DNA of 64,000 nucleotides from Photobacterium iliopiscarium (GTDB taxonomy: Bacteria > Pseudomonadota > Gammaproteobacteria > Enterobacterales > Vibrionaceae), in assembly GCF_003026395.1 (NCBI RefSeq), contig NZ_PYOO01000015.1, positions 1-64,000 of the forward strand. The letters run 5' to 3'. The position numbers were made by a program, and so were the translations under genes. Positions 1 to 64,000 of this stretch are shown piece after piece; positions within the stretch are counted from its first letter, which is position 1, and each line of letters begins with the position of its first letter. The notes beneath the pieces were generated by a model, which was given only the letters and a program-made list of their open reading frames with translations, was not told where the DNA came from and searched no databases.

Positions 1-359
<359 letters not shown>

Positions 360-402
360 GCTTTCCTAAAATAAGCTTTATTATAATAACGTCATAAAAA
401 AA

Positions 403-428
403 TGCGCAGAGCGCCTACACTCTGCGCA
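403..428. repeat. Inverted repeat between frmA and fghA
   Basis: A perfect 9-bp inverted repeat (TGCGCAGAG at 403-411, CTCTGCGCA at 420-428, 8-nt loop) lies between the frmA stop and the fghA start at 452. No T-run follows on the + strand, so it is not a classical terminator for frmA. It may be an RNA-processing or partial attenuation hairpin that sets the ratio of the two enzymes. Confidence 0.5.
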
Positions 429-451
429 GCTTTAACGAGAGACTAAATCCA

Positions 452-1300
452 ATGCCTTTAGAAAATATTAGTTGTAACAAAAGCGCTGGCGGCTGGCATA
501 AGCAATATACGCACCGTTCAGAAGTCCTAAATTGTGATATGCGTTTTGCTATTTACCTGCCACCACAATGTGCAGCAGGACAAAAAGTACCCGTTATTTA
601 CTGGTTATCAGGCCTAACATGTACTGATGAAAACTTTATGCAAAAAGCAGGTGTACAACGTATGGCTGCTGAGTTAGGTGTCGCTATTGTTGCTCCAGAT
701 ACTAGCCCTCGTGGCGAAGGTGTTGCTGACGATCCACAAGGCGCTTATGACTTTGGTCTTGGTGCTGGTTTCTATGTTAATGCAACAGAAGCTCCCTGGA
801 ACCGTCATTACCATATGTATGATTACATTGTGAATGAATTACCAACATTGATTGAAGCACACTTCCCAGTGACAGCTCAGCGTGCAATCAGTGGTCACTC
901 AATGGGTGGACACGGTGCATTAATGATTGCTTTACGTAATCCTGAACGTTATAGCTCAGCGTCAGCATTTAGTCCTATATCGAATCCAATGAATAGTGCT
1001 TGGGGCCAAAAAGCGCTTACTGGTTATCTTGGTAGTAATACTAAAAACTGGAAGCAATATGATTCAAGTGAATTGATGCGTATTGCTGAAGTTAAATTAC
1101 CAATGTTGGTTGATCAAGGCACGCACGATAACTTCTATAATGATGGTCAGCTTCGTACTGAAACCCTTGTTGCAGCAGCGGAAGCAAATAGCTACCCACT
1201 AGAAGTGCGTATGCAAGATGGTTATGACCATAGCTACTACTTTATGGCATCATTTATTGAAGATCATTTACGTTTCCACGTTGATAACTTTAATAAATAA
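452..1300 (+). CDS. fghA: S-formylglutathione hydrolase
   Basis: This is a 282-residue esterase of the FghA/FrmB/esterase D family. It hydrolyses S-formylglutathione to formate and glutathione, the second step of glutathione-dependent formaldehyde removal. The nucleophile elbow GHSMGGHGAL places the catalytic serine at residue 150. Asp226 (in GTHDNFY) and His260 (in DHSYYF) complete the triad, at the same numbering as I recall for human esterase D. The oxyanion/entry motif WLSGLTCTDENF is at about 51-62. The length is normal for the family. The ATG is preceded by GAGAG. It sits 92 nt after the dehydrogenase gene on the same strand, with only an inverted repeat between them, so the two are probably cotranscribed. 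Confidence 0.96.
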   Translation: MPLENISCNKSAGGWHKQYTHRSEVLNCDMRFAIYLPPQCAAGQKVPVIYWLSGLTCTDENFMQKAGVQRMAAELGVAIVAPDTSPRGEGVADDPQGAYDFGLGAGFYVNATEAPWNRHYHMYDYIVNELPTLIEAHFPVTAQRAISGHSMGGHGALMIALRNPERYSSASAFSPISNPMNSAWGQKALTGYLGSNTKNWKQYDSSELMRIAEVKLPMLVDQGTHDNFYNDGQLRTETLVAAAEANSYPLEVRMQDGYDHSYYFMASFIEDHLRFHVDNFNK

Positions 1301-1349
1301 CCGCTAATTTATTAAACTCCTTTTTTGCAGACAGGGTTTAATAAGACAC

Positions 1350-1388
1350 AAAAAGCCTCAAACAGTTTACCTGTTCGAGGCTTTTTTT
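1350..1388. terminator. Bidirectional rho-independent terminator
   Basis: A stem built from AAGCCTC..ACAG and CTGT..GAGGCTT is flanked by five A on the left and seven T on the right. It therefore works for fghA (+) and can also serve the AbgT gene arriving from the minus strand. Confidence 0.85.
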
Positions 1389-1441
1389 CGTTAACGATAA
1401 TTATTTATTAATACTCACTATCGTTATTCAGCTCTAATTAT

Positions 1442-3001
1442 TTACATACTGTAAGTGTAAGGCGCTTGAACACCTAGAGGAATGCCTAGGGTCCAGAATA
1501 CTAATAGGAAGATAGTCCAACCAATTAACATTGCAATTGAGTACGGCATCATCATTGACGCTAAGGTACCAATACCTGAACTCTTAACATAACGTTGCAT
1601 GTAAACCACCACTAATGGGAAGAACACCATCATTGGTGAAATAATGTTAGAGACAGAGTCACCAACACGGTAAGCCGCTTGAGTTAATTCAGGTGAAATA
1701 CCTACAGCCATTAACATTGGTACCATGATAGGACCAATCAATGCCCACTTAGCAGACGCTGAGCCCACCAATAAGTTAACACTGGCTGTTAGTAAAATCA
1801 TACCAACGATGGTGACTTGACCCGGTAAGTTCATTTGTTGCAATAATTGCGCACCAGAAAGTGCTAATAGCGTACCTAAGTTTGATTGCGTAAACGCCAC
1901 CAAGAACTGAGCAATAAAGAACACCATTACCATAAAGCCAGCCATACCCGCCATGGTAGTCGACATCGCTTTAATCACATCACCGCTTTGCTTAAATGTA
2001 CCTGCAACTTTACCGTAGATAATACCGGGAATAACAAACAGAATAAAAATCAACGGTACAATAGATTGCATTACTGGTGCATTAAAGGCAGCAACTTCAC
2101 CCGTTGGCGAACGTAATGGCGATGTTTCAGGCCATAGAGCAGCAACTAATAGCATGATACCCACAACCATTGTCCAACCAGCGTATGAGAATGCTTTACT
2201 TTCTAATGGAGTAAAAGAACCCATATCAGGTGCTTCTTCTGCATCTTCATCAATCGCTGTTTTTTGTAAACGAGGCTCAATTACTTTATCGGTGATGTAC
2301 CAGCCAATACCCACAATAATGAACGATGATAGACCAGTGAACATTAGGTTTGCTAACGGGTTAACAATGTAAGTTGGATCCATGATGCGTGCAGCTTCTT
2401 GGGTAAAGCCCGCTAATAATGGGTCGATACCAGAAGGAATAAAGTTAGCAGAAAAACCACCAGAAACACCAGCAAACGCCGCTGCAATACCCGCAAGAGG
2501 ATGACGACCAGCAGCGTGGAAAATGATACCACCAAGAGGAATAACCAACACATAACCTGCATCAGCAGCAGTGTGCGATACAATTGCCACTAAAATAAGC
2601 ATCGGCGTAAGTAGCTTAGCTGGCGTAACATTTAGCATCTTTTTTAGGCCAGTATTAATAAAGCCTGACGCTTCAGCAACACCAACACCTAACATAGCAA
2701 CTAATACAATACCTAATGGCGCAAACCCAGTGAAGTTTTTCACCATGTTCGCCAAGAAACTTGCCATCGCATCGCCAGTCAGCAAGTTATTAACGTGTAC
2801 CACATCTTTCGTCACTGGGTGCACAAGACCAAAATCAAACTGTGATAACACAGCCGAAAGAATCCAAACAGTTACTAACCCCCAAAAGAACAGTAATGCG
2901 GGATCAGGTATTTTATTACCTGCACGCTCAATACCATTTAAAAACTTGTCCATCGCACTCGTAGATGGAGGTGGTGCTTGCTTCAGTGTTTTTTCGTTCA
3001 T
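1442..3001 (-). CDS. AbgT-family transporter
   Basis: This is a 519-residue polytopic inner-membrane protein of the AbgT/MtrF family. Known members take up p-aminobenzoyl-glutamate or export sulfonamide-like antimetabolites; the substrate here cannot be told. The N-terminal helix follows the segment NKIPDPALLFFWGL. Family-typical stretches include SHTAADAGYVLVIPLGG, GGFSANFIPSG and ASAKWALIGPIMVPML, and the C-terminal helices include MMPYSIAMLIGWT. About 12 hydrophobic segments are visible. Length matches the family (about 500-520). It stands alone, convergent with fghA and separated from guaA by 338 nt. Confidence 0.9.
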   Translation of the reverse strand: MNEKTLKQAPPPSTSAMDKFLNGIERAGNKIPDPALLFFWGLVTVWILSAVLSQFDFGLVHPVTKDVVHVNNLLTGDAMASFLANMVKNFTGFAPLGIVLVAMLGVGVAEASGFINTGLKKMLNVTPAKLLTPMLILVAIVSHTAADAGYVLVIPLGGIIFHAAGRHPLAGIAAAFAGVSGGFSANFIPSGIDPLLAGFTQEAARIMDPTYIVNPLANLMFTGLSSFIIVGIGWYITDKVIEPRLQKTAIDEDAEEAPDMGSFTPLESKAFSYAGWTMVVGIMLLVAALWPETSPLRSPTGEVAAFNAPVMQSIVPLIFILFVIPGIIYGKVAGTFKQSGDVIKAMSTTMAGMAGFMVMVFFIAQFLVAFTQSNLGTLLALSGAQLLQQMNLPGQVTIVGMILLTASVNLLVGSASAKWALIGPIMVPMLMAVGISPELTQAAYRVGDSVSNIISPMMVFFPLVVVYMQRYVKSSGIGTLASMMMPYSIAMLIGWTIFLLVFWTLGIPLGVQAPYTYSM

Positions 3002-3339
3002 GGTAATTCCATGTCCTTATGCTGGTTATGTTTGCTATGCGGATCTACTTACATATAGTCGATCTCATTTTTTGTCCAAATCAAATATGAATATTCGCTG
3101 AACGATCGTAATGAAATTACCACAACAAACAGTGTTATAAACCTACTAATAACACCTACTAACCACTACATATTGTAACCAATCATTAATACGACACTTA
3201 CAAAAAACATAATTCAAACAAATGAGTAACAACTAACAAATAGAAAGATAAATCTTACTTTAATAGCATTAAATAGCAGCCATAAAAAAAGCACCCGTAG
3301 GTGCTTTTTATTATTCAATTAGTACTAATAAACCTGTAA
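3002..3339. other. Intergenic region upstream of the AbgT gene
   Basis: This 338-nt AT-rich stretch holds the presumed promoter of the AbgT gene (minus strand) and the guaA terminator at its right end. No gene, operator or repeat was recognised elsewhere in it. Confidence 0.5.
3283..3310 (-). terminator. Terminator of guaBA
   Basis: AAAAAGCACC / GGTGCTTTTT form a short perfect stem around CGTA. On the minus strand the stem is followed by a run of T, 30 nt after the guaA stop. Confidence 0.8.
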
Positions 3340-4923
3340 TTATTCCCACTCAATCGTTGCGGGTGGCTTACCAGAAATATCGTAAACAACACGTGAAATA
3401 CCATTGACTTCATTGATGATACGGTTCGATACTTTACCTAAGAAATCATAAGGTAAATGTGCCCAATGCGCGGTCATAAAGTCGATAGTTTCTACCGCAC
3501 GTAGCGATACAACCCAATCATACTTACGGCCATCGCCCATCACGCCCACTGAACGTACAGGTAAGAACACAGTAAATGCTTGTGATACTTTATTGTAAAG
3601 ATCAGCGTTATGTAGCTCTTCAATGAAGATTGCATCTGCGCGACGTAGTAAGTCACAGTATTCTTTCTTTACTTCGCCTAATACACGGACACCTAAACCA
3701 GGCCCAGGGAATGGGTGGCGGTATAACATGTTATAAGGCAAACCAAGTTCTAGACCGATCTTACGTACTTCATCTTTAAATAATTCACGCAATGGCTCAA
3801 CTAAGCCCATTTCCATATCATCTGGCAAACCGCCAACGTTATGGTGTGATTTAATCACGTGCGCTTTACCTGTTTTAGATGCTGCTGATTCGATCACATC
3901 AGGATAAATCGTACCCTGTGCTAGCCACTTAGCATTTTTTAATTTCTTTGATTCTTCATCAAAGATATCAACGAACACATGACCGATGATCTTACGTTTA
4001 GCTTCAGGCTCATCAATACCTGCAAGTGCATCTAAGAAACGATCTTCAGCTTTAACATGGATGATTTTCAGACCAAAGTCATCACCAAACATGTCCATAA
4101 CTTGTTGGCCTTCGTTAAGACGAAGTAAACCGTTATCAACAAATACACATGTTAGCTTATCGCCAATCGCGCGGTGAATAAGCATTGCAACCACTGATGA
4201 ATCAACACCACCAGACAGACCAAGGATAACTTCATCGTCACCGACTTGCTCTTTGATACGTACAATTGCATCTTCAATAATATTGGCTGAAGTCCATAGC
4301 TTTTCACAGCCACACACATTCATCACGAAGTTTTCAATTAACTTCATACCTTGACGCGTATGCGTTACTTCTGGGTGGAATTGCACCCCGTAGAAGCGTT
4401 TTTCTTCATTTGCCATCGCAGCAAATGGACAGGTATCTGTTTCAGCAACTTTAATGAAATCCGCTGGAATTTCGACAACTTTATCGCCGTGGCTCATCCA
4501 TACATCAAGTAATGGCGTACCATCAGCAGCAACCGCATCTTGAATATCGTTTAAGAAAGCAGTCTGCTCAACAATCTTAACTTGCGCATAACCAAATTCA
4601 CGCTCATCAGAACCTGCAACTTTACCACCCAGTTGTTCTGCCATAGTCTGCATGCCGTAACATACACCAAACACAGGAACACCCGCTTCAAATACATACT
4701 GTGGTGCGCGAGGAGAACCCGCTTCAGTTACGCTTTCAGGACCACCAGAAAGAATAATACCGTTTGGATTGAAATCACGGATATCAGCTTCATCAACATC
4801 CCAGCTCCAAAGTTCACAATAAACGCCGATTTCACGGATACGACGGGCAATTAACTGAGTGTATTGCGAACCAAAATCCAAAATAAGAATACGTTGGTCA
4901 TGAATATTTGCGGTAGTGGTCAT
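3340..4923 (-). CDS. guaA: GMP synthase (glutamine-hydrolysing)
   Basis: This 527-residue enzyme converts XMP, ATP and glutamine to GMP, the last step of guanine nucleotide synthesis. The N-terminal class I glutamine amidotransferase domain (about 10-205) has Cys88 in GVCYGMQ and the His/Glu pair in GVQFHPEVT. The ATP-pyrophosphatase domain follows with its PP-loop [10 protein letters not shown] at about 235. The C-terminal dimerisation/XMP-binding domain ends in PPATIEWE, as in E. coli GuaA. It lies 113 nt downstream of guaB on the same strand and shares its terminator, the usual guaBA operon. Nothing is missing or unusual. Confidence 0.98.
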
Positions 4924-5036
4924 TATAGAACTATCTCAAAAATTGAATGTATTGGGGGCTATATCTAGCCCCGATTTTATCTAACTTCGCAACTTAGGCA
5001 ATCGTTTTCGTTCAACGAATACTGACTGCTTGATAA

Positions 5037-6500
5037 TTAAGCTGTACGGTAGTTAGGCGCTTCTTTTGTGATCATCACATCATGTACGTGTGACTCTTTC
5101 ATGCCTGCGCCTGAAATCCGTACAAATTCAGCTTTAGTGCGTAAGTCTTCAATTGTTGCAGAGCCTGTTAGACCCATGCTTGAACGTAAACCACCCATTT
5201 GCTGGTGAACGATTTCTTTCATCAAACCTTTGTAAGCAACACGGCCTTCAATACCTTCAGGTACAAGCTTATCTGCTGCGTTATCTGATTGGAAATAACG
5301 GTCTGAAGAGCCTTTTGACATTGCGCCAAGTGAGCCCATACCACGGTATGATTTATAAGAACGGCCTTGATACAGTTCAACTTCACCCGGTGCTTCTTCA
5401 GTACCTGCGAACATTGAGCCAACCATTACACATGATGCACCCGCAGCAATCGCTTTACATAAATCGCCAGAATAACGAATACCGCCATCAGCAATAACCG
5501 GAATACCGTATTGATCAGCCACTGATGCAGCTTCTGAAATCGCAGTAATTTGTGGAACACCCACACCAGTAACAATACGTGTAGTACAGATTGAACCAGG
5601 GCCGATACCCACTTTAACAGCACTTACGCCAGCTTCAATTAATGAGCGAGCACCGTCTGCGGTTGCAACGTTACCGCCAACAATAGGAAGATTAGGAAAA
5701 GCGGCACGTGTTTCACGAATACGTTGTAAAACGCCTTCTGAATGTCCGTGAGATGAATCGATAAGTAATACGTCAACACCCGCTTCAACCAATGCCGCAA
5801 CGCGTTCTTCATTACCCGCGCCAGCACCAACAGCAGCACCAACACGTAAACTGCCACGCTCATCTTTACACGCGTTTGGTTTACGTTCTGCTTTTTGGAA
5901 GTCTTTCGCAGTGATCATGCCTTTTAGACGGAAATTATCGTCAACTAACAGTACTTTTTCAACACGGTACTGTTGCATAATCGCTTCAACTTCTTCGCGA
6001 GATGCACCTTCTTTTGCTGAAGCTAACTTCTCTTTAGAAGTCATTACTTCTTCAACTTTAATTGAAAGGTCAGTAACAAAACGAACATCACGGCCAGTAA
6101 TAATACCAACTAATTCATTGTTATCTGCAACCACAGGATAACCTGCAAAACCATTTTCTAAGGTCAGACGTTTAACATCTGCGATAGTGTTATTTGGTTT
6201 AACTGTAACAGGTTCTGCAACAACGCCTGCTTCGAACTTTTTAACCATGCGAACTTCAGCCGCTTGTTGTTCGATAGACATATTCTTGTGGATAAAACCA
6301 ATGCCGCCCTCTTGAGCAAGTGCAATGGCTAGGCGACCTTCAGTCACTGTGTCCATAGATGCTGATAGCATAGGAATGTTAAGAGCAATCTCTTTCGTGA
6401 GACGAGTGCGCAGATCGGCAGTGTTAGGTAGGACTGTAGAATGAGCAGGAACTAGTAATACATCATCAAACGTCAACGCTTCTTTTTTAATTCGTAACAT
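5037..6500 (-). CDS. guaB: IMP dehydrogenase
   Basis: This 487-residue enzyme oxidises IMP to XMP with NAD, the committed step to GMP. The TIM-barrel catalytic domain is interrupted by a CBS pair (about residues 95-205). The catalytic loop GPGSICTTR places the nucleophile at Cys305, and the flap motif GSSDRYFQ is present. The ATG at 6500 gives the canonical N-terminus [14 protein letters not shown] and is preceded by GTGAGA at a suitable distance. A GTG four codons upstream overlaps that ribosome-binding site and is rejected. guaA follows. Confidence 0.98.
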
Positions 6501-6556
6501 GCAATATCTCACACCAATTTAAAGGTTTACAAAGAAGATTAAAATATTGCGAACGG

Positions 6557-6582
6557 ATTATACGTATGAAGCAATCGTTTGG
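6557..6582 (-). promoter_or_regulatory. guaB promoter -10 with PurR-like box
   Basis: On the minus strand a perfect TATAAT (6557-6562) lies about 57 nt upstream of the guaB ATG. Just upstream, at 6571-6582, the sequence CCAAACGATTGC matches 10 of 12 bases of the PurR core GCAAACGTTTGC. A PurR site over the -35 region would fit purine repression of guaBA. No convincing -35 hexamer was seen. The operator assignment is inference. Confidence 0.45.
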
Positions 6583-6657
6583 CTAGAATTATTTTATTTT
6601 TTTTAATTGACAAAAAACATTTGCTGAGTAGTATATTTCGGTTAACTATCCGGTGAT

Positions 6658-6737
6658 GCGGTCGACGAAATACGGCCAAGATCTGTCCATTGATCTGCGT
6701 GGGCGTTTTTCGTTCTATTTGATAGTTTTTTGACCGC
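6658..6737. ncRNA. Long nested stem-loop between guaB and xseA
   Basis: Four nested pairings fit one coherent long hairpin. GCGGTC (6658-6663) pairs with GACCGC (6732-6737). ACGAAA (6665-6670) pairs with TTTCGT (6708-6713). ACGGCC (6672-6677) pairs with GGGCGT (6701-6706, one mismatch). AGATC (6679-6683) pairs with GATCT (6692-6696). The structure ends 35 nt before the xseA start, so it could be a structured leader of xseA, a small RNA, or a DNA cruciform in the divergent promoter region. No family was recognised. Confidence 0.4.
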
Positions 6738-6772
6738 CTGCCGCCATTCATTCGTTAGCAGGTACTTCCTTC

Positions 6773-8125
6773 GTGACTCTATTCGCTTCTCAAAGCCAAT
6801 CCAACGATCGTATCTACACCGTTTCCAGTCTCAATGCACAAGTCCGTCTAATCCTTGAAAATGAAATGGGGATAGTATGGCTCGTCGGTGAATTATCAAA
6901 TTTTTCGATGCCGGTTTCTGGTCATTGGTACTTCACCCTTAAAGATTCTCGCGCTCAAGTAAAATGTGCGATGTTTAAAGGTTCTAACCGCCATGTCACC
7001 TTTAAGCCCGGCAATGGCAATCAAGTTTTAGTTAAAGCGCGCTTATCTATTTATGAGCCTCGCGGTGACTATCAGTTGATCATTGAAAGCATGCAACCTG
7101 AAGGTGATGGGCGTTTACAGCAACAATTTGAACAACTCAAAATGAGCCTTGCTGCTGAAGGTTTATTTGCTCAATCATTGAAAAAACCATTACCACAACA
7201 ACCCCAACGTGTCGGTATTATTACCTCTAAGACCGGTGCCGCTTTGCACGATATTCTGCACGTATTAAAACGTCGCGACCCAAGTTTAGCCGTGGTTATT
7301 TATCCTACAATGGTGCAAGGTGATGGTGCCGCCATATCAATAGCTCAAGCGATTGGACGGGCAAATTCACGCCAAGAATGTGATATTTTAATTGTTGGTC
7401 GAGGGGGCGGTTCATTAGAAGATTTATGGGCATTTAACGAAGAAATTGTTGCACGAACCATTGCAGCAAGTCAGATTCCAATCGTCAGTGCTGTTGGTCA
7501 TGAAGTCGATGTCACTATTGCTGATTTTGTTGCAGATATGCGCGCGCCAACACCATCCGCTGCGGCTGAATTGGTCAGTCGGGATAACAGCAGTCAAACG
7601 GATAAAATTAAACATAAACAGCAACAATTACACCATGCTATTCAATTTTATTTAGCCGAAAAAAAACAGTATATTAATCAGCTTAATCATCGTTTAGACC
7701 GCCAACATCCACAGCTACGTTTAAATCAACAGCAACAACACTTAGATGATATAACTCGTCGCCTACAGCAGATTATGCTGAAAAAGATTCAAATACAGCA
7801 ACAACGTATTACTCAAAACCAATATAAATTGTCACTTCATTCACCACAGCAACGTCTGCAACACAACACAACCACACTTATTAATACTAAGCGACGTTTA
7901 TTGGATGCAATGGATCGTAACCTGTTAAATGCTCAGCATAAATTATCGCTAGCTGCCGAAAAATTAGATACCGTAAGCCCATTAGCAACACTTAATCGTG
8001 GTTATTCGATTACGCGTGATGATAAAGGCAATCTCATTCGCCATTGCGATCAGGTTAAAGCGGGCGATCAACTGATCACAACCGTTACTGATGGTAAAAT
8101 CTATGCCACTGTAAACAACGGCTAA
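6773..8125 (+). CDS. xseA: Exodeoxyribonuclease VII large subunit
   Basis: This is the 450-residue large subunit of the single-strand-specific exonuclease VII. The N-terminal OB fold (about 15-115) carries [19 protein letters not shown]. The catalytic core has [14 protein letters not shown] (as [10 protein letters not shown]), the [11 protein letters not shown] loop and [18 protein letters not shown] glutamine-rich coiled coil (about 275-390) is typical of this subunit, which binds many XseB copies. The start is a GTG at 6773; it gives an N-terminus of family length, with only a weak AGGT upstream. The gene is divergent from guaB. The small subunit gene xseB is not in the window, as is normal. 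Confidence 0.96.
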
Positions 8126-8149
8126 TAACTCGAAGTTAATGATATTTCC

Positions 8150-8177
8150 ACGCCGCAATATTATTTTATTGCGGCGT
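8150..8177. repeat. Inverted repeat between xseA and yfgJ-like gene
   Basis: A perfect 10-bp stem (ACGCCGCAAT at 8150-8159, ATTGCGGCGT at 8168-8177) lies between the convergent ends of xseA and the zinc-ribbon gene. It has no long T-run on either side but is placed where a shared terminator is expected. Confidence 0.6.
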
Positions 8178-8191
8178 TACGGCATCAAAGC

Positions 8192-8422
8192 CTAATCTGT
8201 GACTTTGTTAAATACGATTTTTACACGTGATTTTGATTTTAACTCATTACAATAATTGCAAAAATAACTCGCAGACCCACATGCTTGTAACTTCTCTAAT
8301 TGTTCAGAACAATCAGGACAAAATGCTGTTTTAGTCACTGCTTGTTGGCAATAATCACAAAAATATTTCTGATCTTTCCAACTTAATTCACTCTCACATT
8401 GTGGACAAGTATTTTTAATCAC
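8192..8422 (-). CDS. yfgJ: YfgJ-like zinc-ribbon protein
   Basis: This 76-residue protein consists of zinc knuckles: CPQCESELSW, FCDYCQQ, FCPDCSEQL and FCNYCNEL, that is four CxxC pairs, enough for two zinc ribbons. Sequence (CPDC..L..L.ACG...YFC) and position between xseA and der match E. coli YfgJ, whose function is unknown to me. A ribosome-binding site is not obvious upstream. I infer a soluble protein that binds zinc; partner or nucleic acid binding cannot be judged. Confidence 0.8.
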   Translation of the reverse strand: MIKNTCPQCESELSWKDQKYFCDYCQQAVTKTAFCPDCSEQLEKLQACGSASYFCNYCNELKSKSRVKIVFNKVTD

Positions 8423-8956
8423 TCTTTTTAACTCCTAAATGAATTTGTTCTAGCATGCAAAATTATTGCGTTAGATGCTACTAAAATTAAATATCACTTT
8501 TTAAATATTTAGCACAATCCATAACTAATACTTCGCTATTTTCTCGATTAGTCTTTGTCATAATAGCACCATGATCCCTAATATGATCACCACCCTTATG
8601 GGTGATCATTGTGTTTATTAAACTTGATCAGCGATCAGCTCTCAAAAGAATATTTATCAATACACATCCCGAAAGCATAAGTTACATATTCTGCATATGG
8701 ATTTTAAACAGCATAATAAACTAGTTAATCTGGATTAATTCGTAACGATCCAATATTTAATAAAATGAGATCAGACGGGAAAATAGGTGAATATACTAAT
8801 TTTAAAATACCTTTTTAATCAGTTATATCATAATACTTCTCATTATAGTGTAGAACGCCAGATAACAATCTTTCCCTTAACAATCTAAAAAATAAGATAT
8901 TACACCTATAAAAAAATCGCCCGTAGACGATTTAAATATCATGAACACATTGTTCT
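8423..8956. other. 534-nt intergenic region
   Basis: This AT-rich stretch lies between two minus-strand genes. It contains an inverted repeat (ATGATCACC at 8583-8591, GGTGATCAT at 8601-8609) and the terminator of the AlaX gene at 8910-8933. The repeat could be a hairpin in the yfgJ leader or a protein-binding dyad. No open reading frame with a ribosome-binding site was seen. Confidence 0.45.
8910..8933 (-). terminator. Terminator of the AlaX gene
   Basis: AAATCG (8914-8919) and CGATTT (8928-8933) form a 6-bp stem whose minus-strand 3' side runs into seven T. It lies 24 nt past the stop codon. Confidence 0.65.
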
Positions 8957-9865
8957 TTATGCCACAACGGCCGTCGTTATCATCACTAATTGTTGATCAG
9001 AGATAACTTCAAACTTTACCGTTAACGCAAGATATTCTGCTAATGAGGTCGCATGCGTTCCACCACAGGGAATTTCAATGATTCCCTCATCACCAAGATC
9101 ACATTGCCAATAACGAGAATCTGTTAATGCATCACCTTCACGACGCATCACTATTGGTGTCGCTAAAGCTATCCATAATGCCAATTGTTGGTTAATTTTA
9201 ACGGTTATTTGTTCAATATCCGCGATCATTTCAGCACTATTAAGTCCACGCTTACGCAAAGTTTTACCTAATCGATAATGATCAGTATTACAATTTTCAC
9301 TCGCAATGCTCTTTTCTTGCGCGTAACTATGGAAATCGTAATAGCCAAGCTCATCACGTCGACTTGAATCTTTCCGCCAAAAATCACTATGTAGCACTTT
9401 ATTTAATGCTAATGATGATAAATGACCACCACTGTGACCACGGCTTAACCCCTGTTGATACGCTTTATCAACCACCAGTGTTACCTCTTCAGCAACACAA
9501 AGAGCAAACGGTAATGCTAGATGATGAACCACAACAAACACCCAACCATCAGTATCACGTTTAACCGGAATATCACTCGCGATATATAATTGCTGCGTGG
9601 CTATTTCTATCGCACCTACAACACAATCTGTCACAGTATAATGCAGGGATTGATAAATTAATTCACCACGATCAGCGGGATGATCTGGCCAAATATGGCT
9701 TACAGGATGAAAGGGGGTTTGCTCAACAACGATCCACGTGCCGCCATTTTTAGCAGCAACAGCACAAACAACGGCACTGTTTACTTGCCAGACATTTTGA
9801 GTAAAAAGTACTTTTGTTGGCGTAATAATCGTTGGCATAACAATTGTTGGTGCAACAGCAACCAT
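8957..9865 (-). CDS. AlaX-type alanyl-tRNA editing protein
   Basis: This 302-residue stand-alone protein resembles the editing (second additional) domain of alanyl-tRNA synthetase. The zinc-binding set is clear: His144 and His148 in GHSGGHLSS, and Cys267 and His271 in IPCGGTHATS. By family knowledge it would hydrolyse mischarged tRNA-Ala (Ser or Gly) in the cytoplasm; the exact substrate is inferred. A longer N-terminal beta domain (about 1-110) precedes the editing core, as in the longer AlaX types. AAGGA lies 7 nt before the ATG. The gene sits between der and yfgJ, an insertion relative to the E. coli order, and its leader begins directly after the der terminator. Confidence 0.85.
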   Translation of the reverse strand: MVAVAPTIVMPTIITPTKVLFTQNVWQVNSAVVCAVAAKNGGTWIVVEQTPFHPVSHIWPDHPADRGELIYQSLHYTVTDCVVGAIEIATQQLYIASDIPVKRDTDGWVFVVVHHLALPFALCVAEEVTLVVDKAYQQGLSRGHSGGHLSSLALNKVLHSDFWRKDSSRRDELGYYDFHSYAQEKSIASENCNTDHYRLGKTLRKRGLNSAEMIADIEQITVKINQQLALWIALATPIVMRREGDALTDSRYWQCDLGDEGIIEIPCGGTHATSLAEYLALTVKFEVISDQQLVMITTAVVA

Positions 9866-9879
9866 GCTATTTTCCTTAT

Positions 9880-9909
9880 AAAAAAGCCCAACACAATGGC
9901 TGGGCTTTT
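9880..9909 (-). terminator. Terminator of der, abutting the AlaX start
   Basis: AAAGCCCA (9883-9890) and TGGGCTTT (9901-9908) form the stem, with a minus-strand T-run of six. Only 14 nt separate it from the AlaX ATG at 9865, so AlaX expression from the der side requires read-through. Confidence 0.85.
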
Positions 9910-9940
9910 ACATCAAGAGACAATACACTCTATCGCTAAA

Positions 9941-11449
9941 TTACTTACGACGATCGTGTAGAGCACTGGTTAAGCGCTTACGCTGACGTTCTTGAGAAAC
10001 AGTCAACTTTTGCTTTGTTGTTTCAAATGGGTTCTCACTATTCTGGAATTGAATTCGAATAGGTGTACCCATCATTTCTAATGACTTACGGTAGTAGTTC
10101 ATCAGGTAACGTTTGTAAGAACTAGGAAGATCATTTACTTGGTTACCGTGAATTACAATAATTGGTGGGTTATAACCACCAGCATGGGCATATTTTAGTT
10201 TCACACGACGGCCACGAATCATTGGTGGCTGGTGATCATCTTGTGCCATTTGCATAATACGGGTTAGCAAAGATGTACTGATACGTTTAGTTGCTGACTT
10301 ATATGCTTCAATAACTGATTCATATAAATGGCCAACACCGGTACCGTGTAGTGCAGAAATAAAGTGAATACGCGCAAAGTCAACAAAACCAAGACGACGA
10401 TCAAGTTCAGATTTAACACGCTCTTTAACGTCGTTATCTAAACCATCCCACTTATTAACAGCAATCACTAATGAGCGACCAGAGTTCAGTACAAAACCAA
10501 GTAAACTTAAGTCTTGATCTGAAATATTTTCGCGGGCATCAATCACTAACAACACAACGTTAGCATCTTCGATAGCTTTCAATGTTTGAATAACAGAAAA
10601 CTTCTCAACCGCCATACTCATGTTCTTACGGCGACGAACACCTGCGGTATCAATCAATACATACTCTTGACCATCACGTTCCATTGGAATGTAAATAGAG
10701 TCACGAGTGGTTCCCGGCATGTCGTAAACAACAACGCGTTCTTCACCTAAAATACGGTTAGTCAACGTTGATTTACCTACGTTAGGACGACCAATGATAG
10801 CCATCTTAATAGGTTGTTCTTGTAGACGTTTATACGCAGCTTCAGCATCTTCTTCAGAAAGGTTTGCTTTCTCGATGTCTGCAACTGAGGTTAAGTCTTC
10901 AATACTCAACTCACCATCTTCTTCGCCATTTGCAGCCGCTAACTCTGCATTTAACTTATCAGAGAATGGTGCTAATGCACGTTCCATTAGCGCGGTTACG
11001 CCACGGTTTTGGGTTGCTGCAATTTGGAACATCGCATCAACGCCTAAACGCCAAAATTCAGCACACGCCGTATCAGGGTCGATACCATCTACTTTGTTAA
11101 CCACTAAAAATGTTGGTTTTTCACGGCTACGAAGGTGTTTTGCAATTGCTTCATCAGAAGATGTTAATCCAGCACGACCATCAACAAGAAACAGTACAAC
11201 ATCCGCTTCTTCGATTGCCGCTAATGACTGCTCAGCCATTTTAGTTTCAACACCTTCCTCAGTGCCATCAATACCACCGGTATCAATAACAATAAATTCG
11301 TGCTCTTCTAACTCAGCTCTACCGTATTTACGATCCCTAGTTAAACCAGGAAAGTCTGCAACAAGTGCATCCCTCGTGCGGGTAAGACGATTGAACAACG
11401 TCGATTTACCCACGTTAGGGCGCCCGACAAGGGCAACAACAGGAATCAT
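9941..11449 (-). CDS. der: Ribosome biogenesis GTPase Der
   Basis: This 502-residue GTPase has two tandem G domains and acts in 50S subunit assembly. The first P-loop [14 protein letters not shown] is at residues 8-21, with DTGG following. An acidic linker (about 160-200, [10 protein letters not shown]) leads to the second G domain with [22 protein letters not shown] and NKWD. The C-terminal KH-like domain includes [14 protein letters not shown]. Length and domain order are those of gammaproteobacterial Der. It is preceded by bamB in the same direction, with an inverted repeat in the 176-nt gap, and ends in a strong terminator. Confidence 0.98.
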
Positions 11450-11565
11450 AACTACCTCTTATTTTTCATAGTCTTAATTGACATTTCACCGTTTATTTTT
11501 GTCTCAAATAAGCATATTTACTTATCTTCATCCGACAATAATATACACAACGGATATAACAACAA

Positions 11566-11596
11566 CGGCTCCAACTGCATAAGACAGCTGGAGCCG
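11566..11596 (-). terminator. Hairpin between bamB and der
   Basis: CGGCTCCAaCTG (11566-11577) pairs with CAGcTGGAGCCG (11585-11596) over 12 bp with one mismatch. On the minus strand it is followed by a T/G-rich stretch rather than a clean T-run. It lies 30 nt past the bamB stop and may be a partial terminator between bamB and der. Confidence 0.6.
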
Positions 11597-11625
11597 ACAA
11601 ATTAATCTAGTGACAGTATACCGAC

Positions 11626-12789
11626 TTATTTCGATATTTGCATTTTGTTGATTTCGCCATCACGAGTAACAACAATAAAGCCGTTATCGTCAAGTGCTAC
11701 AGGCGGAACAGCAATACCGCTACCATCAATCGATTCTTGTGAAACAAATTCACCTGATTGAGTATCCAACCAATGTAGATACCCTTCAGCATCACCCATC
11801 ACTAAATAGCCATCAATAACAGCTGGCGCACTCAGTTGACGGTATTGAAGATCTTTATTTTGCCATAGCTCAGTACCACTACGGGCATCAACTGCGACGA
11901 TATGATCTTTTGCTGTTACTAAGAACAACTCATTGCCATCAACCACAAAATTTGTTGCTGATGAATAATTACGTTTCCACGCAATTTGACCACTGCGAAG
12001 ATCAATTGATACTAATGAACCATTATAGCCGATAGCATATAAACGATCGCCAGAAATCACAGGGGCGGCATCCACATCCACTAAACGATCAATTTCAGTT
12101 GAACCTTTAGGTGTTGAAATGGTTTGCTGCCAAAGTACACGGCCATCATTTAAGATTGCACCTTCTAAACGACCATTTGATAGTCCCCAGAAAACACCAC
12201 CCGAAATTGCAACCGGAGAACTGGTACCACGTAATGTTAACGTTGGTATCTCATTGCTAATTTGCCATTTACTCTTACCGGTATCAGCGTTAAGCGCCTC
12301 TAGCATACCACTGCTGGTATTAACAACCACAATACCACTATCAACTAATGGCTTTGACAAGACTTCGCCAGCAACTTTAGCACGCCAAACTTCTTTACCC
12401 GTTTCAGCATCTAATGCAATAACATCAGCATTTTCTGTACCGATAAAGATTTTTCCTTCCGCTAAAACTAAGCCTCCAGAAATTTTAACGCTGGTCTCTT
12501 TTTCTAAATCATTTTTCCATAACACTTTACCGTTGCTAGGATCTAAAGCTTCAACCAAACCATTACGATCGGCGACAAACACTTTATTCTGTCCAACAAC
12601 TGGCGTTAGTTTTGAATAGTAACCAGAAACACCATCACCAACGCTACGACTCCAATCTGTTTTTGGCGTAAAAGTATTGTCTACTTTAGGCAATGGCGCC
12701 ATATGAATAGAGTCAACTTCACTCGCACAACCAGATAACACACTCACCGCAATTGCTACGGCTAAAGCTCGTTTTAACACCTTATGCAT
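11626..12789 (-). CDS. bamB: Outer-membrane assembly lipoprotein BamB
   Basis: This 387-residue lipoprotein of the BAM complex assists folding of outer-membrane beta-barrel proteins from the periplasmic side. The signal peptide ends in the lipobox LSGC, with the lipidated cysteine at residue 21. The mature part is an eight-bladed PQQ-type beta-propeller: repeats such as VEALDPSNGKVLWKND, VIALDAETGKEVWRAK and VSIDLRSGQIAWKRN are visible. It follows yfgM by 10 nt and precedes der, the conserved gammaproteobacterial order. Sequence and length are ordinary. Confidence 0.97.
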   Translation of the reverse strand: MHKVLKRALAVAIAVSVLSGCASEVDSIHMAPLPKVDNTFTPKTDWSRSVGDGVSGYYSKLTPVVGQNKVFVADRNGLVEALDPSNGKVLWKNDLEKETSVKISGGLVLAEGKIFIGTENADVIALDAETGKEVWRAKVAGEVLSKPLVDSGIVVVNTSSGMLEALNADTGKSKWQISNEIPTLTLRGTSSPVAISGGVFWGLSNGRLEGAILNDGRVLWQQTISTPKGSTEIDRLVDVDAAPVISGDRLYAIGYNGSLVSIDLRSGQIAWKRNYSSATNFVVDGNELFLVTAKDHIVAVDARSGTELWQNKDLQYRQLSAPAVIDGYLVMGDAEGYLHWLDTQSGEFVSQESIDGSGIAVPPVALDDNGFIVVTRDGEINKMQISK

Positions 12790-12799
12790 TATGTTCGCC

Positions 12800-13411
12800 T
12801 TATTGAGCTAAGTCATTAAGCTTCATCTGCAATGCTGGTGATGAACCATCTTGCTGAGCTTCTATGTATGCGTCACGTGCTGCTTGAATATCGCCTTTTT
12901 GCAGCAAAATATCACCACGTAATTCAGCAATATTTTCATTCCAGCTAGGGATCGTTACTTTTTTCAACTCAACTAAAGCTTCATCAAATTTTTGCTGTTC
13001 TGCGTAAATACGTGCTAAACGCGTTACGGCTAATGGCAAAATAGCATTATCTTTAGTGTTATTGATCACCCAATTTAGTTGCTCAATCGCACCATCAAGA
13101 TGATTATTTTCAACTTGAACTTTCGCTAATTGTAATGCAGCAAGAACAGCATATTGACTGTCTTTGTTCGCTTCAATGAACGTTTGCGCTTCAGTGACAG
13201 CAGTTTTACTATTATTGTCGAGAGCTGTAACTACTTGAGTATAGGAGTCTGATGCTAAATGCTTAGCAGTATGGACTTCAGACTGGTAATAACGCCAACC
13301 TAATAGACCCCCTAAACCAATTACGGCGCCTAGAACAACGGCTTTGCCGTTATCTTGCCACCACGATTTTATCGCTTCAACCTGTTGTTCTTCTGTGGCG
13401 TAGTCGTTCAC
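12800..13411 (-). CDS. yfgM: YfgM, ancillary SecYEG translocon subunit
   Basis: This 203-residue membrane-anchored TPR protein has a short cytoplasmic N-terminus (EEQQVEAIKSWWQDNGKAV) and a single transmembrane segment at about 23-42 (VLGAVIGLGGLLGWRYY). The periplasmic TPR region has motifs such as AVTRLARIYAEQQKFDEAL and GDIQAARDAYIEAQ. In E. coli YfgM associates with SecYEG and PpiD, linking it to chaperoning of secreted proteins. The start is GTG with AGGACAGGAA upstream. It lies between hisS (13-nt gap) and bamB (10-nt gap) in one operon. Confidence 0.94.
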   Translation of the reverse strand: MNDYATEEQQVEAIKSWWQDNGKAVVLGAVIGLGGLLGWRYYQSEVHTAKHLASDSYTQVVTALDNNSKTAVTEAQTFIEANKDSQYAVLAALQLAKVQVENNHLDGAIEQLNWVINNTKDNAILPLAVTRLARIYAEQQKFDEALVELKKVTIPSWNENIAELRGDILLQKGDIQAARDAYIEAQQDGSSPALQMKLNDLAQ

Positions 13412-13424
13412 TTCCTGTCCTCTC

Positions 13425-14693
13425 TTAAATCAATGCTGCCAGCTTTGCGGCAACCTCATCCTGTGCCATGGTTGTTTGTTCACCGCCATGTAGATCTTTA
13501 ACCACAACGGTGTTTTCTGCCATTTCATTTTCACCAAGAACCAATGCAATTGCTGCACCTACGTTATCAGCACGTTTAAATTGCTTTTTAAAATTACCAC
13601 CACCAAAGTTAGACATAATGCGTAACTGAGGTAGTTGATTACGTAATTTTTCTGCCAGCATCATACCAGCTGCTAATGTTCCTTCACCTGCTGTTACCAT
13701 GTAAACATCAACAGAACGACGTACATCGTCTTGCTCTAATGCTTCCATTAGCAATACCAGACGTTCAAGTCCCATTGCAAAACCCACTGATGAGGTTGCT
13801 TTACCACCTAGTTGTTCAACTAGGCCGTCATAACGACCACCACCACATACTGTACCTTGTGCACCTAAGCTATCAGTGATCCACTCAAATACAGTACGGT
13901 TATAATAATCTAAACCACGTACAAGACGTTCATTTACTTGATATTTGATGCCAGCAGCGTCTAATAGTTCACATAAACCAGTAAAATGTTGCTGTGATTC
14001 TGGATCTAAGTACGCAGAAAGCATTGGCGCATCAACAAGAATTTCTTGAATTGCAGGATTTTTAGTATCTAAAACACGTAATGGATTAGTGTACATGCGA
14101 CGCTTAGCATCTTCGTCTAATACGTCCATATGCTGCTCAAGGAACGCAATCAATGCAACACGATATTCTGCACGCGCTTGCAGTGAACCAATAGAGTTTA
14201 ACTCTAGACGAACATGATCATTAATACCAAGCTCACGCCATAAACGCGCCGTCATCATTATAAGTTCAGCATCAACATCAGGACCATCAATACCGAACAC
14301 TTCTACACCTACTTGGTGGAATTGGCGGTAACGGCCTTTTTGTGGACGCTCATGACGGAACATTGGACCCATGTACCATAGGCGTTGTTCTTGGTTATAA
14401 AGTAGACCATTTTCAATGCCAGCACGGACACAACTTGCAGTCCCTTCTGGACGTAATGTTAAGCTATCACCATTACGATCTTCAAAAGTGTACATTTCTT
14501 TTTCAACGACATCAGTGACTTCACCGATCGCACGTTTAAACAAATGTGTCGACTCAACAATTGGCATACGTATTTCATTGTAACCATATGCACTGATCAC
14601 TTGTTTAACAGTACCTTCGACTTTTTGCCAAAGTGGAGTTTGTGTTGGAAGGCAATCGTTCATGCCTCGAATTGCTTGAATTTGTTTCGCCAC
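13425..14693 (-). CDS. hisS: Histidyl-tRNA synthetase
   Basis: This 422-residue class II aminoacyl-tRNA synthetase charges tRNA-His. Motif 1 region ([18 protein letters not shown]), motif 2 ([16 protein letters not shown]), the histidine-specific signature [15 protein letters not shown] and motif 3 (GFAMGLERL) are all present. The C-terminal anticodon-binding domain follows. I chose the GTG at 14693, which gives the N-terminus [13 protein letters not shown] and aligns with E. coli HisS; the open frame continues 25 codons upstream without resemblance to the family. TGAGA lies about 8 nt upstream. It is in the ispG-hisS-yfgM-bamB series. Confidence 0.97.
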
Positions 14694-14797
14694 GATTATT
14701 CTCAGTTTTCGATGGGGATTTAAATCGAATATATAATTTATTGCAGAAATAGTGAACCACACTGTCACAATAACAGCATGGTTTTTGCTATTTTATC

Positions 14798-15910
14798 TTA
14801 TTGAGTAATATCAATACGGTTTTTTAGGTCTAACATTGAGGCTTTTGCACGGATTTTCGCCTCAAGTTGATCAATGACGTTATCGTTATCAAAACGCTCT
14901 TTTTGACGAATACCATCTTCATAGAAAGCACTCTTACGATTACCGCCAGCAATACCTAGGTGTGATGCTTCTGCTTCACCAGGACCATTAACCACACAGC
15001 CAATGATAGAAACATCCATCGGAGTAACAATATCTTCTAGACGTTGCTCTAATGCATTAACGGTTGCGATAACATCAAATTCTTGACGAGAACAGGTTGG
15101 ACACGCAATAAAATTAATGCCGCGTGAACGAATACGTAATGATTTTAAAATATCAAAACCGACTTTAATCTCTTCAATAGGATCTGCGGCTAATGAAATA
15201 CGTAAGGTATCACCAATGCCTTCGGCAAGTAGCATACCTAAACCTACCGCAGATTTAACAGAACCAGCACGTGCACCGCCCGCTTCAGTAATACCTAAAT
15301 GCAATGGCTGTATAATTTGCTTCGCTAACTGACGATAAGATTCAACCGCTAAAAACACATCAGAAGCTTTCACGCTCACTTTAAATTGGTCAAAGTTAAG
15401 TCGATCTAAAATTTCAACATGGCGCAACGCTGATTCAACCAATGCAGCAGGAGTGGGTTCACCATATTTTTGTTGAATTTCTTTTTCTAACGAGCCGCCA
15501 TTAACGCCAATACGAATAGGGATATTATTATCACGTGCACATTCAACGACCGAACGAATACGATCTTCACGACCAATATTGCCGGGGTTAATACGCAAAC
15601 AGTCAACGCCGTATTCAGCTACTTTTAGTGCAATGCGATAATCAAAATGGATATCAGCAACCAATGGTACATTGACTTGTTGTTTGATCAACTTAAACGC
15701 TTCAGCAGCATCCATTGTCGGTACGGAAACACGAACAATATCGGCCCCTACTTTTTCCAATGCACGAATTTGAGCGACCGTTGCATCAACATCAGTCGTT
15801 AATGTGTTAGTCATTGATTGAACGGCAATTGGAGCGCCATCGCCAATAGGGACATTACCGACATAAATTCGGCTTGATTGGCGACGTATAATGGGTGATT
15901 CGTTATGCAT
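14798..15910 (-). CDS. ispG: 4-hydroxy-3-methylbut-2-enyl diphosphate synthase
   Basis: This 370-residue enzyme of the non-mevalonate isoprenoid pathway reduces methylerythritol cyclodiphosphate to HMBPP using a [4Fe-4S] cluster. The TIM-barrel N-terminal part has [14 protein letters not shown] and [11 protein letters not shown]. Cluster ligands are the cysteines in [13 protein letters not shown] and in [10 protein letters not shown], with the distal glutamate just after. Length matches the bacterial short form. It starts 16 nt after rodZ ends, so the two are likely cotranscribed. Its cluster dependence connects it functionally to the isc operon further along. Confidence 0.97.
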
Positions 15911-15926
15911 GTATTATCATTCTCTA

Positions 15927-16901
15927 TTACTGCGGCAACGTTAACGTTATAGGTCGACCCGCTGGATAACGACTAAGATCGAAAGGTTGCCCTTTAAGTT
16001 CTATTTTAACGGCACTTGGTGCGCCAAGTCGAACTCGAAATGGTGCCTTGCCATTAATATCAAGTGTTTGACCTGAGGTCTTAATACCACTTTCGAGACG
16101 CTTACCATTAGCGTCACGAATATCAATCCAACAATCAGCCACAAAAGTTAACTGTAATGCAGGCGCAGCTTCAACATCGGTTGTTATCGCTGGCGTTACT
16201 GCCTCGGATACCGTTGTTTCAGCGACTGTTGCTGTAGTTGCAGCAACAGGCTTAACCGTTGTTGTAGCAACATCGGTTATCACGGCTGGCGCTGGTAAAG
16301 CATCAGGATTAACTGGCGCTGTAATAGCAGCAGAAGCCGTTGATGGCGTACCATCCGTTACCGTTGTAGTGGCTGTATCAACAACCGTTGGTGATACTAC
16401 CGTTGCCGCCGATGCAATAGTGTCAGTTGAAGGGGTTATTCCTTCAACCTTAGCAACATCAACGACTGGCGTTATATCTTGCTCTAAATGGCTATTTTGC
16501 CACCACCATACAGCGGTCACACCAACAAAAATCACCGCTAGAATCCATGTTAACCCCATTATACGGCTATCATGTGCTTCACGGTTAGTACGACGTGAGA
16601 AACTTTGCATTTCTTGAGCTTTAGGTTTCGAATGACCGTAGTCATCTAATAAAGCGACAACAGCAACGTCATCGAGCCCAACATACTTTGCATACGATCT
16701 CACATACCCTCGAGTAAACGTGGATATTTTTTCACTATCAAAACAGTTACTCTCAATATCATTAATCACCGACAAACGTAATCGTAGTCGATTGGCGATA
16801 TCTAATTGCGAGTACCCAAGTTGCTCACGAGCTTGACGAAGCATATCGCCAGGTCGTGCAACATTATCTGGTTGTGGTGAATCGTTATGTTCAGTATTCA
16901 T
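15927..16901 (-). CDS. rodZ: Cytoskeleton protein RodZ
   Basis: This 324-residue bitopic inner-membrane protein organises MreB and rod shape. An N-terminal helix-turn-helix of the Xre type (about 18-85: LRQAREQLGYSQLDIANRL) binds MreB in known members. A basic juxtamembrane stretch (SRRTNREAH) precedes one transmembrane segment at about 114-134. A long periplasmic linker (about 140-245) is nearly all Ala, Thr, Val, Pro and Ser. The C-terminal DUF4115 beta domain (about 248-324) closes it with DCWIDIRDANGKRLESG. It overlaps the end of pilW by 11 nt and precedes ispG, as in other gammaproteobacteria. Confidence 0.95.
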   Translation of the reverse strand: MNTEHNDSPQPDNVARPGDMLRQAREQLGYSQLDIANRLRLRLSVINDIESNCFDSEKISTFTRGYVRSYAKYVGLDDVAVVALLDDYGHSKPKAQEMQSFSRRTNREAHDSRIMGLTWILAVIFVGVTAVWWWQNSHLEQDITPVVDVAKVEGITPSTDTIASAATVVSPTVVDTATTTVTDGTPSTASAAITAPVNPDALPAPAVITDVATTTVKPVAATTATVAETTVSEAVTPAITTDVEAAPALQLTFVADCWIDIRDANGKRLESGIKTSGQTLDINGKAPFRVRLGAPSAVKIELKGQPFDLSRYPAGRPITLTLPQ

Positions 16902-17658
16902 TGGCTAGATAATTCTGATATTGCTTAGAATTAGGGAATTGTTCTTTTAATAAGTTAGCGTATTTATTGACCAAAGTTAACCGTCCATTTTGGTTTTCTA
17001 ACTGAATCAGTAACAGCAAACTGTTTGCTGTATATCCATATCGCTTATTAAATTTAAACAACCGTACGCGAGCATCTTTATAATTATTAGCCTCTAATTC
17101 TAGCTGCGCCAGTTGTAACATTGATTTTGGACGATATGGATCATGTGAAAGTGCTTTTTCAAAATAATCTATCGCTTGTACATCATCGCCTTGTTTACGG
17201 CTACATAAACCTGCGTTTTCATAACTTGCTGAAATAAGATAATAGTAAGGTTGATTAATCGCTTTAACAAACGTACTAATAGCTTCATCATAACGCCCTT
17301 CGCTACATAAAAAGGCCCCATAATTATTAAGAACATCACCATTTTTAGGTGCGTCTCTTAACGCTCTTTTATACATCTTTTCTGCCGATTCTTGTTCACC
17401 AACCTTTTGATAATAATAGGCCATCGCATTTTGGACGCGGTAATAATCTGGCGCATAAGCTAATGCTTGCTCCAAATTTTCCCGCGCACGTTGCCATTGG
17501 CCTACTTGTAAATAATTTAACCCTAATGTCATTCGAGCTTCAGCAGCCTCAATGGCATTAAATTGTTCAGCGTTATCTTCTACCGTCACAGTGGCACACC
17601 CGGCCAACAATAAACAAGAAAATAATGGATACTTTATCCATCCTATCATTTTACTCAC
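16891..17658 (-). CDS. pilW: Type IV pilus biogenesis lipoprotein PilW/PilF
   Basis: This 255-residue outer-membrane lipoprotein is the pilotin for type IV pilus secretin assembly. The signal peptide ends in the lipobox LLAGC (Cys21). The rest is a string of TPR repeats: ARMTLGLNYLQVGQWQRAREN, YRVQNAMAYYYQKVGEQESA, AKNGDVLNNYGAFLCSEGRY-type units and later copies. It overlaps the rodZ start by 11 nt, indicating translational coupling in the rlmN-pilW-rodZ-ispG order. Some species call it PilF; E. coli has the same gene without a functional pilus. Confidence 0.92.
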   Translation of the reverse strand: MSKMIGWIKYPLFSCLLLAGCATVTVEDNAEQFNAIEAAEARMTLGLNYLQVGQWQRARENLEQALAYAPDYYRVQNAMAYYYQKVGEQESAEKMYKRALRDAPKNGDVLNNYGAFLCSEGRYDEAISTFVKAINQPYYYLISASYENAGLCSRKQGDDVQAIDYFEKALSHDPYRPKSMLQLAQLELEANNYKDARVRLFKFNKRYGYTANSLLLLIQLENQNGRLTLVNKYANLLKEQFPNSKQYQNYLANEY

Positions 17659-17705
17659 CTTAACATCCGTGTTAAACCGCGAAGTGGTTATAACTGCTAA
17701 TCTAA

Positions 17706-18827
17706 TTAAAGGGTTTTAACGGCAATAGACTCACCCATTGGTAACTTAGCCTGAGTGCGTTTAGTACGATCAATAACATCACCGACTAATTGGCCACATG
17801 CAGCATCAATATCATCACCACGTGTTTTACGTACAGTTACCGTATAATCATACTCCATTAGAGTTTTCATAAAGCGATCTATACGTGAATTACTAGGTTT
17901 TTTATACGGTGAGCCAGGATATGGATTAAATGGAATCAAGTTGATTTTAGCTGGAGTATCTTTTAATAAACGACCTAGCTGACGCGCATGTTCCATATCA
18001 TCATTAACATGATCAAGTAACACATATTCAATCGTTACACGACCACGATTAGCGTTAGTTGAATCAACATAACGACGCACAGCATCAAGGAAAGTTTCAA
18101 TATTCCAACGATCATTGATCGGCATAATTTGCGAACGTAGTTCATCTGTTGGTGCATGCAGTGAAATAGCAAGAGCCACATCGATAGTACCGATCATTTG
18201 CTCTAAACCTGATACAACACCAGATGTTGATACCGTAACGCGACGCTTAGATAAACCAAAACCTAAATCATCTAGCATAATTTCTAATGCTGGAATCAGG
18301 TTCTTCATATTCAATAATGGCTCACCCATACCCATCATTACGATATTAGTAATAGGACGACGGCCGGTTTCTTTTTGAAGACCAATTTCTTTCGCTGCAC
18401 GCCACACTTGACCAATAATTTCAGAAACACGCAGGTTACGGTTAAAACCTTGTTGGCCTGTTGAACAGAATTTACATTCTAATGCACAGCCTACTTGAGA
18501 AGAAACACACAAGGTTGCACGATCTTCATCAGGGATATAAACCGTTTCTACGTCTTGATCGCCAACACGCATCGCCCATTTGATGGTGCCATCATTTGAG
18601 TATTGTGCATTAGAGACTTCAGGTGCACGAATTTCAGCAACACGCTGCAATTTTTCACGCAACTTTTTGTTGATATTGTTCATTTGATCAAAGTCATCAC
18701 AACCGAAATGATAAATCCATTTCATTATCTGATCTGCTCGAAATGGCTTTTCATTTAGCTCTTCGGCAAAGTATTTACGCAGACCTTTGCGATCGAAATC
18801 TAGCAGATTAATTTTGACAGTTGTCAT
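17706..18827 (-). CDS. rlmN: 23S rRNA/tRNA adenine-C2 methyltransferase RlmN
   Basis: This 373-residue radical-SAM enzyme methylates A2503 of 23S rRNA and A37 of some tRNAs. The radical-SAM cluster motif CALECKFC gives Cys114, Cys118 and Cys121. The methyl-carrying cysteines expected of the family are in LCVSSQVG and DAACGQL near the C-terminus, and the SAM-binding [10 protein letters not shown] is present. I chose the ATG at 18827 ([11 protein letters not shown]..), spaced 8 nt from AGG; a GTG five codons earlier overlaps that site. It heads the rlmN-pilW-rodZ-ispG-hisS group. It is a [4Fe-4S] client of the isc system. Confidence 0.97.
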
Positions 18828-19010
18828 CGGTTGGTGCCTCACTAAAAATGACTATTGCTGCGCCTTTATAACTCGGAGATCTGCAAATGGCAGCCTCATC
18901 GTAGTTATCAGGGTTTAAGGCGCGAAATTGTACAGCCTTTAGGCGCGGGTTTCCACCCGTTCAATGTATGGTTATTTTAGCGATGATAACAATCATGAGA
19001 CTTAAAATAA

Positions 19011-19036
19011 TAAAGGGAAGCTTTAGCCTCCCCTTA
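19011..19036 (-). terminator. Terminator of ndk
   Basis: An imperfect stem of AAGGGGAGG and CTTCCCTT on the minus strand is followed by a T-rich run (TTTATTATTTT). It lies 37 nt past the ndk stop. Confidence 0.7.
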
Positions 19037-19072
19037 GTATTTGGTATTGCTTATTTTTTCAACTATTAATCA

Positions 19073-19504
19073 TTACTCACTACGCGGGCATAACTCATCA
19101 GCGGCAAAAAAGTAGCTGATCTCACGCTCTGCCGATATCGGGCTATCAGAGCCATGAACGGAGTTGTAACGTAAACTAAGTGCAAAATCAGCACGAATAG
19201 TGCCACATGCCGCTTCTTGTGGATTCGTTTTACCCATCAATTCTCGATAACGAACAATCGCATTATCCCCTTCAAGCACTTGTACCATCACAGGACCTGA
19301 AGTCATAAAATCAACCAATTCATCATAGAAAGGTTTGCCTTCATGTTCAGCATAAAACCCTTGAGCTTGAGTTTTAGTTAACTGCAACATTTTAGCTGCA
19401 ACAATTTTTAAGCCTGCATTTTCGAAACGTTGATAAATAGCGCCAATTAAATTTCGTTTAACAGCATCCGGCTTTACGATTGAAAACGTTTTTTCTATTG
19501 TCAT
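19073..19504 (-). CDS. ndk: Nucleoside diphosphate kinase
   Basis: This 143-residue enzyme equilibrates nucleoside di- and triphosphates through a phosphohistidine. The catalytic histidine is His117 in NSVHGSDS. The N-terminal [13 protein letters not shown] and the nucleotide-binding region [14 protein letters not shown] are canonical, and the length is exactly that of bacterial Ndk. The ATG is preceded by AAGGAAA. It lies between rlmN and the tandem pepB genes; the ndk-rlmN neighbourhood is conserved in Enterobacteria and Vibrio. Confidence 0.98.
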
Positions 19505-19571
19505 TATTATAATTTCCTTTTGAGTCTAGTTGCCGTCCATTTACTTAGTATCTACTTATAAACTGTATGAC

Positions 19572-20849
19572 TTACAGTAATAATGCCGCAATATTTGCAA
19601 TACCTAAGCCCGTTGCACCGACGGCCCAACGTGGATCGGCACTATCACGATAACATGCAGCCAAATCAAAATGAATCCAACTGCAATTATCTGTATCAAC
19701 AAAGCGCGATAAAAAACCAGCAGCATTAGATGCACCGCCCATACCACCCCCTTTTTGAACACGACTGTTGGCGGTATCTGCAAACGCAGACGGACAGTAA
19801 CCTTGATGCCATTTTTCAAGCGGTAATGGCCATGCAGGTTCATTCACTAATTCTGATAACTGTTGTGCGCGCGCTAACAATGCTTTATCAAACCCAAAAA
19901 TGGCATTGTAGTCACCACCAACCGCCATCATAGCGGCACCCGTTAACGTCGCTGCATCAATAATTAACGGCGCTTTAGTTGCTGATGCCATTAATAAACC
20001 ATCAGCAAGTACCAACCGCCCTTCGGCATCAGTATTGACAATTTCGACTGATACGCCATTGCGATACGTTAGCACATCGCCTAATTTATAAGCATCGCCT
20101 GACACCATATTTTCAGCGCAACAAAGAATTAATTTGACTCGCTGTGTTAAACCTTGTGCAATGGCGTACCCTAATGCAGCAGTAACGGTTGCAGCGCCCC
20201 CCATATCGCACTTCATACTAACCATGCCCGCACTGGGTTTTAAGCTATAGCCGCCGGAATCAAAAGTGATCCCTTTACCCACTAAGCAAGCACTGACTGG
20301 CGCATCAGGATCCGCACTAGGATTATAATCAACGCTCAGCAATACCGGTGAATGCTGACTACCACGACCGACACTGTGAATACCAATCCAACCATCAGCA
20401 AGCAATTCATCACCGCTAATCATCTCTGCACTAATATGATCTCCGCCAATTTCAGTCAAAAAACGCACCGCAGCTTTTGCTAACTGCTGCGGATATATAG
20501 TATCAGAACCGGTATTGATGATTTTTCGCGCCCAATCATGGCTATGTCGACGCGCATTTAACAGTTCAAGCTCGTCTTCATCAATTGACGCCCATTTAAT
20601 GGTGACGGTTTCCATTGTGGCGGCAAAACCACAATAAAATGCCCATTGACGTTCATAATTCCAACCATCGCCACTTAAACTCACCGCTTCAACACCTTGC
20701 GCTTGAAGTTGTCGACCGCCTTGTTGAATACGACGAAAACTAAAGGCATCATCGTAATGCACAGTGACATTGTCGGCTTGATAACTAATCAATGCATTAA
20801 CGCCCCAAGGCGCATTCGCGGGTAGGTTTGATAATTTTACTGTCAACAT
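19572..20849 (-). CDS. pepB: Peptidase B (M17 aminopeptidase), downstream copy
   Basis: This 425-residue cytosolic metallo-aminopeptidase belongs to the M17 leucyl aminopeptidase family, PepB type. The two-metal active site motifs are present: [28 protein letters not shown] and [18 protein letters not shown]. Known PepB enzymes release N-terminal residues from small peptides. It is one of two tandem copies. This one differs more from E. coli PepB at the N-terminus and in AGYxD-type surface segments. It has its own AGAGG ribosome-binding site and lies beyond a strong terminator from the other copy, so it needs its own promoter. Confidence 0.93.
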   Translation of the reverse strand: MLTVKLSNLPANAPWGVNALISYQADNVTVHYDDAFSFRRIQQGGRQLQAQGVEAVSLSGDGWNYERQWAFYCGFAATMETVTIKWASIDEDELELLNARRHSHDWARKIINTGSDTIYPQQLAKAAVRFLTEIGGDHISAEMISGDELLADGWIGIHSVGRGSQHSPVLLSVDYNPSADPDAPVSACLVGKGITFDSGGYSLKPSAGMVSMKCDMGGAATVTAALGYAIAQGLTQRVKLILCCAENMVSGDAYKLGDVLTYRNGVSVEIVNTDAEGRLVLADGLLMASATKAPLIIDAATLTGAAMMAVGGDYNAIFGFDKALLARAQQLSELVNEPAWPLPLEKWHQGYCPSAFADTANSRVQKGGGMGGASNAAGFLSRFVDTDNCSWIHFDLAACYRDSADPRWAVGATGLGIANIAALLL

Positions 20850-20910
20850 TATTGATAACCTCTTGTTTTATTTATAGTCTATATTTTTCAATTGACGTAA
20901 TTTTAAATAT

Positions 20911-20964
20911 AAAAAAAGCCCTCTTAAACGATTTTAACTAAAAATAAAATCATTAAGAAGGCTT
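20911..20964 (-). terminator. Terminator between the two pepB copies
   Basis: A long imperfect stem (AAGCCTTCTTAATGATTTTA and TAAAATCGTTTAAGAGGGCTT arms on the minus strand) ends in seven T. It lies 18 nt past the stop of the upstream pepB copy. Confidence 0.88.
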
Positions 20965-20981
20965 ACTATTATTGCTCTATA

Positions 20982-22265
20982 TTATTGAGCGAGAATACGG
21001 GCTAAGGTTTTAACACCCATACCTGTTGCGCCTGCCGCCCACTGATCATTACCGCTCTTACGGTAAGTACCACTGGCATCAATATGCATCCAGCCTTGCT
21101 GATAATCATCAACAAAATATGACAAGAATGCCGCCGCAGTACTTGCTCCTGGCATAAAATCACCATTAGAGATATTGGCTAAATCAGCAAAATTTGAGGG
21201 TAACATTTTACGATGAATCTCAGCTAAAGGCAGTGGCCACATACCTTCACCTTCGTGTTCTGCCGCTGCTAATGCCTGACGAGATAAGATAGGATCGAAA
21301 CTCAATAATGCATGGTAGTCATTACCTAACGCCATTTTTGCAGAGCCTGTTAATGTCGCACAATCAATGATCAACTCAGGATGTTGGCTATTGGCATACA
21401 TCAGACCATCAGCTAGCACTAATCGTCCTTCAGCATCAGTATTTAACACTTCAACGGTTTTACCATTTTTATATTTAATGATATCGCCTAATTTTAATGC
21501 ACGGCCTGAAATCATATTTTCAGCACAGCATAGAACTAATTTAATCCGCTTATTAAGTCCACGCGCCATTGCCAATGCTAAACCACCCGTAGCTAATGCT
21601 GCGCCACCCATATCGGCTTTCATTGTTGCCATTCCCGCAGAAGGCTTAATGCTATAGCCGCCGGAATCAAAAGTAATACCTTTACCAACAATACAAGCAA
21701 AAACAGGCGCATCAGCATCGCCAGTAGGATTGTAATCTAAACGTAGCATCGCTGGACGGTGATCTGAACCACGACCGACAGCATGAATGCCATTCCAGCC
21801 TTCATCCAATAGATCATTACCTTTAGTGATTTTATACGTCACATATTCAGGTGCTAATGACTTAATAAACTCAGCAGCGCGGGCTGCAAGTTGTGAAGGC
21901 GCAACCACATCAGCAGGTTGATTGATAATATCACACACCCAATGAATGGTTTTAATGCGTGCTTGTAGCTCAGCCTCATCGGCGTCATTCAACGCTTCCC
22001 AAGTCACATTATTATCAACTTTAGGATTACGGTAACCTTGTAAGAATGCCCAAATCGCAGCGAGATCCCACTCAGATCCAGTCAGGGTAACCTGCTTAAT
22101 GCCTTGTGAATCTAAACGACGGCCTGCACGTTGAATATCACCTAACATATCGCTCGCAGTGACATGAATGATGGTTCCTTCGGCATTAAAACTCACTAGC
22201 GCATTTGCACCCCAGTGACTATCCGCAACGTGATGAGAAAGAAATACTGACATCATGGTAGACAT
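20982..22265 (-). CDS. pepB: Peptidase B (M17 aminopeptidase), upstream copy
   Basis: This 427-residue M17 aminopeptidase is closer to E. coli PepB than its neighbour ([53 protein letters not shown]). All metal ligands and the catalytic lysine/arginine motifs are present. I start it at the ATG at 22265, which has AAGGAG 7 nt upstream. The longer open frame, 13 codons more, lacks support. It sits just downstream of iscX, the position of pepB in E. coli, so this is probably the ancestral copy and the other is the duplicate. Confidence 0.95.
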
Positions 22266-22413
22266 TGATAAACTCCTTGATAAATACCACACAGTCAAAG
22301 CCATTAAATAAAGCTGATTACTGCGTCATTGTTATACTATTTTTTATAACTAATAAGACTATGCCCATCACCCTTGCGAGGCAACAATAAAACAGGCTTT
22401 TTGGTGGTTGCCA

Positions 22414-22611
22414 TTATTGTTCATCAATCCAGCACATTTGCACTGCTTCTAAAATTTTCTCATTACAGTGATCGATTTCATCGTCAAATTCATCCAGAGC
22501 GATGATCCAATCTCTTAGATCGGTAAACCGCACTTGGGTTGGATCAACTGTCGGATATAGTTCAATCAATTCAATGGCAATATCACGTGAATCAATCCAT
22601 TGTAAACTCAT
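22414..22611 (-). CDS. iscX: IscX, Fe-S assembly adaptor
   Basis: This 65-residue acidic protein binds IscS and iron and modulates cluster assembly. The sequence follows E. coli IscX closely: LQWIDSRDIAIELIELYP, VRFTDLRDWIIALDEFDD and NEKILEAVQMCWIDE. Length matches. It is the last gene of the isc cluster, but 126 nt and a terminator-like hairpin separate it from fdx, so it may be expressed at a lower or different level. Confidence 0.95.
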   Translation of the reverse strand: MSLQWIDSRDIAIELIELYPTVDPTQVRFTDLRDWIIALDEFDDEIDHCNEKILEAVQMCWIDEQ

Positions 22612-22693
22612 AATAAATCCTCACTTTTTGAATAGAAAATAACAACCTAATCTAACCGTAACGCTGTAAGTCGCGATCCCTCTAATCAACAGG

Positions 22694-22724
22694 TAAAAAA
22701 ATAGGCCACCATCATGGCGACCTA
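22694..22724 (-). terminator. Terminator between fdx and iscX
   Basis: On the minus strand TAGGTCGCCAT and ATGGTGGCCTA pair over all 11 positions if two G-U pairs are allowed, then run into seven T. It lies 13 nt past the fdx stop. Confidence 0.8.
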
Positions 22725-22737
22725 TCTTAATAGTTAA

Positions 22738-23076
22738 TTATTGGGCTTCGGAAGCAAGATTGACGGTATAACGTGGAATATCGACCACTAAGTCTTCATC
22801 GGCAACTCGAGCCTGACAACTTAAACGAGATTCTGGTTCAAGTCCCCATGCTTTATCTAGCATGTCATCTTCAAGTTCATCACTCTCTTTTAGAGAATCA
22901 AACCCTTCACGAACGACAACATGGCAGGTAGTACACGCACAAGATTTTTCACACGCATGCTCAATTTCAATACCATTGCGCAATGCAACATCTAGGATAG
23001 TTTCGCCAGCTTGCGCTTCTAAAATTGCGCCTTCTGGACAATGTTCTTCATTAGGTAAAATTATAATCTTAGGCAT
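22738..23076 (-). CDS. fdx: [2Fe-2S] ferredoxin of the isc operon
   Basis: This 112-residue adrenodoxin-type ferredoxin supplies electrons for cluster assembly on IscU. The cluster cysteines are visible in CEKSCACTTC and, later, in LSCQARV. The acidic segment ESDELEDDMLDKAWGLE, near the interaction surface for IscS and reductases, is conserved. The length is as in E. coli. It starts 2 nt after hscA, so translation is tightly linked. Confidence 0.97.
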   Translation of the reverse strand: MPKIIILPNEEHCPEGAILEAQAGETILDVALRNGIEIEHACEKSCACTTCHVVVREGFDSLKESDELEDDMLDKAWGLEPESRLSCQARVADEDLVVDIPRYTVNLASEAQ

Positions 23077-23078
23077 GC

Positions 23079-24932
23079 CTAAACCTCATCAATAGACTGA
23101 CCAGCTAACGCTCGACGAATAGATTGATCCATTCGACGTGACGCAAATTCTTGGCTGGCCTTATCAGTTTTCTTAATACCTGCTTCAATGGTACGAGCGT
23201 CGCCACTCTGACGTAATTGAACCAGTTCCATCATTACAGTTTCTAATTCTTCGCGTTCTTGAGCCGTTAACAAGGTTTCGCCATCTGTTGCCAGCGCAGC
23301 TATCAATCCTTCAAGTACACGATCGGCTTCTACTTGTTGTTCCGCTAATGCACGTGCATCTTTGTCATCTTGAGCAAATGTCATTGAATCGCGTAGCATA
23401 GTTGCAATTTCATCATCAGAAAGACCATAAGATGGCTTCACTTGAATCGATGATTGCACACCGCTGCTTTTTTCCATTGCCATTACCGATAATAAGCCAT
23501 CAGCATCAACTTGGTACGTCACACGAATATGTGCAGCTCCAGCGGCCATTGGTGGAATACCACGTAAAGTAAAGCGGGCGAGTGAACGGCAATCGCTCAC
23601 CATCTCACGCTCACCTTGAACGATATGAACAGACATTGCTGTTTGACCATCTTTAAACGTAGTAAATTCTTGGGCGCGAGCAACTGGCAGCGTGGTATTA
23701 CGAGGAATGATTTTTTCAATCATGCCCCCCATGGTTTCAATGCCTAATGACAATGGAATCACATCTAATAACAACATATCTGCATCGGGTTTATTACCCA
23801 CCAGAATATCAGCTTGAATAGCCGCACCGATGGCGACCACTTGATCAGGATCGATAGAAGTTAATGGTGTTTTACCAAAGAAGCTTCCCACCAATTCACG
23901 GACTAACGGGACGCGAGTTGAGCCGCCAACCATGACGGTTTCAATTACATCATCAATAGTAATATCTGCATCTTTTAATGCACGACGACAAGCAAATAAG
24001 GTTTTCTTTATTAATGGCGTAACTAACCCATTGAATTGGTCTCGTGTGATTTCACCCTGCCAACCTAATACATTCATTGTCACGCTATCAGCATCACTCA
24101 ATGTCACTTTTGCTTGTTGAGCAGCATCTTGTAATTCACGGCGTTGTTGTGGAGTTAGTGTCTCGATTAATTCCGCTTGAAGTAAGACCCAGTCAGCAAT
24201 CAGCTGATCAAGATCATCACCGCCTAATGCAGAATCACCACCTGTCGCAAGAACTTCAAATACGCCTTTAGATAGACGTAAAATCGAGATATCAAACGTA
24301 CCACCACCAAGATCATACACCGCTATCACGCCTTCTTGGCCTGAATCGAGGCCATACGCAATCGCAGCTGCTGTTGGTTCATTAAGTAAGCGCAAAACAT
24401 TTAGATTAGCTAACTTAGCGGCATCTTTTGTGCCAGCACGCTGCGCATCATCAAAATAAGCAGGAACGGTAATCACCACGCCTTCAAGATCGCCACCTAA
24501 ACTTTCTACTGCACGCTGACTTAATGATTTTAAAATTTCAGCGGATACCTGCACAGGGTTCATCGTTCCCTGGCGAGTCACTAGCTGTGGTAAGCCATTT
24601 TCTGATGCGGTAAATTGATAAGGCAATTGTGGGTAACGTTGCTCAATATCAACCAATGATCGTCCCATCAGACGTTTTACCGATAGGATAGTATTAACAG
24701 GATCACGTTGTGCATAAGCACGTGCGGCATCACCTGTCACAACATGCTTTTCAGCATAATGCACCACTGAGGGTAAAATTGAACGCCCTTCAGCATCTTT
24801 CAATGTTTCTGCAACACCACTACGCACGGTTGCAACTAATGAATTTGTCGTCCCTAAATCAATGCCGACCGCTAATTTTTGTTGATGCGGTGCTGCGCTT
24901 TGACCGGGCTCGGAAATCTGTAAAAATGCCAT
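23079..24932 (-). CDS. hscA: Fe-S assembly chaperone HscA
   Basis: This 617-residue Hsp70 family chaperone helps transfer clusters from IscU to apo-proteins. The ATPase domain shows [29 protein letters not shown] and [13 protein letters not shown]. The substrate-binding domain follows from about residue 395, and a helical lid closes the C-terminus. HscA differs from DnaK by the N-terminal extension ([17 protein letters not shown]), also seen here. It recognises the LPPVK loop of IscU, which is present in this operon's IscU. It is flanked by hscB and fdx. Confidence 0.98.
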
Positions 24933-24964
24933 TATCGTTCCTGTCTAAATAACGCAAGTGCTGA

Positions 24965-25480
24965 TTAGTCGAATAATGATTCTTCAAGACGTTCGACTTC
25001 ATCACGCAACTTAACAATAAACTTTAACTTACGTACTGCATCCGCAGCTTCAACCCAATTTTCTTGGCTCAATAAATCGGCCAGTTTGTTCAACTGTGCC
25101 TTATACATCGTTGTAGCCTGTTGTTCAAAATCAAACAAAGCTGTTTCAGGATCAGCACAATCAGAAATAACTTCAAGCGCTTCACGCAGTTCCATTTGCT
25201 GCATCAAGAAATCCATATCTTGCAGCGTCTTTTGCTCACCACGAATATCTTCATCGCGTTCAGCAAGCATATATTCAGCACGAGAAACAGGATTCTTTAA
25301 TGTTTGAAAGGCGTCGTTAATCTGAGCGGCTTTTTGTACCGACAATAATCGGTCACGCTCAGATGCAGTAGCAAAGTTATCAGGATGAAATCGACGTTGT
25401 AATTCGCGGAATTGTGTTGCTAATAAGCCGCCATCAACATCAAATTGAAACGGTAATCCAAATAATTCGAAATGATTCAT
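24965..25480 (-). CDS. hscB: Co-chaperone HscB
   Basis: This 171-residue J-domain protein delivers IscU to HscA and stimulates its ATPase. The J domain (about 1-72) holds the HPD motif in RRFHPDNFATASERD. The C-terminal helical bundle (about 85-171) carries the IscU-binding LMQQMELREAL and VRKLKFIVKLRDEVERLE. I chose the ATG at 25480, giving MNHFELFGLP as in Vibrio HscB. Two earlier in-frame starts add residues not seen in the family. No strong ribosome-binding site is seen, and a terminator-like hairpin lies directly upstream. Confidence 0.95.
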   Translation of the reverse strand: MNHFELFGLPFQFDVDGGLLATQFRELQRRFHPDNFATASERDRLLSVQKAAQINDAFQTLKNPVSRAEYMLAERDEDIRGEQKTLQDMDFLMQQMELREALEVISDCADPETALFDFEQQATTMYKAQLNKLADLLSQENWVEAADAVRKLKFIVKLRDEVERLEESLFD

Positions 25481-25493
25481 AATCGCAACCATA

Positions 25494-25549
25494 TATAAAA
25501 AATAAACCTGACAACTCACTCGCCATAATGGCGGCCAGCAGCCAGGTTT
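25494..25549 (-). terminator. Terminator-like hairpin between iscA and hscB
   Basis: On the minus strand AAACCTG and CAGGTTT enclose an inner CGCC/GGCG hairpin, and six T follow (ATTTTTT). It begins 20 nt past the iscA stop and ends only about 14 nt before the hscB ATG. It would reduce transcription into hscBA-fdx, or act as a processing site. Confidence 0.65.
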
Positions 25550-25568
25550 AATAAAACACTATGAGCAA

Positions 25569-25892
25569 TTATACGTTGAAGCTTTCACCACAACCGCATT
25601 CGCTTGACACGTTAGGGTTGTTAAACTGAAAACCTTCATTAAGGCCTTCTTTGGCAAAATCAAGCTCGGTACCATCAAGGTAAACCATACTTTTTGCATC
25701 AACGATAATTTTTACACCTTGTTCTTCAAAGACTTGATCCCCTTCGTCAAGATCATCGACGAACTCAAGGATATACGCCATACCCGAACACCCTGAAGTG
25801 CGAACCCCGAGGCGTAAACCAATGCCTTTGCCTCGGTTAGCTAAAAAAGTCGATACGCGACTAGCTGCCGCTTCAGTGATAGTAATGGCCAT
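25569..25892 (-). CDS. iscA: A-type Fe-S carrier IscA
   Basis: This 107-residue A-type carrier receives clusters from IscU and passes them to [4Fe-4S] targets. The three conserved cysteines are in TSGCSGMAY and the C-terminal ECGCGESF. Length matches E. coli IscA. It follows iscU by 17 nt and is the last gene before the internal hairpin, so iscRSUA form the proximal transcription unit. Confidence 0.97.
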
Positions 25893-25909
25893 ACTTCAAA
25901 CCTCAGAAA

Positions 25910-26296
25910 TTATTTTTGTTCGTGTTTCTTTTTATAATCGCTAACTGCTGCTTTAATTGCATCTTCTGCAAGAATTGAACAGTGAACCTTAACCGGTGGT
26001 AACTCAAGCTCTTCTGCAATCGCAGAGTTCTTGATTGATGCTGCTTCGTCTAATGTTTTACCTTTCACCCATTCAGTGATCAGTGAACTTGATGCGATAG
26101 CAGAACCACAACCATATGTTTTAAACTTTGCATCTTCAATAATGCCATCTTCAGATACTTTAATCTGAAGCTTCATTACATCGCCACAGGCTGGTGCACC
26201 CACCATACCGCTACCAATGCTTTTATCGTCGTTGTCAAATGAACCCACGTTACGCGGATTTTCATAATGATCGATGACTTTTTCACTATATGCCAT
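25910..26296 (-). CDS. iscU: Fe-S scaffold protein IscU
   Basis: This 128-residue scaffold is where the [2Fe-2S] cluster is built. Conserved ligands are the cysteines and aspartate in GAPACGDVMKL, the cysteine in TYGCGSAIASS and the cysteine in KVHCSILAEDA. The HscA recognition loop LPPVK precedes the last cysteine. Length equals E. coli IscU. It lies between iscS and iscA with short gaps. Confidence 0.98.
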   Translation of the reverse strand: MAYSEKVIDHYENPRNVGSFDNDDKSIGSGMVGAPACGDVMKLQIKVSEDGIIEDAKFKTYGCGSAIASSSLITEWVKGKTLDEAASIKNSAIAEELELPPVKVHCSILAEDAIKAAVSDYKKKHEQK

Positions 26297-26329
26297 GATA
26301 AATTCCCTCGAATAATGTCTAACCGCAGA

Positions 26330-27544
26330 TTAGTGGTGTGCCCACTCAACTGTATTTAAATCAATGCCTTCTTTGAACATATCCCAAAGAGGTGACATTG
26401 CACGTAGCTTATCTACTGCTTGTTTAATTTGAACAACTGCATAATCAATTTCTTCAGCGGTAGTAAAACGACCAAAAGAGAAACGGATTGAACTATGTGC
26501 TAGTTCATCATTTAGGCCTAATGCACGCAGTACATATGATGGCTCTAAGCTCGCTGATGTACATGCAGAACCTGATGATACGGCAAGATCTTTCAATGCC
26601 ATAAGCAATGACTCGCCTTCAACAAACGCAAAACTAATGTTTAGGTTAGTTGGAATGCGGTGTTCCATATCACCATTGATTGACATCTCTTCGATGCCTT
26701 CAAGGCCTTTAAGTAGACGCTCACGCATATCAACAGCGTGTTGGTAATCTTGTGCCATCTCAAGCTTAGCAATACGGAATGCTTCACCCATACCCACAAT
26801 TTGGTGAGTCGGTAAAGTACCAGAACGGAAACCACGTTCATGGCCGCCACCGTGCATTTGTGCTTCAAGACGAATACGAGGCTTACGACGCACATACAGT
26901 GCACCAATACCTTTAGGACCGTAAATCTTATGCGCTGAGAATGAAATTAGATCGACTTTCGTTGTTTGTACATCAATCGGCAGTTTACCCGCTGATTGTG
27001 CTGCATCAACATGGAAAACAGTCTTATTTTCACGACAGATTTCGCCGATAGCTGCAATATCTTGAATAACACCAATTTCATTATTCACATGCATAATAGA
27101 AACCAGCACAGTATCTTCACGCATTGCGTCGCGTAGTTTAGCCAAATCAACAAGACCATTTGATTCAGGCTCAAGGTAAGTTACCTCATAACCTTCACGC
27201 TCTAATTGACGACATGGGTCAAGAACCGCTTTGTGCTCAGTTTTACACGTAATAACATGCTTGCCTTTCTTGTGATAGAAATGCGCAGCACCTTTAATGG
27301 CAAGGTTATCAGACTCAGTCGCACCTGATGTAAAGACAATTTCACGTGGATCAGCATTAACTAACTCGGCAATATACTCACGAGCAGCATCAACTGCTTC
27401 TTCAGCTTGCCAGCCATAACGATGTGAACGTGACGCTGGATTACCAAACGTACCATCCATAGTTAAACACTGAACCATTTTCTCAGCAACACGAGGATCT
27501 ACCGGGCAAGTTGCAGAGTAATCAAAATATATTGGCAGTTTCAT
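26330..27544 (-). CDS. iscS: Cysteine desulfurase IscS
   Basis: This 404-residue PLP enzyme takes sulfur from cysteine and passes it to IscU, tRNA-thiolating enzymes and others. The PLP lysine is in [12 protein letters not shown] (SAHK where E. coli has SGHK), and the persulfide cysteine is in [16 protein letters not shown]. The C-terminus [21 protein letters not shown] is typical. I start at the ATG at 27544 ([12 protein letters not shown]), with GGAGAAG upstream; the open frame extends 29 codons into the iscR end without homology. The iscR-iscS gap is about 31 nt, too short for a long regulatory leader between them. Confidence 0.98.
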
Positions 27545-27575
27545 TTTCTTCTCCGAAAACACGAACGTCTGGTCT

Positions 27576-28091
27576 CTAGGAGCGGACATCGACACCGATA
27601 GGGGCGCTGTCGTGTGATTTTTTATTTGCAAATGATGGCTGATTATTACTGCGTAGAATTACATCCTGACGATCAGCAATAACTTGTACATCATTATCCT
27701 TCATCAACTCACCAAGAGTGATGTTATTCAAAAATCCGCTGATACGATCACTTAAATCATGCCATAGAGTGTGAGTTAAACAGCGCACTCCGCCTTGGCA
27801 GCCGCCTTTCCCTTGGCACTTAGTTGCATCAACTGATTCATCAACCGCAGCGATAACCATACCGACAGCGATATTGCTAGCATCTTCACCCAAGCGATAA
27901 CCACCACCAGGACCACGAACACTTGTTACTAAGCCCGCTTTACGAAGACGCGAAAAGAGTTGTTCTAGGTAGGACAGTGAGATCCCTTGACGTTCTGAAA
28001 TATCAGCCAACGGTACTGGTCCATTATGTGAGTGCAATGCTACATCTAACATTGCAGTCACTGCATATCTTCCTTTTGAGGTCAACTTCAT
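27576..28091 (-). CDS. iscR: Fe-S cluster regulator IscR
   Basis: This 171-residue Rrf2-family regulator senses cluster status through its own [2Fe-2S] cluster and represses the isc operon. The winged helix is at about 1-75 ([21 protein letters not shown]). The cluster motif [16 protein letters not shown] supplies three cysteines and the histidine. I start at the ATG at 28091; the open frame runs on 20 codons into the promoter. A near-perfect type 1 IscR site lies upstream. The C-terminal tail is several residues longer than in E. coli. Confidence 0.97.
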
Positions 28092-28102
28092 AACATGGCT
28101 AC

Positions 28103-28124
28103 CTACTTGAATGTATACAAGTAG
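28103..28124. repeat. Inverted repeat in the iscR leader
   Basis: CTACTTG (28103-28109) and CAAGTAG (28118-28124) form a 7-bp inverted repeat between the IscR site and the iscR start. It does not fit the type 2 IscR consensus I recall. It could be a second operator or a hairpin in the 5' leader. Confidence 0.4.
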
Positions 28125-28130
28125 TCTCTC

Positions 28131-28155
28131 ATACCCGACTAATTTGGTCAAGTAT
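28131..28155 (-). promoter_or_regulatory. Type 1 IscR binding site
   Basis: Read on the minus strand, these 25 bases match 24 of 25 positions of the type 1 IscR consensus (ATASYYGACTRWWWYAGTCRRSTAT), the sole deviation being C for T at position 10. It lies 40 nt upstream of the iscR ATG, where holo-IscR would repress its own operon. Confidence 0.85.
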
Positions 28156-28200
28156 TTAACCCACTAAAACAATGGGTCTTTCGCTAACTTGCGACCACGG

Positions 28201-28941
28201 TTATTTATTGTTCTTCTCTAAGGTTTCAATTGTCTTTTCTATTGATGATAAAATACCACGTAAAATATTTAACTCTTGTTGCTCAGGGCGAGCACGAGTA
28301 AACATACGGCGCAATTTTACCATCACCATACCGGGATGATTCTTATTGATAAACCGAGTTTGGGTGGTTACTTTTTCAAGATGTTCGTAAAACATTTCAA
28401 GCTCATTGGCGCGCGGATATTCATCCACAACTTGAGTTGATTGATGTTTAGTCGCATTAAGATACGCCATACGAACTTCATAAGTTATTGTTTGTACTGC
28501 CATCGCTAAATTTAATGAGCTATATTCAGGATTCGCCGGAATATAAACGTGGCAATGACATTTTTGTAATTCTTCATTGGTGAGGCCGATACGTTCACGA
28601 CCAAATAAAATGGCTACCGGATGTTGCTCTGATTCAGCAACCACTTTAATGCCATTTTCACGTGGATCTAATTGTGGCCATTCTAAAGTGCGAGAACGTG
28701 CACTTGAACCAACAACTAAACCGCAATCAGCAACGGCTTCATCTAATGTTTTTACAATTTTAGCGTTCTCAACTACATCTGCTGCACCTGCCGCTAAAGC
28801 AATTGTATGACTATCAATTTCGCACGCGGGATCAACAAGAACAAGGTTGGTTAACCCCATTACTTTCATTGCGCGAGCAGCTGAACCGATATTTCCAGGG
28901 TGTGACGTGCCGATGAGGACAACGCGAATTTTATCTAACAT
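28201..28941 (-). CDS. trmJ: tRNA (cytidine/uridine-2'-O-)-methyltransferase TrmJ
   Basis: This 246-residue SPOUT-family enzyme methylates the ribose of nucleotide 32 in several tRNAs. The N-terminal catalytic domain begins [23 protein letters not shown]-binding knot motifs [15 protein letters not shown] and [18 protein letters not shown] follow. The C-terminal helical segment (about 165-246) has the family's [19 protein letters not shown]. It lies just upstream of iscR and divergent from suhB, the order suhB-trmJ-iscR known from E. coli. Confidence 0.96.
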
Positions 28942-29135
28942 GATGTCGCTATATTCCAGTCTAATTTAACGCTCAGAGATAGTAGCACAGCCATCACAAA
29001 AATGAAGAAAACATGTCTATTTGATGAACGTTATTACCTATTACTGCCATCAATAAATAAAATTACGCTATTTTCGTTTTTTCCAGATCCGCTAACGTCG
29101 AAAAAATAACCACTTCCTTTTTTTTATAGCTCTGT

Positions 29136-29141
29136 TATACT
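29136..29141 (+). promoter_or_regulatory. Probable suhB promoter -10
   Basis: TATACT in the context TGTTATACT lies 45 nt upstream of the suhB ATG. A TTCCTT 16 nt further upstream is a weak -35 candidate. Confidence 0.45.
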
Positions 29142-29185
29142 CGCCGCCGCTTTTTATGTTCTTTAACATCCGTTGGGAAAATCCT

Positions 29186-29986
29186 ATGCATCCGATGCTT
29201 AATATTGCCATTCGCGCTGTGCGAAAGGCTGGTGACCATGTCATTAAATCTCTAGAAAAACCTCAATCTATTGAGGTTGCTAATAAAGGTAATGATGTTG
29301 TTACCAATATCGATCTTGAAGCAGAAGCTATCATCATCGAGACAATCCGTAAATCTTACCCTGAGCACTGCATTCTTGCAGCTGAATCTGGTACGAAAGA
29401 AGGACGTGACAAAGAGTGTCAGTGGATTATTGACCCAGTGGATGGCACCATGAACTTTGTTCGCGGTTACCCTCACTATGCAATTTCTATCGCTCTACGT
29501 ATGCGTGGCCGTACAGAAGTTGCAGCAGTTTACGACCCAGCTCGTAACGAACTATTCACAGCTACTCGTGGTTCAGGCGCGCAACTTAATAGCCTACGTC
29601 TACGTGCATCACAACCTCGTGATCTAACAGGTACTGTTTTAGCAACTGGTCTTCCTTTTGCTGCTAAACAACACGCTGAAAGCTACCTAAAAATCCAAAA
29701 TGCTTTATTTGTAGAATGTGATGACATGCGTCAATCAGGTTGTACTGCATTGGATCTTTGTTACCTAGCTGCTGGCCGTGTTGATGGCGTGTTCAAACTA
29801 GGCCAAAAGCCTTGGGAACTTGCTGCTGGTGAATTAATCGCGCGTGAAGCTGGTGCTATCTGTGCTGACTTTACGGGTAACACTAACTACCTAGTTTCTG
29901 GCAACATTGTTGCTGGTAACGCACGTGTAGTTAAGCCAATGCTTGCTAAAATCCGTGAATTCGGTAGCGATGCTCTGGCTAAGTAA
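29186..29986 (+). CDS. suhB: SuhB, inositol monophosphatase-family protein
   Basis: This 266-residue protein belongs to the inositol monophosphatase family. E. coli SuhB is an IMPase and, independently of catalysis, part of the NusA-dependent rRNA antitermination complex. The ATG at 29186 gives MHPMLNIAIRAVRKAG, identical in style to E. coli. The core motif is DPVDGTMNF, keeping both aspartates. But the position of metal ligand Glu67 of E. coli is alanine (ILAAESG for IITEESG), and the WDxAAG motif reads PWELAAG, so Asp212 is glutamate. The usual FRRTG stretch is MRQSG. Phosphatase activity may be reduced or lost. It is monocistronic with its own terminator. Confidence 0.93.
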   Translation: MHPMLNIAIRAVRKAGDHVIKSLEKPQSIEVANKGNDVVTNIDLEAEAIIIETIRKSYPEHCILAAESGTKEGRDKECQWIIDPVDGTMNFVRGYPHYAISIALRMRGRTEVAAVYDPARNELFTATRGSGAQLNSLRLRASQPRDLTGTVLATGLPFAAKQHAESYLKIQNALFVECDDMRQSGCTALDLCYLAAGRVDGVFKLGQKPWELAAGELIAREAGAICADFTGNTNYLVSGNIVAGNARVVKPMLAKIREFGSDALAK

Positions 29987-30006
29987 TCTTTGATTACTAC
30001 TCGAAA

Positions 30007-30048
30007 ATAAAAACGCCCTGCTGATTTCCACCAGCAGGGCGTTTTTGT
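30007..30048 (+). terminator. Terminator of suhB
   Basis: AAAACGCCCTGCTG (30010-30023) and CAGCAGGGCGTTTT (30032-30045) form a perfect 14-bp stem followed by T. This is one of the strongest terminators in the window. Confidence 0.92.
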
Positions 30049-30243
30049 TTCTATCACTATCAACATCATCAACCTCTGTGTTATTTCGCCTTATTCCAAA
30101 ATACCCACACACTTTCTATTCGTGACTCTTTTCACCCCGATTCTTCATTCCCCCCTCTCTTTTATTTATAACTTCACGTAAAACGCAACGAAAAAATATA
30201 AAATTTAATCATGTAGTTACTACAATCATTATGCTTTCCACAT

Positions 30244-30270
30244 AAAAAAACGGAGCCAAAAGACTCCGTC
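30244..30270 (-). terminator. Terminator of the queA-tgt-yajC-secDF series
   Basis: ACGGAG and CTCCGT arms around AAAA (30250-30269) are followed on the minus strand by seven T, 35 nt past the secF stop. Confidence 0.85.
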
Positions 30271-30304
30271 TATTTATTTTTCACAATGCGTACATTATTT
30301 ACTG

Positions 30305-31252
30305 TTATGGCATTGCATCAAGTTCTTCGCCTTCTTTCTCTACTGGCGTTGGCATTAAGTGCTCACGGGTAATACCCAATTTAAGCGCTAACGCGGATGC
30401 CACATAGATTGAAGAATACGTACCGATAGTAATACCCAGCAATAAAGCTAATGCAAAACCTTGAATCATCGCACCGCCTTTTAAGAACAAGGCAATGACA
30501 ACAAACAAAGTGGTACTCGAAGTAATTAATGTTCGACTTAATGTTTGAGAAAGTGAACTATTCATAATTTCTTCAGCAGTTTGCTTACGCATCTTACGGA
30601 AATTTTCTCGAATACGGTCAAACACCACGATAGTATCGTTAAGTGAGTAACCCACTACCGTTAGCAATGCCGCCACAATAGTTAAATCAACTTCAATTTG
30701 TAATATCGAAAAAATACCAACGGTAATGATAATATCGTGTGCTAACGATAACACCGCACCAGCAGCTAAACGCCATTCAAAACGCACCGAGACATAAAGT
30801 AGAATACAAAGTAGTGCAATTAAAATTGCTAAACCACCCGCTTCTGCCAATTCATCGCCCACATTAGGACCAACAAATTCCACTCGGCGCATTTCAACTT
30901 GCTGACCCGTTCCGGTTTTTAAAGCATCAATGATCTGGTTGCCCAGAACTTCGCCTTTAATACCATCACGAGGTTGTAGTCGTACCATAACATCGCGTGC
31001 AGTACCAAAATTCTGTACAATTGCATCGCCAAAACCTGACTCTGCTAATGATTCTCGAATTAAAGGTAAATCCGCCGGATTTTTAAAGCTCACTTCAATT
31101 AGCGTACCGCCAGTAAAGTCTAAGCCCCAATTCAAACCTTTGGTTGATATTGTCGTAATAGAAGCAATAATCATCATTAACGAGAAAATAAACGCTAACT
31201 TTGACCAACGCATAAAGTCAGTAACTTTATCTGTATTCAATAATTGTTTCAT
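30305..31252 (-). CDS. secF: Protein translocase subunit SecF
   Basis: This 315-residue inner-membrane protein uses the proton motive force with SecD to help release of proteins exported through SecYEG. The first transmembrane helix is at about 15-37. The periplasmic P1 domain starts with GLNWGLDFTGGTLIEVSF. The five C-terminal helices include VVGYSLNDTIVVFDRIREN, the family signature, and end in GTYSSIYVASALAL. It starts 12 nt after secD and is the last gene of the series. Confidence 0.97.
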   Translation of the reverse strand: MKQLLNTDKVTDFMRWSKLAFIFSLMMIIASITTISTKGLNWGLDFTGGTLIEVSFKNPADLPLIRESLAESGFGDAIVQNFGTARDVMVRLQPRDGIKGEVLGNQIIDALKTGTGQQVEMRRVEFVGPNVGDELAEAGGLAILIALLCILLYVSVRFEWRLAAGAVLSLAHDIIITVGIFSILQIEVDLTIVAALLTVVGYSLNDTIVVFDRIRENFRKMRKQTAEEIMNSSLSQTLSRTLITSSTTLFVVIALFLKGGAMIQGFALALLLGITIGTYSSIYVASALALKLGITREHLMPTPVEKEGEELDAMP

Positions 31253-31264
31253 TTATGCGTCCTC

Positions 31265-33118
31265 CTAAATTGACAACTTATCTACGCGTTTGCCGCCATA
31301 GACTAAGTTAACCACAGCACGAGTACCGACAATCGCAGTAAACATCGACGTCAAAATACCGATCGATAATGTCACAGCAAAACCTTTAATTGCACCTGTA
31401 CCAACAGCAAACAAAATAATCGCTGTCATTAAGGTGGTGATATTGGCATCGGCAATGGTACTAAACGCATTGGCATAACCTTGTTGAATCGCTTGCTGAG
31501 GACTTCGCCCATCACGTAACTCTTCACGAATACGTTCAAAGATAAGCACGTTAGCATCAACCGCCATACCCACCGTTAATACAATCCCGGCAATACCTGG
31601 CAAGGTCATGGTTGCACCTGGGATCATCGACATTATGCCAATAATTAACACTAGGTTCATCATCAATGCTAAGTTCGCGATCAAACCAAAACCACGGTAA
31701 TACAATAAGGTAAATAGCATTACAGCGACCATGCCCCAGATACACGCCTGAATACCCATATCGATATTCTGTTGACCCATAGATGGACCAATGGTGCGTT
31801 CTTCAACAATGGAAATCGGTGCAATCAACGCACCTGCACGTAATAACAATGCAAGGTTGTGCGCTTCTGGCTGTGAATCAATGCCTGTAATACGGAAGTT
31901 ACGTCCAAGTGCCGTTTGAATGGTCGCTTGGTTAATCACTTCTTCGTGTTTTTCAAGAATGACTTTACCTTCAGAGCTACGATTACCGCTGTCTTTGTAC
32001 TCAGTAAATACGGTGGCCATTAATTTGCCAACGTTATTACGTGAGAACGCCGTCATTTTGCTGCCGCCTTCGGTATCAAGCGAAATATTCACCTGAGGAC
32101 GTCCATATTCATCAGCACTTGATGTCGCATCTGTAATATGAGAACCCGCCAAAATAATACGCTTTTTCAATACCGCAGGACGACCATCACGGGTCATCTT
32201 AACTTCACTGCCCGCAGGAACTCGTCCCGCAGCAGCAGCCGCAAGATCAGCATTACTATCAACTTCACGGAACTCAAGCGTCGCTGTTGCGCCTAAAATT
32301 TCTTTAGCACGCGCAGTATCTTGAACACCCGGTAGCTCAACCACAATACGGTTAGCACCTTGGCGTTGTACTAATGGTTCGGCAACGCCTAATTCATTAA
32401 CACGGTTACGTAAAATCGTAATATTTTGATCAACAGCATAATTACGAATTTCTTGAAGACGTGCTTCAGAGAAACTAGCGATTAATACAAAACGTCCTTT
32501 CGCGTCACTTTCAGTAAAGATCATATCGGGATGAAGAGGCTCTAATACCGCTTTTGCCTGCTCAAGTTGAGCCGCATCACGTAAACGTATAGAAACCGTT
32601 TCTTTACTTTTATCAATGGCACGATAACGAATTTTATCTTGGCGTAGTTCAGTTCTGAATGTTTCTTCTTGCTGACCTAATAGCTTTTCCATCGCTGCAT
32701 CCATATCCACTTCCATAAGGAAATGAACACCACCACGCAAGTCTAAGCCAAGCTTCATCGGTGTAGCACCAATAGCTTCTAACCAAGAGGGTGTTGAGGG
32801 TGCAAGATTGAGTGCAACAATATATTTGTCGCCTAACTCACTATTAAGAATATCGCGGGCACTAATTTGAATATCAGTATCTTTAAAACGGACCAATATA
32901 GAGCCATTTTCAAATACAACTGATTTATAGGGGATATTGTTCTTTTTTAAATCTTCGGTGACAGTATCCAAAGCGGTCATAGTAACTGAGGCGCCACGCG
33001 CCCCAGTTATTTGAATCGCTGGATCTTCACCGTATACGTTGGGAAGTGCATAAAGCAAACCTATAATTAGCGCGAACAACACTAACAAGTTCTTCCACAG
33101 AGGGTATCGGTTAAGCAC
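31265..33118 (-). CDS. secD: Protein translocase subunit SecD
   Basis: This 617-residue RND-like inner-membrane protein is the partner of SecF. A first helix at about 7-25 is followed by a long periplasmic P1 domain that contains [16 protein letters not shown] and the base segments. The C-terminal six-helix domain has [19 protein letters not shown], with the aspartate needed for proton coupling, and [17 protein letters not shown]. The start is GTG, with AAGGA 8 nt upstream. Length matches E. coli SecD. It lies between yajC (36-nt gap) and secF. Confidence 0.97.
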
Positions 33119-33154
33119 TGCTATGATCCTTCAAAGCGAATGTTTTTTATAGTC

Positions 33155-33490
33155 TTATAAAGACTTCATTGTGCCTTTTGGCAAAACGGCTGTAATGAAG
33201 TCTTTTTTAATAGTCACTTCAGTATTGTCGTTTAGCGCAATAACAATGTAATCACTTTCAGATGAAGACTTTGTAATACGACCTAAAAGACCACCGTTTG
33301 TCATTACTTCATCGCCTTTACTCATCGAGCTCATTAGCGTTTTGTGTTCTTTAACACGCTTAGCTTGTGGACGGTAGATCATGAAGTAAAAAATTACAGC
33401 GAACAGACCCAGCATAATGAATAACTGGTATGGTGAACCTTGAGAAGCACCTTCAGTTGCAGCATGTGCTTGAGAGATAAAAAAGCTCAT
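33155..33490 (-). CDS. yajC: Preprotein translocase accessory subunit YajC
   Basis: This 111-residue inner-membrane protein has one transmembrane helix at about 22-42 (LFIMLGLFAVIFYFMIYRPQ) and a C-terminal cytoplasmic SH3-like domain (GDEVMTNGGLLGRITK). It copurifies with SecDF and YidC in E. coli. The order tgt-yajC-secD-secF is conserved. The length is one residue longer than in E. coli. Confidence 0.97.
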   Translation of the reverse strand: MSFFISQAHAATEGASQGSPYQLFIMLGLFAVIFYFMIYRPQAKRVKEHKTLMSSMSKGDEVMTNGGLLGRITKSSSESDYIVIALNDNTEVTIKKDFITAVLPKGTMKSL

Positions 33491-33516
33491 TTATAACGTC
33501 CTCGATTTATTATGAT

Positions 33517-34686
<1,170 letters not shown>

Positions 34687-34733
34687 TCATGGGATTAAGC
34701 CCCACAGGCTATTGCCTGATCAGCCACAAAAAT

Positions 34734-34756
34734 AATGGTCGTTTATAACGGCCATT
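34734..34756 (-). terminator. Hairpin between queA and tgt
   Basis: AATGGTCGTT (34734-34743) and AACGGCCATT (34747-34756) form a 10-bp stem with one G-T pair and a 3-nt loop. The minus strand continues ATTTTTG. It lies in the 296-nt queA-tgt gap, which otherwise shows nothing I recognise, and may be a weak terminator that makes tgt depend partly on its own promoter. Confidence 0.55.
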
Positions 34757-34940
34757 GTCGCTCTCTACATTAGGGTTATCGTAAATAGGCATAACCATAA
34801 AGTGGAGCAAAAATGCTTTTATTCTGTTGTAAATACTACATAAATAAATTTATATCATGTAGCAGAGACAACAAAGGCCGCAATTGTAACAAAAAGCAGC
34901 CTAAATACTTAATTTTTAATAAGTGTTAACGTTATCGGTA

Positions 34941-35993
34941 TCACACATTTTTACGGGTAATAAACATCGAATCGCCATAACTAAAGAAACGATATTGATT
35001 AGCCACTGCTTGATGATAAGCATTCATGGTGTACTCATAACTAGCAAATGCACTCACTAGCATAATCAGTGTCGATTCAGGCAAATGGAAATTAGTAATT
35101 AATACATCCACTAACTGGAATTGATACCCAGGGAAAATAAAAATTTCTGTATCACCAAAAAAAGGTTTTAGCTCAGTACCCTTCTTAATCGCATCTTGTG
35201 CTGCACTTTCTAGTGAGCGTACTGATGTTGTACCAACCGCAATAACACGGCCGCCATTAGCACGGGTTTCATTAACCGCAGTAACAACCTCTTCAGGCAC
35301 TTCAACATATTCAGAATGCATGTGGTGATCATTAATGTCATCAACACGTACAGGCTGGAATGTTCCCGCACCAACATGCAAGGTCACAAAGGCAAAATTA
35401 ACGCCTTTCACTTTTAGATCAGCCATCAGCTTCTCGTCAAAGTGTAAACCCGCAGTAGGCGCTGCAACTGCACCCGGTTTAGCGTTATAAACCGTTTGGT
35501 AGCGCTCTTTATCTGCATCTTCGTCTGGACGATCTATGTACGGTGGTAATGGCATATGCCCCACCTGATCTAAAATCTCTAAGACGGTTTTATCGCTGTT
35601 AAAACGAATTTCAAATAACGTATCGTGGCGAGCAACCATTACCGCAGAAAACTCACCATGTTCACCTAATAACAATTCCATACCAGGCTTTGGTGGTTTA
35701 GATGCGCGCACATGAGCAAGAATGGATTTATCATCCAGCATTCGCTCAACTAACACTTCAATTTTACCACCAGACGCTTTATGACCATACATACGCGCAG
35801 GAATAACACGGGTATTATTAAAAACCAATAAATCCCCAGCCTCGACCAGATCTAACACATCTTTAAAACCTTTATGTGCTAATTCACCAGTGTTGCCTGT
35901 CATATGTAGCAAACGACTCGCGGTACGTTCAGGTTGTGGATAGCGAGCAATTAGCTCATCTGGTAACTCAAAATCAAAATCAGAAACTTGCAT
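34941..35993 (-). CDS. queA: S-adenosylmethionine:tRNA ribosyltransferase-isomerase
   Basis: This 350-residue enzyme transfers and isomerises the ribosyl part of SAM to preQ1-tRNA, forming epoxyqueuosine. Family segments visible are [61 protein letters not shown] and [14 protein letters not shown] start it at the ATG at 35993 with AAGGCG upstream; the frame is open for 24 codons more, without family similarity. It is divergent from the CBS-domain gene. Confidence 0.97.
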
Positions 35994-36264
35994 CGTAATA
36001 CGCCTTAAATAACAGCAAGCGGGCATTATACTTAACTCCACCAAAGATGCGAAACCCCGTAGCAATTAAAGCATAGATTCCATCAAAAAATGATCGCCAT
36101 CCCCGTTACTCAGTCTTGATTGAATAATTAAAGATGCCGTTTAATCATTCATGATATGTGAAATTTATGACCACCGTCATAGGATAATCACCCATAATTC
36201 GCTACATTCAAAAGAGTCAATTACGAATAATATCTTAGCGATTAGATAAAAGACGGAGGTTTCT

Positions 36265-36750
36265 ATGTTTACTGTTGCCGATATGATGACACTAAAGCCG
36301 CATACATTGTCACGCAATGACACCTTATTTGATGCCAAAGAAATGATGCAAACCCAGTCTATTCGTCACATCCCCATTACTGACCATAATCATCACTTAT
36401 TAGGCTTAATTTCTCAGCGAGATGTTCTTGCCGCTCAAGACTCTAATTTAAAATCAGTGATTACCAACCCTTGTTACTCACCACTAGAAGTCTTACTCGA
36501 GCATTGCATGAACCGTAATATTTTTAGTGTCGATAGCCATGCAGGCCTTAAAGAAGCGGCGCTGTATATGCAAAAAAATCAAATCGGTTGTTTGCCTGTA
36601 CTTGAAAATAAACAACTGGTAGGAATTATTACAAATAGTGATTTTGTTGCAATTGCGGTGACATTGTTAGAAATGCAAGATGAAGTAGATCCTATAGAAC
36701 AAGACAACCTTGATGAACTTGATGATATCGATATAGCCCGTGACTTATAA
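36265..36750 (+). CDS. Tandem CBS-domain protein
   Basis: This 161-residue soluble protein consists of two CBS domains: about 1-62 (VADMMTLKPHTLSRNDTLFDA, RHIPITDHNHHLLGLISQRDVL) and about 75-140 (MNRNIFSVDSHAGLKEAALYM, IGCLPVLENKQLVGIITNSDFV). CBS pairs bind adenine nucleotides and usually sense energy state; the target here is unknown. A short acidic C-terminal tail (DEVDPIEQDNLDELDDIDI) ends the protein. GGAGG lies 7 nt before the ATG. It is single, between divergent queA and convergent aceA. Confidence 0.88.
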   Translation: MFTVADMMTLKPHTLSRNDTLFDAKEMMQTQSIRHIPITDHNHHLLGLISQRDVLAAQDSNLKSVITNPCYSPLEVLLEHCMNRNIFSVDSHAGLKEAALYMQKNQIGCLPVLENKQLVGIITNSDFVAIAVTLLEMQDEVDPIEQDNLDELDDIDIARDL

Positions 36751-36759
36751 CAGCCACTA

Positions 36760-36780
36760 AAAAGGGAGCATCATGCTCCC
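36760..36780 (-). terminator. Terminator of aceBA
   Basis: GGGAGCAT and ATGCTCCC (36764-36780) form a perfect stem, and the minus strand continues with five T. The + strand side has no T-run, so it serves aceA. Confidence 0.82.
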
Positions 36781-36811
36781 CTCGATAGATTAATTTCCGT
36801 AGATAATACGT

Positions 36812-38122
36812 TTACTTAAACTGTTCTTCTTCAGTTGATCCTGTTAAAGCCGTCACTGACGAATTACCACCTTGAATAGTATTGGTCATAGTATCAAAGT
36901 AGCCAGTACCCACTTCTTGTTGATGAGCAACAAAAGTGTAGCCTTTATTCGCCGCTTCAAACTCAGGACGCTGTACTTTTTCAACGTAATGACGCATCCC
37001 TTCACCTTGTGCATAAGCATGAGCAAGTTCAAACATGTTGAACCACATATTATGAATACCCGCGAGCGTAATAAACTGATACTTATAACCCATGTCCGCT
37101 AATGCTTGTTGGAATTTAGCGATAGTTTCAGCATCAAGGTTCTTTTCCCAATTAAACGACGGTGAACAGTTATAGGCTAATAACTGATCAGGGTATTGCT
37201 CATGAATCGCTTCAGCAAATTTACGCGCTTCTTCTAAACATGGCTTGGCAGTTTCACACCAAATTAAATCCGCATAAGGTGCATATGCCAAACCACGCGA
37301 AATAGCCTGATCAATCCCCGCACGAACACGGTAAAAACCTTCGGCAGAGCGATCGCCAATAATAAAATCTTTATCATATAAATCACAATCTGACGTTAAC
37401 AGATCTGCCGCATTCGCATCAGTACGTGCAATCACTAACGTTGTCGTTCCCGCCACATCAGCCGCTAAACGTGCTGCCACTAACTTTTGCACCGCTTCTT
37501 GGGTTGGGACTAATACTTTACCGCCCATATGACCACATTTTTTCACTGATGCTAATTGATCTTCAAAGTGCACCCCAGCCGCACCCGCTTCAATCATATT
37601 ACGCATCAATTCATACGCATTTAGCACCCCACCAAAACCCGCTTCTGCATCAGCGACAATCGGCAAGAAATAATCAATGCCATCAGAGGGTGAGCCACCA
37701 TTAGACCATTGAATTTGATCTGCACGACGAAAAGAATTGTTAATACGCTTTACCACCGCAGGTACTGAATCTACTGGGTATAAAGACTGATCAGGGTACA
37801 TCGCTGAGGCGGTATTATTATCGGCTGCAACTTGCCAACCCGATAAATAAATCGCTTCAATACCGGCTTTTGCTTGTTGAACCGCTTGCCCACCTGTTAA
37901 TGCACCTAAACAGTTAACATAGCCTTTTTTAGCACTACCATTAACCAATTCCCATAATTTATCAGCCCCGCGCTGAGCTATAGTGTTTTCAGGAATAAAC
38001 GAACCACGAAGATTAACCACTTCTTCTGCGGTATAAGTACGTTTAACGTGTTTCCAGCGTGGATTTTCAGCCCAATCTTTTTCTAAGGCTGCAATTTGTT
38101 GTTGGCGAGTTAATGTCATCAT
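36812..38122 (-). CDS. aceA: Isocitrate lyase
   Basis: This 436-residue enzyme splits isocitrate into glyoxylate and succinate, the first step of the glyoxylate shunt used on acetate or fatty acids. The catalytic cysteine is in [15 protein letters not shown]. Other family signatures are [38 protein letters not shown] and [12 protein letters not shown]. Length is close to E. coli AceA. It follows aceB by 34 nt in one operon. No aceK (isocitrate dehydrogenase kinase) follows, unlike E. coli; the operon ends in a terminator. Confidence 0.98.
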
Positions 38123-38156
38123 AATATCCCTCTAATCACTTGGCGGTAATCCGTTA

Positions 38157-39770
38157 TTACACTAAATAGTCATAACCTTTTAAGGTCAGGAAGTTGTCTA
38201 ACTCATCACTAGTGGCTAAGTGCGACATTAAATAGGTAGCCTCATCAAAACGTCCATTTTCAATTCGCTCTTGGCCTAACTCTTGTTGCAATACTTGCAT
38301 TTCTTCAGTCAACATTTGTGCAAATAAGGCTTTAGTAACCACTTGACCATTAGATAAAGTCTTACCGTGTTTTATCCATTGCCAAATTGAGGCACGTGCA
38401 ATTTCCGCGGTTGCCGCATCTTCCATTAAACCGTAAATAGGCACACAACCATTACCTGAAATCCATGCTTCAATATATTGCACCGCCACTCGAATATTAT
38501 GCCGCATACCCACTTCGGTTCGTTCACCATCACAAGGGGCTAATAATTCAGCCGCAGTAATAGGCGCATCGTCTTCTCGACTAATATTTAATTGATTAAC
38601 ACGCTGATCGAGCACTTCATCAAAAATAGCGCGCGCAGTATCGGCTAACCCGGGATGAGCAACCCATGTGCCATCGTGACCATTGTTGGCCTCAAGTGTT
38701 TTGTCCGTTTGAATCTTATTTAATACCCATGCTTGTTGCTTGGGATCTTTCGCTGGAATAAATGCCGCCATACCGCCCATTGCTAATGCACCACGACGAT
38801 GACAAGTACGGACTAATAACCGTGAATAAGCATTAAGAAATGGTTTTTCCATGGTCACCACTTGGCGATCAGGTAAAATACGATCAGGGAAATTACGTAA
38901 GGTTTTTATATAACTAAAGATATAATCCCAACGTCCACAATTAAGGCCAACAATATGTTCTTTAAGACTAAATAATATTTCATCCATCTCAAACGCGGCC
39001 GGTAACGTTTCAATCAAGACCGTTGCTTTAATAGTACCGCGCGTTAACCCAAATTGGTCTTCGGTAAAACTAAACACATCACTCCACCATGCCGCTTCTC
39101 TAAAACTTTGTAGCTTAGGCAAATAGAAATAAGGGCCGCTGCCTTTGGCTAATAACGCTTGGTGGTTCAAATAAAAATACAGTGCAAAATCAAGTAAAGC
39201 TCCCGGAATTGGCTGCCCATTCCAGAGTATATTTTTTTCAAGTAAATGCAGACCACGAACACGACAAATCAATACCGCAGGATCATCATCAAGCTGATAT
39301 AACTTACCTGTTTTAGGATGGGTATAACTGATGGTGCCATTAACTGCATCACGTAGATTCTGATGACCATCAATAATCGCATTCCACGACGGAGAAAATG
39401 AATCTTCAAAGTCTGCCATAAAGACTTTTACATTGGCATTTAGCGCATTAATGACCATTTTACGATCAACGGGACCTGTGATTTCAACGCGACGATCTTG
39501 TAAATCATGAGGAATATTTTGTATTTTCCACTCCGACTCTCTAATCGCCTGAGTCGTAGGTAAAAAATCAAGAAGTTGGCCACGATCAATGGCTAATTGC
39601 TGCAATTCACGAGCCTCTAATAATAACGGAACGCGTTCAGCAAATCGTTCAACTAACTGCGCAATAAACAATAAAGCGTCAGTCGTTAAAATCTGTTGTT
39701 GATGCTCCGTCAGAGGTTGTGGCAGAAATAACTGGGAATGAGCATTGGCTTGAATGGCTGTGTCTGTCAT
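38157..39770 (-). CDS. aceB: Malate synthase A
   Basis: This 537-residue enzyme condenses glyoxylate and acetyl-CoA to malate. Family signatures include VFMADFEDSFSPSWNAIIDGHQNL, RPRGLHLLEKN (as CRVRGLHLLEKN), the catalytic-core KATVLIETLPAAFEMDEIL and GLNCGRWDYIFSYIKT, and GNGCVPIYGLMEDAATAEI. Length is that of the A isoform, not the longer GlcB. It is first in the aceBA operon. Confidence 0.98.
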   Translation of the reverse strand: MTDTAIQANAHSQLFLPQPLTEHQQQILTTDALLFIAQLVERFAERVPLLLEARELQQLAIDRGQLLDFLPTTQAIRESEWKIQNIPHDLQDRRVEITGPVDRKMVINALNANVKVFMADFEDSFSPSWNAIIDGHQNLRDAVNGTISYTHPKTGKLYQLDDDPAVLICRVRGLHLLEKNILWNGQPIPGALLDFALYFYLNHQALLAKGSGPYFYLPKLQSFREAAWWSDVFSFTEDQFGLTRGTIKATVLIETLPAAFEMDEILFSLKEHIVGLNCGRWDYIFSYIKTLRNFPDRILPDRQVVTMEKPFLNAYSRLLVRTCHRRGALAMGGMAAFIPAKDPKQQAWVLNKIQTDKTLEANNGHDGTWVAHPGLADTARAIFDEVLDQRVNQLNISREDDAPITAAELLAPCDGERTEVGMRHNIRVAVQYIEAWISGNGCVPIYGLMEDAATAEIARASIWQWIKHGKTLSNGQVVTKALFAQMLTEEMQVLQQELGQERIENGRFDEATYLMSHLATSDELDNFLTLKGYDYLV

Positions 39771-40362
39771 ATAGCACCTCCAGCATGTAACTTAATCACT
39801 ACTTTTATCAATAACAAAAGTAATGATTCCCTGTTGAATTATCTTAAGCACATGTTTACGTTGCCGTAACCTCGCGCATAATGCAAATAACACCAAATTC
39901 ACGCATCGCCAAAGGAAAAACAAAAACCTTTAAATTTATAGAGTTACAAAAGATGTATACCTGTGCAATCTCCTTAATTCTTAACAATCTTAGCAATTAA
40001 CTCGGAATTTAGATTTATCCATAAACAATACTTTTTTGTATCTATTTACGTAATTAAATTACAAAGCATCATTTTAAAATCATTATTTAAAAAAGTGTTT
40101 TAAACAAACTGTTATATTTATATGCAACATAACAGTTTGATTAATAAAATATTAAGTCTTATTCAAAAGAAAAAATCAAATAATTAAAAATAATAACTAA
40201 CAAAATAATTACGACGTTAATTTGCACGCAGAAATAAATTAAACCAACAAAACAGTAAGTTATAGATAATTCACTCGATAATATAATATTTTAATTATTA
40301 TTGAAAAATTGATATTTTCAACTAAAAACAACGTAAAATAACGATCGTGGATATAACACTAA
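39771..40362. other. AT-rich intergenic region upstream of aceB
   Basis: About 590 nt of very AT-rich sequence between aceB and the oxyR terminator. It must include the aceB promoter. No gene, clear operator or repeat was recognised, though homopolymeric A/T tracts are dense from about 40020 to 40330. Confidence 0.4.
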
Positions 40363-40430
40363 TAAAAAAACCTGAACAACGATAATAACCACATTAATAT
40401 TACCGCGGGTTATTGATCATTACTTCAGGC
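40363..40430 (-). terminator. Long terminator hairpin of oxyR
   Basis: On the minus strand the arms CCTGAAGTAATGATCAATAACC and GGTTATTATCGTTGTTCAGG pair with few mismatches around a 17-nt loop, followed by seven T. The stem of about 20 bp is unusually long for an intrinsic terminator. Confidence 0.75.
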
Positions 40431-40461
40431 TTCTTGTACGACAATAATAACGAAAAAAGGC

Positions 40462-41364
40462 TTATAATAAGCTTTTAACTATTTCGCCTAATTTTTCAAA
40501 TGTTGCAACACGGCTTGACGTCGGCCGCCATACTAAACCAATCTCACGATAAGCATCTTTACCTGGTGGCTCAATAACGACCAAATTTTGGTTCTCTAAA
40601 ATGCCATGTTTAATTGCCATCTGTGGAATAAACGTTGTGCCTAAACCATTAGCAACCATTTGTACCACGGTATGTAAACTCGTGGCTGTAAATGGATTGA
40701 TTTTTTCTTTCGCCGTCAATTGACATGCCGATACTGCATGTTCAGTTAAACAATGCTCTTTCTCTAATAAGAACACTGACTTATCAGGTAAATCTGCATA
40801 GTGTAGCGGCATCGTTACTGAAGATGCTTGTTGTTTACTGATCACCATCTTAAACGCATCGCGTCCAACCACTTTGCTAGCCATACCATGGATATCAACG
40901 GGTAATGCTAAAATTAACACATCCATTTCACCATGTTGCAGCGCTGCTAATAAATTGGTGGTGGTATCTTCCCGCAATAATAAATTCAATTTAGGGTATA
41001 ACGCATTCACCTGCTGCACTAAACCACACAGCAAAAATGGCGCAATAGTTGGAATACAGCCGACCCGTAATGGCCCTTCCATACCATCACCGCAGCAACG
41101 AGAAAGCTCGATCAAGTCACGACTGCACGCTAATAATTCTCGTGCTCTTTCTACCACTTGTTCTCCCATTGATGTAAACACTAAGGTTTTAGCCTTTGTA
41201 TCCCGTTCAACAAGATGGCAGTCGAGTAACTCCTCAAGATTTTGAATACCAGAACTTAATGTCGACTGGCTCACAAAACACCGTTTAGCTGCTTCGCCAA
41301 AATGGTGTGTTTCCGATAGAGTAACTAAATAATGTAGCTGTTTAAGTGATGGAAATTTATTCAT
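40462..41364 (-). CDS. oxyR: Hydrogen-peroxide sensor OxyR
   Basis: This 300-residue LysR-family regulator activates antioxidant genes after peroxide forms a disulfide. The N-terminal HTH (about 5-65) is followed by the substrate-like domain. The redox pair is Cys205 and Cys214 (EKEHCLTEHAVSAC), with the same nine-residue spacing as E. coli Cys199 and Cys208, and the fold segment GLGTTFIPQMA is conserved. This supports OxyR over a generic LysR protein. It is divergent from a 2-Cys peroxiredoxin with 131 nt between, so it probably controls that gene and itself. Confidence 0.93.
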   Translation of the reverse strand: MNKFPSLKQLHYLVTLSETHHFGEAAKRCFVSQSTLSSGIQNLEELLDCHLVERDTKAKTLVFTSMGEQVVERARELLACSRDLIELSRCCGDGMEGPLRVGCIPTIAPFLLCGLVQQVNALYPKLNLLLREDTTTNLLAALQHGEMDVLILALPVDIHGMASKVVGRDAFKMVISKQQASSVTMPLHYADLPDKSVFLLEKEHCLTEHAVSACQLTAKEKINPFTATSLHTVVQMVANGLGTTFIPQMAIKHGILENQNLVVIEPPGKDAYREIGLVWRPTSSRVATFEKLGEIVKSLL

Positions 41365-41374
41365 CGTATTTTTC

Positions 41375-41428
41375 GATTACTTTAATCTGTTTATTCCGCT
41401 TTTTTCAATTTAACAGTTTCGCTATAGT
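41375..41428 (+). promoter_or_regulatory. Divergent oxyR-peroxiredoxin control region
   Basis: GATTACTTTAATC (41375-41387) is a dyad of the kind bound by LysR-type regulators, 10 nt upstream of the oxyR ATG. TATAGT (41423-41428) is a likely -10 for the peroxiredoxin gene, with no good -35, as expected for an activator-dependent promoter. I could not match the full four-element OxyR consensus. Confidence 0.45.
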
Positions 41429-41495
41429 TTGTCCCGTCCAAGTATGGAGCTGACCCAAAAAGGTTAGCAAACCCCAATATTTAAGGAGCACCAAA

Positions 41496-42107
41496 ATGGT
41501 ACTAGTAGGTCGTCAAGCACCAGATTTTACTGCTGCAGCTGTTCTCGGTAACGGCGAAATCGTTGATACTTTCAACTTTGCAGAATTTACTAAAGGTAAA
41601 AAAGCAGTAGTTTTCTTTTACCCACTAGACTTCACTTTCGTATGCCCATCTGAGCTTATTGCTTTTGATAAGCGCTTTGAAGATTTCCAAGCGAAGGGTG
41701 TAGAAATTATTGGTGTTTCAATTGATTCACAGTTCTCGCACAACGCATGGCGTAACACTGCTATTGAAGATGGCGGTATCGGTCAAGTTAAATACCCACT
41801 AGTTGCTGATATTAAGCACGAAATCTGTAAAGCTTACGATGTTGAGCATCCAGAAGCGGGTGTTGCTTTCCGTGGTTCTTTCCTTATCGATGAAGACGGC
41901 ATGGTTCGTCATCAAGTAGTTAACGACTTACCATTAGGTCGTAACATCGATGAAATGCTACGTATGGTTGATGCATTGAACTTCCACCAGAAGCATGGCG
42001 AAGTATGTCCTGCGCAGTGGGAAGAAGGTAAAGCAGGTATGGACGCATCACCAAAAGGTGTAGCGGACTACCTATCAGAGCACACTGCAGACTTAGGTAA
42101 GAAATAA
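41496..42107 (+). CDS. Typical 2-Cys peroxiredoxin
   Basis: This 203-residue thiol peroxidase reduces hydrogen peroxide and organic peroxides. The peroxidatic Cys50 is in PLDFTFVCPSE and the resolving Cys171 in GEVCPAQW. A GGIG loop at about 93-96 and a C-terminal extension ending DYLSEHTADLGKK resemble the GGLG/YF features of oxidation-sensitive peroxiredoxins, although the YF is YL here. AAGGAG lies 8 nt before the ATG. It is divergent from oxyR. It belongs to the Prx1 type rather than AhpC with an adjacent AhpF; no ahpF is nearby. Confidence 0.95.
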   Translation: MVLVGRQAPDFTAAAVLGNGEIVDTFNFAEFTKGKKAVVFFYPLDFTFVCPSELIAFDKRFEDFQAKGVEIIGVSIDSQFSHNAWRNTAIEDGGIGQVKYPLVADIKHEICKAYDVEHPEAGVAFRGSFLIDEDGMVRHQVVNDLPLGRNIDEMLRMVDALNFHQKHGEVCPAQWEEGKAGMDASPKGVADYLSEHTADLGKK

Positions 42108-42190
42108 TTACCTACTAACACCACGCTCACGGTGTTATGAATTGCATTAGTGCTACATAGAGCCAAAGTCAGCTCAAATAAAAATATAAT

Positions 42191-42221
42191 GAGGCCCGGA
42201 ATATACCGGGCCCTTTTTTTA
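42191..42221 (+). terminator. Terminator of the peroxiredoxin gene
   Basis: GGCCCGG and CCGGGCC around AATATA, followed by seven T, 84 nt past the stop codon. Confidence 0.9.
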
Positions 42222-42344
42222 TCTCGCGTTTACCACGTTATTTCATTTTCAACCAACCGCACATTATCAATCACCGCTGTTCGCCCCCTCTGCAATAATC
42301 TTCTACACTGAACACCCTCTTAAATACCATACTGTTAATAATCA

Positions 42345-43085
42345 ATGACTATTCAACTTGAAGTTTGTATCGATAATCTTGAATCGCTTCATAATGCGCA
42401 ACAAGCAGGCGCAACCCGTATCGAACTGTGCTCATCGTTAGCGCTTGGTGGACTCACACCTAGCGCTGGATTTATGTCTGCCGCCGCTAAATATGCCACC
42501 ATTCCTGTTTATGCGATGATTCGCCCGCGCCAAGGTGATTTTTTATTCAGCAGTGACGATGTTGAAATAATGCTGGCAGATATTTTTGCTGCTAAACAGG
42601 CAGGATTACAGGGAGTCGTTGTCGGCGTATTAACCGCACAAGGCTTAGTGGATAACGACATTCTTACGAGTCTCGTTAAACAAGCCCAAGGAATGGGGAT
42701 CACCTTTCATCGCGCCATCGATCAATGTGTGGAGCCAATGGCAGCACTTGATACGATTATGGCGGCTGGCTGTGAACGCATTCTCACTTCTGGTTTACAA
42801 GCCAATGCTTATGACGGTATTAGTATGATTAACCAAATGCATCAACACTGTGGTAATCACTTGAAAATTATGGCGGGCGCGGGCGTCAATAGTCATAACG
42901 TGCGTGACATCATTGCTCGAACAGGCATCAACGAGATCCACCTTTCGGGTAAAACCACGCGTCCAAGTCATATGATTACAGTTGCAAAACAAGCGCATAT
43001 GGGTAGCGCAGACATTGACGATTTCGCCATTCCAATCACGGGAATCGCAAATATAGCGGCAGTGGTGGCTCAACTTAAGCTGTGA
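42345..43085 (+). CDS. cutC: CutC-family protein
   Basis: This 246-residue TIM-barrel protein of the CutC family has the N-terminal motif LEVCIDNLESLHNAQQAGATRIELCSSLALGGLTPS and later AMIRPRQGDFLFS and TFHRAIDQC. E. coli CutC was first linked to copper homeostasis, but its enzymatic role remains uncertain. Length matches. The gene is single, with weak upstream ribosome-binding sequence, and ends at a terminator shared with phoU. Confidence 0.92.
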   Translation: MTIQLEVCIDNLESLHNAQQAGATRIELCSSLALGGLTPSAGFMSAAAKYATIPVYAMIRPRQGDFLFSSDDVEIMLADIFAAKQAGLQGVVVGVLTAQGLVDNDILTSLVKQAQGMGITFHRAIDQCVEPMAALDTIMAAGCERILTSGLQANAYDGISMINQMHQHCGNHLKIMAGAGVNSHNVRDIIARTGINEIHLSGKTTRPSHMITVAKQAHMGSADIDDFAIPITGIANIAAVVAQLKL

Positions 43086-43106
43086 TAATCATTACCACCA
43101 CCAACA

Positions 43107-43152
43107 AAAACGGGACGTATCATCTTATTTAAGATCATCACGTCCCTTTTTG
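43107..43152. terminator. Bidirectional terminator between cutC and phoU
   Basis: GGGACGT (43112-43118) and ACGTCCC (43140-43146) enclose a second ATCTT/AAGAT pairing. Five A precede and five T follow, so it can serve both converging genes. Confidence 0.8.
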
Positions 43153-43206
43153 TTTTTACGATATCGCTTAATTTTAGTGTCGCTACAACATCAGCAATGT
43201 TTGTTG

Positions 43207-43914
43207 CTAAAGCATATTTTTAATGTCTTCAGGGTTAGTGTGGCGAATATCTTTGCCCTGTACAAAATAGATAATATATTCACAAATATTTTGGCAGCGG
43301 TCCCCCACTCGTTCAATGGATCGCGCAGCCCACATTACCTTCATCACATTCGGTATTGAATTAGGATCTTCCATCATATAAGTCATTAATTGTCGTATGA
43401 TCGCTTCATATTCACGATCAATACGATCATCTTCTTGATACACTTCAATCGCCGCTTTTACATCCATTCGGGCAAAAGCATCTAAGGTTTCGTGCAACAT
43501 TCGCACCGCGTGTTGACCTAACGATTCCAGTGAAACTAATAAGTTATATTGCTTATTGGTGAAATTTTCCGACGCCACTTTTGCAATACTTTCAGCAACA
43601 TCACCAATCCGCTCTAAATCAGTAATGGTTTTAATAATCGCAATCACTAACCGTAAATCACTGGCGGTCGGCTGACGCTTGGCAATGATACGCGTGCAAG
43701 CTTCATCAATGGCCACTTCCATCGCATTGACTTTATGATCGTCTCTAATCACCCGCTTGGCTAATTCTTCATTTTGTTTATGTAATGCTTTTAAGCTATC
43801 TGCTAACTGCTGTTCAACCAAACCACCCATGGCTAACACATGGGTTCGAATACTTTCTAATTCATGATTGAACTGACCTGAAATATGACGGCCAAGGCTA
43901 ATTGTATTTAACAT
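43207..43914 (-). CDS. phoU: Phosphate-signalling regulator PhoU
   Basis: This 235-residue protein has two three-helix bundles and links the Pst transporter to PhoR so that the Pho regulon is off when phosphate is sufficient. Metal-binding acidic helices are visible: [18 protein letters not shown] in the first bundle and [25 protein letters not shown] in the second. It is last in pstC-pstA-pstB-phoU with an 11-nt gap to pstB. Confidence 0.97.
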
Positions 43915-43925
43915 GCTGTCGATCC

Positions 43926-44774
43926 TTAACCATAACGCCCTGTAATATAATCCTCAGTACGTTTTTCTTTGGGAGTGGTAAATATATCATTGGTACTGGT
44001 ATATTCCACTAGCTCACCCATATGCATAAAAGCGGTTTGATCGGAAACTCGCGCCGCTTGCTGCATATTATGAGTAACGATGATAACGGTATATTTTGCT
44101 TTAAGCTCATTAATCAACTCTTCAATGGTCAAGGTTGATATCGGATCCAAGGCTGATGTTGGCTCATCTAATAATAAAATCTCAGGTTCAATCGCTATTG
44201 CCCGCGCGATCACTAATCGTTGTTGCTGACCGCCTGACAAACCAAATGCATTCTCATGCAACCGCCCTTTTACTTCATCCCACAATGCCGCTGAACGCAG
44301 TGAACTTTCAACCGCATCATCAAGCACGCGGCGATCGTTGATCCCTTGCAATCGCAGTCCGTAAACAACATTTTCATAGATTGATTTAGGAAAAGGATTG
44401 GGGCGCTGAAATACCATTCCGACTTGACGCCGCAGCGCTGCAACATCAACCTTTTTATCATACACATTCTGACCATGAAGCATGACTTTACCGTCAATAT
44501 GACAGCCATCAATCAGATCATTCATGCGATTAATACAGCTCAATAACGTTGATTTACCACACCCTGAAGGACCAATAAATGCAGTAACTTGGCCTTTAGC
44601 AATCCGCATATTGATATCAAATAATGCCTGCGTTTGACCATAATGGAGGTTTAAACCTTCTATCGACAATGCGGTTTTATCTTCGGCTAATAGCGATAAA
44701 TCTAATGGCTCAAATAACCCCATTGGTGGGTGGTCAGTAAAGAGCGAACGATCGTTATACATAGTTGTTCTCAT
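43926..44774 (-). CDS. pstB: Phosphate ABC transporter ATP-binding protein
   Basis: This 282-residue ATPase drives phosphate import. Walker A is [16 protein letters not shown], the signature is LSGGQQQRL, and Walker B is [14 protein letters not shown] 35-residue N-terminal extension ([20 protein letters not shown]) precedes the ABC fold, making it longer than E. coli PstB. An ATG four codons later (44762) has a better-placed GAG and could be the true start. It lies 17 nt after pstA. Confidence 0.96.
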
Positions 44775-44791
44775 CTTATTGATACTTAGGG

Positions 44792-46429
44792 TTATTGCTC
44801 TAAAGCGCGGAATTTTTCCCGAAGGTGATTACGAATCGCAATAGCCGTTAAGTTTAAACTAATAATAACCGTGACTAATAGAAACGAGGTTGCGTACACT
44901 AATGGGCGCGCAGCTTCAACATTAGGACTTTGAAAGGCAACATCATACACATGAAATCCTAAGTGCATGAATTTTCTATCTAAGTGTACATATGGAAAAT
45001 GCATATCTAACGGCAAGGTCGGGGCCATTTTCACTACCCCCACCAGCATTAATGGCGCTACTTCCCCTGCCGCCCGAGCAACAGCAAGAATCAATCCTGT
45101 CATGATAGCTGGGCTCGCCATCGGCAATACAATGCGCCATAAGGTTTCCGCTTGTGTCGCGCCAAGTGCTAACGAACCATTACGTACCGAGCTTGGAATA
45201 CGGGCTAACCCTTCTTCGGTTGACACAATAACTACCGGTAAAGTCATGATAGCGAGTGTTAATGCTGACCATAAAATCCCCGGTGTACCAAAGGTCGGGG
45301 TCGGCAATTGAGCAGAGAAGAACACATCATCAATAGTGCCGCCAACCATATAGACAAAGAAGCCTAATCCAAACACACCATACACAATTGACGGTACGCC
45401 CGCGAGATTGATCACCGCAATACGAATTAAATTTGTAAACCGATTATTACTGGCATATTCATGTAAATAAACCGCAGCAAGTACCCCTAATGGTGTCACC
45501 ATGATACTCATTAATAACACCATAAACACCGTACCAAAGATGGCTGGAAACACACCGCCTTCGGTATTTGCTTCACGTGGTGCTTCAGATAAAAACTTAT
45601 AAACTTGATGACCCCAATGTTGTACTTTTTCAAGCCACGACAAATTATTGGGTTGCCACATATCCAACACTTGCATCATCGGAATCGTAACATTAGCGCC
45701 ACTTTGATCGCGTAACACTAGCGCGTCAGTGTCTAATTGCCCTTGTAATGCAAATAGTCGATTTTCAATGTTTTTATAAATCGTATTGTAATTGGCTTGC
45801 TCACGATCGATACGTTGTCCATCCGCCACAGTGAGCTTACCGCGTAATTCTAAGCGGCGTTTTTCAATGCGTAACCGTTCTAAATGCCAGTTAATATTGG
45901 CAATCTCATTATTTTGTAAAGATCGCAATTCCGAACGGACTTTATTGGCTTGTGCTAACGCTACAGTAAGTTGAGATAAAGGTTGAGGTTCACCGCCTTC
46001 AATTACACTGACTGGGTAGCCATAGAACTTACCATTACTTTCACGATCAACCACCGCAATATTATTGGCGATTTGCTGATGAATGATTTGAGTGCTTAAT
46101 ACGGTTAAGAAATCGAGTGTACCCTGACCACGATTACCGGTTTTAATTAAATAACGCGGCACACTGTCTTCAGTAAATTGACTAACATCGACACCCGCAT
46201 CTGCCAATTGATCCACCGGTACCATAGTACGTTGATAGAGTTCACCAATAACGACTTGCGGTTTACCATTGAGATTAACATCAAACTGATACACGGGTGC
46301 GGGCCAAAAATAACTCAAGCCTTTATAGCCAATTAATAACAATAAACTGAGTACAGCAACCAAGCTCAAGCTGACGGCACCCGCGGTTAACCAAATCCAT
46401 GGCGAACCAGATTTAAACCATTTAATCAT
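44792..46429 (-). CDS. pstA: Phosphate ABC transporter permease PstA, long form
   Basis: This 545-residue inner-membrane permease is about twice the size of E. coli PstA. The first transmembrane segment is at about 14-36. A large periplasmic domain (about 40-275) follows, with a clear coiled-coil stretch at about 165-230 ([20 protein letters not shown]). The permease core (about 290-540) has the ABC loop segment [21 protein letters not shown]. Long PstA forms are usual in Vibrionaceae as far as I recall. It is 14 nt after pstC. Confidence 0.94.
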
Positions 46430-46443
46430 TGCTGTATCACTTA

Positions 46444-48672
46444 TTATAACGAACTGTATTTTGCACGTAGTCGTTGACGAACAACTTCAGCAATCGTATT
46501 AAATACAAAGGTAAATACAAACAGTACAAAGGCGGCCAGGAATAACACTCGATAATGCGAGCTACCCACTTCTGATTCGGGCATTTCAATAGCGATGGTG
46601 GCTGCTAAAGTACGTAACCCTTGCAGTAAGTTCCAATCCATAACAGGGGTGTTGCCCGTTGCCATTAATACAATCATGGTTTCACCGACTGCGCGCCCAA
46701 GTCCCATCATGATCGCAGAAAAAATACCGGGGCTGGCAGTGAGTAACACCACTTTGGTTAAAGTCTGCCATTGGGTTGCCCCTAAAGCTAATGAGCCTTT
46801 GGTCAAATGCGCTGGCACTGAGAAAATAGCATCTTCGGCAATAGTAAAAATCGTCGGAATAACCGCAAACCCCATCGCGATACCAACAATAAGCGCATTA
46901 CGCTGATCATAACCGATACCTAAATGGTTATTTAAATAGCCTTGTAAATCACCATTAAAAAACTGCGTTTCAATCCACGGGCTTAAACCAAAACAACCAT
47001 AGGTTACCGCTATAATCACAGGGATTAACAAGGCAATATGAAAACCATTGGGAACACGTGATCGCCATTGTCCTGGCAACATTGACCAACTCCAACCAAC
47101 CACAATAATAGCCAACGGTAACAACACAATTCCAAGCGCTATACCTGCTAAATATTGCTCAACAATAGGCGCTAACCATACCCCCGCTAGAAATCCCAAA
47201 ATAACGGTAGGTAAGGCTTCCATCAATTCAACCGTAGGTTTGATCACCCTTCTGACTTTATTTGACATAAAATAAGCAGTATAAATCGCGCCAGCCAATG
47301 CTAATGGAATCGCAAAAAACATCGAATAAACCGCCGCTTTCAGCGTACCAAACACTATAGGTACTAAGCTTAATTTCGGCTCAAATTCATCACTGGCAGA
47401 GGTGGATTGCCACACATAATCAGGCTCAGCATAACCTTCATACCATACTTTTTGTAATAACGATGATAACCCAATATCGGGATGCGCATTTTTAACTTGG
47501 TAACTCTGCAATTGCCCATTATCGAGCGTTACTAATAAATTCGCTTTAGGAGAAATGGCAATATCAGTCGGTACTTTAGTGAAGACTTTATCTTTGTATA
47601 TAACTTTACGCTCGGCAGTGTAATAAGCCGAGCTCGTGCCGTCTTTCTGAATCGCAAAAAAGCCTTTACGGTAATATTCAGGCACAATTTTAACTAATGG
47701 GCTGGCCGAAAAATGAAACGTTCTGACACTGATTAACTGACGCTTTCCTTGTTTTACCACTTCAAACCATTGCGAAATCGTATTATCAGAATTGGTAATC
47801 AATAATGAATTTGCGCCAGACAACAGGGTAATCGAGACTGGCTTACTGTTACCTGTAGCAATATTTTCAATTTTACGCAGAAAAGCCGTGTTAGCGGTTA
47901 ACTTATATAAATATAAATTGGATCCACTCAACACATACAGCGTCTTACCATCTGGGGTTAATTGAAAATCATCAATTTTAGCGGGAGTATTAGTAATCTC
48001 AAACCGCTGCTGTTGCCATCCATTCGCCCGTTGCACCACATTTTCGGGCAGTAATAAGCTCAACCCATAAAGATGATTAGTCGCCGTTTTACCGACCACA
48101 ATAGTACGATCATCACGCCCAGAAATAGCTAATTGCGTGATGGTCTCTCCTGTGGGAGCAAGTGCTAATGGCGTTTGACCAAAAGGATATTGAATGCTGG
48201 GTTGTAAGTGCTTATTTGCCTCAGAAAAAGTAAGTTCAAACGCAGGTTTAACGATCTTAACCTGTCCTTGTGCCGTAGCATAAGCCACCATACCATCACG
48301 CGGCAAACTCACCGCATACGCAGTCGGATTTTTAATGATCGTCTGTTGTTTTAGTATGGTTGCTGATGGCGATGGTGAGTGTAGATCGACAAAAATAACC
48401 TTACCATCGTGACTAAAACGATAAGCAATCTTATTACTGTCATCAACCCCTAACAACGCTGTTTTGCTGGTTACAGATAATGATAAGTGCTGTTTAGGAT
48501 TAACAGCAACAGATGAGAAAATAGGCACAATCACATACAGTAAATAAAAGAAAATCAGCATCAAGGTGATCAAAACAAAAATACCACCCGCCGTCACGCC
48601 GACGCGAGTTAATTGATCTTTACCTCGACGAAAACGATTTTCTTTCCTTAGTAATGTGCTGGCGTTTGCCAT
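46444..48672 (-). CDS. pstC: Phosphate ABC transporter permease PstC, long form
   Basis: This 742-residue inner-membrane permease is far longer than E. coli PstC (about 319). One helix at about 27-50 is followed by a periplasmic region of about 370 residues with WD40/beta-propeller-like strands (LTPDGKTLYVLSGSNLYLYKL, ISPKANLLVTLDNGQLQSYQV). The permease core (about 440-740) has VELMEALPTVILGFLAGVWLAP and the EAA-like LGATQWQTLTKVVLLTASPGI. It heads pstCAB-phoU, behind a Pho box. The substrate-binding protein gene lies 5 kb away with phoBR. Confidence 0.94.
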   Translation of the reverse strand: MANASTLLRKENRFRRGKDQLTRVGVTAGGIFVLITLMLIFFYLLYVIVPIFSSVAVNPKQHLSLSVTSKTALLGVDDSNKIAYRFSHDGKVIFVDLHSPSPSATILKQQTIIKNPTAYAVSLPRDGMVAYATAQGQVKIVKPAFELTFSEANKHLQPSIQYPFGQTPLALAPTGETITQLAISGRDDRTIVVGKTATNHLYGLSLLLPENVVQRANGWQQQRFEITNTPAKIDDFQLTPDGKTLYVLSGSNLYLYKLTANTAFLRKIENIATGNSKPVSITLLSGANSLLITNSDNTISQWFEVVKQGKRQLISVRTFHFSASPLVKIVPEYYRKGFFAIQKDGTSSAYYTAERKVIYKDKVFTKVPTDIAISPKANLLVTLDNGQLQSYQVKNAHPDIGLSSLLQKVWYEGYAEPDYVWQSTSASDEFEPKLSLVPIVFGTLKAAVYSMFFAIPLALAGAIYTAYFMSNKVRRVIKPTVELMEALPTVILGFLAGVWLAPIVEQYLAGIALGIVLLPLAIIVVGWSWSMLPGQWRSRVPNGFHIALLIPVIIAVTYGCFGLSPWIETQFFNGDLQGYLNNHLGIGYDQRNALIVGIAMGFAVIPTIFTIAEDAIFSVPAHLTKGSLALGATQWQTLTKVVLLTASPGIFSAIMMGLGRAVGETMIVLMATGNTPVMDWNLLQGLRTLAATIAIEMPESEVGSSHYRVLFLAAFVLFVFTFVFNTIAEVVRQRLRAKYSSL

Positions 48673-48717
48673 TATGACCTCTAACCTATTTATACGCTCA
48701 AAAGTGTATTGCTATTT

Positions 48718-48736
48718 AATGACAGATTTATGACAA
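48718..48736 (-). promoter_or_regulatory. Pho box upstream of pstC
   Basis: On the minus strand TTGTCATAAATCTGTCATT matches the PhoB box (two CTGTCAT-like heptamers spaced 11 bp, consensus CTGTCATAAATCTGTCAT) at nearly all positions. It lies 46 bp upstream of the pstC start, where it would replace a -35. Confidence 0.9.
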
Positions 48737-48847
48737 AGACCATTGTGATGATGATTTGAGTTGGCTAAACCGTATTTTACAGCCATGCTTAAAAACAACC
48801 ACTCTAATAAACACCATCATCATGTTATAGCGACAAGGACTGACCTA

Positions 48848-49354
48848 ATGAAACAACTGATTGTGACCATTATTGGTAAAGACAAACCAGGGCTTGTAGA
48901 GCAGTTATCCGATACCGTCTATTTTAATCATGCCAATTGGCTCAGCAGTTCACTTAGCCAACTTGGCGGGCAGTTTGCAGGAATAATACAAATAGACGTT
49001 GCAACGGAACACTTTCAATCACTTCGCCAAGCATTAACTGACATTGAAGCATTACACATTCACATCGTAGAAGATCACACTCAAACCGTGACCACTTATG
49101 TCACTCAACAGCTTACCGTAACAGGTAATGATCGTCGGGGCATAGTAAAAGAAGTAACACGCCATTTAGCTCAACTTGGCGTCAATATTGCCAAACTTAA
49201 AACCAACACCCAAAGCGCACCTAACTGGGGTTACCCTATTTTTGTGGCTGAATTTCAGTTACACACTCCCCTTGAAATCAGTGCAGCCATGATTCAACAA
49301 CAATTAGAACAGTTAGCTGATGATTTAACTGTCGATATTGATACACTTAGCTAA
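48848..49354 (+). CDS. GcvR-like tandem ACT-domain protein
   Basis: This 168-residue protein has two ACT domains: about 1-75 (MKQLIVTIIGKDKPGLVEQLSDTV) and about 88-165 (QLTVTGNDRRGIVKEVTRHLAQLGVNI). This is the arrangement of GcvR, which in E. coli blocks GcvA activation of the glycine cleavage operon. Whether this paralogue does that is not shown. I chose the ATG at 48848 with AAGGA upstream; the frame is open 29 codons more but the extra residues (histidine-rich NKHHHHV) are unlike the family and reach the pstC promoter. It is divergent from pstC and borders the accessory islet. Confidence 0.8.
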   Translation: MKQLIVTIIGKDKPGLVEQLSDTVYFNHANWLSSSLSQLGGQFAGIIQIDVATEHFQSLRQALTDIEALHIHIVEDHTQTVTTYVTQQLTVTGNDRRGIVKEVTRHLAQLGVNIAKLKTNTQSAPNWGYPIFVAEFQLHTPLEISAAMIQQQLEQLADDLTVDIDTLS

Positions 49355-49625
49355 ATCAATCAGGTCGCTTACATTAAAGCAATGTAGCGCGAATCGTGCT
49401 GCTTTAACATGCCATGGTAAACATCTGTGATAAATAAGAACATTTAACCATGCTACACAATGTCGGTTTTACGCTGTTTTAATAACAATTAAGAGTAACC
49501 GCGCTGTTGGCTGATTTCATTACACTTTTAACAAAATAGACATGTTCTATTTTGGCTATTCTAGCGGATGAAAACATATTAAAACGAGGCTTATAACCTC
49601 GATTTTAAATGAAGCTCATACGCGT

Positions 49626-49653
49626 AATGCGGATTAGATGCATACTGTTAAAT
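49626..49653 (+). other. dif-like sequence 1
   Basis: AATGCGGATTA, six bases (GATGCA), then TACTGTTAAAT. The arms match 9 of 11 bases each of the Vibrio dif arms as I recall them (AGTGCGCATTA and TTATGTTAAAT). The site lies just before the first islet unit. An alternative left arm (CATACGCGTAA at 49617-49627) better matches sites 2 and 3 but would leave a 15-nt centre. Confidence 0.35.
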
Positions 49654-49799
49654 ACAGCCATTTCTAACTCAAAGTCATACTACGAGCTGAGTGATCGTAT
49701 TTGTGGTCTTAAAATCGTTTCTAGGGGCTATTTAACGGGTATTTGGGTCATGTCAGACTGATAAGCGATTTATGGCGAGATTGATTGATGAAAACGGAC

Positions 49800-49858
49800 A
49801 GATTTAAAATAAATATATTTCTAGGGGTTTTGCCTAAATTTAGATTTATTTTAAATCT
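49800..49858. repeat. 15-bp inverted repeat, motif copies 1 and 2
   Basis: AGATTTAAAATAAAT at 49800-49814 is repeated exactly in inverse orientation at 49844-49858, 29 nt apart. A third exact copy lies at 51676-51690. The inner ATTTAAAATAA resembles a XerD-arm complement (ATTTAACATAA) at 10 of 11 bases. Confidence 0.75.
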
Positions 49859-49865
49859 AAGGTGT

Positions 49866-49886
49866 AAGGTCGCTTATCGCGGCCTT
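49866..49886 (+). terminator. Terminator-like hairpin at the start of unit 1
   Basis: AAGGTCGC and GCGGCCTT with a 5-nt loop, followed by TGTTGTATCTGGACGTTA. The same arrangement, including TATCTGGACGTTA, recurs after the next gene at 50782-50820. Confidence 0.55.
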
Positions 49887-50014
49887 TGTTGTATCTGGAC
49901 GTTACAGCGTACCTAATTATATTAAAATGCATATTGTTTAATATAGTTATTTTTAGAGAGTAATATAAACACATATAAGATTGTTAAATGTGATTTATGT
50001 ATTTAGGAGGGAAC

Positions 50015-50728
50015 ATGGCGACAATATTCGCGTTCGTTAAGTTGTTTGAGAAGAAAGAACATGCAGAAGATTTCGTGAGCGGGAAATTGTTCATGAATAC
50101 AATTAAATCATTTAAAGAATATCGAGATGAATCTGGAGAATTAAGAGGAGATGATCATGAAGGCATCATTGCTATGTATCAGCCTAGCCAGCTTGGTGAC
50201 ATAACGTTTGGTGAGATTTCAATTCCATCCTCCGAACTAGCTAGCCCGATTGTTGTTCATGGTGATCATTTATTATCTCAAAATGTTTTTTGTCTCTATT
50301 CATTAAATAGTCGGGGCCATGAATCTATCTCTGCTGACACTATTAAAGAATTTAAAACGACTCTAGAACTTCATAAATCATGCTTTGGGTTAGGAAAGTA
50401 TTGTGTTGTCGTAATCAATGTAACTGAATTTATAGATCGCTGTAAGATAGCAATAGAAACTCTAGAACTTCAAGGAAGTTGGGGGTTAGTAGATTACTTT
50501 AATGAACATGAGTTCCATGGCTCTATGCCAGAAGATAGCTTGGGTTATCAAAAACGTAGTATGTTCAGAGAGCAAAGAGAGTATAGGATTAAAATCGATA
50601 CTAGGCAGAAAAATCCAAATTATTATATCTTAGATGTTGGGGATTTATCCGACATTACAATGCTTACAACTCCCGAAGAGTTTAATGAAAAAATAGAACT
50701 TAAATTACCAGATGGAACAAGTGCATAA
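50015..50728 (+). CDS. Hypothetical protein of the islet
   Basis: I do not recognise this 237-residue soluble protein. The ATG at 50015 has AGGAGG 6 nt upstream; an ATG at 49997 overlaps that site and is rejected. The N-terminus IFAFVKLFEKKEHAEDFVSGKLFMNTIKSFKEYRDE, then RGDDHEGI, recalls a loose group of hypothetical proteins from accessory regions that begin with a short beta strand and a FxNxxxxFR..GD..EG pattern. The middle has VFCLYSLNS and the C-terminal part has REQREYRIKID, possible catalytic or binding patches. No signal peptide or transmembrane segment is visible. It is followed by its own terminator, and flanked by dif-like sequences. A defence or toxin role is only a guess from context. 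Confidence 0.75.
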   Translation: MATIFAFVKLFEKKEHAEDFVSGKLFMNTIKSFKEYRDESGELRGDDHEGIIAMYQPSQLGDITFGEISIPSSELASPIVVHGDHLLSQNVFCLYSLNSRGHESISADTIKEFKTTLELHKSCFGLGKYCVVVINVTEFIDRCKIAIETLELQGSWGLVDYFNEHEFHGSMPEDSLGYQKRSMFREQREYRIKIDTRQKNPNYYILDVGDLSDITMLTTPEEFNEKIELKLPDGTSA

Positions 50729-50781
50729 GAGGGAGTTGAATCGGTGATTTTACAAGTTGTATCTGTAACATGAATTTCCGC

Positions 50782-50808
50782 AAGGTCGCTATTGGCGACC
50801 TTTATTAT
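50782..50808 (+). terminator. Terminator of the hypothetical gene
   Basis: AAGGTCGC (50782-50789) and GCGACCTT (50795-50802), perfect stem with a 5-nt loop, followed by TATTATAT and the repeated TATCTGGACGTTA (50808-50820). Confidence 0.75.
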
Positions 50809-50925
50809 ATCTGGACGTTAGGTGGTCTCGGGTCACACAAGATGTATACTATTTCCTAATAGTTAACAACCTTAATAGAGCAAATAATCTATCCAATTTC
50901 TGTCCAAAAATAAGTTAAGTTTGCT

Positions 50926-50954
50926 AGTACGCATAAATAGATTTGATGTTAAAT
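50926..50954 (+). other. dif-like sequence 2
   Basis: AGTACGCATAA, seven bases (ATAGATT), TGATGTTAAAT. The right arm matches 10 of 11 bases of the XerD arm TTATGTTAAAT; the left arm matches 9 of 11 of Vibrio or E. coli XerC arms. It is followed immediately by a terminator hairpin and then by the BrnTA promoter. Very similar to site 3. Confidence 0.45.
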
Positions 50955-50955
50955 G

Positions 50956-50978
50956 ACCGCCCATCGAGGCGGTTTTTT
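50956..50978 (+). terminator. Terminator between dif-like site 2 and brnTA
   Basis: ACCGCC (50956-50961) and GGCGGT (50968-50973) with six T. It insulates brnTA from transcription entering from the left. Confidence 0.75.
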
Positions 50979-50983
50979 GGTAT

Positions 50984-51030
50984 TTGTAGGTTAGTTTGTA
51001 ATTTGTTATAGTTTAACTACAATGTAGTTA
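50984..51030 (+). promoter_or_regulatory. brnTA promoter and palindromic operator
   Basis: TTGTAG (50984-50989) and TATAGT (51007-51012) with a 17-bp spacer form a good promoter. Directly after it lies a perfect palindrome TAACTACA-A-TGTAGTTA (51014-51030), ending 10 nt before the brnT ATG. By analogy with BrnTA and other ribbon-helix-helix antitoxins it is the likely autorepression operator. Confidence 0.7.
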
Positions 51031-51040
51031 CTGTGTAATT

Positions 51041-51337
51041 ATGAGTTATCTACAATTTGAGTGGGATCCGAATAAAGCGGAAAGTAATATTCGAAAGCAT
51101 GGCATTACTTTTATAGAGGCTGAATCAGTTTTTAGTGATGAATGTGCTCGTGTGATACCTGACCCTGACAGCTCATATGGTGAAGAACGCTTCATCATTA
51201 TGGGGTTGAGTGAAAAACATAACACTCTCGTTGTATGTCATTGCTATAGAGGTGATGACGAAAGGATTCGAATTATTTCAGCTCGGAAAGCAGAAAAACG
51301 AGAACGTAAACAATATGAGGAGTTTCGTTATGCGTGA
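51041..51337 (+). CDS. brnT: BrnT-family toxin
   Basis: This 98-residue protein is a BrnT/DUF497 toxin, an RNase with a RelE-like fold. Typical segments are FEWDPNKAESNIRKHGITFIEAESVF, RFIIMGLSEKHNTLVVCHCYRGD and IRIISARKAEKRERKQYEE. Family residues thought to be catalytic (the Lys/His of the N-terminal pattern and the Arg-Ser/Ala-Arg stretch) are present. It precedes and overlaps the antitoxin gene by 8 nt, the usual toxin-first BrnTA order. The unit is bounded by dif-like sequences. Confidence 0.92.
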   Translation: MSYLQFEWDPNKAESNIRKHGITFIEAESVFSDECARVIPDPDSSYGEERFIIMGLSEKHNTLVVCHCYRGDDERIRIISARKAEKRERKQYEEFRYA

Positions 51338-51539
51338 TCAATATGATTTTTCAAACTCAATGGCTAATCCATACGCGAAAAAAGTAAAGAAGCAGATCAC
51401 TATTCGACTCGATGATGATGTGGTGACTTACTTTAAAGATTTATCTGAAAAGAATGGTATCCCATACCAAAACTTAATTAATCTTTACCTAAAAGATTGC
51501 GCATCAAAAAATAAAGAATTAACAATGGATTGGCAGTAA
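51330..51539 (+). CDS. brnA: BrnA-type antitoxin
   Basis: This 69-residue antitoxin contains a ribbon-helix-helix DNA-binding region (KKQITIRLDDDVVTYFKDLSEKNGIPYQNLINLYLKDCA) after a short N-terminal segment that would contact the toxin. The ATG at 51330 has GAGGAG upstream within brnT and overlaps the toxin stop by 8 nt, so translation is coupled. A longer open frame upstream is only the toxin region in another frame. It would neutralise BrnT and repress the palindrome at 51014-51030. Confidence 0.9.
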   Translation: MRDQYDFSNSMANPYAKKVKKQITIRLDDDVVTYFKDLSEKNGIPYQNLINLYLKDCASKNKELTMDWQ

Positions 51540-51551
51540 AATCTTACAGTA

Positions 51552-51580
51552 AAGGTTGCTCATATGTAGCGGCCTTTTTT
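51552..51580 (+). terminator. Terminator of brnTA
   Basis: AAGGTTGCT and AGCGGCCTT pair over nine positions with two G-U pairs and run into six T. It resembles the hairpins at 49866 and 50782 in sequence and placement. Confidence 0.8.
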
Positions 51581-51609
51581 ATGCCTGGTTGATACGATTT
51601 AGCGCTGTT

Positions 51610-51638
51610 AATACGCATAAAGATCTAATATGTTAAAT
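51610..51638 (+). other. dif-like sequence 3
   Basis: AATACGCATAA, seven bases (AGATCTA), ATATGTTAAAT. It shares ACGCATAA and TGTTAAAT with site 2 at the same spacing and matches the XerD arm at 10 of 11 bases. A hairpin follows directly, as at site 2. Confidence 0.45.
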
Positions 51639-51665
51639 ACCGTCCAATTTAAGGCGGTATTTTTG
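51638..51665 (+). terminator. Hairpin after dif-like site 3
   Basis: TACCGTC and GGCGGTA arms with a T-run (ATTTTT). It is homologous in sequence to the hairpin after site 2. Confidence 0.6.
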
Positions 51666-51675
51666 CATGTGAGGT

Positions 51676-51690
51676 AGATTTAAAATAAAT
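51676..51690 (+). repeat. Third copy of the 15-bp motif
   Basis: AGATTTAAAATAAAT, identical to 49800-49814 and in the same orientation. The two direct copies bracket about 1.87 kb that includes the hypothetical gene and brnTA. Confidence 0.7.
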
Positions 51691-51699
51691 GTAACATTA

Positions 51700-51720
51700 G
51701 TTACGGTATTTTACCGTAAC
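51700..51720. repeat. Inverted repeat before the relic gene
   Basis: GTTACGGTA (51700-51708) and TACCGTAAC (51712-51720), perfect 9-bp arms around three T. It is placed like an operator or leader hairpin for the short reading frame at 51740. Confidence 0.5.
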
Positions 51721-51739
51721 TACAAAAAAGGCGATTAAG

Positions 51740-51852
51740 ATGGCTAACGCATTAAAAAATGAGCGTTTTAAAGATCACCTGTAAAAGATAATTACACAGA
51801 ATTATTTACAGGGTCTGTAGATTCAATTAATAAGTACAACCCGCACGAATAG
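51740..51852 (+). pseudogene. Frameshifted small gene relic
   Basis: An ATG with AAGGCG 9 nt upstream opens a 14-codon frame (MANALKNERFKDHL, stop 51782-51784). Another frame, from 51781, continues with protein-like sequence for 23 codons (VKDNYTELFTGSVDSINKYN..) to a stop at 51850-51852. Together they look like one small coding sequence broken by a frameshift, probably the remnant of a third islet unit. I do not recognise the product. Confidence 0.4.
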
Positions 51853-51861
51853 ACATAAGCT

Positions 51862-52806
51862 CTAATGCCCATACAAGACATCAAAATCAGGAATGTTCTG
51901 CTCCCAAATAGGCAAATCTTCGCCAACAATTGACTTTAGAATCTCGATAAATCGCTTCGTTTTAATAGGTGCATCTCGATGTGGGTACACCGCATAAATA
52001 GTTCCAAAATCATCAATATTCAAATGAGTCATAATAGGTATTAGTTTGCCTTCAATGATCTCATCATTAAGCATTTGCGCAGAAACAACCGCCAATGTAT
52101 TTCCCGCCAATACACTTTTGACCATCATTTCTACATCATTAACTTTATAAATAGCATTAAGCTTAAATTGATGTTCGTTTTTATTTTCATCAAGATAGTT
52201 AAATTTATCAATTAATAATCCCGGTGCCGAATAAATGGTTGCGGGTAACGTTTCTAATCTTTTAATTGTCTCTATTTTTCCGTGTTGTTTAATAAAATCA
52301 GCAGAAGCGACAATTAATAAACGACTTCGAGCAATCTTTCTTGATATCAAGCTGGAGTTTTTAGCCTTACCAATTCGAAACCCAATATCAAAACCTTCTT
52401 GCACTATATCAACCATTCTATCTTCTAATCTAAGTTCACACTTCACATCAGGATATTGATGCTGAAAAATAGAAATCGCGTCTTGTACATATTGACGACC
52501 AAACATCATAGAACTGGTGATCTTCAATGTTCCTTTGGGCTCTGAACGATAATTTTGAGTTAAGCGATGAGTATTTTCTAATAGTTCTCGCAATTGCCGC
52601 GCTTGATTTACCATTTCACTACCAACAGCGGTTAATGATAACGAACGCGTAGTACGATTAAGTAATCGAACTCCCAGCTCCTTTTCTAAACGGCTTATCT
52701 GTTTTGATATTACAGAGCGATCTATATTTTTCTGCTCTGCCACATTAGTAAAAGAGCCCTGTTCTGTCACTTCAAGCAATAATAATAAACGTTCAGAAAA
52801 ATCCAT
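51862..52806 (-). CDS. LysR-family transcriptional regulator
   Basis: This 314-residue regulator has an N-terminal winged HTH (about 1-62: LLLLLEVTEQGSFTNVAEQKNIDRSVISKQISRLE) and a C-terminal effector domain with the CrgA-type features GTLKITSSMMFGRQYV and GFDIGFRIGKAKNSSL. The effector is unknown. It is divergent from an enoyl-CoA hydratase-family gene with 177 nt between, so it probably controls that gene. Its end is 10 nt from the relic at the islet edge. Confidence 0.9.
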   Translation of the reverse strand: MDFSERLLLLLEVTEQGSFTNVAEQKNIDRSVISKQISRLEKELGVRLLNRTTRSLSLTAVGSEMVNQARQLRELLENTHRLTQNYRSEPKGTLKITSSMMFGRQYVQDAISIFQHQYPDVKCELRLEDRMVDIVQEGFDIGFRIGKAKNSSLISRKIARSRLLIVASADFIKQHGKIETIKRLETLPATIYSAPGLLIDKFNYLDENKNEHQFKLNAIYKVNDVEMMVKSVLAGNTLAVVSAQMLNDEIIEGKLIPIMTHLNIDDFGTIYAVYPHRDAPIKTKRFIEILKSIVGEDLPIWEQNIPDFDVLYGH

Positions 52807-52983
52807 ATAAGCCTTATGAGAATAAAGAAATAAGCCATCGGTGCAATATTAGCATCAATCTTATGCTCATAACGGTGTTTTTCTCATCTAATGGATTGCT
52901 TATAGTTAACTCAATGACGAAAAGGAAGTCATTTAACGTTACCGTATTTAGCGAGCCTAGTAGGCTATTTAGAGGAAATTATT

Positions 52984-53796
52984 ATGAAAACACTATCAAT
53001 TACTAGCCAAGGTGGTATCGCAACAGTAACCATCAACAATCCACCAGTGAATGTATTAACTATTGATCTAATTAACGAAATTAATGCGTTTGTACTTTCC
53101 TTAAAAGACGACCGAGATACAAAAGTGGTTGTATTTAAATCACTGCACGAAACGTTCTTTTTAGCACACCTTGATCTTAATGTGATTAACGGTACTCAAG
53201 GTGGACAAGCAGCTTCTATTGAGTTCAATCACATGATAATGAACATCAAAGCGATGAAACAAGTCTCTGTTGCCGTGGTTGATGGCGTAGCTCGTGGCGG
53301 CGGTGACGAATTTGTAATGGCATGTGATCTTGCTTATGCCACTGAAAATGCAGCATTTGCTCAACCAGAAATTCACGTCAATATTCCAACTGGCGGCCAA
53401 GGTGCGGTTCAATACGCAAGAAGAATGGGCAAAAACAAAGCATTACAAGCGCTATTATTAGGTAACGACTTCACTGCACAACAAGCTGAAAAACTAAATA
53501 TTATTACTCAGTTTGTGCCTAAAGCAGAAATGAATGCCTTTTTAGAAATGACACTTGACATCATTAGCAGCTTAGAAATTCGTGATATCGTGATGTACAA
53601 AGAAATCATCGCAGCGTCAATTACAGACGAAACCGCAGGCGCAGAGCTAGAGTTACGCTACTTTTTAGAGCGTGCAAAAGAAGAAAAAACCGCGATGATT
53701 ATCTCTACATTTCTAAAACATGGCGGACAAACTGAGCGTGAAGCAAAAGATATGCAAGGTATCTTTATGGACACAGCTGCCGAATTATCAAAATAA
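52984..53796 (+). CDS. Enoyl-CoA hydratase/isomerase-family protein
   Basis: This 270-residue protein has the crotonase fold. The N-terminal TVTINNPPVNVLTIDLI and the oxyanion segment VVDGVARGGGDEFVMACDLAYA are present. The two glutamates used by hydratases (in GGGDEF and in FAQPEIHVNIPTGGQG) are kept. The usual AGAD acyl-binding turn reads LAHLD (FFLAHLDLNV), which is less common. The substrate is unknown and no beta-oxidation partner is adjacent. AGAGGAAA lies upstream of the ATG. It is divergent from the LysR gene and ends in a hairpin. Confidence 0.88.
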   Translation: MKTLSITSQGGIATVTINNPPVNVLTIDLINEINAFVLSLKDDRDTKVVVFKSLHETFFLAHLDLNVINGTQGGQAASIEFNHMIMNIKAMKQVSVAVVDGVARGGGDEFVMACDLAYATENAAFAQPEIHVNIPTGGQGAVQYARRMGKNKALQALLLGNDFTAQQAEKLNIITQFVPKAEMNAFLEMTLDIISSLEIRDIVMYKEIIAASITDETAGAELELRYFLERAKEEKTAMIISTFLKHGGQTEREAKDMQGIFMDTAAELSK

Positions 53797-53811
53797 TAGA
53801 AATAAATAACG

Positions 53812-53842
53812 CCCTGAGTAAATCTCTTTATTCAGGGTGGTT
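53812..53842 (+). terminator. Terminator of the hydratase-family gene
   Basis: CCCTGAGTAAA (53812-53822) and TTTATTCAGGG (53827-53837) with a 4-nt loop and one G-U pair, followed by TGGTTTCT. Confidence 0.65.
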
Positions 53843-53943
53843 TCTATTACCACGCAAATTACTGCCATTTCTCTTCAGATCATTTATTGGCTGTTCCGTA
53901 AATAAATTTCATATTAACGCGCCGCAACAACCTAACATCAACC

Positions 53944-54954
53944 TCAATCTTTCAGCCCCAATTTCATCATGTTTTCATTCACAATCGCGACAGGTAATGG
54001 AATATAACCGTCTTTTTGCACTATATTCTGACCATCACTGGATAAAATAAAGCGTAAGAATTCTTGCTCCATCGGTGCTAAAGCTTTGTTGGGGTGTTTG
54101 TTGATATATAAATACAAATAGCGTGATAGTGGATAATTACCGTTGATAGAATTCTCTACCGTGGCTTCAACATAATCAGAGCCTTCACGGGCAACAGGAA
54201 TAGCGCGTATCCCCGTGGTCTTATAGCCAATACCTGAATAACCAATCGCATTGAGCGAGGTTGAAACAGACTGCACTACCGAAGCTGAGCCCGGTTGTTC
54301 ATTAACGTTATTACGAAAATCGCCACGACATAAAGCACGCTTTTTAAAGTCACCATAAGTGCCAGATACAGAATTACGACCAAATAATTGAATATTACGC
54401 TGCTGCCAACTATTGGGTAAGCCTAGTTGTCCCCATTGAGTAATTGGATCCAATGCGCCACAACGTAAGGTACGCGAATATATTGCATCTAGCTGCTCAA
54501 AATTGATGCCTTTAAGCGGGTTATCTTCATGCACAAACACGGCTAACGCATCCACCGCCACTTTAATTGCGGTTGGTTTATAGCCGTATTCTTTTTCAAA
54601 TGCTTCAACTTCTTTGGTTTTCATTAAGCGACTCATTGGCCCTAATTGTGCCGTCGCTTCCACCAGCGCAGTCGGTGCTGTTGATGAACCAGATGCTTGA
54701 ATTTGAATATTAACGTTTGGATATTGACGTTTAAAAGCCTCTGTCCAATAGGTCATTAAGTTAGCTAGCGTATCCGATCCCACCGACGATAAATTACCCG
54801 AAATTCCGCTCACTTTAGAATAAGGTTGTAACTGAGTATCGACCTCGGCTATCGAGGTCGTCGCTGCCATAACAGGCGCTAATGCCATCAAACTCCACAC
54901 ACTGAGCCCGCTCATGGTTGTGGTGATCATTTTTATTAGTGGTGACATTAGCAT
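53944..54954 (-). CDS. pstS: Phosphate-binding protein PstS
   Basis: This 336-residue periplasmic protein binds phosphate for the Pst transporter. A signal peptide of about 31 residues ends ALAPVMAA. The mature part has phosphate-binding loops [18 protein letters not shown] and [21 protein letters not shown] lies 6 nt before the first ATG. It starts 19 nt after phoR, so it is cotranscribed with phoBR. Its transporter genes pstCAB-phoU are over 5 kb away past the islet. Confidence 0.95.
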
Positions 54955-54973
54955 TAGGTATCCTTACCTTTTA

Positions 54974-56302
54974 TTAGTGATCATTAGTCGCGGTATGTGG
55001 CAATGCAGTATCAACCACTAATCGACTTGGCAACGTGAATGAGAAGGTACTGCCCTTATCAATCTCGCTCTCTATTTCTAGATGTGCGTCGTGGTGACTG
55101 AGTGCATGCTTAACAATGGCGAGCCCTAAACCACTGCCGCCAGTTTCACGAGAACGGGCTTTATCAACTCGGTAAAAACGTTCCGTTAAACGGTGAATAT
55201 GTTGCGCCTCAATACCTTCACCACTGTCAGTCACTTCTAATCGTGGCCCTGTTGGTGAGCGATACCAACGCACATGAATAGCGGCATCATTCGGAGTATG
55301 TTTAACCGCGTTATAAACCAAGTTTGAAATGGCACTGCGAAGTTGATCATTATCGCCAAAGACTTTTAAGCTGCTATCAACCTCAAAGGTAAATGACTGA
55401 TCTTTATTACTACTGAGTGACATCGCTTCTTTTTCTAAAATATCAAGCATCGCAGGCACATCGACCATTTCTTCTAGTTCAATCGTCGGTGCAGCTTCAA
55501 TTTTAGATAACGTTAATAACTGCTCAACCAGCGCATTCATACGCGCTAATTGTTCGGTCATCACGCCATGAGCGCGATCCCACATTGGTCCCATTAGCAT
55601 TTCAGGATCTTGTGCCATTTCAAGATACCCTTGCAAGACGGTCATTGGGGTGCGTAGTTCATGGGACACATTGGCAAAGAAATTACGGCGCATGCCTTCC
55701 AGTTGTTTTAACTGTGACACATCGCGCACTGCCATCAGATATTCGCCCTCGGTGTAGCGCATGATCCGTAATTCTAGAGTACGGTCATAGTTCATCGGTG
55801 AGGTTATTTCTAATGGGGTATCAAAAGCTTGACGAGAAAGGTAGCGTACAAAATCGGGGCTGCGTAACAAATTACTGATAGGTTGACCGCTATCATCAGG
55901 CCAGCGCAAACCTAATAATTGTTGGGCTAATTTGTTGCACCACACAATATTACCTTCGCTACGAAACACCACCACCGCATCGGGCAATGATTCTGCACCA
56001 TTACGGAAACGACGAATTAAGGTAGTTAGTTCTTTGCGGCGGCGACGATTACGCTGTTGTAAGCGATAAATACCATTAAATAGTGGCTCCCAACTGCCAG
56101 AGCCAGAAGGCGGCGTTAAGCTACGATCTTTCCATAACCAATTCGACATTTTAAGTTGATTATGAAAATGCCACCCCAGTTGGATCCAACTCGCGATCAA
56201 TAAAAACCACGGTAAGTAGCCAAAAATAACGCCAAGTATAAGCCAAGGTAGATAAAATAATATCAGCTCCCCAACCAACTTTTTCCATGTCAATCTTTCC
56301 AC
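54974..56302 (-). CDS. phoR: Phosphate sensor kinase PhoR
   Basis: This 442-residue inner-membrane histidine kinase phosphorylates PhoB when phosphate is low. Two membrane segments at the N-terminus (about 12-45, [20 protein letters not shown]) have almost no periplasmic loop, as in E. coli PhoR. A PAS domain (about 95-200) follows. The H-box [16 protein letters not shown] gives phospho-His214, and the catalytic domain has the N-box [10 protein letters not shown] and [13 protein letters not shown]. It lies 152 nt after phoB, with a long hairpin between. Confidence 0.97.
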
Positions 56303-56378
56303 ATGTTTACTCCTAACAGCAACGGAGTAACACAGTGGTTCCGTTACGCTATTTTTCTATTCGATAAAACCAACACAA

Positions 56379-56416
56379 CCTTCATTGTTATCATAGGCGC
56401 ATGATAATAATGAAGG
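56379..56416 (-). repeat. 16-bp inverted repeat between phoB and phoR
   Basis: CCTTCATTGTTATCAT (56379-56394) and ATGATAATAATGAAGG (56401-56416) pair at 15 of 16 positions around a 6-nt loop (AGGCGC). On the minus strand it follows phoB by 39 nt and is trailed by T/G-rich sequence. It may attenuate transcription from phoB into phoR-pstS. Confidence 0.65.
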
Positions 56417-56454
56417 TAACGAGTTTGCCACGGCTGATAAGCACAATGGAATAT

Positions 56455-57144
56455 TTACATGCGGGTTGAAAAACGGTATCCCGCCCCACGAACCGTTTGA
56501 ATCATCTTATCGTGACCATCATTCTCAAGTGCTTTACGTAAGCGACGAATATGGACATCAACAGTGCGATCTTCAACGTAAACATTGGTGCCCCACACAT
56601 TGTTCAACAGTTGCTCACGGCTATAAACGCGCTCTTGATGAGTCATAAAAAAGTGCAACATCTTAAACTCAGTCGGCCCCATGTCGAGTGGCTCATCGGC
56701 TGAGGTTACGCGATGTGAAACGGGATCTAATTTCAATCCTTGAACGTCAATCACATCATCTAAAGCCGTTGGTGAAGCGCGACGCATAACGGCTTTCAAA
56801 CGTGCCATTAACTCTTTAGGTGAAAACGGTTTAGTGATGTAATCATCCGCACCCACTTCAAGACCACGTACTTTATCTTCTTCTTCACCACGGGCGGTTA
56901 GCATCACCACTGGAATTTGGCGAGTCAATTCATCACGCTTGAAATGCTTAATCAAGTTAATGCCAGAGCCTCCAGGTAACATCCAATCCATTAAGATCAA
57001 CTCAGGATACGGCTCACACATTTTTTCTAATGCACTATCGTAATCTTCAGCTTCTATTGCTTGATATCCATTTTGCTCTAGGACAAAACACAACATTTCG
57101 CGAATCGGTGCTTCGTCTTCTACTACAAGAATCCGTCTTGCCAT
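56455..57144 (-). CDS. phoB: Phosphate response regulator PhoB
   Basis: This 229-residue OmpR-type response regulator activates the Pho regulon. The receiver domain (about 1-120) has Asp53 in [14 protein letters not shown] and the conserved lysine in [13 protein letters not shown]. The C-terminal winged helix (about 130-229) has [21 protein letters not shown] and [13 protein letters not shown] Pho box precedes it, so it autoregulates, and the box before pstC places the transporter under the same control. Confidence 0.98.
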
Positions 57145-57199
57145 AATAAAATCTACCTAGTCGTTTGTTTTCTCTGACATGCATCATTATGTGTGTTCA

Positions 57200-57218
57200 T
57201 TATGACACTTTTGTGACT
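57200..57218 (-). promoter_or_regulatory. Pho box upstream of phoB
   Basis: On the minus strand AGTCACAAAAGTGTCATAA has two GTCA cores 11 bp apart with an AT-rich spacer, as in the PhoB box. It lies 56 bp upstream of the phoB start and indicates autoactivation. Confidence 0.75.
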
Positions 57219-57242
57219 TTTTCAGATAAAGATGATTTTAAT

Positions 57243-57286
57243 AGAATCAATAACAATCGCTTAAAATACGTTTGCTATTTGATTCT
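57243..57286 (-). terminator. Hairpin between sbcC and phoB
   Basis: AGAATCAATAACAA (57243-57256) and TTGCTATTTGATTCT (57272-57286) form an imperfect long stem about 36 nt past the sbcC stop. It lacks a clean T-run but is placed as the sbcDC terminator. Confidence 0.5.
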
Positions 57287-57322
57287 ACAACAAAAATAAC
57301 CCAACACTTAATGGCAATATAA

Positions 57323-60300
57323 TTACCCTTTTATGATGATTTGGCTACGTCCACCGCCTATGGCTTCAACCGCAACTTGCACGCCAATTCGCTCAACTAA
57401 GGTGCTAACATGCGAGATAACCCCAATCTGACGCCCATCCGCTTGCAAAGCATCTAAGCAGGCTAATGCCATCTCTAAACTATCAGGATCAAGCGTACCA
57501 AAACCTTCATCAATAAACAGTGAACCGAGCTGGCGCGTATCAGCCGCAAGTGAGGCTAACGCTAATGCTAACGACAACGACACCAAGAAACTTTCGCCAC
57601 CAGAAAGCGATTCCACACTGCGGACTTCATCGCCCATATCATGATCGATAACTTGCAATGCTAATGGGCTACCAGGAACGGGTTGCAAAGCATAACGCGG
57701 GGCTAAATCTTGCAAATGTTCGTTCGCTGCTAACACCAATTGTTGTAAGGTTAGCCCTTGTGCCAAGGTACGGAACTTATTGCCCGTTGCAGAGCCGATT
57801 AACTCATTCATTTGTAGCCAGAGTTCGGTTTGGGTTTGTTGTGTCGCTAACGCAGAGCGTAAATCCCCTGCTTGTTGTTCCGCTTGCTCGGCATGGACTA
57901 ATTGTTGACGTAATTGAAACACCTGATCATCACTGTGCTGTTTTTGAGTTTGCCACTCAGCCATAATTTGTTGTTGTGAGCTCGCATCATTGCTGATGTC
58001 ATGAGCAGTAAACCAACCTGTCGCTAATTCAACCATTGGCTGATGATCAATATGTGCTTGTTGACGCTCTTTTAATACTGTTTGGCAAGCAGATAACGCC
58101 TGTTCGATCTGTTTAAGCTCAGCCCGTTGTTGTTGCAACCATGCATCATCTTTACTCAATAACGCGGTCAATTCAGCTTCGGTAAGGGCTAATTTTTCTA
58201 ACCAATTACCCCATGTTTGTTGTAACTGTTGCTGAGCTTGATTAGCTTCAACCAATTGCTGTTGAGCATGTTGATGGTGCGCTTCATTTGCCGCCATCGC
58301 TTCGGCTAACTGATTAAGCAGAGTTTGCTGTTGTTGTAATTGTTGTTGCTGGTATTCAAGCTCTGCTTTGGCTTTATGTTCAATGACATCTAACGATTGA
58401 TCACCAATGAGATCAAGCCGTTGTTGCCAATATAGCGTTTGTTGTTGCGTTAATTGATGATCTTTATTGGTCATCGTCTGTAACTGCTGCTCGCTATGCT
58501 CAACCCCACTGATTAACTGAGCTAATACGGGAGCAAATTCAGCCAACTGTTTTTCAAGTTGCTGTTGTTGGCTAACATTGGTTTGATATTGTGCTATTTG
58601 TTGCTCAAGTTCGGCGATAAAACTATTTTTACCTTGCTGAGATAATACTGTTAGCCACGCATCATTTCCGTAAATTGCATTCAATGCTTGTTGTCTTTGT
58701 TCGTAGACTTTTTGTTGGCTTTCACATTGTGACACTAACGCTTTTTGCTGTTCTTGCGCTTGCGTTTGTTGTTGCGACAATTGATGGTAGGTTTCTTTGA
58801 GCTCAGCTTGTTGATGACCTAATTGCAGTAATTGTTGCTGTTGCTGTTTAACCTCGGTGATCAGTTTTTTACGCTGCTCGCCTTGGGTTTTAATGGTCTG
58901 CATTTTCGCTATCGCATCATCCTGTGCTTGTGACCAATTGGCTTGATAATGTGCCAATTGAGCCACATCACTGACAGCCGATAAGCTAATTTCAGCCAAC
59001 GTTATCGCATCAAGATCAAGCGCCATTAAATCAGACCAATGACATTGTTGCTGACTGACTAATGTTTGAATATTCGCATTAAGCCCATCAATCTCTTGCG
59101 CTAATTCGGTTTGGGTGTGTTGATCTTGCGTGATGGTTTGGGTCAGTTGACGCTGCTCGGCATGAACATTTTGCAATTGTTGGGCTAGCTGCTGCAATCG
59201 CTGCTGTTGCTGACTAATAATGGTGGCAACTTGCGGATTATGTTGCTGGTATGGATGTTCAAGCGCACCACATAACGGACACGCTGCGCCCTCAATCAAT
59301 TGCTCACGATAATCAGTTAGGTTCATCACCGCGCGACTTTGAGTCAATTGGTGATCAACTTCTTTATGTTGCGCGTCTAATTGTAATAATTCAGGGGCTA
59401 GTGTGGTTAAACGGTGCTGATTATTGGTGATAGTTACCCCTAATGCCTGCTGTTGTAACTGCAATTTATCACGTTGCTGTAGCTGCCCATGCCACTTATC
59501 TAAGCCATATAAACTGTCTTTTAATTGGCTATTACACTGCTGATAAGCACTATAATCTTGACGTTGTTGATCTTGTATTTGTTCTAATTGAACAAGATCA
59601 TGCGCAGCAACTTGTGCTGTTAACTGTTGCTGTTGTGCCGCAAAACCTGACAGCTGTTGTTCTAAGTCAGCTTGTTGTTGAGTGATTGTGGTTAATGTTA
59701 TTTGACGTTGTTTGATATCTGCTTGCAGTTGAGCAATATCGGTTTGTGCTTGCTGAAATTGGTTAACGTTATCTTTGATCGCGTTATGCTGTTCGGCTAA
59801 TGCTTTCACCGCTTGCGTTGTCTCTAACTCAACCACCAGCTGTTGATACTGTTGTTGTGAGGTCTGTTGTTGCTGTTGCTGCTTTAATAATTGCTCACGG
59901 TTAAGCGCTAACGCGTTGGTTAACTGTGAAATTTGCAGTTGTAACTCATCGCGTTGCAACTGTAAGCCATGACGTTGTTGTTCAATGGTGGCTGCTTGCT
60001 TTAATTTTGGTTCTAGCGCATTAAACGCCTGTTGTTTTTGAGTCAGTAACTGTTGGCATTGCTCAGTACTTGCTTGCAATTGCGCTTGCTGTTGGTGATT
60101 TTCTTTTAAGGTAGCGCTACTTTGTTGCTCTGTTGCCGTCCACTTACTGACTTGCTGTTTAGCTTGTGCTAATAACGTAAAATCACCACGGGCAGGCAAG
60201 GCTTGTTCGTATTGTTGCAACTCTATATAACGCGGCGCTGCTTGTTGTTGAATGAACTCAGCTTGCTGTAACTGTTGTTCACCCTCTGCAATACGCTGTT

Positions 60301-61120
60301 GTAACTTTGACGTCGTTAACATGACATCTTGATGCTGTTTTAATTGCTCAAGCTGTTGCTGTTGAGTATTAACTTGCTGACGTACAATCTCTAACTGGCT
60401 ATTTAATGCCAATTTTTGTTCATCACTTAATAATGCTACATCACCAAGCTTATCTTGTAACTGAGCCAGCTTTTGTTTTTCCTCAGCCGAACGCTTATAA
60501 GCCGCCATCGATAACCGACCGTAAATTTCACCGCCCGTCATTCGTTCAAGTAACGTGGCACGTTCATCAGCACCCGCTTTTAAAAATGCCGCAAACTCAC
60601 CTTGAGGTAACATCACTGCGCGGCGGAATTGATCAAAACTCAACCCAATTAAGCGTTCTATTTCAGCTTGTAACTCTTGTTTTTTACCCGCAAAACGTTG
60701 CCCAGTTTCAATATTCTCTAACCATTGTTCAGCGGCTTGCATTTTACCTTCAGCACGACCACGAGCACGACGCACTTGCCAATGGGTACGCCAATGCGAA
60801 CCATCGTTAGCAATAAAATCTACCTCAGCAAAACCCTCAGCTTTACCGCGCGATAAAATACTGCGCACATCGTTGGCTTTAATGCGATTATCGTCATCAT
60901 CACGCCCGATTTCAGCATCATTTTTTTTATTAGATTGCAGACGAGGAATACGATCGTATAACGCTAAACAAATCGCATCGAGTAAAGTTGATTTACCCGC
61001 GCCTGTTTTACCCGTGATCGCAAATAAGCCCGCTTCGCCTAAGCGTCCACCAGCAAAATCAATCTCAAATTTGGTTTGTAAACTCGCTAAATTTTCACCA
61101 CGCAGTGCAAGTATTTTCAT
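57323..61120 (-). CDS. sbcC: Nuclease SbcCD subunit C
   Basis: This 1265-residue SMC-like ATPase, with SbcD, cleaves hairpins and DNA ends blocked by proteins. Walker A (TGKTGAGKSTLLDAI) is at residues 37-44. The C-terminal ABC half has SLSGGESFLVSLSLALAL and Walker B SLFIDEGFGTLD. Between them lie two long coiled coils with the zinc hook CPLCG (Cys614, Cys617) near the middle. It is longer than E. coli SbcC (1048). The coils are strikingly glutamine-rich, with runs such as QQQQQQ. It is 17 nt downstream of sbcD. Confidence 0.96.
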   Translation of the reverse strand: MKILALRGENLASLQTKFEIDFAGGRLGEAGLFAITGKTGAGKSTLLDAICLALYDRIPRLQSNKKNDAEIGRDDDDNRIKANDVRSILSRGKAEGFAEVDFIANDGSHWRTHWQVRRARGRAEGKMQAAEQWLENIETGQRFAGKKQELQAEIERLIGLSFDQFRRAVMLPQGEFAAFLKAGADERATLLERMTGGEIYGRLSMAAYKRSAEEKQKLAQLQDKLGDVALLSDEQKLALNSQLEIVRQQVNTQQQQLEQLKQHQDVMLTTSKLQQRIAEGEQQLQQAEFIQQQAAPRYIELQQYEQALPARGDFTLLAQAKQQVSKWTATEQQSSATLKENHQQQAQLQASTEQCQQLLTQKQQAFNALEPKLKQAATIEQQRHGLQLQRDELQLQISQLTNALALNREQLLKQQQQQQTSQQQYQQLVVELETTQAVKALAEQHNAIKDNVNQFQQAQTDIAQLQADIKQRQITLTTITQQQADLEQQLSGFAAQQQQLTAQVAAHDLVQLEQIQDQQRQDYSAYQQCNSQLKDSLYGLDKWHGQLQQRDKLQLQQQALGVTITNNQHRLTTLAPELLQLDAQHKEVDHQLTQSRAVMNLTDYREQLIEGAACPLCGALEHPYQQHNPQVATIISQQQQRLQQLAQQLQNVHAEQRQLTQTITQDQHTQTELAQEIDGLNANIQTLVSQQQCHWSDLMALDLDAITLAEISLSAVSDVAQLAHYQANWSQAQDDAIAKMQTIKTQGEQRKKLITEVKQQQQQLLQLGHQQAELKETYHQLSQQQTQAQEQQKALVSQCESQQKVYEQRQQALNAIYGNDAWLTVLSQQGKNSFIAELEQQIAQYQTNVSQQQQLEKQLAEFAPVLAQLISGVEHSEQQLQTMTNKDHQLTQQQTLYWQQRLDLIGDQSLDVIEHKAKAELEYQQQQLQQQQTLLNQLAEAMAANEAHHQHAQQQLVEANQAQQQLQQTWGNWLEKLALTEAELTALLSKDDAWLQQQRAELKQIEQALSACQTVLKERQQAHIDHQPMVELATGWFTAHDISNDASSQQQIMAEWQTQKQHSDDQVFQLRQQLVHAEQAEQQAGDLRSALATQQTQTELWLQMNELIGSATGNKFRTLAQGLTLQQLVLAANEHLQDLAPRYALQPVPGSPLALQVIDHDMGDEVRSVESLSGGESFLVSLSLALALASLAADTRQLGSLFIDEGFGTLDPDSLEMALACLDALQADGRQIGVISHVSTLVERIGVQVAVEAIGGGRSQIIIKG

Positions 61121-61137
61121 TTTATTATTCTCTATTA

Positions 61138-62370
61138 TTATTGTTGTTCTTCAACTTGCACTAATAAGCTTTCAAAAGCGGCAGTCATCGCAGCATCAGG
61201 TTCACCATCGTATTTTTTATTCCAACTCAGAGAAAATACTTGTTGCGGTGACACCTCAGATAACCGTTGGTGCTGCAAGCCTTGTTGCTGTTCGACGTGT
61301 TGATAATGCGGGGTGATTTTAGCCAACCGTACCGATTTACCTTCTAATGCTTGCAACACTTTTTCACGTAACAGAGCTTGCGGTTTATCAAGCAGTACAT
61401 GCACCTCTAAAAAGGGTTGTTGCTCACGAGGAAGCTCATCATCAGATAACGCTTTAAGTGCCACTAATACTTCATCTAATGGCGCAGGTTTGGTTGGTAC
61501 TTTTAGCATATCAACACTTCGAGGAATGGTGATTGGCTCAATATTAATAACGTCAGTACCGTCTAATTCAACCACCACGATTTGATGGCTATAATTACGC
61601 TCAGCCATTGATAATGGAATCGGTGAGCCGCAATAACGCACATGTTCTTGCTTGGAAACTTTTTGGGCTAAATGCAAATGTCCAAGGGCAACATAGCTAA
61701 CATCATCGGCAAAGATAGTCGCCGGTAGCGCATGCTGATTCCCCCCTAATACCCGTCGCTCTGACATCTCAGAAATTTTTCCTGACGCCATATACGCGTG
61801 ACCCATACCGATTAATGCTTGTTGAGGTTGTTTACGCTCACGAGCAACGGCGGTCATTTCAGCATACAACACTTCAACCCCTTTAATGAGGCGATCATCT
61901 GTTTCAGCTAAATTTTCAGTGCGTAAATCAGCGCTGCGTAAAAATGGCACCGCGAGCACCCACGCCGCTTGTTCACCATCAGCATTGGTTAATGGTACTA
62001 ACATTCGATCGCAATCTAATTCGCCATTATCTAGCCGATGAATACCGCCAACTAAATGCAAATTAAACGCTTTTAACAACGCTTGTGGCGCATCGAGTTT
62101 ACTGGGTGAATCATGGTTGCCACCGATCATTATCACATCAAGCTTCGGTAATGTTTTCGCTAATCGGGCTAAGAAACGATACAACATTTCCCATGCACTG
62201 GCGGCTGGATTAGCAGTATCAAAAATATCTCCTGCCACTAATAAGGCATCCGCTTGTTGTTGCTCAAGGGTATCAGCAAGCCAATCTAAAAATGCTTGAT
62301 GTTCCGTTGCACGGCTATAGCCATGTAATTGATGGCCGAGATGCCAATCAGAGGTATGGATAATTTTCAT
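61138..62370 (-). CDS. sbcD: Nuclease SbcCD subunit D
   Basis: This 410-residue Mre11-type Mn-dependent nuclease has the calcineurin-like phosphoesterase motifs HTSDWHLGHQL (Asp8, His10), VAGDIFDTANP and MIGGNHDSPSK, and later ALGHLHLAQKV. The C-terminal capping region (about 285-410) begins DEVLVALKAL. It starts the sbcDC operon and is divergent from the VOC gene. Confidence 0.97.
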   Translation of the reverse strand: MKIIHTSDWHLGHQLHGYSRATEHQAFLDWLADTLEQQQADALLVAGDIFDTANPAASAWEMLYRFLARLAKTLPKLDVIMIGGNHDSPSKLDAPQALLKAFNLHLVGGIHRLDNGELDCDRMLVPLTNADGEQAAWVLAVPFLRSADLRTENLAETDDRLIKGVEVLYAEMTAVARERKQPQQALIGMGHAYMASGKISEMSERRVLGGNQHALPATIFADDVSYVALGHLHLAQKVSKQEHVRYCGSPIPLSMAERNYSHQIVVVELDGTDVINIEPITIPRSVDMLKVPTKPAPLDEVLVALKALSDDELPREQQPFLEVHVLLDKPQALLREKVLQALEGKSVRLAKITPHYQHVEQQQGLQHQRLSEVSPQQVFSLSWNKKYDGEPDAAMTAAFESLLVQVEEQQ

Positions 62371-62580
62371 AATGGGATAACACTACCAGGCCAGAAATAA
62401 TCATCAGATTGTACCGTGTGAACCCTCAACTACACAGAGTTTTGATGATTCATAAACAACCGTCATAACAAAACATTATTATTTTAATAAATATTGATAA
62501 TTTTATATTATTTAAGGCTTGGCATAGTATTACCCCATCGAGAAAAGTTACGAATTAATCACCTTAATTTGGAGTAAATT

Positions 62581-63066
62581 ATGAAAATGAATCACGTCGG
62601 TATAATGGTTGGCGACATGGACACCGCGGTTGAGTTTTATACTAAAGCGCTGGGTCTTGATATTGTGATGGGTAATACCAAAGTTACCGAAGAGCGTGAA
62701 ACTGCCATTGGTCGCATGTGTATCGCAGTTTTTGGTGCGGGCTTTAAAGGCTTTAATATTGCCCATCTATTAACCAAAGATGGTATCGGCTTTGAGCTGT
62801 TTGAAATGAAAGACCGTCAACAGCGTCATGAGGTTGATTTCTCTCGCATCGGCATTTTTCACTTCTGCCTTCAAACTGATGATTTTCATGGTGTTATAGC
62901 TCGAACTGAACAATATGGCGGTAAGGTTCGTATGGATATCATGCGCTACCACCCTGAAGATGACAGCAACACCTCCCAAATGGTTTATTTAGAAGATCCC
63001 TTTGGTAACTTGTTTGAGCTGTACTCACATACTTATGAAGAGACTTACTCCACAAAGTACGAATAA
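62581..63066 (+). CDS. VOC-family (glyoxalase-type) protein
   Basis: This 161-residue protein has two beta-alpha-beta-beta-beta modules of the vicinal oxygen chelate fold. The four metal-ligand positions are filled: His5 (MNHVGIMV), Glu72 (GIGFELFEM), His94 (IFHFCLQTDD) and Glu146 (DPFGNLFELY). So a metal-dependent lyase, isomerase or dioxygenase activity is likely; the substrate is unknown. GGAG lies 8 nt before the ATG. It stands between divergent sbcD and downstream rdgC. Confidence 0.88.
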   Translation: MKMNHVGIMVGDMDTAVEFYTKALGLDIVMGNTKVTEERETAIGRMCIAVFGAGFKGFNIAHLLTKDGIGFELFEMKDRQQRHEVDFSRIGIFHFCLQTDDFHGVIARTEQYGGKVRMDIMRYHPEDDSNTSQMVYLEDPFGNLFELYSHTYEETYSTKYE

Positions 63067-63192
63067 TATTTTTTAGAATAAGGGTTGGTGATCGCCAATC
63101 CGACCAACAATCACAAACGCTACTTAGTAATTTTCGGTGGTTAGGTTAAGATAGATCCCCAACTGTTTACCCTAAGAAGTGTGACTAGCATG

Positions 63193-64000
63193 ATGTGGTT
63201 TAAAAATATACTGACTTACCGTTTTACGCGTGAGATTGACTTAAATGCAGACCAAATAGAAAAACAGCTGGAAGAATTCCGCTTTACACCTTGTGGTAGC
63301 CAAGACATTCAAAAGTTTGGCTGGGCGCATGCACTGGGCAAACATGGTGATATGTTTACCCATGTTTCTGGTGACAATATTTTAATTTGTGCGCGCAAAG
63401 AAGAAAAAATGCTGCCTGCATCAGTGATCAAAGAATCATTGAACAACAAAATTGATATGCAGGAAAAAGATCTTGGTCGTAAACTGAAAAAGACTGAGAA
63501 AGACAGCCTCAAAGACGAAATCGTGATGGATTTATTACCACGCGCATTCAGTCGTCAACACCAAACTTACGCGTTAATCATGCCTAAATTAGGCTTCATT
63601 GTGGTTGATGCGGGTAGCTACAAAAAAGCTGAAGATGTATTAGCATTATTACGTAAATCTATCGGTAGCTTACCTGTTGTTCCGGTTGTGCCTGAAAAAC
63701 CATTAGCATTAACCCTAACAGAATGGGTTCGCAGCAACCAATCACCACAAGGTTTTACTATTGGTGAGGAAGCTGAATTTAAAGCGATTGAAGAAGACGG
63801 TGGCGTGATCCGTTGTAAGCAGCAAGATTTAAATTGTGATGAGATTTTAGCGCACATTGAAGCGAATAAAGTGGTCACTAAACTGGCACTTAATTGGCAA
63901 GACCGTATTGATTTCATTCTAGCGGATGATCTAACCGTTAAACGTCTTAAATTCTCTGATGAATTAAAAGATCAAAACGAAGATATCGACCGTGAAGATA
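63193..64000 (+). CDS. rdgC: Recombination-associated protein RdgC, N-terminal part
   Basis: The first 269 residues of RdgC, cut by the window end. RdgC forms a ring around duplex DNA and restrains RecA. Sequence follows the E. coli protein: [74 protein letters not shown] and [18 protein letters not shown]. Either of two adjacent ATGs (63190, 63193) could start it; I take the second by similarity. The frame is open to the edge with no break. Confidence 0.95.

Follow-up and report, generated by a model that had tools for sequence, protein, structure and literature searches.

Arrays in which every unit has a single site and all sites point one way are regarded as the mark of integrons and their own integrase, whose attC sites carry the core consensus GTTRRRY and the inverse core box RYYYAAC. 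The dif or pdif modules of Acinetobacter are units, often toxin-antitoxin genes, that lie between sites of an XerC-spacer-XerD plan and are exchanged among plasmids, their carriers being Rep_3/OrfX plasmids. In the accessible parts of the respective reports, dif modules are also described from an Acinetobacter chromosome (PMC12907356), and the sites are said to alternate between C/D and D/C, so that modules leave in pairs (PMC13141974). The Xer-exploiting vibriophages VGJphi, TLCphi and CTXphi insert phage genomes at dif1 or dif2; the available text on VGJphi gives a 29-bp attP and integration by XerC catalysis alone (PMC4246890). Insertion sequences (IS) of the ISAjo2 group of the IS1202 family are, according to their description, about 1.5 kb long, with a 441-457-aa transposase, TGT/ACA ends, a 5-bp duplication and a distance of 5 bp from the XerC arm; those of Acinetobacter target dif sites, for which its authors suggest contact with bound XerC (PMC10132070).

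Here we describe an islet, neighbouring the phosphate-uptake (pst) genes, in a window of 64,000 nt from Photobacterium iliopiscarium (contig NZ_PYOO01000015.1, positions 1 to 64,000) that is likely to be a chromosomal array of mobile cassettes between one-way Xer-type sites, exchanged probably by the host XerC and XerD. Like the Acinetobacter modules, it holds units between XerC-spacer-XerD sites, but the sites are direct repeats, one of them is an anchor, and 7-nt centres are common: among the 157 sites collected below, 97 have the 6-nt centre of the 28-bp Acinetobacter plan, 59 have 7 nt and one has 8 nt. With integrons the likeness is by analogy only and lies in one-way arrays of short units behind an anchor-like first site, whereas the sites here resemble dif, the distribution of IntI does not follow that of the arrays and the cargo stands in both orientations. 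In contrast to the vibriophage genomes inserted at dif1 or dif2, small units are found here in arrays away from dif. A literature search, limited in part to the top-ranked papers and mostly to titles and abstract openings, returned no description of such modules in Vibrionaceae.

Sites and gene units of the islet

The sites S1, S2 and S3 (Table 1) score 22.8, 27.9 and 21.6 with a matrix trained on 27 sites, all from other genomes. The same leave-out matrix yields 39 matches of at least 15, 8 of at least 18 and 1 of at least 20 in 2.56 Mb of shuffled window sequence, and 354 kb of real array-free Photobacterium DNA (L038-L066) holds no match of at least 18. Set against these controls, the scores confirm S1-S3 as non-random Xer/dif-like sites, as a first-pass annotation of the window had proposed; it had also named, beforehand, matches at random frequency in a genome scan as a refutation, and the sites do not occur at random frequency. 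A weaker match in the window (41408, minus strand, score 17.1) is probably due to chance. In other control scans, 444,501 shuffled bases contained no match scoring 15 or more, there were 0.3 matches per 64-kb shuffle, and an earlier matrix gave 1.3 matches of at least 16 per 225 kb; since these controls disagree, single sites are trusted only at scores of about 20 and above. The 7-nt centre described earlier holds for S2 and S3, whereas S1 has the canonical 6 nt. A fourth, probably decayed site, S1b, scores under the scan threshold and is suggested by a blast alignment of window 49852-49959 with an intact-site region of a P. toruni plasmid (L025:1486-1593; 75%). This putative site, the conserved stretches on both sides of S1 and the single orientation of the sites are absent from the first-pass annotation.

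Table 1. Islet features and the left chromosomal neighbour, in window positions
Feature	Position	Strand	Sequence or basis
gcvR-like gene, left chromosomal neighbour	48848..49354	+	ORF; relatives
Anchor flank, conserved stretch upstream of S1	49521..49625 (limits approximate)	+	alignment of 19 chosen anchors; blast to plasmid L027
Site S1 (anchor)	49626..49653	+	XerC arm AATGCGGATTA, 6-nt centre GATGCA, XerD arm TACTGTTAAAT
Conserved non-coding stretch after S1	49654..49911	+	91% to own plasmid contig C19
Terminator-like hairpin, first (gene-less) unit	49866..49886	+	hairpin-T scan
Putative decayed site S1b	49915..49942	+	AATTATATTAA AATGCA TATTGTTTAAT; homology to intact P. toruni plasmid site
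orf237, 237-aa ORF, cassette cargo	50015..50728	+	ORF; family searches
Terminator-like hairpin, then repeated TATCTGGACGTTA tail	50782..50802	+	hairpin-T scan
BrnTA cassette, conserved unit	50925..51609	+	near-identical in other species
Site S2	50926..50954	+	AGTACGCATAA ATAGATT TGATGTTAAAT, 7-nt centre
Hairpin directly 3' of S2	50955..50974	+	hairpin-T scan
brnT, ribonuclease toxin family	51041..51337	+	PF04365, 104.9 bits (cut-off 34.5)
brnA, antitoxin	51330..51539	+	PF14384, 34.9 bits (cut-off 26.1)
Site S3	51610..51638	+	AATACGCATAA AGATCTA ATATGTTAAAT, 7-nt centre
Hairpin and conserved head after S3	51639..51693	+	91% to C19 over 51631-51693; common to P. carnosum

The left neighbour, which we take to be gcvR, served as a handle for finding the locus and gave 37 Photobacterium loci. 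The stretch upstream of S1 is common to chromosomal pst loci, an empty site in P. aquimaris and plasmids; across 19 anchors chosen by eye, about 105 nt upstream are conserved. The non-coding stretch after S1 contains an imperfect palindrome at 49800-49858, and the segment after S3 is apparently the start of a truncated next unit.

As to the cargo, BrnT and BrnA both exceed the gathering cut-offs of their Pfam families, which bears out the toxin-antitoxin pair named earlier. The gene then left unrecognised, orf237, indeed has no match in Pfam, NCBIfam or PADLOC; its relatives (27-39%) lie on 9 plasmid records from Photobacterium, Pseudomonas, Acinetobacter, Methylobacterium and Aquicella. One of these is an 11.6-kb Acinetobacter plasmid, whose annotation gave no link to dif-module plasmids. 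The hairpin-T scan returned 5 hairpins in all, 2 of them both strands of one palindrome at 49585-49601, against a shuffle mean of 0.9. The terminator claimed for each unit is thus confirmed in part: the gene-less and the orf237 unit have one in the scan, and that after brnA is seen by eye and fails it; likewise, a second hairpin said to follow S2 and S3 directly is recovered by the scan at S2, whereas the one at S3 is seen by eye and fails. Such a hairpin head is typical of sites with a 7-nt centre.

Comparison with related loci

The BrnTA cassette recurs, 98-99% identical, across three species and contexts. A P. toruni plasmid matches it at 98.5% over 50925-51609 with both ends at sites, and P. 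aquimaris C7 at 98.8% over 50930-51606 with the left end at a site and the right end not comparable; identity in the BrnTA CDS is 99.4% and 99.2%, respectively. Between the window and P. aquimaris, gcvR is 80.6% and pstS 86.1% identical. In P. carnosum the left flank is 97.6% identical up to 49625 and the right flank 96.5% from 51616, and the place of orf237 and BrnTA is taken by a 442-aa ORF and a YafQ-RelB pair. The identity on the right starts inside S3: its centre and XerD arm agree with the window, its XerC arm does not. In P. aquimaris this position holds just one, empty site, AGTGCGGGATA GATGCA TTATGTTAAGG, flush with the pstS terminator; by itself it is a weak model match (13.7 bits, E 0.064), and we call it a site from its position. 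In P. piscicola and one metagenome-assembled genome there are arrays whose last site runs into GTTAAGGCTAC, as in P. aquimaris.

The presence of other genes at the same spot in related species suggests cassette exchange by the cell's own recombinases. The first-pass annotation would have abandoned the module idea had relatives kept the sites without the genes being mobile; what the relatives have instead is differing units within the same flanks, one unit in three species and an empty site. The array that it proposed, on a Vibrionaceae chromosome and apart from dif, is accordingly supported, with apparently mobile units between Xer-type sites. In an all-against-all comparison, restricted to alignments of 250 to 4000 nt with at least 80% identity that do not touch a sequence end, only 72 of 210 alignment ends fall within 40 nt of a site, about a two-fold excess over the control of 17%, and this modest share counts against cassette exchange at the sites.

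Arrays across the genus and their relation to dif

At one threshold, three or more site matches are found in 8 of 52 Photobacterium genomes and in none of 145 from other Vibrionaceae. In some members of the genus, such sites flank genes both on plasmids and at several positions in the chromosome. We collected 157 of them in 48 loci (score at least 17; dif1 and dif2 excluded, with matches that combine a TGT centre with the XerD arm of dif removed as dif, and L025 and L026 dropped as duplicates of L090 and L092). The loci are a non-random sample, chosen for site or blast matches; orientation was not a criterion. All 108 pairs of neighbouring sites less than 6 kb apart lie on one strand, and orientation is uniform in 39 of 39 multi-site loci. 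Cargo genes run with the sites in 61 of 107 units and against them in 24, the other 22 having no ORF of 70 aa (units with N runs were skipped, which left out one of 108). The heads and tails of units are repeated over 30-90 nt, and several array plasmids carry an anchor-type site with the conserved upstream stretch. In 152 of the 157 sites, after removal of duplicates, 8-nt centres and short or N-holding flanks, the linkage of centre class amounts to 0.65 bits with the head downstream and to 0.34 bits with the tail upstream, the former being the closer; as a pointer to the crossover position this is only a hint, the classes being crude, with 60 of 71 GAT-type sites in an unclassified head class.

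The XerC-arm consensus of the arrays, AGTnCGCATAA, is close to that of the genome's own dif1 and dif2 (AGTGCGCATTA TGTATA or TGTACC TTATGTTAAAT), and the outer XerD arm, TGTTAAAT, is identical in both. Counting against Xer-type recombination, the three innermost nt of the XerD arm are highly variable, and 12 of the 157 sites have the TTA of dif. The genome has genes for XerC and XerD; dif1 and dif2 lie on contigs C34 and C39 and the islet on C7, hence not at a chromosomal dif. An IS with a 454-aa transposase (NCBIfam ISNCY equivalog, 501 bits; cut-off 250) ends 5 nt from the XerC arm at dif1, dif2 and an array site on contig C6; its 5-bp target duplication is exact at dif2 and C6 and imperfect at dif1 (ACATC/ACCTC). 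A related IS ends 5 nt from an array site on C23, and P. carnosum array sites have the same IS end at 5 nt; the nine IS junctions compared were chosen by eye. In its transposase, TGT/ACA ends, duplication and XerC-arm distance this element agrees with the ISAjo2 group of the IS1202 family; it differs from the group as published in its host, Photobacterium being absent from the main text of PMC10132070, and the likeness is one of features rather than of a tree. The occurrence of such a "dif-hunter" IS beside dif1, dif2 and array sites alike would point to recognition of the array sites by XerC.

Alternative explanations and a proposed mechanism

The readings weighed here are partly compatible, and the likelihoods given to them need not sum to one. 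Were the units integron cassettes, with attC sites moved by IntI, the one-way array with its anchor would be explained; GTTAAAT fits the attC core, and IntI exceeds the cut-off in 22 of 52 Photobacterium genomes. It does so in only 4 of the 12 array genomes, however, with none over the cut-off in the window's own genome or in the other 8 (drafts), and an RYYYAAC box 40-150 nt upstream accompanies 24 of the 156 sites with enough upstream sequence (15%), near the 13% of random stretches. These two tests led us to reject a reading that also leaves the dif plan and the dif-hunter IS unexplained and that we find scarcely credible. A dedicated tyrosine recombinase acting in trans, for example the integrase of 298 aa encoded by contig C19 (two other array plasmids also have such a gene), is disfavoured by its distribution and very unlikely: integrases of this type (E up to 1e-10) are found in 8 of 52 genomes, two of which belong to the set of 12 with arrays, and the array sites resemble the genome's own dif, both being targets of the IS. 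As neither IntI nor the plasmid integrase tracks the arrays, XerC and XerD are the best candidates. The first-pass annotation had compared the units to Acinetobacter pdif modules, that is, alternating C/D modules between inverted Xer sites, and the site plan, the toxin-antitoxin cargo, the targeting by similar IS and the dif-module islands on the chromosome of one Acinetobacter strain, as accessible parts of that report describe them (PMC12907356), all match. This type is nonetheless highly improbable and we reject it on the uniform site orientation, 0 of 108 neighbouring pairs being inverted where published modules must alternate, going by the available text of PMC13141974; the 59 7-nt centres likewise speak against it.

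An unlikely but weightier alternative is that the sites serve plasmid dimer resolution, while homologous recombination, acting on the repeats that sites, heads and tails provide, exchanges the cassettes. In cer and psi a core site has accessory sequence on its XerC side, and the anchor-type sites of the array plasmids with their conserved upstream stretch, as well as the 30-90-nt repeats, favour this explanation; a swap of cassettes by homologous recombination could indeed occur there. Against it, repeats this short are poor RecA substrates, the P. carnosum break lies inside a site, where the XerC arm meets the centre, and site-specific insertion would account for the empty site as well as for the last array sites in the pstS terminator.

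For the reading we prefer, mobile cassettes exchanged by host Xer enzymes, we infer from sequence comparison that recombination takes place at these sites, and the same goes for the part played by XerC and XerD, the sequence in which strands are exchanged, the circular intermediates and activity at the present day. Cassettes bounded by dif-like sites of the same orientation would be headed by the anchor S1 with its conserved upstream stretch. Host XerC and XerD would act on two sites independently of FtsK, and the first strand exchange, perhaps the sole one, would be made by XerC between its arm and the centre. One cassette or several in a row would exit as a circle and enter another site, on a plasmid or in a chromosome, whose centre belongs to the same family, and plasmids would thereby carry cassettes from species to species. 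The centres of S1, S2 and S3 all differ, so the classical Xer route, with exchange of both strands, should not work readily on any pair of them, and one-step excision at this islet is uncertain.

More broadly, we see about an even chance that these arrays amount to an integrase-less integron, in which housekeeping XerC and XerD build one-way arrays on plasmids and at chromosomal anchors in part of Photobacterium and carry genes for toxin-antitoxin pairs, restriction and other defence-like functions from one species to another, the centre families (GATNNN, ATAGATT, AATTTG) acting as compatibility groups. If so, any bacterium with XerC and XerD, the machinery that resolves chromosome dimers at dif, could host such arrays, and in marine bacteria genes would pass between plasmids and chromosomes by a route so far unnoticed.

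Across the loci, the 106 proteins encoded between sites are a mixed cargo, judged on the best 25 of 79 and best 25 of 270 families from Pfam and PADLOC, the PADLOC families being mostly generic reverse-transcriptase and HTH models. Some of these proteins, namely a replicase and a MobA/MobL protein, resemble plasmid backbone rather than cassettes. For one of the array plasmids, L027, the Rep protein reaches 56.9 bits against RepM, under the cut-off of 250.

Sites of the islet and their distribution

Three XerC/XerD-like sites had been described in the islet by the first-pass annotation, and all were recovered where it had placed them. Scored with a two-arm matrix that excluded every site of the source genome, they reached 22.8 (S1, the anchor), 27.9 (S2) and 21.6 (S3). 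The same matrix recovered one match of at least 20 and eight of at least 18 in 2.56 Mb of shuffled window DNA, and none of at least 18 in 354 kb of real DNA from loci L038-L066; the three sites of the window are real. The islet lies within the pstC-pstS interval on contig C7 of a 4.3-Mb draft (43 contigs), whose source is close to P. carnosum (98% identical gcvR product).

Coordinates of the islet features and of related observations
Feature	Locus	Position
gcvR-like gene, left flank	window	48848-49354
Place of the ppk/ppx absence	window	49415-49514
Compared region with ppk/ppx	L036	6568-10341
S1, centre GATGCA	window	49626-49653
A+T-rich palindrome	window	49800-49858
BrnTA unit, P. toruni match	window	50925-51609
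S2, centre ATAGATT	window	50926-50954
BrnTA unit, P. aquimaris match	window	50930-51606
S3, centre AGATCTA	window	51610-51638
LysR-type gene, right flank	window	51862-52806
LysR and enoyl-CoA-hydratase genes	window	51862-53796
pstS 3'-end fragment, P. piscicola	L074	13430-13638
Reverse transcriptase, C19	L014	11023-12216
Hemolysin-family gene, P. damselae plasmid	L029	4521-5066
Double match, P. phosphoreum, first copy	L071	1227-2158
Double match, second copy	L071	8295-9579
IS at dif1/dif2	L067	1110-2662
IS at dif1/dif2	L068	

The dif sites of the source genome are two further sites, AGTGCGCATTA TGTATA TTATGTTAAAT on contig C34 and AGTGCGCATTA TGTACC TTATGTTAAAT on C39. They are called dif1 and dif2 here by inference from their sequence and from P. 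phosphoreum, whose contigs C1 and C2 have a site of this kind each. Array sites and dif have in common the plan of the XerC arm and the outer XerD arm. A model derived from 45 sites recovered 21 matches in the source genome at E up to 0.5, including dif1 and dif2. The 13.6-kb contig C19 has seven sites, and since its ends overlap by 127 nt it is probably a circular plasmid. It also encodes a retron-related reverse transcriptase, which scores below the cut-offs of the retron families, and shares with the non-coding unit after the window's anchor an imperfect palindrome that is A+T-rich and has two 26-nt arms of 85% complementarity.

Across 52 Photobacterium genomes, a model search (E up to 0.004) found a match in 39 and four or more in 12, hereafter the array genomes. 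In a second search under stricter limits (E up to 0.002, 38 candidates scored per genome) eight of the 52 had three or more; other Vibrionaceae had a match in 44 of 145 genomes and at most two in any of them, as would be expected for dif, with a model that was trained on Photobacterium and could miss distant versions in other groups.

Apparent mobility of the units

The BrnTA toxin-antitoxin unit between S2 and S3 recurs in P. toruni plasmid pCECT9189-1 with 98.5% identity, both ends falling in the bounding sites, and on a P. aquimaris contig with 98.8%, where the comparison was informative for the left end only. Its coding part is 99.4% and 99.2% identical, respectively; the latter compares with 80.6% for gcvR and 86.1% for pstS between the window and P. 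aquimaris. P. carnosum TMW 2.2021 matches the flanks of the window (left, 97.6% up to 49625; right, 96.5% from 51616), with a 442-aa ORF and a YafQ-RelB pair between them; the two flanks come from separate contigs, and the ends at which these break are consistent with a single IS copy and its 5-bp duplication AGCGT. Its S3 has a different XerC arm and the same centre and XerD arm, which places the break at the XerC-arm/centre border.

Among the eight nearest relatives by gcvR (L030-L037), five have an array at the islet place (P. carnosum, a MAG, P. piscicola, P. phosphoreum and P. malacitanum), two have contigs that stop short of it, and P. aquimaris lacks an array but has one site, which directly abuts the pstS terminator. 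That site is by itself a weak match (13.7 bits, E 0.064) and the case rests on its position; the final array site of P. piscicola and of the MAG continues into the same terminator sequence, GTTAAGGCTAC. The 29 more distant loci L038-L066, one a 4.4-kb contig, had no site. When arrays were compared with one another, shared stretches had 72 of their 210 ends no more than 40 nt from a site (chance expectation 17%); the excess is modest since the comparison takes in plasmid backbone and chromosomal similarity. From these comparisons we infer that units move between genomes and contexts.

The surroundings of the islet also vary. About 3.8 kb with two genes, by eye ppk and ppx, present there in other Photobacterium, is absent between gcvR and the array place in the window, the MAG (L031) and P. 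carnosum. The genes for LysR and, judged by eye, enoyl-CoA hydratase resemble an insertion adjoining pstS; in P. piscicola a diverged pstS 3'-end fragment (76%) separates them from the array. Two stretches of one P. phosphoreum region match a single stretch of the P. kishitanii array region L104 (89%), possibly reflecting a duplication around the array.

Layout and cargo of the arrays

The 157 sites found in 48 of 55 scanned loci have a uniform orientation in all 39 loci with two or more sites, and in all 108 neighboring pairs less than 6 kb apart. In Acinetobacter dif modules, according to PMC13141974, alternation is obligatory and modules hence leave in pairs. The one-way layout is the main difference from the model of the first-pass annotation, whose Acinetobacter-type pdif reading is not supported here. 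The Photobacterium arrays combine sites like those of dif modules with a layout like that of integrons, and lack one defining feature of each. Among the literature matches listed, Acinetobacter modules, integrons and vibriophages were found and arrays of this type in Vibrionaceae were not; a 2026 paper, in the part available, reports that two P. damselae plasmids were examined for dif-like sites and none was found (PMC13347740).

Neighboring sites lie a median of 1070 nt apart (range 77-5180; 108 units). The main ORF runs with the sites in 61 of 107 units and against them in 24; the remaining 22 lack an ORF of 70 aa. Of 57 sites with a 7-nt centre, 46 are followed by a hairpin. In 29 of 39 loci the array opens with a site of the 6-nt GAT/TAT type, and in 23 it closes with one that has a 7-nt centre, an ordering that is only a tendency, because circular plasmids and contig ends are counted among these loci. 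The best 25 of 79 Pfam families among the 106 proteins scanned include toxin-antitoxin, Fic, Eco29kI-type restriction enzyme, DNA methylase, CAP12/Pycsar TIR effector and reverse transcriptase families, along with a replicase and a MobA/MobL protein resembling plasmid backbone. Two cassette sites of a P. damselae plasmid enclose a gene annotated as belonging to the thermostable direct hemolysin family.

Candidate recombinases and insertion sequences at the XerC arm

XerC and XerD both score above their cut-offs in the source genome, where no integron integrase (IntI) does. IntI exceeds its cut-off in 22 of 52 Photobacterium genomes and only four of the 12 array genomes, and the C19 integrase is present in eight and two, respectively. 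As neither integrase tracks the array genomes, XerC/XerD are the best candidate enzymes. Anchor sites have a conserved upstream stretch of about 105 nt, which in a comparison of 19 chosen anchors is common to plasmids, chromosomal arrays and the P. aquimaris empty site. Homologous recombination via repeated heads and tails could also swap cassettes, although we consider this unlikely. VGJphi offers a precedent for a 29-bp site with strand exchange by XerC alone (PMC4246890), and in V. cholerae the border of arm and centre is where XerC cuts dif (PMC2533119); the arrays may use this route. The centres of S1, S2 and S3 all differ, and therefore a single cassette may not now be excisable from the islet by the classical route.

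The source genome has an IS with a 454-aa ISNCY transposase (501 bits against a cut-off of 250), present as four long copies and a shorter one in tandem, besides small fragments. Where the IS lies at dif1, dif2 and the C6 array site, its end is exactly 5 nt away from the XerC arm; a related IS end at the C23 array site is also 5 nt away. The 5-bp duplications are exact at C6 (CACGT) and dif2 (ACCTC), and differ by one base at dif1 (ACATC/ACCTC). All nine junctions, selected by eye for similar flanks, from the source genome, P. carnosum, P. phosphoreum and P. damselae have the 5-nt spacing. For ISAjo2-group elements, which lie 5 bp off the XerC arm of Acinetobacter pdif and dif sites, the authors propose contact with bound XerC (PMC10132070); by this analogy, the spacing is an independent sign that XerC recognizes the array sites. 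Dif itself seems to be a repeated landing place of IS elements. Tandem IS remnants lie behind the copies at dif1 and dif2.
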